Program-made: the position numbers and the translations under genes
Part shown: positions 1 to 25,602 of the stretch, piece after piece
How the letters are laid out: each line of letters begins with the position of its first letter
How positions within the stretch are numbered: position 1 is the stretch's first letter
IMG/VR virus record: IMGVR_UViG_3300025141_011426
Coordinates: 1 to 25,602 of that record
Source of the DNA: a virus
Reading direction: 5' to 3' (one strand)
DNA: 25,602 nt
Notes under the pieces: generated by a model
What the model was told of the DNA's origin: nothing
The model's database searches: none
What the model saw: only the letters and a program-made list of their open reading frames with translations

Positions 1-16
1 ATCTTCTGGCTATTAG

Positions 17-46
17 TTGGTAATTTGAAATAAATTACTTATATTA
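17..46 (+). promoter_or_regulatory. Promoter-like site P1 upstream of the DNA polymerase gene
   Basis: TTG at 17-19 and TATATTA at 40-46 are separated by exactly 20 bases, with ATTACT just before the second box. The same arrangement occurs at four other places in the window, each just before a gene. The layout resembles the Bacteroidota -33/-7 promoter (TTTG, about 20 bases, TAnnTTTG). The GTG start at 63 lies 16 bases downstream, which also supports that start. Inferred from the repeated pattern; no transcript data. Confidence 0.6.
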
Positions 47-62
47 TTAAAAAGGTTATAGA

Positions 63-1388
63 GTGTTTTACATATCAGAAACAGAATATCAGTTAGATCG
101 TTTAAAAAACTTAGCTAGATTTGGAGCTTTTGTTCATATTATATCTTCTAACGATAACTACCATCCTAAGTTAGCAAGTACTATAGCAGTTTACTTAAGA
201 CCAGTTGATAGTAAACATGGTTTTATCATTCCCATAGATCATGAAGAAGGCTTAAATGTTACTAAAGAACGTGTCTACGAACTTCTACAGGAGTTTAGTA
301 CTCTTTATACAGTTGATAAGAAAGAATTGCTATATCACTTTAATATACAGGGAGCAATTGATATTTCTTTACTATATTCAATGACGAAATTTGAAAGGTT
401 AGAATACTCTAAAGAAAACTCTACTATAAACTACTTTTACCATAAGAATAGAGACTTTATAGAAATAAATAAATTGATTCCTATTACTAAGTTATATGAA
501 TCTTGTGAAAAACTATACGATCAAGTTAAAGCTATAGTAAAGTATAAAATACCTACCGGATTCGATTTCTATAATACAACCGGTATTAATGTTTTCTATT
601 TAATTGAACAGACCGGATTAGGAGTTTACTATGAAGCATATAATGAATTATTTAAACCTCGTAATCCTTCATATAATACTATAGATAATACAGTTTTAAC
701 TTATTATAACCTATATAATATTACATCTAGACCTACTAACTCTTTTAATAGTGTTAATTATGCTGCTATTCCTCACTCTGAAAACCATAGAAAAGCATTC
801 AAGCCGCAAAATGATTACTTTGTGGAGTTTGATTTTGACGGGTATCACTTGCGATTACTTTCTGAGCAAATTGATTATAAACTTACCAGCGCATCTGCTC
901 ATAAGCAATTAGCAAAGCTGTATTTCGGTAAAGATGAGATTACAGATGAGGAATATACTAAAGCAAAACAGATTAATTTTCAAGCAATTTACGGAAAAAT
1001 ACCAGAAGAGCATAAAGATTTAGAAATATTTAAAGAAATACAGGAATATATTGATAATATGTGGACTATGTTTAACAATGAAGGATTTGTTTGTAATCCA
1101 CAGTCAGGTAAACCATTCACAAGAGAGTTAAAAGACATGCATCCAGCTAAATTAATGAATTATATGATGCAATCGTTGGAAACTTCAAGAAATATACTTA
1201 TATTAAAAGAAGTACTCAAGTACTTAAGAGATAAGAAATCAAAAATAGTTTTATACGTGTATGATGCTATTTTATTTGATTTTTGTAAAGAAGATGGAAA
1301 AGAAACTTTAGAGGATATTAAAAATATACTAGAAGAAGGTAAAAAATACCCAATAAAGTTTAAATATTCCAATAATTTAGTTTTGTAA
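63..1388 (+). CDS. Family A DNA polymerase, short form with a vestigial exonuclease region
   Basis: Template-directed DNA polymerase, probably the phage replicase. Palm and finger motifs are clear: a TxRPTNSxNxxNxxxIP segment at about 221-237, motif A VEFDFDGYHLR with the metal-binding Asp257, motif B KQINFQAIYG with Lys302, Phe306 and Tyr310, and motif C VYDAILF with Asp401. The usual HDE of motif C reads YDA, so the second carboxylate is Ala. The motif A Glu (E. coli Glu710) is His262. At 441 residues it is much shorter than Pol I. The first 200 residues resemble an exonuclease fold (a strand pattern ending in GFIIPIDH, then LYTVDKKELLYHF), but the DxE metal site is missing. GTG at 63 is the first usable start after an in-frame stop at 48-50 and sits just behind P1. 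Proofreading must come from another protein, if it exists. T4 itself uses a family B polymerase, so this core is mixed. Confidence 0.88.
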   Translation: MFYISETEYQLDRLKNLARFGAFVHIISSNDNYHPKLASTIAVYLRPVDSKHGFIIPIDHEEGLNVTKERVYELLQEFSTLYTVDKKELLYHFNIQGAIDISLLYSMTKFERLEYSKENSTINYFYHKNRDFIEINKLIPITKLYESCEKLYDQVKAIVKYKIPTGFDFYNTTGINVFYLIEQTGLGVYYEAYNELFKPRNPSYNTIDNTVLTYYNLYNITSRPTNSFNSVNYAAIPHSENHRKAFKPQNDYFVEFDFDGYHLRLLSEQIDYKLTSASAHKQLAKLYFGKDEITDEEYTKAKQINFQAIYGKIPEEHKDLEIFKEIQEYIDNMWTMFNNEGFVCNPQSGKPFTRELKDMHPAKLMNYMMQSLETSRNILILKEVLKYLRDKKSKIVLYVYDAILFDFCKEDGKETLEDIKNILEEGKKYPIKFKYSNNLVL

Positions 1389-1410
1389 AACAGTTTAATA
1401 TTTATATAAA

Positions 1411-1860
1411 ATGGCAAATGTTATAGCCTCCAGGTTCGATTACGATTTAGAACCTTTATATTTAAACGAAGATATGAGTAATAAACTGTTCTGTACTTTT
1501 GCTACAGAAGATTCGCTTGAGAGCGTACTTGGTCAAATTCAAGAACGTTATAAGATAATTTATAATAAAATATTCGTCCTTTACTCTAAGAGTCAAGATG
1601 AGTATATTTGTACTTATAATGTAGATTTTGGCAATGTAGGAGCTTTTTTAGAAAATACAATTCTAGTCCATAGAAAGAAAGAATCTAATACTCTATATAC
1701 TATCAATGCTTTAAATACTTTAATTAAAGAATTAAATGGAGGAGTCTTAGATACTACCTATAAAATAAGCTGGACAGATTACAGAAATTGTATACTTCTT
1801 ACCAAAGGCCCAGATCTCAAAAGAATAAACACAAAATTATACAAAATTTTAGAGATATAG
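1411..1860 (+). CDS. Conserved-looking phage protein of unknown function
   Basis: I do not recognise a named domain in this 149-residue protein. It appears soluble, with no signal peptide or membrane segment, and has alternating strand and helix character. Its C-terminal half (about 95-149) is the most structured: a short helix with NALNTLIKELNGG, then a WTDYRNCILLTK strand. It lies 22 bases after the polymerase and ends where promoter-like site P2 begins, so it is probably co-transcribed with the polymerase. A translational regulator such as RegA sits near the polymerase in T4, but I see no convincing RegA resemblance. TATATAAA directly precedes the ATG. The position suggests a replication-linked role, which is inference only. 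Confidence 0.75.
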   Translation: MANVIASRFDYDLEPLYLNEDMSNKLFCTFATEDSLESVLGQIQERYKIIYNKIFVLYSKSQDEYICTYNVDFGNVGAFLENTILVHRKKESNTLYTINALNTLIKELNGGVLDTTYKISWTDYRNCILLTKGPDLKRINTKLYKILEI

Positions 1861-1890
1861 TTGGATAATAGAATATTATTACCTATATTG
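1861..1890 (+). promoter_or_regulatory. Promoter-like site P2 upstream of the ssDNA-binding protein gene
   Basis: TTG at 1861-1863, 20 bases, then TATATTG at 1884-1890, preceded by TTACC. It is nearly the same sequence as P3 at 23558: both begin TAGTTGGATAA. The TTG follows immediately after the stop of the previous gene. The next start is 32 bases downstream at 1923. It likely drives the gp32-uvsX-nuclease-helicase operon. Confidence 0.65.
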
Positions 1891-1922
1891 TATTAAACGT
1901 TATAATTAAAATAAGTTATATT

Positions 1923-2726
1923 ATGGATTTAAATGCGATCAAGGCAAAATTAGATGCCTTAAACAACAGTAATCAGCAAAAAGAGAAAACTGATTACACA
2001 AAAATCTTCTGGAGACCTGAATTAGGTAAACAGACAGTAAGAATTGTTCCATCGGCTTTTGATCCCACTTTTCCTTTTAAAGAGTTAAAGTTTCATTACG
2101 GTATAGGGAAGTACCCAATGGTAGCTTTATCGAATTTCGGTAAGCAAGACCCTATAGAAGAGTTTGTAAAGGAGCTTAAAAAGACTTCAGATAAGGATAA
2201 TTGGTCATTAGCAGGGAAACTTAACCCTAAGACTAGAATTTTCGCACCTGTTATAGTAAGAGGTGAAGAAGATAAAGGTGTAAGGTTATGGGGATTTGGT
2301 ATTACCATTTACAAAGCATTATTAGCATTAGCTGAAGATGAAGATGTAGGTGATTTTACTGACGTAATCAATGGTTGGGATATGATTGTTGAACAACAAC
2401 AAGGTAACCCTTACCCTACTACTTCGGTTAGAATTAAACCAAAACAATCACCTTTATCAGATAATAATGAATTAGTTGATTCTTGGATAAAAACTCAACC
2501 TAATCCGGTAGAGGTTCATTCTCAATACGATTATGATTTCATTAAAAAACAACTTCAGAATTATTTGAATCCTGGATCAGCAGAGGAGAATGCTCCAGCT
2601 GCAGGTTCGGAATCAAGTACGCCAGAAAGCTCAGGAAGTCCTCAAAAGACTGACTTTACTTTGGAAACAGCTACTGCTGGCAACAAAGATACAGTTAGTA
2701 AGTTTGATGATTTATTTAATGAGTAA
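1923..2726 (+). CDS. gp32-like single-stranded DNA-binding protein
   Basis: Coats single-stranded DNA during replication and recombination and recruits partner proteins. The N-terminus (about 1-20) is a basic, helical LAST-like region. It is followed by YTKIFWRPELGKQTVRIVP (25-43), the strand that opens the OB fold in gp32 proteins. A low-complexity Ser/Pro/Gly linker (about 215-245) leads to an acidic end, FDDLFNE, as in T4 gp32. The zinc subdomain is altered: His58 remains, but the segment NFGKQDPIEEF (71-81), where T4 has its Cys-x2-Cys, carries Asp and Glu instead, and the whole protein has no cysteine. Directly followed by uvsX with a one-base stop/start overlap. Identity is supported by both sequence and operon position. 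Confidence 0.85.
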   Translation: MDLNAIKAKLDALNNSNQQKEKTDYTKIFWRPELGKQTVRIVPSAFDPTFPFKELKFHYGIGKYPMVALSNFGKQDPIEEFVKELKKTSDKDNWSLAGKLNPKTRIFAPVIVRGEEDKGVRLWGFGITIYKALLALAEDEDVGDFTDVINGWDMIVEQQQGNPYPTTSVRIKPKQSPLSDNNELVDSWIKTQPNPVEVHSQYDYDFIKKQLQNYLNPGSAEENAPAAGSESSTPESSGSPQKTDFTLETATAGNKDTVSKFDDLFNE

Positions 2727-3796
2727 TGGCAAACAAAAAAGAAGTACAACAAAGAGCGACCTCTGCAGTACGTAAGTCGTTCAACTTAAGCAATTTTAAG
2801 AAAAAAAAAGGGTTTTCAAACTCTTCTGTAAAGTTTAAAGAACAAGGTTGGATACCATTATCAAAAGCTTTTCAAGATATTACTTCCCTACCCGGTATAC
2901 CTACCGGGCATATTTCTCTTTTAAGAGGACACAGTGATACGGGCAAAACAACTGCCCTAATTGAAGCTGCGGTGAGTGCTCAGAAATTGGGCATTCTCCC
3001 AGTCTTTATTATTACTGAGATGAAGTGGTCATGGGAACATGCTAAAGAAATGGGACTAGAAGTTAGCGAAGTAACTGATAAAAACGGTACTATCACTGAT
3101 TATGAAGGTCATTTTTTATATACTGATAGAGGTGTTTTAAATACTATAGAAGATGTAGCAGTATATATAGCAGATCTTATGGATGAACAAGCAAAAGGAA
3201 ATCTTCCTTTTGATATGTGCTTCTTATGGGACTCTATTGGGTCTGTTCCTTGTGATTTATCAGTTCGTTCTAATAAGAATAATAACGAATGGAATGCAGG
3301 AGCTATGTCTACTCAGTTTGGAAATAACCTAAATCAAAAGATTCTTCTATCTAGGAAAGAAAATTCTCCTTATACAAATACTTTAGTAGCAATTAATAAA
3401 GTATGGACTATGAAACCAGAGCACCCAATGGGTATGCCTAAATTACAAAATAAAGGTGGTATGTCTATGTGGTATGATGCAACCTTAGTAGTTACCTTTG
3501 GTAATATTACTAACCCAGGTACGTCTAAAATTAAAGCTATTAAAAACGGTATGCAAGTAGAGTTTGCTAAAAGAACTAACGTTCAGATAGAAAAGAATCA
3601 TATTGGAGGAGTACAGTCTAGAGGTAGAATAGTTATGACGCAACATGGTTTTATAGCAGACGATAAGAAAGCTATAGATAAGTATAGAGATGCTCATAAA
3701 GAACACTGGTTAAAATTAGTTGGTAGCTTAGATTTCGATCTAGTTGAAGAAGGAGATTTAGAAGAAGAGAAAATTACTACTAATTTACTAGACTAG
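2726..3796 (+). CDS. uvsX: UvsX/RecA-like recombinase
   Basis: ATP-dependent strand-exchange protein that forms filaments on ssDNA for recombination-dependent replication and repair. Walker A is GHSDTGKT (residues 68-75, Lys74). Walker B is MCFLWDS (Asp169). A Glu following IIT (about residue 98) sits where RecA proteins place the catalytic carboxylate. The GGMSMWYDATLVVTFG segment matches the core end of UvsX proteins. The 30-residue N-terminus is basic, and the C-terminus is acidic (EEGDLEEEK). Its ATG overlaps the stop of the ssDNA-binding protein, and its stop overlaps the GTG of the nuclease, so the three are translationally coupled. Length of 356 is close to T4 UvsX (about 390). Confidence 0.9.
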   Translation: MANKKEVQQRATSAVRKSFNLSNFKKKKGFSNSSVKFKEQGWIPLSKAFQDITSLPGIPTGHISLLRGHSDTGKTTALIEAAVSAQKLGILPVFIITEMKWSWEHAKEMGLEVSEVTDKNGTITDYEGHFLYTDRGVLNTIEDVAVYIADLMDEQAKGNLPFDMCFLWDSIGSVPCDLSVRSNKNNNEWNAGAMSTQFGNNLNQKILLSRKENSPYTNTLVAINKVWTMKPEHPMGMPKLQNKGGMSMWYDATLVVTFGNITNPGTSKIKAIKNGMQVEFAKRTNVQIEKNHIGGVQSRGRIVMTQHGFIADDKKAIDKYRDAHKEHWLKLVGSLDFDLVEEGDLEEEKITTNLLD

Positions 3797-4815
3797 TGGC
3801 ATACGATAAAATATTAAAGAACTTAAAGCAGACCCCACCCCGAGAGCTGAATGATCACATTATGGTGATTGATGCTATGAATATGTTAATTCGTAGCTTT
3901 TCCCTGCTCAAAGCAATGAGCCCAACTGGTCACCATATTGGAGGCCTAGTTGGCTTTTTGCGATCTTTAGGATATGTTACTAGAATATTTGATCCTACTA
4001 GAGTAGTAATAGTATGGGACGGTAAAGGAGGTTCCGGAAATCGTCAAAATATAGATCCTAATTATAAAGCTCATAGAGCTAATACTAGAATTACACATTG
4101 GGGACTATATGATACTAAACAAGAAGAAACTGAAGCACTAGTAGGACAGTTATTTAGAACAAAAGACTATCTTGAATGCCTTCCAGTACATCAAATTATG
4201 ATGGAAAAATTAGAGGCTGATGATATTATAGCTTATTTAGCTCAAGAAGCTACAAATAATAAAAAGAAAGTAACTATTATCTCTTCGGATAAAGATTTTT
4301 TACAGATGATTAATAAGCATGTAGAAGTATATGCTCCTGTAAAGAAAAAAGTCTATACAGCTCAAAATACTAAAGAAGAGATAAAAGTAATACCAGAGAA
4401 TTATAATGTAGTTAAAGCACTACTAGGGGATAATTCAGATGGTTTAAGCGGAGTAAAAGGTTTAGGTATAAAAACTATAATATCAGAATTTCCTGATATA
4501 GTCGATAAACCAAATACTTCATTAGATTACATATTTGAGGTATGTGAAAAAAATCTAGAAGGTAAAAAAATATTCTCTAAAATCATTCATCAATGGGATA
4601 AAGTAGAAACTAATTTCAAATTGATGAATTTACATGAAAGTGTGTTGGATAATAGAGAAAAAAATACTATATTAGATATTATTAAAAGTGGCGTACCTGA
4701 CCTTCAAGCAGGAGCATTTTTACATCTATTAGATACTGATAGAATAGAAGGTGTAACGAAAAATACTGAAGGTTGGTTAGAAAACTTTAGGGGTTTAACG
4801 GTTTTTAAAAAATAG
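3796..4815 (+). CDS. T4 RNase H / FEN-like 5'-3' exonuclease
   Basis: Structure-specific 5' nuclease that removes RNA primers and flaps from lagging-strand fragments. Acidic metal-binding residues of the PIN/FEN fold are visible: VIDAMN (Asp26), VWDG (Asp75), EADD (Glu140, Asp142, Asp143) and SSDKDF (Asp165, Asp167). A helix-three-turn-helix follows, with GDNSDGLSGVKGLGIKT (Asp212, Asp215). A basic stretch NYKAHR after motif two is typical. The 339 residues compare with about 305 in T4 RNase H. The GTG start overlaps the last base of the uvsX stop, so coupled translation is likely. No alternative ATG lies before the first motif. Confidence 0.88.
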   Translation: MAYDKILKNLKQTPPRELNDHIMVIDAMNMLIRSFSLLKAMSPTGHHIGGLVGFLRSLGYVTRIFDPTRVVIVWDGKGGSGNRQNIDPNYKAHRANTRITHWGLYDTKQEETEALVGQLFRTKDYLECLPVHQIMMEKLEADDIIAYLAQEATNNKKKVTIISSDKDFLQMINKHVEVYAPVKKKVYTAQNTKEEIKVIPENYNVVKALLGDNSDGLSGVKGLGIKTIISEFPDIVDKPNTSLDYIFEVCEKNLEGKKIFSKIIHQWDKVETNFKLMNLHESVLDNREKNTILDIIKSGVPDLQAGAFLHLLDTDRIEGVTKNTEGWLENFRGLTVFKK

Positions 4816-4821
4816 GTTATT

Positions 4822-6168
4822 ATGACATTAAAAAGTCTTCAACAGTATGGTAAAGCATTTCAATTAAAAGTGCTAGGGTCATTACTTACTGATAAAAAAT
4901 TCTTACTTAACGTTAGAGATGTATTACACTCAGATTATTTTGATGCAGATTCTCACAAATGGATTATCACCCAGATTATAGAGTATTTTGATCAGTACCA
5001 TACTGTAGTTACTATGGATGTTCTTAAAGTAGAACTTCATAAAGTAGAGAATGAAGTACTACAGGTAGCGTTAAAAGAAGAGTTAAGAAATTCTTATGCA
5101 GCTTCTACAGATGACCTCGAGTATATTCAAGAAGAGTTTACTAATTTTTGCAAAAATCAAGAGATGAAAAATGCTATTTTAAATTCTGCTGATTTACTTA
5201 AGTTAGGAGATTTTGATGGTATTAGAGGTTTAGTAGAAAAAGCTATTAAAGCAGGAATGGATAAAAATATAGGACATGAATATAACAAAGATATTGAAAC
5301 TAGGTATAGAGTTGATTATAGACCTACTATACCGTCTCCTTGGTCCCTACTTAATGATGGATTACAAGGAGGCTTTGGACCGGGTGACTTAGGAATAATA
5401 TTTGGTAGCCCAGGAGGAGGAAAATCTTGGACTATGGTAGCTATAGCAGCACATGCTGTTCAATTAGGACATAAAGTTAATTTTTATACTTTAGAGTTAG
5501 GAGAAGACTATGTAGGTAAAAGATTTGATTGTTATTTTACTGGGTATAGTATTGACGAAATAAATAAACATAGAAAAGACGTTCAAACGTATGTAAATAA
5601 TTTAAAAGGTAAATTAATAGTAAAAGAATACCCACCTAAAGGAGCATCTATATCTACTATTAAAGCTCACGTACAGAAATGTATTGATATGGATCATAAA
5701 CCAGATATGATTATTATTGATTATGTAGATTACTTAAGAGCTCCATCTAAGAGTAAATACTCAGAACGTAAAGACGAAATTGACGATAATTTTATAGCTA
5801 CTAAAGGTTTAGCTAAAGATTTAAAAATACCTATCCTTACACCTTCACAGGTTAATAGAATGGGAGCTAGAGATTCTGTTATTGAAGGAGATAAAGCAGC
5901 AGGATCATACGATAAGATGATGGTAGCAGATGTATGTTTATCGCTATCTAGAATGAAAGAGGATAAAGTACTAGGAACCGGTAGAATTCATGTTATGAAA
6001 AATAGATATGGACAAGATGGTATGACATACAATATTAAGATGGATACTAACAATGGACATATTGAATTCGAAGGAAAAGCTGATCCTTCAGACTTAGTAC
6101 CTAACGAGTCAAAACCTACATTTAATTTAGATAGTGCAACTCTGTCAAAAATATTTGAAAAAAAGTAA
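4822..6168 (+). CDS. DnaB/gp41-like replicative helicase
   Basis: Hexameric 5'-3' helicase that unwinds DNA at the fork and works with primase. An all-helical N-terminal domain (about 1-140) precedes the RecA-like motor. Walker A is GSPGGGKSW (195-203, Lys201), the following TLELGED carries the catalytic Glu225, and Walker B is MIIIDYVDYL (Asp300). The IPILTPSQVNRMG segment is the sensor strand (motif H3), and an Arg-containing KNRYGQDG segment lies near the arginine-finger region. The 448 residues match gp41 (about 475). It is the last gene before the hairpin at 6210, consistent with the end of the replication operon started at P2. Confidence 0.9.
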   Translation: MTLKSLQQYGKAFQLKVLGSLLTDKKFLLNVRDVLHSDYFDADSHKWIITQIIEYFDQYHTVVTMDVLKVELHKVENEVLQVALKEELRNSYAASTDDLEYIQEEFTNFCKNQEMKNAILNSADLLKLGDFDGIRGLVEKAIKAGMDKNIGHEYNKDIETRYRVDYRPTIPSPWSLLNDGLQGGFGPGDLGIIFGSPGGGKSWTMVAIAAHAVQLGHKVNFYTLELGEDYVGKRFDCYFTGYSIDEINKHRKDVQTYVNNLKGKLIVKEYPPKGASISTIKAHVQKCIDMDHKPDMIIIDYVDYLRAPSKSKYSERKDEIDDNFIATKGLAKDLKIPILTPSQVNRMGARDSVIEGDKAAGSYDKMMVADVCLSLSRMKEDKVLGTGRIHVMKNRYGQDGMTYNIKMDTNNGHIEFEGKADPSDLVPNESKPTFNLDSATLSKIFEKK

Positions 6169-6209
6169 AAATAATATTGAGAAACATGAATATATATGAT
6201 ATTTATTTT

Positions 6210-6244
6210 AGAGTCCTTGGGAGAACCCTTTCAGGGATCTTTTT
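6210..6244 (+). terminator. Probable rho-independent terminator after the helicase gene
   Basis: The 108 bases between helicase and nrdB contain an imperfect hairpin followed by TTTTT (6240-6244). An inner stem of GGG (6219-6221) pairs with CCC (6226-6228) around AGAA. An outer stem pairs AGA (6210-6212) and TCCT (6214-6217) with AGGG and TCT (6233-6240). This GC content stands out in very AT-rich surroundings. It separates the replication operon from the reductase genes. Predicted by eye. Confidence 0.5.
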
Positions 6245-6275
6245 GTCTAACCTAACGAGTAATATATAAAGATAT

Positions 6276-7253
6276 ATGAGTTTATTAAAAGAAAGAGTAG
6301 TTTATAAGCCTTTTGAATACCCACAAGCCTACGATTATTGGTTAAAACAACAGCAAGCCCATTGGTTACACACGGAAGTACCTATGGCCCAAGACGTTAC
6401 AGATTGGAAATCAAAATTAAATGATTCTGAAAAGAACGTAGTAGGTCAAATTCTTAAAGGATTTGCTCAAACTGAAACAGTAGTGAATGACTACTGGTCG
6501 ACATTAGTAACAAAATGGTTTAGAAAGCCAGAAATTATTATGATGGGAACTACTCTTGGTTCTTCTGAGACAATTCATGCAGAAGCATATTCTCTTTTAA
6601 ACGAACAACTAGGTTTAGATGATTTTGCAGAGTTTTTAGAAGACGAAACAACAATGGCTAAGATAGAAACATTAATGAATGTTAGAGATCATCATGATGG
6701 AAAACCTAATTGGCATGAAAGAGCAAAATCTTTAGCTATATTCTCAGCCTTTACAGAAGGAGTTAATTTATTTTCTTCATTTGCAGTCTTATTATCATTT
6801 AAAATGAGAAATAAATTAAAAGGAGTAGGACAGATAGTAGAATGGTCAGTGAGAGATGAATCTTTACATTCAGATGCTGGTTGTTGGTTGTTTAGAACAT
6901 TAATGGAAGAAAATCCAAAATTTAAAACTAAAAAATTAGTTAAAGAAATTGAAGAAGCTGCTGAATTAATGATGCAATTAGAGTTTGATTTTATTGATAA
7001 GGTATTTGAATTAGGAGACTTAGAAAATCTAACAAAAGATGAACTAAAAAACTTTATAAAACATAGAATCAATACAAAGATGAGTGATTTATCATTAGAT
7101 CCAATTATACCCTCATCTGAAATAGATAAAGGAGCATTAAAAACAATGAAATGGTTTGATGCTGTTATTGCAGGTAAACAACAAACAGATTTCTTTGCAA
7201 ATAGAGTTACTAATTACTCTAAAGGAACCGTAGATTGGTCTAACGCTTTTTAA
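6276..7253 (+). CDS. nrdB: Class I ribonucleotide reductase, beta (radical) subunit
   Basis: Ferritin-like subunit that stores the tyrosyl radical used by NrdA to make dNTPs. The six metal ligands can be placed: Glu67 (QTETVV), Glu98 and His101 (SSETIHAEAY), Glu161 (FTEGVN), Glu195 and His198 (RDESLH). The radical Tyr105 follows His101 at the expected distance. The first ligand is Glu, where E. coli NrdB has Asp84, a variation known in several class I subgroups. The length of 325 is normal. The gene stands between a probable terminator and nrdA, 10 bases before it, with TATATAAA just upstream of the start. It supports dNTP supply for phage replication. Confidence 0.95.
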   Translation: MSLLKERVVYKPFEYPQAYDYWLKQQQAHWLHTEVPMAQDVTDWKSKLNDSEKNVVGQILKGFAQTETVVNDYWSTLVTKWFRKPEIIMMGTTLGSSETIHAEAYSLLNEQLGLDDFAEFLEDETTMAKIETLMNVRDHHDGKPNWHERAKSLAIFSAFTEGVNLFSSFAVLLSFKMRNKLKGVGQIVEWSVRDESLHSDAGCWLFRTLMEENPKFKTKKLVKEIEEAAELMMQLEFDFIDKVFELGDLENLTKDELKNFIKHRINTKMSDLSLDPIIPSSEIDKGALKTMKWFDAVIAGKQQTDFFANRVTNYSKGTVDWSNAF

Positions 7254-7263
7254 TATATAAAAA

Positions 7264-8982
7264 ATGTCAACAACACTTGATTTCTCCCAATGGGAAAAAG
7301 GCAAAGATTATCCTGAATGGATGAACGATGTTTCTTTAGCTACAATTTCTAAAGGTTACCTACTACCAGATGAAAATCCCAAAAAAGCTTATAAAAGAGT
7401 AGCAGATAGAGTTGCTCAAAGATTAGACAGACCAGATCTTGCTGGTAAATTTTTTAGATATATGTGGAAAGGTTGGTTAAATTTAGCTTCTCCTGTATTA
7501 TCTAATACTGGAACAGATAGAGGGCTACCAATAAGTTGTTTTGGTATAGATACACCTGATTCTATTAGAGGAATTGGACTTACTAATGCAGAATTAATGA
7601 GATTAACTTCTTTAGGCGGTGGAGTAGGAATTGGATTATCTAAAATTAGAGGTAGAGGTGGAAAAATAGGAGGACACGAAAATTTAGGTAATTCTGAAGG
7701 AGTTGTACCTTGGGCTAAGATATATGATTCTACAATTATTGCTACAAACCAAGGAGCAGTTAGAAGAGGAGCAGCATCTGTAAATTTAGACATAAATCAC
7801 CCAGATATTGAAGAATTTTTACAGATTAGAAGACCAAAAGGTGATCCTAATAGACAATGTTTAAATTTACATCAATGTATTGTGGTTGATGATGAATTTA
7901 TGCAAAAATTAGAAAGAAATAATACTGAAGCAAGAGATTTATGGATACAGATTCTTAAATCAAGAATGGAAACTGGTGAACCTTATATAATGTTCAAAGA
8001 TAATATTAATAATGCAAATCCTCAATCATATATAAAAAATAACCTAGATGTTACTATGACAAATATATGTTCTGAGATTACATTATATACAGATGAAGAA
8101 CATAGCTTTGTATGTTGTTTATCATCAGTAAATTTAGCTAAGTATGATGAATGGAAGAATAGTGATTTAATAGAAACATCAGTTTACTTCCTTGATGGAG
8201 TAATGGAAGAATTTTTAAATAAAACTTCTGGTAGAGAATCTCTTGTAAGAGCTCATAGATCTGCTAAAAAAGGTAGAGCAATTGGATTAGGAGTATTAGG
8301 ATGGCAGACATTTTTACAACAAAAGAAAATTCCATTTGTTTCAATTGAAGCAACTTCATGGACTCATAAGATATTTTCACAAATTAGAGAACAAGCTAAT
8401 GCCGCTTCAATGAAATTAGCAGATGAATATGGAGAACCAGTTTGGTGTAGAGGAACAGGTATGAGAAATACTCATGTATTAGCAATAGCACCAACAGTAT
8501 CAAATTCTACTATAACAGGTGGTGTCTCTGCTGGTATTGAACCTTTACCTGCTAACGTATACACATTTAATTCAGCTAAAGGTACATTTATTAGAAAAAA
8601 TCCTGCTTTAGAAGATTATTTAGAAGAAAAAGGAGCAAATACTGAAGAAGTATGGGACCAAATCATGAAAGATAGAGGATCAGTAGCAAATCTACCAGAT
8701 AGTATTTGTCCAAACGGAGATAAGAAGATATTCCTTACATTTTCAGAAATAAATCAATTAGGTTTGGTAGAACAAGCAGCAGCAAGACAAAAGTATATAG
8801 ATCAAACGCAATCATTAAATTTAGCATTTGATCCTAATGATAGTCCTAAATTTATTAATTTAGTTCATCAAAATGCTTGGAAATTAGGAATAAAAACACT
8901 ATATTATCTAAGAACCGACTCAGTTATTAACGGAGATATAGGTTCAAGAACTTCAGAAGACTGTTTAAGTTGTGATGGATAA
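7264..8982 (+). CDS. nrdA: Class I ribonucleotide reductase, alpha (catalytic) subunit
   Basis: Reduces ribonucleoside diphosphates to deoxyribonucleotides. Active-site residues are present: Cys92 (PISCFG), Asn267, Cys269 and Glu271 (TNICSEI), Cys284 (VCCLSSVNL), the radical-transfer pair Tyr547-Tyr548 (KTLYYLRT), and a C-terminal Cys567-x2-Cys570 that would be re-reduced by thioredoxin or glutaredoxin. At 572 residues it is far shorter than E. coli NrdA (761). The N-terminal ATP cone that senses dATP is absent, so overall feedback inhibition by dATP is probably lost. It overlaps the start of the next small gene. A thioredoxin-like gene at 14623 may supply electrons. Confidence 0.95.
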   Translation: MSTTLDFSQWEKGKDYPEWMNDVSLATISKGYLLPDENPKKAYKRVADRVAQRLDRPDLAGKFFRYMWKGWLNLASPVLSNTGTDRGLPISCFGIDTPDSIRGIGLTNAELMRLTSLGGGVGIGLSKIRGRGGKIGGHENLGNSEGVVPWAKIYDSTIIATNQGAVRRGAASVNLDINHPDIEEFLQIRRPKGDPNRQCLNLHQCIVVDDEFMQKLERNNTEARDLWIQILKSRMETGEPYIMFKDNINNANPQSYIKNNLDVTMTNICSEITLYTDEEHSFVCCLSSVNLAKYDEWKNSDLIETSVYFLDGVMEEFLNKTSGRESLVRAHRSAKKGRAIGLGVLGWQTFLQQKKIPFVSIEATSWTHKIFSQIREQANAASMKLADEYGEPVWCRGTGMRNTHVLAIAPTVSNSTITGGVSAGIEPLPANVYTFNSAKGTFIRKNPALEDYLEEKGANTEEVWDQIMKDRGSVANLPDSICPNGDKKIFLTFSEINQLGLVEQAAARQKYIDQTQSLNLAFDPNDSPKFINLVHQNAWKLGIKTLYYLRTDSVINGDIGSRTSEDCLSCDG

Positions 8983-9166
8983 AGTAAAAGGACTTGGAGA
9001 TGTGATATTTATAATAACAAAGTACACCGGAATAAGGTGGCTTGTTAAAAAGGTGTGGAGAGAAGACTGTGGTTGTGATGAAAGACAGGAAATTCTCAAT
9101 GATTTAGTACCTTTTAAAGATAAAAACAGAGTTATACAAAAACCAAAACCAACACCAAAGTTATGA
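8975..9166 (+). CDS. Small phage protein with a CGC motif
   Basis: 63 residues. The N-terminal half is hydrophobic and amphipathic (GLGDVIFIITKYTGIRWLV), followed by EDCGCDERQEILNDL (about 31-45) and a basic, proline-rich tail. Short proteins with CGC followed by a charged ...R..LN helix occur, as I recall, in phages of Bacteroidota, without known function. The CxC pair could bind metal or be redox active. ATG at 8975 is chosen; a GTG one codon earlier (8972) is also open. The start lies inside the end of nrdA, and the stop overlaps the next ATG, so it is coupled to both neighbours. Confidence 0.7.
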   Translation: MDKVKGLGDVIFIITKYTGIRWLVKKVWREDCGCDERQEILNDLVPFKDKNRVIQKPKPTPKL

Positions 9167-10446
9167 CAATTAAAAATGGTACAATTTTTGTACAGATTGC
9201 AAGTTATAGAGATCCAGAATTAAAACCAACATTAGAGGATATCATAGATAAAGCAGATAATCCTGATAGATTAAAAATCTGCGTAGCATGGCAACATACA
9301 TGTGAAGATGAATGGGATACGTTAGATGAGTATTTAAATGATGATAGATTTATTATCATAGATATTCCTCATACTGAAACTAATGGTACTTGTTGGGCTA
9401 GAAATACTATACAACAAAAATACAACGGAGAAGATTATACTTTACAGTTAGATTCTCATCATAGATTCGTAAAAGGATGGGATAGTAAATGTATAAGAAT
9501 GTTAAAACAGTTACAGAAAAAAGGACATAAAAAACCTTTATTAACTGGATATATACCTTCTTATAATCCTAAGAATGATCCTGAAGAAAGAGTCGATTCT
9601 CCTTGGAAAATGGATTTTGATAGATTTACACCTGAAGGAGTCATATTTTTCCTACCAGCTACTATTGATGATTGGAAAGAAAGAAACGAACCAGTACCTG
9701 CTAGATTCTTTTCAGCACACTTTACATTTACTTTAGGTATATTTTGTAATGAAGTACAACACGATCCTAAATATTATTTTCATGGAGAAGAAATAGCATT
9801 AGCAGTGAGAGCATATACTCATGGTTATGATTTATTTCACCCTCATAGAATAATTGCATGGCATGAATATACTAGAGTAGGGAGAGCTAAGCATTGGGAT
9901 GATGATGATTCATGGGTAGATAGAAATAAAACTACCTTTTATAGACTTAAAGGACTATTAGGTACTGATGGTACTGTATGTACTCCATGTATGAAAAAAC
10001 AATTAGTTCCTTATTACTTAGGTGAAGAAAGAACATTAGCAGATTATGAAAAATATGCAGGTATAAGATTTAAAGATAGAGGAATACAGCAATATACATT
10101 AGATAAAGTAGGATACCCTCCTAACCCAGAAGTAGAAGATTATGAAAATTCATTTCATAAAGTATTTAGACACTGTATCGATATACATACTAATGATGTG
10201 CCTGAAAAAGATTATGATTTTTGGGCAGTAGCATTTCATGACGAAAACGGTAAAGATATACACAGAGAAGATGCTTCAAAAGAAGAAGTAGCTAATTTAA
10301 TAGCCACACAGAAAGATGGATGGATAAACCTTTGGAGAACTTATACAGGACCACTTCCTTCAAGTTGGAGTGTATGGCCTTATTCTAAGAGCAAAGAATG
10401 GTGTAATAGATTAAGTGGGAATTTAGGAATAGAAAAAAATGGCTAA
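9163..10446 (+). CDS. GlcNAc-type glycosyltransferase (GT-A fold, PF11397-like)
   Basis: Likely transfers a sugar, perhaps N-acetylglucosamine, from a nucleotide donor. The N-terminus IFVQIASYRDPEL, then ARNTIQQKY, the LDSHHRF motif (Asp97, His99, in place of DxD), and later FHGEEIALAVRAYTHGYD and IIAWHEYTR match the Skp1-GnT-like family that is common in phages and Bacteroidota. The catalytic part covers about 1-270. The remaining 150 residues (DYDFWAVAFHD, PSSWSVWPYSKS) form a tail I do not recognise. The ATG overlaps the previous stop by four bases, and the end overlaps the carbamoyltransferase start. This opens the decoration gene block. The acceptor is unknown. Confidence 0.82.
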   Translation: MTIKNGTIFVQIASYRDPELKPTLEDIIDKADNPDRLKICVAWQHTCEDEWDTLDEYLNDDRFIIIDIPHTETNGTCWARNTIQQKYNGEDYTLQLDSHHRFVKGWDSKCIRMLKQLQKKGHKKPLLTGYIPSYNPKNDPEERVDSPWKMDFDRFTPEGVIFFLPATIDDWKERNEPVPARFFSAHFTFTLGIFCNEVQHDPKYYFHGEEIALAVRAYTHGYDLFHPHRIIAWHEYTRVGRAKHWDDDDSWVDRNKTTFYRLKGLLGTDGTVCTPCMKKQLVPYYLGEERTLADYEKYAGIRFKDRGIQQYTLDKVGYPPNPEVEDYENSFHKVFRHCIDIHTNDVPEKDYDFWAVAFHDENGKDIHREDASKEEVANLIATQKDGWINLWRTYTGPLPSSWSVWPYSKSKEWCNRLSGNLGIEKNG

Positions 10447-12022
10447 TATAGCGTTTTATGGGTCTCATAATGCTGCTGTAGCTGTAGAACAAAACGGTAA
10501 AGTTTTAACAGTTATAGAGATAGAAAGATTTCTGAATACTAAAAATGCAGGGTATGGACAATACCTTATATCATATACTCGTCCAAAATTAATTAATTAT
10601 ATTCTAGATTATATCTATAAAACCTATGGTATAAAAACATATGATACATGTTATTACCAGAATACTGATACAATAGAAGGTTCAAAAGGAAAAGTTCATT
10701 ACGAAAGATTAATTCCTGCTAAAAATTATGTTGATTGTTTACATCATTACAGTCATGCAGCAAGCGGTTTTTATCAAACTGATTACAACAAAGCTTTGAT
10801 AATATCATTTGATGGAGGAGGAAACGATGGTTATTTTAATATATACCATGCTAAAGATAGAAATAATATTGAGATACTTTTTAAAGATAATATTGATTTA
10901 GGTTTTCCTTATATGATTTTTGGTAATTATTTGAACGATATTAAAATGGAACCTGCCCTTAATATAGGTAACTTAGTTTACTCAGGAAAATTAATGGGAT
11001 TATGTTCTTACGGTAAAGTGAATAAAGAATGGTTACCACATTTTAAAGAATTTTACTTTTCTAAACCTGATGGTGAAAACTACCTTGGTCTATTAGAAAT
11101 ATTATCTGAAAAAACTGGAATAAAATTCGATGTTGAAAAAAGGTTAAAAGATCAAGAAGCTTATGATGTTGCAGCAACTTCTCAAGAAGCATTTGAACAA
11201 GCATTTTACCAGGTTTCTAAACCTTATATAGAAAAATACCCTGATATACCTATAATTTTAGTAGGAGGCTGTGCATTAAATATTATTCTTAATAGTAAAG
11301 TTAAGAAAAAATTTAAAAGAGAAGTATTTGTACCACCTAATCCTAACGATTGCGGATTAGCTTCTGGTATGATATTAGATCATATAAAACCAAAAAAAGC
11401 TATAGATTTAACTTATTCTGGAATTGAAGTTTTAGATAAAAACATGTTAATGTACCACGTAGAAAATAAAAGAGGAAATGAAGTAGACTTTAAAGAACTA
11501 TCTAAACATTTAAATGAAGGCAGCATAGTAGGAGTTGTAAGAGGACAATCAGAACATGGACCTAGAGCATTAGGTAATAGAAGTATTTTATGTAACCCAG
11601 GTATTGAAAATATGAAAGATCTTCTTAATAAAAAAGTTAAAAACAGAGAATGGTATCGTCCTTTCGCCCCTGTATGTAGATTAGAAGATGTTAATAAATA
11701 TTTTAATTTTGAGGGAGAAAGTAGATTTATGAGTTTTTGTCCTACTGTAAAAGCTAAATGGAGAAAAAAACTTTCTTCTATTACTCATGTAGATAATACT
11801 GCAAGAATACAGACAGTTACAAAAGAACAAAATGAATGGTTGTATAATTTACTTACTGAGTTTGAAAAAATATCAGGATATGGAGTTTTATTAAATACAT
11901 CATTTAACGTTAACGGTAAACCTATATTATCAAGCTATTCAGACGCACTAAAAGTATTCTTAGAATCTGAAATGGATAAATTAGTTTTAGAAAATTATTA
12001 TTTTAAATGGAAACACGTTTAG
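10439..12022 (+). CDS. NodU-type O-carbamoyltransferase (first copy)
   Basis: Predicted to transfer a carbamoyl group from carbamoyl phosphate, via carbamoyl-AMP, to a hydroxyl. The N-terminal Kae1-like domain has GSHNAA (8-13), HHYSHAA with metal-binding His102, His103 and His106, SFDGGG, and GGCALN. The C-terminal domain has QSEHGPRALGNRSIL, REWYRPFAPV, TARIQTV and LNTSFNVNGKPI. The length of 527 is normal. Known family substrates include sugars of Nod factors and antibiotics. Phage members have been reported to carbamoylate 5-hydroxymethylcytosine in DNA, so DNA is a possible target. The neighbouring glycosyltransferases point equally to a glycan. It differs clearly from the second copy at 20184. 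Confidence 0.88.
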   Translation: MANIAFYGSHNAAVAVEQNGKVLTVIEIERFLNTKNAGYGQYLISYTRPKLINYILDYIYKTYGIKTYDTCYYQNTDTIEGSKGKVHYERLIPAKNYVDCLHHYSHAASGFYQTDYNKALIISFDGGGNDGYFNIYHAKDRNNIEILFKDNIDLGFPYMIFGNYLNDIKMEPALNIGNLVYSGKLMGLCSYGKVNKEWLPHFKEFYFSKPDGENYLGLLEILSEKTGIKFDVEKRLKDQEAYDVAATSQEAFEQAFYQVSKPYIEKYPDIPIILVGGCALNIILNSKVKKKFKREVFVPPNPNDCGLASGMILDHIKPKKAIDLTYSGIEVLDKNMLMYHVENKRGNEVDFKELSKHLNEGSIVGVVRGQSEHGPRALGNRSILCNPGIENMKDLLNKKVKNREWYRPFAPVCRLEDVNKYFNFEGESRFMSFCPTVKAKWRKKLSSITHVDNTARIQTVTKEQNEWLYNLLTEFEKISGYGVLLNTSFNVNGKPILSSYSDALKVFLESEMDKLVLENYYFKWKHV

Positions 12023-12906
12023 TATCAGCTTTTTATTTCGATAACTACGGAGGAGATCAGAGACCTCCTTATCATCTGCATAGTGCAGTAGCAAGATACC
12101 ATAGGTACCTTTACTCTATAGTGCAATTATCAAAAATGAATTTACCTATTAGGTTAGTTTGCGGTGATAACGTGTACGATGCATTAACTATTGAACTTCA
12201 ACATAACAACGTTAAAAATGTAGAAGTAGAAGTTAGGGATTTAGATAGTTTTAAATATTCAAAAAAAATACGAGACTTAAAAAGTAAATATCCTGATAAG
12301 TTTAACTTTTATCATGAAATAGATTGGGCTAAATTAGATTTATTGAATGAAGAATCTAAAAAAGGAGCTGACTACCTATACTGGATAGATTGTGGATTAT
12401 CTCACAGAGGATTATGGCCTAATAAGTACGCTAAAAATCCAAAAGAACTAACAGGCTTTTCTCACAATATAGAGAATTACAAATTCGACAAAATATTTAC
12501 ACCAGATTTTTTTAAACATATTAATAACTGGGTAGGAGATAAGTTAATTAATATTAAGAATAGGCAATTTTTTCATCCACAAGATCAAATTAATAGAATA
12601 TTTGGTGATTTAGGAGCTCCTGACGGTCAAACTATAGGAGGTATACTAGGAGGACATAATAGTAAGTTAGAAGAGTTTTTAAATGAATTCGATAGTAGAG
12701 CAGATAAATGTATTAGTGATGAATATCTTTTGAATCACGAAGGCATTTTGACACATATGGCAACAAGTAAACCTGAAAATTACAAATCTTGGTTATTTAC
12801 TACCTGGTACCATGAAAATACCGGAGGAATGGATTGGATAACCCCAGAATGGTTAGAAACACAAGTATCATTTTACGAATTTGTTAAAGAAATAGAGCAT
12901 GAGTAA
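12007..12906 (+). CDS. HtrL/YibB-like putative glycosyltransferase
   Basis: 299 residues. The best landmark is YLYWIDCGLSHRGLWP (about residues 125-140), which corresponds to the WIDxG segment of the HtrL/YibB family, in which the Asp is probably part of the nucleotide-sugar site. An early RLVSAFYFDNYGG start and GGILGGHNSK (about 214-223) are also consistent. The first 16 bases overlap the carbamoyltransferase end, and its stop overlaps the next gene, whose N-terminal half belongs to the same family. I infer sugar transfer in the same pathway. The exact reaction cannot be named. No membrane segment or signal peptide is seen. Confidence 0.6.
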   Translation: METRLVSAFYFDNYGGDQRPPYHLHSAVARYHRYLYSIVQLSKMNLPIRLVCGDNVYDALTIELQHNNVKNVEVEVRDLDSFKYSKKIRDLKSKYPDKFNFYHEIDWAKLDLLNEESKKGADYLYWIDCGLSHRGLWPNKYAKNPKELTGFSHNIENYKFDKIFTPDFFKHINNWVGDKLINIKNRQFFHPQDQINRIFGDLGAPDGQTIGGILGGHNSKLEEFLNEFDSRADKCISDEYLLNHEGILTHMATSKPENYKSWLFTTWYHENTGGMDWITPEWLETQVSFYEFVKEIEHE

Positions 12907-14578
12907 AAAAGTCACATTAGTCACAGGTCTTTGGGACATTAAGAGAGATACTTTAGAAGAAGGATGGAATAGATCTTTTGAGGATCATTATATATCCAAG
13001 TTTAAAGACTTATTAAACGTTCCATGTAATTTAATTATTTTTGGAGAAGAAGAATTAAAAGAAGTAGTTTTTAAAATTAGATCTGAAGAAAATACCCAAT
13101 TTATAGTCAGAAATCAAGACTGGTTCAAAAATGAATTTTACGAAAAAATTCAGTCTATAAGATCTAGCGAGGAATGGAAAAGTTTAGCACCTTGGTTGCC
13201 TGAATCTACTCAAGGTAAATTAGAGATGTATAATCCTTTAGTTATGTCAAAGATGTTTTTACTCAATGACGCAAGGATATTTGATAAATTTGAATCTGAA
13301 CACTTATACTGGATAGATGCAGCCTTATCTACTACTGTTAGCATGGGGTATTTTACGTCTGACAACGTCTTAGACAAACTCTTAGATAAGATAAGTAAAT
13401 TTTTATTCATCTGTTTCCCTTATGAGGCAAATACAGAAATTCACGGTTTTGCTTATCCGGAAATAAATACCTATACTCGTGGGAAAGATATAAAAATGGT
13501 AGCAAGAGGTGGATTTTTTGGTGGACCTGTAGATACTATAGGAGAGATAAATGCTAAATACTACGATTTAATGAGTACTACATTAAACGAAGGATATATG
13601 GGTACTGAAGAATCTTTATTTTCTTTACTTACCTACCAATTTCCTAATAAAGTATGTTATTCGAAAATTGAAGAAAATGGATTACTTTATTACTTTTTTG
13701 AGAAATTAAAAAATAATGAAGTAGTAATAGAATCAGTATTATCTAAAAATGCAATAAATCGTTTAGATTATAGAAAAGTAGCCCTTTATGTAATTACTTA
13801 TAACTCCCCAGATCAATTTAATACGTTATGTAAGTCTTTTGAACAGTATGATAAAGATTATTTAGACCTACCTAATCGTAAGATATTACTTAATAACTCT
13901 ATAGATAGATCCACTGATAAAGAATATGATAAATTATGTGAAAAATGGGGCTTTGAACAAATTAAGAAAGATAATATTGGTATATGTGGAGGAAGACAGT
14001 TTATAGCTGAGCATTTTGATGAACAAGAAGATTTAGAACATTATCTATTTTATGAGGATGATATGTTTTTCTATAACGGTAACGAAACTACATGTAAAAA
14101 CGGGTTTTTAAGAAAAGTTAGTGGTTTATATAAAAAATCGTTAGAGATTTGTAATGTTGAAAATCTTGATTACTTAAAACTTAACGTAACAGAATTTTTT
14201 GGTGATAATCTAAAGCAATGGGCATGGCATAATGTACCTTCTGATAAAAGAAAAGAGTACTTTCCTGATAATCCTGTAAAAAATAACCATACTTTTGATT
14301 TTCCTAACACAATATTTAGTAGTATTAAATCACATAAAGGTTTACCATATGCTTTAGGAGAAATATACTATTGTAACTGGCCACAAGTAATAACCAGAGA
14401 AGGGAGTAAAAAAATGTTTTTGGATACTAAGTGGGCTAACCCGTTTGAACAGACCTGGATGTCACATATATTTCAGTTAACTAGAGAAGAAATAGTTAGA
14501 AATGGAATATTACTATTAACTCCTACTGAACATGATAGATTCGATCATTACCCTAAAGAAGAAAGAAGAGAAAACTAG
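12899..14578 (+). CDS. Two-domain protein: HtrL/YibB-like region plus GT-A-like region
   Basis: 559 residues made of two apparent units. Residues 1 to about 285 start with KVTLVTGLWDIKRD and contain NPLVMSKMFLLNDA and LYWIDAALS, the HtrL/YibB pattern shared with the gene before it. Residues from about 293 begin a new Rossmann-like fold, KVALYVITYNSPDQFNTLCKS, with a LFYEDDMFFYNG segment (about 387-398) that looks like the DxD/EDD donor site of GT-A transferases. The two halves appear fused in frame. It is the last gene before P4, so it likely ends the decoration operon begun at 9163. Donor and acceptor are unknown. Confidence 0.62.
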   Translation: MSKKVTLVTGLWDIKRDTLEEGWNRSFEDHYISKFKDLLNVPCNLIIFGEEELKEVVFKIRSEENTQFIVRNQDWFKNEFYEKIQSIRSSEEWKSLAPWLPESTQGKLEMYNPLVMSKMFLLNDARIFDKFESEHLYWIDAALSTTVSMGYFTSDNVLDKLLDKISKFLFICFPYEANTEIHGFAYPEINTYTRGKDIKMVARGGFFGGPVDTIGEINAKYYDLMSTTLNEGYMGTEESLFSLLTYQFPNKVCYSKIEENGLLYYFFEKLKNNEVVIESVLSKNAINRLDYRKVALYVITYNSPDQFNTLCKSFEQYDKDYLDLPNRKILLNNSIDRSTDKEYDKLCEKWGFEQIKKDNIGICGGRQFIAEHFDEQEDLEHYLFYEDDMFFYNGNETTCKNGFLRKVSGLYKKSLEICNVENLDYLKLNVTEFFGDNLKQWAWHNVPSDKRKEYFPDNPVKNNHTFDFPNTIFSSIKSHKGLPYALGEIYYCNWPQVITREGSKKMFLDTKWANPFEQTWMSHIFQLTREEIVRNGILLLTPTEHDRFDHYPKEERREN

Positions 14579-14586
14579 TAAAATAG

Positions 14587-14616
14587 TTGTTTTATTAATA
14601 AATTTTAACTATATTA
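14587..14616 (+). promoter_or_regulatory. Promoter-like site P4 upstream of the thioredoxin-like gene
   Basis: TTG at 14587-14589, 20 bases, then TATATTA at 14610-14616, preceded by TTAAC. It lies in the only long gap (44 bases) of this area. Only six bases separate the box from the ATG at 14623, so the transcript would be leaderless or nearly so. The match to P1, P2, P3 and P5 in spacing is exact. Confidence 0.55.
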
Positions 14617-14622
14617 TATATT

Positions 14623-14883
14623 ATGAAAGATGTAATTAAATTCCACGCCGAATGGTGTTCTCCATGCAGATATTATAAAACTGTATGGAATGAAGCTAAA
14701 GAAAAACATGGTGCTAACCATAACTTTATTGAAGTAGATATTGATAAAGATAATACCGGTTTAGCTGCTAAGTTTGGAGTAAAAAGCGTACCTACTACTG
14801 TAGTAGTAAAAGAAAACAAAGATTTCCAAAGTAAAGCAGGTGCTTTAGCATACGGAGATTTAGAAAAACTAATAAAAGGATAA
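14623..14883 (+). CDS. Thioredoxin-like protein
   Basis: Small dithiol oxidoreductase of 86 residues. The active site is AEWCSPCRYYK (Cys12, Cys15), and the cis-proline loop is KSVPTTVV (Pro57). The fold is nearly complete for a short thioredoxin (usual length about 105). It may reduce the C-terminal cysteine pair of the phage NrdA, although it sits 5.6 kb downstream rather than beside nrdA. It starts a small unit behind P4, and its stop overlaps the next ATG. Confidence 0.88.
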   Translation: MKDVIKFHAEWCSPCRYYKTVWNEAKEKHGANHNFIEVDIDKDNTGLAAKFGVKSVPTTVVVKENKDFQSKAGALAYGDLEKLIKG

Positions 14884-15197
14884 TGTTAAGAAAACCAAAT
14901 TCAATACCAAAAGGAGATACTATTATTGAGGATCAAGCAATTGAACCTTACTTCTTAGTAAAGTCTCAATCTGGAGGATATGTTATTTACAAACGAGTTA
15001 TTAAAGGGGTAAAGAATACACCTTATATTAAGACTATCTGCTACCCAGGTAATTTTAGTCAAGCACTAAAACTAGTAGCGGAGAATATACTTAATGACGG
15101 TAATGAAAAAGTATATAGTTCATTACAAAATTATATTAGTGAATATAAAAGTATTGAATCAAAAATTGGTTCGATAAAGGATCAGCCTATATCCTAA
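14883..15197 (+). CDS. Small conserved-looking phage protein of unknown function
   Basis: 104 residues, no named domain recognised. A central beta-rich segment EPYFLVKSQSGGYVIYKRV with PYIKTICYPGNFSQALKLV suggests a compact domain, followed by a charged helical tail. No signal peptide or membrane segment. The ATG overlaps the last base of the thioredoxin-like stop, so both are made from one message. A 32-base gap then precedes the QueC-like gene. Confidence 0.7.
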   Translation: MLRKPNSIPKGDTIIEDQAIEPYFLVKSQSGGYVIYKRVIKGVKNTPYIKTICYPGNFSQALKLVAENILNDGNEKVYSSLQNYISEYKSIESKIGSIKDQPIS

Positions 15198-15229
15198 AAA
15201 TACCTGGCAAATTTAATTTTTATATTATT

Positions 15230-16081
15230 ATGGCAAAAAATGCTGTTTTATCATTAAGTGGAGGAATGGATTCTTCTACGTTATTGTTACATTTATTAAG
15301 AGAAGGCTATAATGTAACAGCACTCTCTTTTGATTACGGTCAAAAACATAGAGTAGAATTAGAAAGAGCTCAAGCTCTAATTGAGTATGTAAATAGTAAA
15401 TGTAATCAAGTTGTAGGTACTGAACCAGAAACTAACGCAACCATTGCAAAATTAAGGTATATGCCTGTAAGTTATCAAGTTATTAAACTTGATGGATTAG
15501 TTAATTTATTAGATTCGGCTTTAGTGGAAGGAGGAGATGACGTTCCGGAAGGTCACTATGAGCAAGATAATATGAAAGAGACTGTTGTTCCTAATAGAAA
15601 TAAAATATTCTCTTCTTTAACTCAAGCAGTAGCTTTATCTATTGCTAATAAAACAAAAGAAGATACTTTTATTAGTTTAGGTATTCATGCAGGTGATCAT
15701 GCAGTATATCCTGATTGCAGACAAGAATTTAGAGATGCTGATTTTGAAGCATTTAAAATGGGAAATTGGGATGCTGATAGAGTTAAGTTTTATACTCCTT
15801 ACTTAGATATCGATAAGTTCGGTATTTTGAAAGATGGAGAAAAAAGTTGCACAAGTTTAAATTTAGAATTCGATGAAGTCTATTCTAGAACTAATACTAG
15901 TTATAAGCCTTATCCTAGTGGGAACAGTGATTATAAGTCTGCTTCATCTGTTGAAAGGATTGAAGCGTTTATTGCTTTGGATCGTCCAGATCCCGTTCAA
16001 TATGAAGACGAAACTGGCCCAGTGGATTATGAAGTAGCTAAAAATCACGTTCAAAAAGTACTTGCAGAATACGTGGGATAA
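15230..16081 (+). CDS. queC: QueC-like 7-cyano-7-deazaguanine synthase lacking the zinc cysteines
   Basis: QueC turns 7-carboxy-7-deazaguanine into preQ0 using ATP and ammonia. The PP-loop SLSGGMDSS (8-16), SFDYGQKH (33-40), TVVPNRNKIFSS (118-129) and GIHAGDHAVYPDCR (151-164) fit the family closely. However, the C-terminal zinc motif (normally SCY ... CGxCxxC before VERIEAF) reads TSY at 223-225 and SDYKSASS at 233-240, so Ser224, Asp234, Ser237 and Ser240 stand where four cysteines are expected. The 283 residues exceed the usual 220-230 because of an insert around 85-115 and a C-terminal extension. QueD and QueE homologues lie 8 kb downstream. Its stop overlaps the sulfotransferase ATG by one base. 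It could have a changed substrate or simply a metal-free structure. Confidence 0.82.
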   Translation: MAKNAVLSLSGGMDSSTLLLHLLREGYNVTALSFDYGQKHRVELERAQALIEYVNSKCNQVVGTEPETNATIAKLRYMPVSYQVIKLDGLVNLLDSALVEGGDDVPEGHYEQDNMKETVVPNRNKIFSSLTQAVALSIANKTKEDTFISLGIHAGDHAVYPDCRQEFRDADFEAFKMGNWDADRVKFYTPYLDIDKFGILKDGEKSCTSLNLEFDEVYSRTNTSYKPYPSGNSDYKSASSVERIEAFIALDRPDPVQYEDETGPVDYEVAKNHVQKVLAEYVG

Positions 16082-16680
16082 TGAAAATTCTATTATTGGC
16101 TAATGCTAGAACAGGTTCTACCGTACTTTATACCGCTCTCAGTGAGATATTAGGTTTAAAGAAGTACGGTGAACCTTTTAATTATCACATGCGAGATAAA
16201 GCAGGTACTTTAATTAGCAAGTTTCCTTTAAAATTAGCAGATAACTGTATAGTAAAAACCCTCACAAATCACATTCCTAAAGAGTATACTGATACCGAAG
16301 TTAATTTTTATGATTACTGGAAGAGGTCTTTTGATAAAGTTATTTTATTAGGTAGAAATAATTTACAAGACATATACGAGAGTCAAGTGCATTTTAAAAA
16401 AGAGAATAAACACTGGCATGAGAAATACTACTACCAGGATAATTATACCTTTGAAAGTAAGTTATGGAAAAATTTAGTTGATTCAAATAATTATCTTAAA
16501 TGGTATAGTAAAAAATCTCATATTCCTATTACCTGGTATGAAGATTTATACAGTGGAGATAAAGATAAAATACAAAAATGTATAGATAAATGGGAGTTAC
16601 AGGTAGAAGTAGATCAAATTTACAGATATGTAAACCCAAAACATAGGTATAGACAGTTTGCAGAACAAACATTAATATGA
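16081..16680 (+). CDS. Putative PAPS-dependent sulfotransferase (first copy)
   Basis: 199 residues. The start MKILLLANARTGSTVLYTAL holds the 5'-phosphosulfate loop (Arg10-Thr11-Gly12-Ser13-Thr14) typical of carbohydrate sulfotransferases. VILLGRNNLQDIYESQ (about 87-102) provides the Arg92 and Ser101 expected for the 3'-phosphate site. ITWYEDL (about residue 150) matches the strand after it. The product of the next gene, APS kinase, would supply its PAPS donor, and the two overlap by four bases. The fold is shorter than most family members (250-300). The acceptor is unknown; nearby glycosyltransferase-like genes suggest a sugar. Confidence 0.72.
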   Translation: MKILLLANARTGSTVLYTALSEILGLKKYGEPFNYHMRDKAGTLISKFPLKLADNCIVKTLTNHIPKEYTDTEVNFYDYWKRSFDKVILLGRNNLQDIYESQVHFKKENKHWHEKYYYQDNYTFESKLWKNLVDSNNYLKWYSKKSHIPITWYEDLYSGDKDKIQKCIDKWELQVEVDQIYRYVNPKHRYRQFAEQTLI

Positions 16681-17141
16681 TATATTGGCTAACAGGGCAA
16701 CCTGCTCACGGAAAAACAGTTTTAGGTAATTTACTCAAAGATTATTTAGAGCATTCTAAAAACGATAAAGATCCTAATAAAAGGTATAAGGTTTTTAGGA
16801 TAGATGGAGATGATATGAGAGAACTATTTTCTAATAAAGACTATTCTATTAAAGGTAGAGTAGAAAATGTAGGAACAGCTCAAAGAATAGCTCATTATTT
16901 ACATAATCAAGGTAATGATGTAATAGTTTCATTAGTAGCTCCTTATATAGATCAAAGAGAAGATTTTAAAAAACTATTAGGAGAAAATATTACCGAAATA
17001 TATGTTCATACTACTGAACCTAGAGAAAGAGATCATTTTAAAGCAATAGCTTATATACCACCAGTAGAAAACTTTATAGATATAGATACTACTGATGATG
17101 AACCTAAAGAATCACTACTTAAAATCATACAACAAATATGA
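16677..17141 (+). CDS. cysC: Adenylylsulfate (APS) kinase
   Basis: Phosphorylates APS with ATP to give PAPS, the sulfate donor for sulfotransferases. The Walker A loop is TGQPAHGKT (6-14, Lys13), followed by RIDGDDMRELF (41-51), which is the DGDxxR motif, and GRVENVGTAQRIAHYL (60-75), which is the R-x-EN...R motif of the lid. VIVSLVAPY (82-90) matches the conserved SPY strand with Ala in place of Ser. The length of 154 is shorter than typical CysC (about 200). It is placed directly after a sulfotransferase with a four-base overlap, which strongly supports a sulfation role. APS itself must come from a host or phage ATP sulfurylase. Confidence 0.85.
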   Translation: MIYWLTGQPAHGKTVLGNLLKDYLEHSKNDKDPNKRYKVFRIDGDDMRELFSNKDYSIKGRVENVGTAQRIAHYLHNQGNDVIVSLVAPYIDQREDFKKLLGENITEIYVHTTEPRERDHFKAIAYIPPVENFIDIDTTDDEPKESLLKIIQQI

Positions 17142-17818
17142 AAATAGCTATGTGTTTTTATGGTGAGTTAAGAAGTTTAGAATTTTTGAATTCTGACTAT
17201 ACCAGTAATACACATTTCGATTTTTTTATATCTGCAGGAACTGGTAAATATAATAGTGATGATATTAATATAGATTTTAAATATTCTAACTTTGAATTAG
17301 ATAATGAACAATCTCCTATTAAAGTAAAAAATTTAGTACATAATGATAGAGTAGCAAAAGCTTGTTACCATATTAATAAAGTTGTAAGGTTAAAAGAAAG
17401 GTATGAAATAGAAAATAAATTTGCATACGATGTAGTAATTTTATTAAGAACTGATTTTAAATACGATATAGATTACCTACTAAAATATTGTAAAAAAGTA
17501 TATAAAGTTAGTAATGAAATAGGAATAAAACCAGTATGTTTTGTTAGAACTCAACCAGACCATTTAAAAGGTAAAGAAGACAAAGGACTGGGAATAGCTC
17601 ATGATGATTTGTTTATACATAATAATGAAGGAGCAAACTTACATGCTAATTTATATAATTCTCTTTTCTTACAAAAAAACGCAGATAAAACAAAGATAAA
17701 ATTTGATGATATAACTGATAATGGACATTGTGTGCAATGTTTTTTATTAACAAAATATCCTTTTCATATAATATTTGATAATACAGTAAAATGGACAAAA
17801 AAAATACTTACTTTGTAG
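17138..17818 (+). CDS. Putative glycosyltransferase-like protein with an LRTDF motif (first copy)
   Basis: 226 residues. It opens with MKIAMCFYGELRS and HFDFFISAG, and later has YDVVILLRTDFKYDIDYLL (about 99-117). The gene at 21845 has the same layout (MRIAILLAGQVRD, FDFFLATWD, YDCVIATRPDIFLGLDLL), so the two are likely paralogues. Such Rossmann-like proteins are found among surface-glycan genes; I infer a sugar-transfer role without certainty. It overlaps the APS kinase by four bases and the HAD gene by 28 bases. Confidence 0.5.
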   Translation: MKIAMCFYGELRSLEFLNSDYTSNTHFDFFISAGTGKYNSDDINIDFKYSNFELDNEQSPIKVKNLVHNDRVAKACYHINKVVRLKERYEIENKFAYDVVILLRTDFKYDIDYLLKYCKKVYKVSNEIGIKPVCFVRTQPDHLKGKEDKGLGIAHDDLFIHNNEGANLHANLYNSLFLQKNADKTKIKFDDITDNGHCVQCFLLTKYPFHIIFDNTVKWTKKILTL

Positions 17819-18129
17819 ATATAGACGGAACTATATTTAAATACAGAAAGTTTGAGACATATGAAACTTCTCAAGCTGAACCAATAACAAGTACAGTAGA
17901 GTACTTAAGAAATAAAAAAGAACTCGGTCATATGATAGTTCTAACTACAGCTAGACCAGACTGGTTATATGAGCACACAGTTAGAGAGTTAAAAGTTAAC
18001 GATATACCTTTTGATAGATTAGTAATGGGTATAGAAAGAGGACCTAGATTTTTAATTAATGATAAGGATCCAAAAGTAAATGAAGATAGAGCAACAGCAA
18101 TTAATTTAATAAGAGATAAAGGAATATGA
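17791..18129 (+). CDS. HAD-family phosphatase, capsule-biosynthesis type
   Basis: Short phosphatase of 112 residues. Motif I is FVDIDGT (Asp10 nucleophile, Asp12). Motif II is LTTARP (Thr52 or Thr53). Motif IV is LINDKDPK (Asp91, Asp93). It resembles the small EcbF/BcbF-like phosphatases found in polysaccharide gene clusters. A sugar phosphate intermediate is the likely substrate. Removal of the 3'-phosphate from PAP, the product of sulfotransfer, is a speculative alternative. ATG at 17791 lies within the previous gene; the next in-frame Met falls after motif I, so this start is required. Confidence 0.8.
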   Translation: MDKKNTYFVDIDGTIFKYRKFETYETSQAEPITSTVEYLRNKKELGHMIVLTTARPDWLYEHTVRELKVNDIPFDRLVMGIERGPRFLINDKDPKVNEDRATAINLIRDKGI

Positions 18130-18479
18130 AAAAATACAGTATGTTTATTGGAAGATGGCAACCATGGCACAAAGGTCATAGGTGGTTAATCGATCAAAGG
18201 TTAAATGAAGGTAAAAACGTTTGGATAGCAATTAGAGATGTTGAACCTAACGAAAATCAACCTTGGACTCCACAAGAGGTAATGGAAAATCTTGAAAGTG
18301 AATTATCTGATTTAATTAATGAAGGTAGAATATTTATTAGTATAATACCTGATATAGAATCAGTAAATTATGGTAGAGGAGTAGGTTATGAAATTATAGA
18401 ACATGTCCCACCTGAAACTATAAAAGAAGTATCAGCAACAAAAATTAGAGCTGATCTTAGAGAACAAGGAAAATTATGA
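18126..18479 (+). CDS. HxGH nucleotidylyltransferase (NMN adenylyl-/cytidylyltransferase-like)
   Basis: 117 residues. The N-terminal FIGRWQPWHKGH (7-18) is the HxGH signature (His15, His18) of the nucleotidylyltransferase superfamily, closest in wording to the GRFQPFHxGH of NadR/NadM enzymes. VSATKIRADLREQGKL (102-117) holds the SxTxIR signature. It would transfer AMP or CMP to a phosphate. Candidate roles are NAD synthesis, making a nucleotide-activated sugar, or, more speculatively, making APS, since ATP sulfurylase belongs to the same superfamily. It overlaps both neighbours by four bases in the sulfation block. Confidence 0.8.
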   Translation: MKKYSMFIGRWQPWHKGHRWLIDQRLNEGKNVWIAIRDVEPNENQPWTPQEVMENLESELSDLINEGRIFISIIPDIESVNYGRGVGYEIIEHVPPETIKEVSATKIRADLREQGKL

Positions 18480-18979
18480 TAGGTACTTTTGATAAATTAT
18501 TATTATCAGATGAAGATTGTAATTCTATAAAACTATTATACGAGGATAAATTAATTCTCAGGGAAAGAAATATAAGAAGACAGAAAAATTATCATGAAAT
18601 TAAATCTGATTCATGGTTACATGAAAAAGTAAAAAATTTAATTGAACAAAATTTAGGTGAAAAATATTCTCTATTAGAAAGAGTTACTATCCTTAAATAT
18701 GAACCTGGAGATTTTTTCTCTAAACATATAGATGGATCTTATAATATTGGTTTATCTAAAACTCTTCCTTACCACTTTTACGGTGGAGCAGAACTATGTG
18801 AACGCAAAGAATTCAAAGGAGGAGAATTTTTTATAAAAGATAAAAATGTTGAATTTAAAAAAGGAAGGTTATTTACTCATGGTTTTGATGATACTCATGG
18901 AGTAAAGAAAGTTGAAGAAGGAATCAGATGGAGCATACATTTTTTAATCGAAGAAAAAAGAGAAAAGCAAATAATATAA
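18476..18979 (+). CDS. 2-oxoglutarate/Fe(II) dioxygenase (prolyl-hydroxylase-like)
   Basis: Iron-dependent hydroxylase of 167 residues. The metal triad is FSKHID (His84, Asp86) and DDTHGV (His141), with Arg151 (GIRWSIHF) to bind 2-oxoglutarate. YEPGDFFSKHIDG and KGGEFF are typical of the P4H-like double-stranded beta-helix. Substrates in phages can be proteins, nucleobases or sugars. It lies between a nucleotidylyltransferase and DUF2061, and could create a hydroxyl for later sulfation, carbamoylation or glycosylation. It does not show clear features of the TET/JBP group. Confidence 0.85.
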   Translation: MIGTFDKLLLSDEDCNSIKLLYEDKLILRERNIRRQKNYHEIKSDSWLHEKVKNLIEQNLGEKYSLLERVTILKYEPGDFFSKHIDGSYNIGLSKTLPYHFYGGAELCERKEFKGGEFFIKDKNVEFKKGRLFTHGFDDTHGVKKVEEGIRWSIHFLIEEKREKQII

Positions 18980-18982
18980 CTC

Positions 18983-19192
18983 ATGGTAGCTAAAAAAAGA
19001 CATATTTTAAAGACAATTACTTGGAGAATAGTTGGCACTTTAGATACTTTTTTATTATCTTGGTTAATAACAGGTAGTATTAAGTTAGGAGCAGCTATTG
19101 GTGCAGTAGAGGTAATAACAAAGATGGTGCTATACTACTTGCATGAAAGAGCTTGGTACAAACTGAGTAAATTTGGTATAGATAAAAAGTAA
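18983..19192 (+). CDS. DUF2061 membrane protein
   Basis: 69-residue inner-membrane protein. It has the DUF2061 pattern: KTITWRIVGTLDTFLLSWLITG, an acidic residue in AVEVITKMVLYY, and HERAWYKL near the end, with two hydrophobic helices at about 16-34 and 37-53. Function is unknown. As I recall, this family often lies near sulfate-activation genes in bacteria, which would fit the APS kinase and sulfotransferases here. It starts 3 bases after the oxygenase gene and ends directly before the next ATG. Confidence 0.85.
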   Translation: MVAKKRHILKTITWRIVGTLDTFLLSWLITGSIKLGAAIGAVEVITKMVLYYLHERAWYKLSKFGIDKK

Positions 19193-20029
19193 ATGAAAAA
19201 CTTCGATATAGTAAGAACATCAGAATACGTAGTTGCTGAGAGTAAACTTGTTGATAGTTTTAAGTCTAAATTTAATAACTATAAAGTAGAAGTCTCCCCT
19301 AATAGTTATAGAGAAACCTATATTATAAGTAACGGTAATGAACCAGTTATAAGATACCAAATGCAATCACAAGTTAGAAGGACTCGTTTAGGTGAAATTT
19401 TAGTGTATTTTAATTTTCCTATTAATTTTTTAATAGAAGATATAAGGTCTACTCCTTATGGTCATTTTAATTACGAAATAATGAAAAACTTTTGTCAAGG
19501 ATTAGATATTGATAATATTAGTTCTGGAGAGTTAACTAAAAAAATTAAAGAAACTGATAAAAAATATCCAACTATACTGAGAGACTTATATCCTGTAGAT
19601 TATGAATGGAGAGATGACGATATGTTTAACTCTATAGCATGGAGAGATCAATATATGCCTGAACAGTATTGGTCTTTTATGAAATATGGGCAATTAGGAA
19701 TACCGCTATTAGACAGACCTGAAAAATTCTTTATAGGTTCAGCTCATACCCTATTTTCAGCCCATCTTGCTAACTTTAAATCTATCCCTCTTTATATTCA
19801 AGTACCTGAAAATAAAAAAAGTTGGTTTATGAAAATGCCAAGTGCTTTATTCCAAGAAAAACAAAAACCTTTTATTAAAGAGGAATCTAAATTTACTTAC
19901 CTATTTTATGTTGATTTAGAAAATAAGAGCCTTTGGGGTAAGAAATCATATCATACTGATATATCTACAGTAGATATTAAAATTAAAGAAAAAGAAAAAG
20001 ATTTAGATACTTATACTAAATTATTATGA
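19193..20029 (+). CDS. Unknown protein in the sulfation/carbamoylation run
   Basis: 278 residues, no family recognised with confidence. The segment FFIGSAHTLFSAHLANFKSIPLYIQVP (about 182-208) loosely resembles the G-x-HR...A...G...IPV pattern of ParB/Srx-like domains, but the HR pair is replaced, so I do not assign it. The N-terminal half is beta-rich (ILVYFNFPINFLIE), and the C-terminus is Lys/Glu-rich. No signal peptide or membrane helix. The start follows the DUF2061 stop without a gap, and its end overlaps the 52-residue gene by four bases, so it belongs to the same message. Confidence 0.7.
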   Translation: MKNFDIVRTSEYVVAESKLVDSFKSKFNNYKVEVSPNSYRETYIISNGNEPVIRYQMQSQVRRTRLGEILVYFNFPINFLIEDIRSTPYGHFNYEIMKNFCQGLDIDNISSGELTKKIKETDKKYPTILRDLYPVDYEWRDDDMFNSIAWRDQYMPEQYWSFMKYGQLGIPLLDRPEKFFIGSAHTLFSAHLANFKSIPLYIQVPENKKSWFMKMPSALFQEKQKPFIKEESKFTYLFYVDLENKSLWGKKSYHTDISTVDIKIKEKEKDLDTYTKLL

Positions 20030-20184
20030 TAAAATTAGATGTAAAAGTAGGCGATACTATATTAGTAGGTCGTTTTAAAAATAAAAGAAGTAAAGTAAAA
20101 ACTATAGAGTATGATGAGTTTGGTATGCCTATAATAAATGGTAGACCGGCTTGTACTTTTAGATTAGTTAAAAACCCAAGATAA
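20026..20184 (+). CDS. 52-residue SH3/KOW-like small protein
   Basis: Short gene with an ATG overlapping the previous stop by four bases and a TAA sharing a base with the next ATG. The product runs MIKLDVKVGDTILVGRFKNK, then KTIEYDEFGMPIINGRPACTFR. The VGDTILVGRFKN start and the GMPIINGR turn suggest a small beta barrel. Similar short proteins occur, as I recall, in other T4-like phages, with unknown function. The tight fit between two genes and the protein-like composition support it being real. Confidence 0.72.
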   Translation: MIKLDVKVGDTILVGRFKNKRSKVKTIEYDEFGMPIINGRPACTFRLVKNPR

Positions 20185-21848
20185 TGATACAATTAGGAAT
20201 ATCAGCTTTTTACCATGATTCAGCAGCTTGTATAGTTCAGGATGGTAAAGTTTTAGCAGCAGCCGAAGAAGAAAGATTTACAGAAATTAAACATGATTCT
20301 TCTTTTCCTGTTAATGCTATAGCCTATGTATTATCGGAAGCAGGAATAGAGAATATAAATGATATTAATGAAGTATGTTGGTATGAAAAACCTAAGGTTA
20401 AGAAAAACAGAGTTCTCAAAACGTTTAATAAACATATATTCAAAACTTTTAGAAGTAGATGTATTTTTCTTTATAACTATTATTTTAATTCTCCTAAAAA
20501 TTTACTTAAACGTCATTTCCAATACAAAGGTTTAATAAAATACACAGATCATCATTTATCGCATGCTGCTTTTAGCTACTTTATAAGTCCATATAAAAAA
20601 GCTGCAATACTCACAGTTGACGGAGTTGGTGAATGGGAAACAATTACTATATCTAAAGGTGTAGGTCCTGATGTTACTAAAATGTATAGTATAGATTTTC
20701 CTAACTCTTTAGGAATGTTATACTCTACTGTTACTGCATATTTAGGATTTAAACCTAATGAAGGAGAATATAAAGTAATGGGGTTAGCACCTTTTGGAAA
20801 TCCGACTAAATACTTTAATAAATTATCAAAGATATTCGATAAGAAACAGTATTTAAAAATAGATCAAAAATACTTTACTTGGGAGTATTCTAAAGAAGTA
20901 ATGTTTGACTTAGAATTTTGTATGCTTTTAGGAATTCCTCCTAGATTAAAAGAAGAACCTATAACTCAAGATCATAAAGATTTAGCAGCAGCACTACAAA
21001 AAATTTACGAAAGAGAGTTTGAAAAGTTAGTTTATAAAGCAAAAGAACTTACTGATAGTCCTAATATATGTTTAGGTGGAGGATGTGCTTATAATGGAGT
21101 TGCAAATGTATTAGCGTACAAACACTTTAAATCCGTATTTATACCTTTTGCTCCTTCTGATGCTGGATCTGCAATCGGAGCTTGCCTAGTAAATGATCCA
21201 TACTCAGGTTATGCAGTAGATAATAGCACTCCTTATTTAGGAAATGGATATACGTACAATGAAATAAAAAAGATTTTAATTAACTATAAAGATAAAGTAA
21301 CTGCTGAATATTTTGATTACGATAAACTTGTAGTAAAAACAGCAGAAATAATTAATAATCAAAAGATTGTAGCTTGGTTTCAAGGTAGAATGGAATTTGG
21401 AGCAAGAGCTTTAGGTAATCGTTCTATATTAGCTTCTCCTAGAGACGCAAGTATGAGAGATAAATTAAATAGAGTAATTAAAAAGAGAGAAGGTTTTAGA
21501 CCTTTTGCTCCTTCAGTAACAGTTAATCAAGCATCTACTTGGTTTGATTTACAACAAAGTGTTCCGTATATGAACATGGTACTACAGGCTAAAACTAATA
21601 AATTCCAAGCAGCAACTCATATAGATGGATCATGTAGAGTTCAGACAGTCGATAAATACCAAAATAAACTTTATTATAGTTTATTAAAAGAATTAGGTAA
21701 AATATCTGGTGCAGAAGTAGTTTTAAATACTTCATATAACCTAAAAGATCAAACAATAACCAGAACACCAGAGCAGGCTATAGAAAGATTTTTAGATTCT
21801 GATATAGATCACTTAGTAATAGATAAACTTATAGTAACTAAAAAATGA
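20184..21848 (+). CDS. NodU-type O-carbamoyltransferase (second copy)
   Basis: 554 residues with the full family architecture. The N-terminal Kae1-like domain has AFYHDSAACIV (His11, Asp12), AAEEERFT, TDHHLSHAAFSYF (His123, His124, His127), LTVDGVGEW, EGEYKVMGLAPFG and LGGGCAYNGVAN. The C-terminal domain has QGRMEFGARALGNRSIL, KREGFRPFAPSV, SCRVQTVD and LNTSYN. It looks closer to bacterial NodU/CmcH enzymes than the first copy at 10439, which lacks the HDSAA and GEYKVMGLAPFG wording. This suggests separate origins and different acceptors. It overlaps its neighbours by 1 and 4 bases and is followed by an RPD-motif protein and a sulfotransferase. Confidence 0.9.
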   Translation: MIQLGISAFYHDSAACIVQDGKVLAAAEEERFTEIKHDSSFPVNAIAYVLSEAGIENINDINEVCWYEKPKVKKNRVLKTFNKHIFKTFRSRCIFLYNYYFNSPKNLLKRHFQYKGLIKYTDHHLSHAAFSYFISPYKKAAILTVDGVGEWETITISKGVGPDVTKMYSIDFPNSLGMLYSTVTAYLGFKPNEGEYKVMGLAPFGNPTKYFNKLSKIFDKKQYLKIDQKYFTWEYSKEVMFDLEFCMLLGIPPRLKEEPITQDHKDLAAALQKIYEREFEKLVYKAKELTDSPNICLGGGCAYNGVANVLAYKHFKSVFIPFAPSDAGSAIGACLVNDPYSGYAVDNSTPYLGNGYTYNEIKKILINYKDKVTAEYFDYDKLVVKTAEIINNQKIVAWFQGRMEFGARALGNRSILASPRDASMRDKLNRVIKKREGFRPFAPSVTVNQASTWFDLQQSVPYMNMVLQAKTNKFQAATHIDGSCRVQTVDKYQNKLYYSLLKELGKISGAEVVLNTSYNLKDQTITRTPEQAIERFLDSDIDHLVIDKLIVTKK

Positions 21849-22699
21849 GAATAGCGATATTACTAGCAGGACAAGTAAGAGATTGGAATATATGTTCTAA
21901 AGTATTCGAACTCTATAATAGTATATACTCAGATGTAGAATTTGATTTTTTCTTAGCTACTTGGGATGATAATTACGATGAAGTTAAGTATGATATGAAT
22001 TCTTATTCATTTATTACAAAGTATAAGCTTCATGATCAAAAAGAATCTCTATATACCGAACAACTATTATGTCATGCTTATTTATGTAAATCTGCAAATA
22101 TTATTAAAAAAGAATATGCTAAAAAACATAACATAAAGTATGATTGTGTAATAGCTACACGTCCTGATATTTTTCTAGGTTTAGATTTACTAAGTAATAT
22201 TAGAGATCTTTTAGTAAGGTCCAACAATTATAAAAAAGGTGATAAATTCATTCTTAACAAAAACGTGGTTTATACCCCTACAGGTACATTACCGTATAGA
22301 AAATCAGATAAAAATGGTAAAGAAGTAGAATGTTTCTATATGGATGATTTATTTGTAGTTGGTAGCAATTTTTCTATAGATAAATTTTCTAACTTATATG
22401 ATAATATTTCTGAATATAAAATTAATGACAGAGTAATAGGTCATGCAACTGGTGCCACATATATTGTAGATCAAAAATTAGCTAATTGCCGCATTAAAGG
22501 ATACTCACAAATAATCAGGAATGTTCACGTTGATTATATACTTGATTTATATAAACATAATAAATTACAAAATATATACGATAATTCAACTGACTTCCAA
22601 TATGAATTTCACGGAAAATTACTAAAACTTAAAGAAACTTTTGATAAAAGTATGATAAAAAAAATTAACCCTTATACAAATGAGATTAACAGGAACTGA
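21845..22699 (+). CDS. Putative glycosyltransferase-like protein with an ATRPDI motif (second copy)
   Basis: 284 residues, apparent paralogue of the protein at 17138. Shared landmarks are MRIAILLAGQVRD, FDFFLATWD, YDCVIATRPDIFLGLDLL (about 99-116), and a later FYMDDLFVVGS where the other has IAHDDLFIHN. An Asp-Asp before a hydrophobic strand in both may be catalytic or metal-binding. It is coupled to the carbamoyltransferase by a four-base overlap and to the sulfotransferase by 20 bases. A role in sugar transfer is inferred from context. Confidence 0.5.
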   Translation: MRIAILLAGQVRDWNICSKVFELYNSIYSDVEFDFFLATWDDNYDEVKYDMNSYSFITKYKLHDQKESLYTEQLLCHAYLCKSANIIKKEYAKKHNIKYDCVIATRPDIFLGLDLLSNIRDLLVRSNNYKKGDKFILNKNVVYTPTGTLPYRKSDKNGKEVECFYMDDLFVVGSNFSIDKFSNLYDNISEYKINDRVIGHATGATYIVDQKLANCRIKGYSQIIRNVHVDYILDLYKHNKLQNIYDNSTDFQYEFHGKLLKLKETFDKSMIKKINPYTNEINRN

Positions 22700-23435
22700 A
22701 AACGTAAGAATAATAGGTATACCAAAAAATGGTAGCCAATCTATAAAAAGAATAGGTAGAGACAACCCTGATATATTTAATTGGGAAGTAGATGATGATG
22801 TAGATGGGCATCTTCACTTTGATAAAAAAGAATTTAACAATAAAGATCTTACTTTAATTTTTCCTATAAGAGACGAATGGAGTAGAATTAAAAGTGAATT
22901 TATACAATCTTTTAGAGACCATTTAGAAATGATCGGAGCATTTTCAGGTGATAATTTAGATAACTCATTAAAAAGAGTACAATACTACCTAAAAAAGGAA
23001 TTTAAAAAACCTGAATATAATGTAGATAAAAATCCTACTAATTTTCATTTTCAAACTAAAATTAATAGTAGACTACATTTTACTAATGAACCGGTATTTA
23101 AATTTTGGGTAGATAATATTTATAATAACCCTAAGTGGGAAGGTATGAAATTAATCTTTATAGACTTAGCTTCATTAAGAAAAAAAAGCTTTTTACCTTG
23201 GTTAGTTTCATTAGATGAAAGATTTCAAGGATGTACCATACCAGATGTGAATGTTACTAATCAACATCCTCAGAAAAAAGTTGTTATTCAAGCTTTTGAA
23301 AATGTTAGAGCAGATGAAAAATATCTAGATTATGCAGTTAAAGCTGACTATGATTTGAATGTTAGAACGAAGATAGACAATTGGTACTACATTTGGAGTA
23401 TGATTAAGAAAAGTAAATTTTATAAAAAAATATAA
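22680..23435 (+). CDS. Putative PAPS-dependent sulfotransferase (second copy)
   Basis: 251 residues. The 5'-phosphosulfate loop is IIGIPKNGSQSIKRIG (Lys16, Gly18, Ser19, Ser21), matching the PKxGSxSI wording of membrane-type carbohydrate sulfotransferases. LIFPIRDEWSRIKSEFIQS gives Arg64, Arg69 and Ser72 at the spacing of the 3'-phosphate site (RDPxxRxxS). There is no membrane anchor, so it would be soluble. It is distinct in sequence from the sulfotransferase at 16081. ATG at 22680 lies within the end of the previous gene; the loop starts at residue 11, so a later start would remove it. Confidence 0.75.
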   Translation: MRLTGTENVRIIGIPKNGSQSIKRIGRDNPDIFNWEVDDDVDGHLHFDKKEFNNKDLTLIFPIRDEWSRIKSEFIQSFRDHLEMIGAFSGDNLDNSLKRVQYYLKKEFKKPEYNVDKNPTNFHFQTKINSRLHFTNEPVFKFWVDNIYNNPKWEGMKLIFIDLASLRKKSFLPWLVSLDERFQGCTIPDVNVTNQHPQKKVVIQAFENVRADEKYLDYAVKADYDLNVRTKIDNWYYIWSMIKKSKFYKKI

Positions 23436-23551
23436 TGGAAAACAAAAAAACTAAAGAAGAAATAGCTAAAGAAAAGAAATTAGAAGAAGAATTTCAAAAG
23501 AAATTAGCAGAACTCAAAAAAAGAGATCCTTTTATTTATAAAAACTTTTAA
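23435..23551 (+). CDS. 38-residue charged, coiled-coil-like peptide
   Basis: An ATG overlapping the last base of the sulfotransferase stop opens a short frame with many Lys and Glu residues (KKTKEEIAKEKKLEEEF), ending RDPFIYKNF. The composition suggests a single amphipathic helix with an aromatic tail. The overlap, the codon use like its neighbours and the promoter P3 starting just after its stop support a real gene, but a short A-rich frame could also arise by chance. No function can be given. Confidence 0.5.
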   Translation: MENKKTKEEIAKEKKLEEEFQKKLAELKKRDPFIYKNF

Positions 23552-23557
23552 ATTTAG

Positions 23558-23587
23558 TTGGATAAAAGAATATTTATTACTATATTG
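23558..23587 (+). promoter_or_regulatory. Promoter-like site P3 upstream of the queD/queE group
   Basis: TTG at 23558-23560, 20 bases, then TATATTG at 23581-23587, preceded by ATTAC. Its first 11 bases match P2 (TAGTTGGATAA). The next start is at 23628, leaving a leader of about 35 bases (ATTAGTGTCGTAGCACC...) that is less AT-rich than its surroundings but shows no clear hairpin. Confidence 0.65.
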
Positions 23588-23627
23588 TTATATATTAGTG
23601 TCGTAGCACCACTTTAAAAACACAAAA

Positions 23628-23888
23628 ATGAAAAAAAACGTATTAAAGGTTATAGAAAAAGAACTCTACGATAGAGATCTAAGATACGCATCAAACAAGA
23701 GCGATAATCTAAAAACTCAACCAACAGAAACTAACTACCCAGATGCTAAATTGCACCAAATAGTGTCATTTATCAAATCTGGTATTAGAATCGCAGCATG
23801 TATTGCTGGCGCAATGGGTTACTTGTGGGTAGGGTTTATTGGTTTAGCAATTGCTGAGATAGTAGGAATAATAGAAGAATTAGTTTAA
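23628..23888 (+). CDS. Small membrane protein of unknown function
   Basis: 86 residues. A polar N-terminal half (1-40) is followed by an amphipathic HQIVSFIKSGIRI and a hydrophobic segment (about 53-80, AACIAGAMGYLWVGFIG then AEIVGIIEELV) likely to span the membrane once or twice. No signal peptidase site is apparent. It starts the P3 unit and lies two bases before the QueD-like gene. Similar small membrane proteins are found, as I recall, in marine T4-like phages, without assigned role. Confidence 0.75.
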   Translation: MKKNVLKVIEKELYDRDLRYASNKSDNLKTQPTETNYPDAKLHQIVSFIKSGIRIAACIAGAMGYLWVGFIGLAIAEIVGIIEELV

Positions 23889-23890
23889 TT

Positions 23891-24367
23891 ATGAAAAAAA
23901 ATAAATTTACATCAACAAAAGTATTTGACGGCTACAGTACCGTATTTCGTCAACACAGAGCAGAAACAACTCATTGTAAGTATTTACACGGATATGGAGT
24001 GTCTTTTAAGATTTGGTTCGAAGGAGATCTAGATGAAAGAAATTGGGTTTGGGATTTCGGTGGTATGAAAAGAGCTAAAGGTACTATAGAAGGAATGTCT
24101 CCTAAGCAGTGGTTTGATTATATGTTTGATCATACCTTTATAGTAGCAGAAGATGATCCGTTTGTAGAATCTTTTAATAAGATGGATCAAGCAGGAGTTG
24201 CTCAAGTAAGAGTTATAGAAGCTACAGGAGCAGAGAAATTTGCTGAATTAGTCTATTTTAAAGTTAATGACTTCATACACTTAGAAACTGATGGTAGAGT
24301 AAAAGTAACGAAAGTAGAATTTAGAGAGCACGACAGAAATAGTGCTATATTTGAACCTGGTGAATAA
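23891..24367 (+). CDS. queD: QueD-like 6-carboxytetrahydropterin synthase, variant zinc site
   Basis: QueD converts dihydroneopterin triphosphate to 6-carboxytetrahydropterin, the second step of 7-deazaguanine synthesis. Visible: FRQHRAE (His22), catalytic Cys29 in HCKYLHGYG, zinc His33, VWDFGGMK (54-60), FDHTFIVAEDD (Asp80, His81), and a Glu in ATGAEKFAELV. The third zinc ligand, normally His in HGHxY, is Tyr35. The 158 residues are slightly longer than E. coli QueD (121). It lies three bases before queE. The family could also include pterin synthases, but the queE neighbour favours QueD. Confidence 0.82.
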   Translation: MKKNKFTSTKVFDGYSTVFRQHRAETTHCKYLHGYGVSFKIWFEGDLDERNWVWDFGGMKRAKGTIEGMSPKQWFDYMFDHTFIVAEDDPFVESFNKMDQAGVAQVRVIEATGAEKFAELVYFKVNDFIHLETDGRVKVTKVEFREHDRNSAIFEPGE

Positions 24368-24370
24368 AGT

Positions 24371-25147
24371 ATGTTAGGTAGAGTAAAGAATTATGATAAA
24401 AATTTACCTATAGTAGAGCTATATACTGCTGTTCAATCAGAAGGTAGTAGAGCTGGGTACCCTACAGTAGTAATTAGAACTACAGGGTGTACTCATAGAT
24501 GTTATTTTGGTGAAGGTGGATGGTGTGATTCTTGGTATACTAGTATTCATGCAGAAAAAGGTAAGTATACCTTTAATGATATAAAAAAAATGTATGATGA
24601 TAATCCTCAAATATCAGAAATGATGCTAACTGGGGGTTCTCCTACTATGCATAAAAAATTAGTAAATGAATTAACACATTTTGCACATGAAAGAAATATT
24701 TTTATTACTATTGAGACTGAAGGTAGCCATTTTGTTCCTACTGATTACCCTATTAACTTGCTTTCTATTAGTCCCAAGCTTAGTAATAGCATCCCCGTAC
24801 TTGGTGTACTTACACCTCAAGGAGCAGTAACTGATCAGAATATGATTGATAGGCATAATAAATATAGGTTAAATTATGATGCTATGGCTAAACAGATTGA
24901 ATATCATTCAGATTACCATATTAAACCTGTATGGGATGGTAGAGATCAAGATGCATTAAATGAAATATTAGATTTCATAAAAGACTTGAAAATACCTAAC
25001 GATAAAGTTTGGTTTATGCCTGCTGGAGATAGCAGAGAAGCGTTATATAAATCTTACCCTGTGTTATTTGACTGGGTTAGAGATAATGGTTATAGAATGA
25101 CTTGGAGGCCTCATATTATTGCTTTCGAGGATAAAAGAGAAGTTTAA
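24371..25147 (+). CDS. queE: QueE-like 7-carboxy-7-deazaguanine synthase (radical SAM)
   Basis: Radical SAM enzyme that contracts 6-carboxytetrahydropterin to 7-carboxy-7-deazaguanine. IVELYTAVQSEGSRAGYPTVVIR is the typical QueE opening. The cluster cysteines are Cys40, Cys44 and Cys52 (GCTHRC then GGWCDSW). The spacing is C-x3-C-x7-C instead of C-x3-C-x2-C, which implies a five-residue insert. The SAM-binding GGE is GGS (LTGGSP), and ITIETEGS matches IETNGT. SPKLS (about 133-137) and KPVWD fit the family. It is coupled to the phosphoribosyltransferase by a one-base overlap. The length of 258 is normal. Confidence 0.85.
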   Translation: MLGRVKNYDKNLPIVELYTAVQSEGSRAGYPTVVIRTTGCTHRCYFGEGGWCDSWYTSIHAEKGKYTFNDIKKMYDDNPQISEMMLTGGSPTMHKKLVNELTHFAHERNIFITIETEGSHFVPTDYPINLLSISPKLSNSIPVLGVLTPQGAVTDQNMIDRHNKYRLNYDAMAKQIEYHSDYHIKPVWDGRDQDALNEILDFIKDLKIPNDKVWFMPAGDSREALYKSYPVLFDWVRDNGYRMTWRPHIIAFEDKREV

Positions 25148-25545
25148 TGAATAAAGTTTATATATCTTGGAATCAGGTAAATAAACTACTTGATAAAATT
25201 CACGAACAAGCTAGTAACGAAGTAAAATACGTAGCAGGAATCCCAAGAGGAGGAAGTATACTAGCAGTTTTGTATTCTCATAGATTTAACGTAGAGTTTA
25301 TGGAATACCCTAGCAACCACTACCCTCAGTTATTAATATTAGACGATATAGCAGATTCTGGTAAGACGTTAAAACAGTGGAAAGATAAATTTAATGTTCC
25401 GTTGTATGGTACTCTTCATTATAAAAGAAGTTCAAGCGAAAAACCAGATTTTTACGGCAGAAAAATGATAAAAGAAGATAATTGGATAGTATACCCTTGG
25501 GAAAGAAAAGACTCAAATAAGATACAAAATTATTTGGAAAATTGA
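25147..25545 (+). CDS. Phosphoribosyltransferase-like protein
   Basis: 132 residues of the type I phosphoribosyltransferase fold. VAGIPRGG (29-36) is the pyrophosphate loop, and LLILDDIADSGKTL (about 82-95) is the PRPP motif with its acidic pair. The flexible-loop and hood parts are short, and the product seems smaller than hypoxanthine-guanine enzymes (about 170). Coupling to queE suggests a purine or deazapurine base as substrate, for example forming a nucleotide from a 7-deazaguanine base. That is inference. P5 overlaps its last codons. Confidence 0.8.
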   Translation: MNKVYISWNQVNKLLDKIHEQASNEVKYVAGIPRGGSILAVLYSHRFNVEFMEYPSNHYPQLLILDDIADSGKTLKQWKDKFNVPLYGTLHYKRSSSEKPDFYGRKMIKEDNWIVYPWERKDSNKIQNYLEN

Positions 25546-25563
25546 TAAAAATTACTTATATTA
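25534..25563 (+). promoter_or_regulatory. Promoter-like site P5 at the right edge
   Basis: TTG at 25534-25536, inside the end of the phosphoribosyltransferase gene, 20 bases, then TATATTA at 25557-25563, preceded by ATTACT as in P1. The first ATG is only four bases downstream at 25568, with a second in-frame ATG at 25574. Strength and use are unproven, but the spacing equals that of the other four sites. Confidence 0.55.
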
Positions 25564-25567
25564 ATAT

Positions 25568-25602
25568 ATGTGTATGAAAGATATAGAATTAGTTAAAGAA
25601 GG
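25568..25602 (+). CDS. Start of a gene cut by the window edge
   Basis: An open frame runs from ATG at 25568 (or the in-frame ATG at 25574) to the window end, reading MCMKDIELVKE. Too little is present to assign a product. Its position right behind P5 supports a true start. With so little space after the promoter box, the ATG at 25574 may be the better choice. Confidence 0.45.
   Translation, partial: MCMKDIELVKE

Follow-up and report, generated by a model that had tools for sequence, protein, structure and literature searches.

The protein encoded at 15230..16081 (+ strand) of the window, the whole 25,602-nucleotide stretch of DNA from a marine virus analysed here, probably acts as a preQ0 synthase (QueC) despite lacking the zinc site usual in this enzyme. 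Its 283 residues were assigned to a zinc-free QueC subfamily from matches to PF06508 and phrog_1550 and from tree placement. The subfamily is large and is found beyond phages too. We infer that the window protein binds no zinc and synthesizes preQ0, and metal independence is the likely meaning of the replacement of its zinc ligands.

Pfam matched the open reading frame to the QueC family PF06508 with an E value of 9e-37 over nearly the whole profile, and the QueC-like family phrog_1550 matched it from profile position 144 onward only. Against the QueC equivalog model TIGR00364 (NCBIfam) it scores 124 bits, below the cut-off of 150. The 283 residues do not include the N-terminal glutamine amidotransferase domain of Gat-QueC. 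The initial annotation described the PP-loop and base-binding motifs as intact, and alignment with E. coli QueC bears this out. The PP-loop SGGMDS (residues 10-15; 15257..15274) aligns with E. coli SGGQDS; YGQKHRVE (residues 36-43; 15335..15358) aligns with YxQxHxxE, in which Y35 is essential (PMC13329287); and VPNRN (residues 120-124; 15587..15601) and YPDC (residues 160-163; 15707..15718) follow, all on the + strand. The QueC features that the protein has are SGGxDS, the substrate motifs YxQxHxxE, VPxRN and YPDC, and queD and queE nearby. The E. coli mutants Y35A, R99A, Y131A and Y189A are inactive (PMC13329287). The corresponding residues of the window protein, Y36, R123, Y160 and Y225, are all present, and the alignment shows none of the residues with a known essential part in preQ0 formation by E. 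coli QueC to be missing. The insert and C-terminal extension mentioned in the same annotation are also real. The insert spans about residues 58-79 (15401..15466, + strand) and its length differs among subfamily members, the L005 version being shorter; the extension (about residues 258-283; 16001..16078, + strand) forms a predicted helix at residues 267-282 in the AlphaFold2 model.

The QueC zinc motif, C(x)8CxxCxxC, is absent from the window protein and from the members of its lineage (lineage I) that were read. The zinc-site equivalent comprises residues 221-247, TNTSYKPYPSGNSDYKSASSVERIEAF (15890..15970, + strand), as established from codons and alignments. Here C188, C197, C200 and C203 of E. 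coli QueC (reference row L287, NZ_CP141089.1) align with S224, D234, S237 and S240, the replacements that had been proposed from the window sequence. Their codons, read directly at 15899-15901, 15929-15931, 15938-15940 and 15947-15949, agree with the position that the initial annotation gave for the region. Y225, the equivalent of essential Y189, lies inside it. The correspondence of the loops is secure because no gap interrupts the VERxEAF anchor in the alignments with E. coli QueC and with phage QueCs that have the zinc site, for example CVERAEAF in Finch against SVERIEAF in the window. Among 69 distinct aligned subfamily proteins, C163 of YPDC is the sole conserved cysteine, so zinc ligands are not provided by cysteine elsewhere in the protein; alignment of the phage homologues thus matches the loop to the zinc motif and finds no cysteines supplied from another site. 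Two records in the data, filed as Acinetobacter phage (L105, CAKLQF020000007.1) and as E. coli plasmid (L287), appear to be bacterial chromosome sequence.

Canonical QueC (PF06508 cluster 1; E. coli, B. subtilis 3BL5) has in common with the window protein the PP-loop, YxQxHxxE, VPxRN, YPDC, K196, the tyrosine after the first zinc ligand, adjoining queD/queE and the fold (VIA-align Z about 18), but the window protein has S/D/S/S for the cysteines, an insert near residue 58, a longer loop and a C-terminal helix. Within PF06508, the LarE and GMP synthase branches are PP-loop families that likewise have no QueC zinc motif; the QueC substrate motifs, all present in the window protein, are missing from them too.

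The replacement is a fixed property of the viral lineage. When the window protein was used to scan IMG/VR, the best 80 of at least 599 relatives were kept, and another query added 26 more of the group. The cysteine motif is absent in 105 of 105 lineage-I sequences read from this set (best 80 of at least 599, plus the 26), so the replacement is neither chance nor a sequencing error. All four replaced positions are invariant in 69 distinct aligned lineage-I proteins, and the invariant residues are T221, N222, T223, S224, Y225, K226, P227, S233, D234, Y235, K236, S237, A238, S240, V241, E242 and R243, with S239 in 68 of the 69. The 26 later relatives may have F and R in place of Y235 and K236, and S in place of A238. 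The loss was coordinated and not a single mutation, as had been suggested from the window alone. Both TCN and AGY codons are used at the three serine positions in 83 distinct nucleotide sequences, a set that was chosen by a motif naming the residues and so shows codon variety, the invariance coming from the 69-protein alignment. The cultured Flavobacterium phage immuto also has no zinc cysteines, and its loop is the same except that the insert within it is longer.

Zinc loss is not confined to phages. A GTDB scan revealed zinc-free homologues at 41-56% identity in bacteria and archaea, including Cysteiniphilum, Facilibium, another Thiotrichales isolate, Pirellulaceae, Verrucomicrobiota, Neomarinimicrobiota and marine group II archaea; L290-L297, with 64-70% identity, appear to be viral contigs binned into MAGs. 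The cellular forms share the zinc-free loop and one clade with the window protein, but most have G[RK]SxGxTGSDVERILAF where the window has SDYKSASSVERIEAF, and many of those from marine group II are MsrB fusions. All 18 genomes searched have the zinc-free homologue as their sole strong PF06508 match, the remainder being weak partial matches of the sort expected from other PP-loop proteins. TGT was found in 17 and PTPS/QueD in all 18 of these genomes. QueF scored above its cut-off in nine and QueA was found in eight, both restricted to bacteria and present in the majority of these; archaea without QueF and QueA are as expected for archaeosine makers. The 18 genomes are mostly MAGs, in which absences are weak evidence; isolates among them are Cysteiniphilum and the Thiotrichales strain. 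The Cysteiniphilum queC is directly adjoined by queE and queD, and in a marine group II archaeon folE, queE, queC and queD lie in a row. There is no apparent other source of QueC in these organisms, and this is the strongest indirect evidence for preQ0 synthesis by the zinc-free form: since many marine bacteria and archaea were found to have no other QueC, it probably does the normal job without zinc.

The change is nearly, but not strictly, all-or-none; a planctomycete homologue (L361) keeps cysteine at position 1 alone. In the marine group II fusions the zinc-free QueC is followed by a methionine sulfoxide reductase B (SelR) domain at the C terminus. One, L339:4965-6146, lying between folE-queE and queD, was tested with Pfam, and twelve more were recognized by sequence (L306-L310, L315, L316, L320, L322, L337, L352 and L359). 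A redox link between the fusion and cysteine loss is conceivable.

Trees were computed without the zinc-loop columns. In the first, which contained viral and standard cellular rows, the window clade (support 100/100) was placed among HAGDH-type QueCs. In the second, to which new cellular rows were added, it groups with Cysteiniphilum/Thiotrichales (100/99), and this group is nested in a larger clade (100/100) in which most of the cellular QueCs are zinc-free. The HAGDH-type QueCs of actinophages (Finch, CRB2, Sonali) belong to the same broad clade and share GHYxxDNM, TVVPNRN, HAGDHAVYxDCR and VERxEAF with the window protein, but they have a CGxCxxC zinc knuckle and are 35-38% identical to it. 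Rosebush, another mycobacteriophage, carries dPreQ0 (PMC6884629).

A second group of zinc-free phage QueCs, lineage II, includes those of R5C, Pan1, HTN2, RHEph06, ZHS and 83AMN and 73 of 80 IMG/VR loci, and branches apart from the window clade, beside canonical and CAjan-type QueC. In this lineage the motif TCY..PPCGKCHACVLRA has become TSY..PPTDMNHANVLRA, all four positions being changed while the surrounding frame is kept. The two lineages are alike in having four cysteines replaced in an otherwise unchanged motif and in their DNA-modification gene clusters, but the replacements in lineage II are S/A, T/V, N/D and N/T/S, its branch is separate, and some of its relatives still have, or regained, cysteines. 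Lineage II lost its zinc cysteines separately from the window lineage. QueF is encoded within 4 kb of queC in 27 of the 73 zinc-free lineage II loci and in six of the seven zinc-bearing ones; since it lies near both kinds, zinc loss does not go along with the downstream step.

Zinc-bearing rows are nested among zinc-free ones in both lineages (Bacteroidales/Spirochaetia; L267, L272, L279 and L286), and the minimum number of state changes is three in the first tree and four in the second. Regain, recombination or extra losses are possible reasons for the nesting. Close relatives in lineage II differ at all four zinc positions together, with four cysteines in L267, L270, L272, L279, L281, L283 and L286 against A/T/D/T in L210 and L222; this four-position switch may reflect recombination, or all four cysteines may have been regained. 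Scarcity of zinc in the sea is a partial explanation at best, because lineage II includes phages of Rhizobium, Pseudomonas and Stenotrophomonas.

Pathway genes accompany queC in the window and in related phages. On the + strand of the window are homologues of queD (6-carboxytetrahydropterin synthase; 23891..24367; PF01242, phrog_2389) and queE (7-carboxy-7-deazaguanine synthase; 24371..25147; phrog_2076, with a TIGR03365 match below its cut-off), a phosphoribosyltransferase-like gene (25147..25545; PF00156) syntenic with the immuto pathway cluster, and a thioredoxin-like gene (14623..14883; PF00085) syntenic with immuto gp022. The immuto genes, syntenic with the window, are those for thioredoxin, QueC, QueD, QueE, phosphoribosyltransferase, FolE, an annotated DpdA, formyltransferase and QueF. 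Among the larger records of relatives, each of which holds a single QueC, FolE is present in 19 of 20, and QueF and formyltransferase co-occur in the same 13 of 20; a homologue of the annotated immuto DpdA was found in 20 of 21 relatives. QueF in these relatives belongs with the bimodular nitrile reductases (QueF_N + QueF) and has an SNC...TNQPDWG segment that we take to be catalytic. Since the nitrile reductase QueF needs preQ0, the zinc-free QueC of QueF-bearing phages is expected to make preQ0. A 2023 study of phage 7-deazaguanines reportedly described formylated dPreQ1 and named a formyltransferase DpdN, and the formyltransferase beside dpdA and queF would fit this.

The immuto protein is DpdA by its depositors' annotation, and comparison of its family with TGT/DpdA by Pfam, profile search and hhalign gave weak or no support. 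The TGT Pfam model PF01702 had no match in 14 relatives' records. The annotated DpdA of immuto and its relatives (L082:33474-34268; phrog_19058, no function given) has no TGT Pfam match and was matched weakly by a profile made from further phage DpdA proteins. A second group of relatives, clade B, has neither QueF nor formyltransferase, but a divergent DpdA homologue about 33-44% identical to that of immuto, closely upstream of queC in many loci. In G002, whose QueC is 89% identical to that of the window, the DpdA homologue lies about 10.4 kb after the start of queC, just past the point that corresponds to the window end. The window record thus stops before the expected dpdA, so we infer the downstream genes of the window virus, and with them the downstream pathway steps.

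The predicted structure is that of a QueC. The AlphaFold2 model of the window protein (48-sequence alignment) has a mean pLDDT of 92.8, with values above 90 through the loop, and that of a lineage II member 90.2. Foldseek ranked QueC 2PG3 and 3BL5 at the top, and VIA-align gave Z values of 19.7 for Cap9, 18.5 for QatC and 18.4 for QueC 3BL5. The confidently modelled loop and the QueC fold support the metal-independent fold that had been one of two suggestions for this protein, with the qualification that a fold predicted without metal cannot show that no metal is bound. The other suggestion, a new reaction, was not supported: the essential residues are kept, queD and queE are in the window, the QueF of relatives needs preQ0, and the zinc-free homologue is the sole full-length QueC in cells with genes for tRNA queuosine or archaeosine.

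ATP and zinc have both been stated to be required for QueC function, and the zinc motif has been described as a QueC hallmark (PMC13329287). The lack of the hallmark here argues for a zinc-free variant distinct from canonical QueC, and for a hallmark that is too narrow. No report of a zinc-free QueC, or assay of any member, was found in the literature searched, which left most subscription journals outside. In the window virus the neighbouring QueD and QueE would supply 7-carboxy-7-deazaguanine (CDG), which QueC would convert to 7-cyano-7-deazaguanine (preQ0) with ATP and ammonia. PreQ0 would then probably be reduced to preQ1 by QueF, and a DpdA-type transglycosylase would probably insert preQ1 in the DNA of the phage, the inserted base possibly being formylated. 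The canonical tetracysteine zinc knuckle is taken to fix the loop of the essential tyrosine (Y225) against the C-terminal helix; in the window QueC the polar Ser/Asp/Ser/Ser loop, presumably hydrogen-bonded, would do this holding.

Gene co-occurrence might fit a different product as well in phages without QueF. The zinc-free enzyme might stop at 7-amido-7-deazaguanine (ADG) or use CDG otherwise, so that another base would enter the DNA, in the QueF-less clade at least, where the divergent DpdA homologue and the lack of QueF and formyltransferase make a context that does not force preQ0. The modified nucleoside dADG is known in phage DNA (PMC6884629), and a passage of PMC8306585 cites it in Campylobacter phages. 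However, QueF-bearing clade A, to which immuto belongs, has the same loop, all residues essential for full preQ0 synthesis are retained, and the zinc cysteines are intact in Campylobacter phage CP220, which is reported to have dADG. Zinc loss and ADG thus do not go together, and zinc loss is ruled out as a marker of dADG. We therefore consider a changed product unlikely, and give an equally small chance to the idea that in the QueF-less clade the zinc-free loop marks a changed final step, an ADG stop or transfer of CDG, with a new 7-deazaguanine product.

It is quite unlikely that the loop still binds a metal, through Asp/Ser or backbone ligands or as a cation other than zinc. Asp234 is invariant in the 69 distinct proteins, and Ser and Asp are able to bind Mg or Ca, but the lineage I loop has no conserved His or Cys, and lineage II and the cellular forms carry Thr, Asn, Asp, Ser, Ala or Gly, so the ligand set is not constant.

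An enzyme like Cap9 or QatC, which would attach CDG to a partner protein's N terminus and release no free base, is very improbable, even though Cap9 gave the highest structural Z and shares the GIHAG segment as well as the fold. Cap9, of type IV CBASS, is minimal, modifies a CD-NTase and retains its zinc cysteines (PMC13329287), whereas its motif CE(x)6CxxCxxC is absent from the window QueC. Pfam, with which part of the window genes were scanned, showed no CD-NTase among these. The neighbours are QueD and QueE, and in relatives FolE, DpdA and QueF; the cellular homologues lie in 7-deazaguanine gene clusters, and the HAGDH-type segment occurs in zinc-bearing phage QueCs too. Decay of a QueC kept by chance, with preQ0 supplied by the host, has almost nothing to recommend it beyond the description of the zinc motif as a hallmark (PMC13329287), and is ruled out by hundreds of open, highly conserved copies (at least 599 relatives), by a loop conserved with both serine codon boxes, and by cellular genomes that have the pathway and only this form of QueC.

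If preQ0 synthesis without the zinc site is the correct reading, natural zinc-free QueCs from phages, bacteria and archaea, with at least two losses, would show the metal to have a structural role in which it can be replaced. They are ready-made sequences for testing the zinc requirement, and they warn that likely preQ0 synthases escape annotation by motif, the TIGR00364 cut-off included. One may speculate that such enzymes serve 7-deazaguanine synthesis by phages and surface-ocean microbes where zinc is scarce or thiols are readily oxidised, a speculation limited by the phages of soil and plant-associated hosts in lineage II.

Other features of the window were recorded. There is no Rfam match within it. 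Between queC and queD lie genes for an adenylylsulfate kinase-like (16677-17141), a cytidylyltransferase-like (18126-18479) and a 2OG-Fe(II) oxygenase-like protein (18476-18979). Two full-length NodU/CmcH-type carbamoyltransferases (Carbam_trans_N, _C) are encoded about 8 kb apart, at 10439-12022 and 20184-21848. Beside the first of them are a GlcNAc-type glycosyltransferase (PF11397) and an HtrL_YibB-like protein, at 9163-10446 and 12899-14578, and this group is possibly a sugar-modification cassette.
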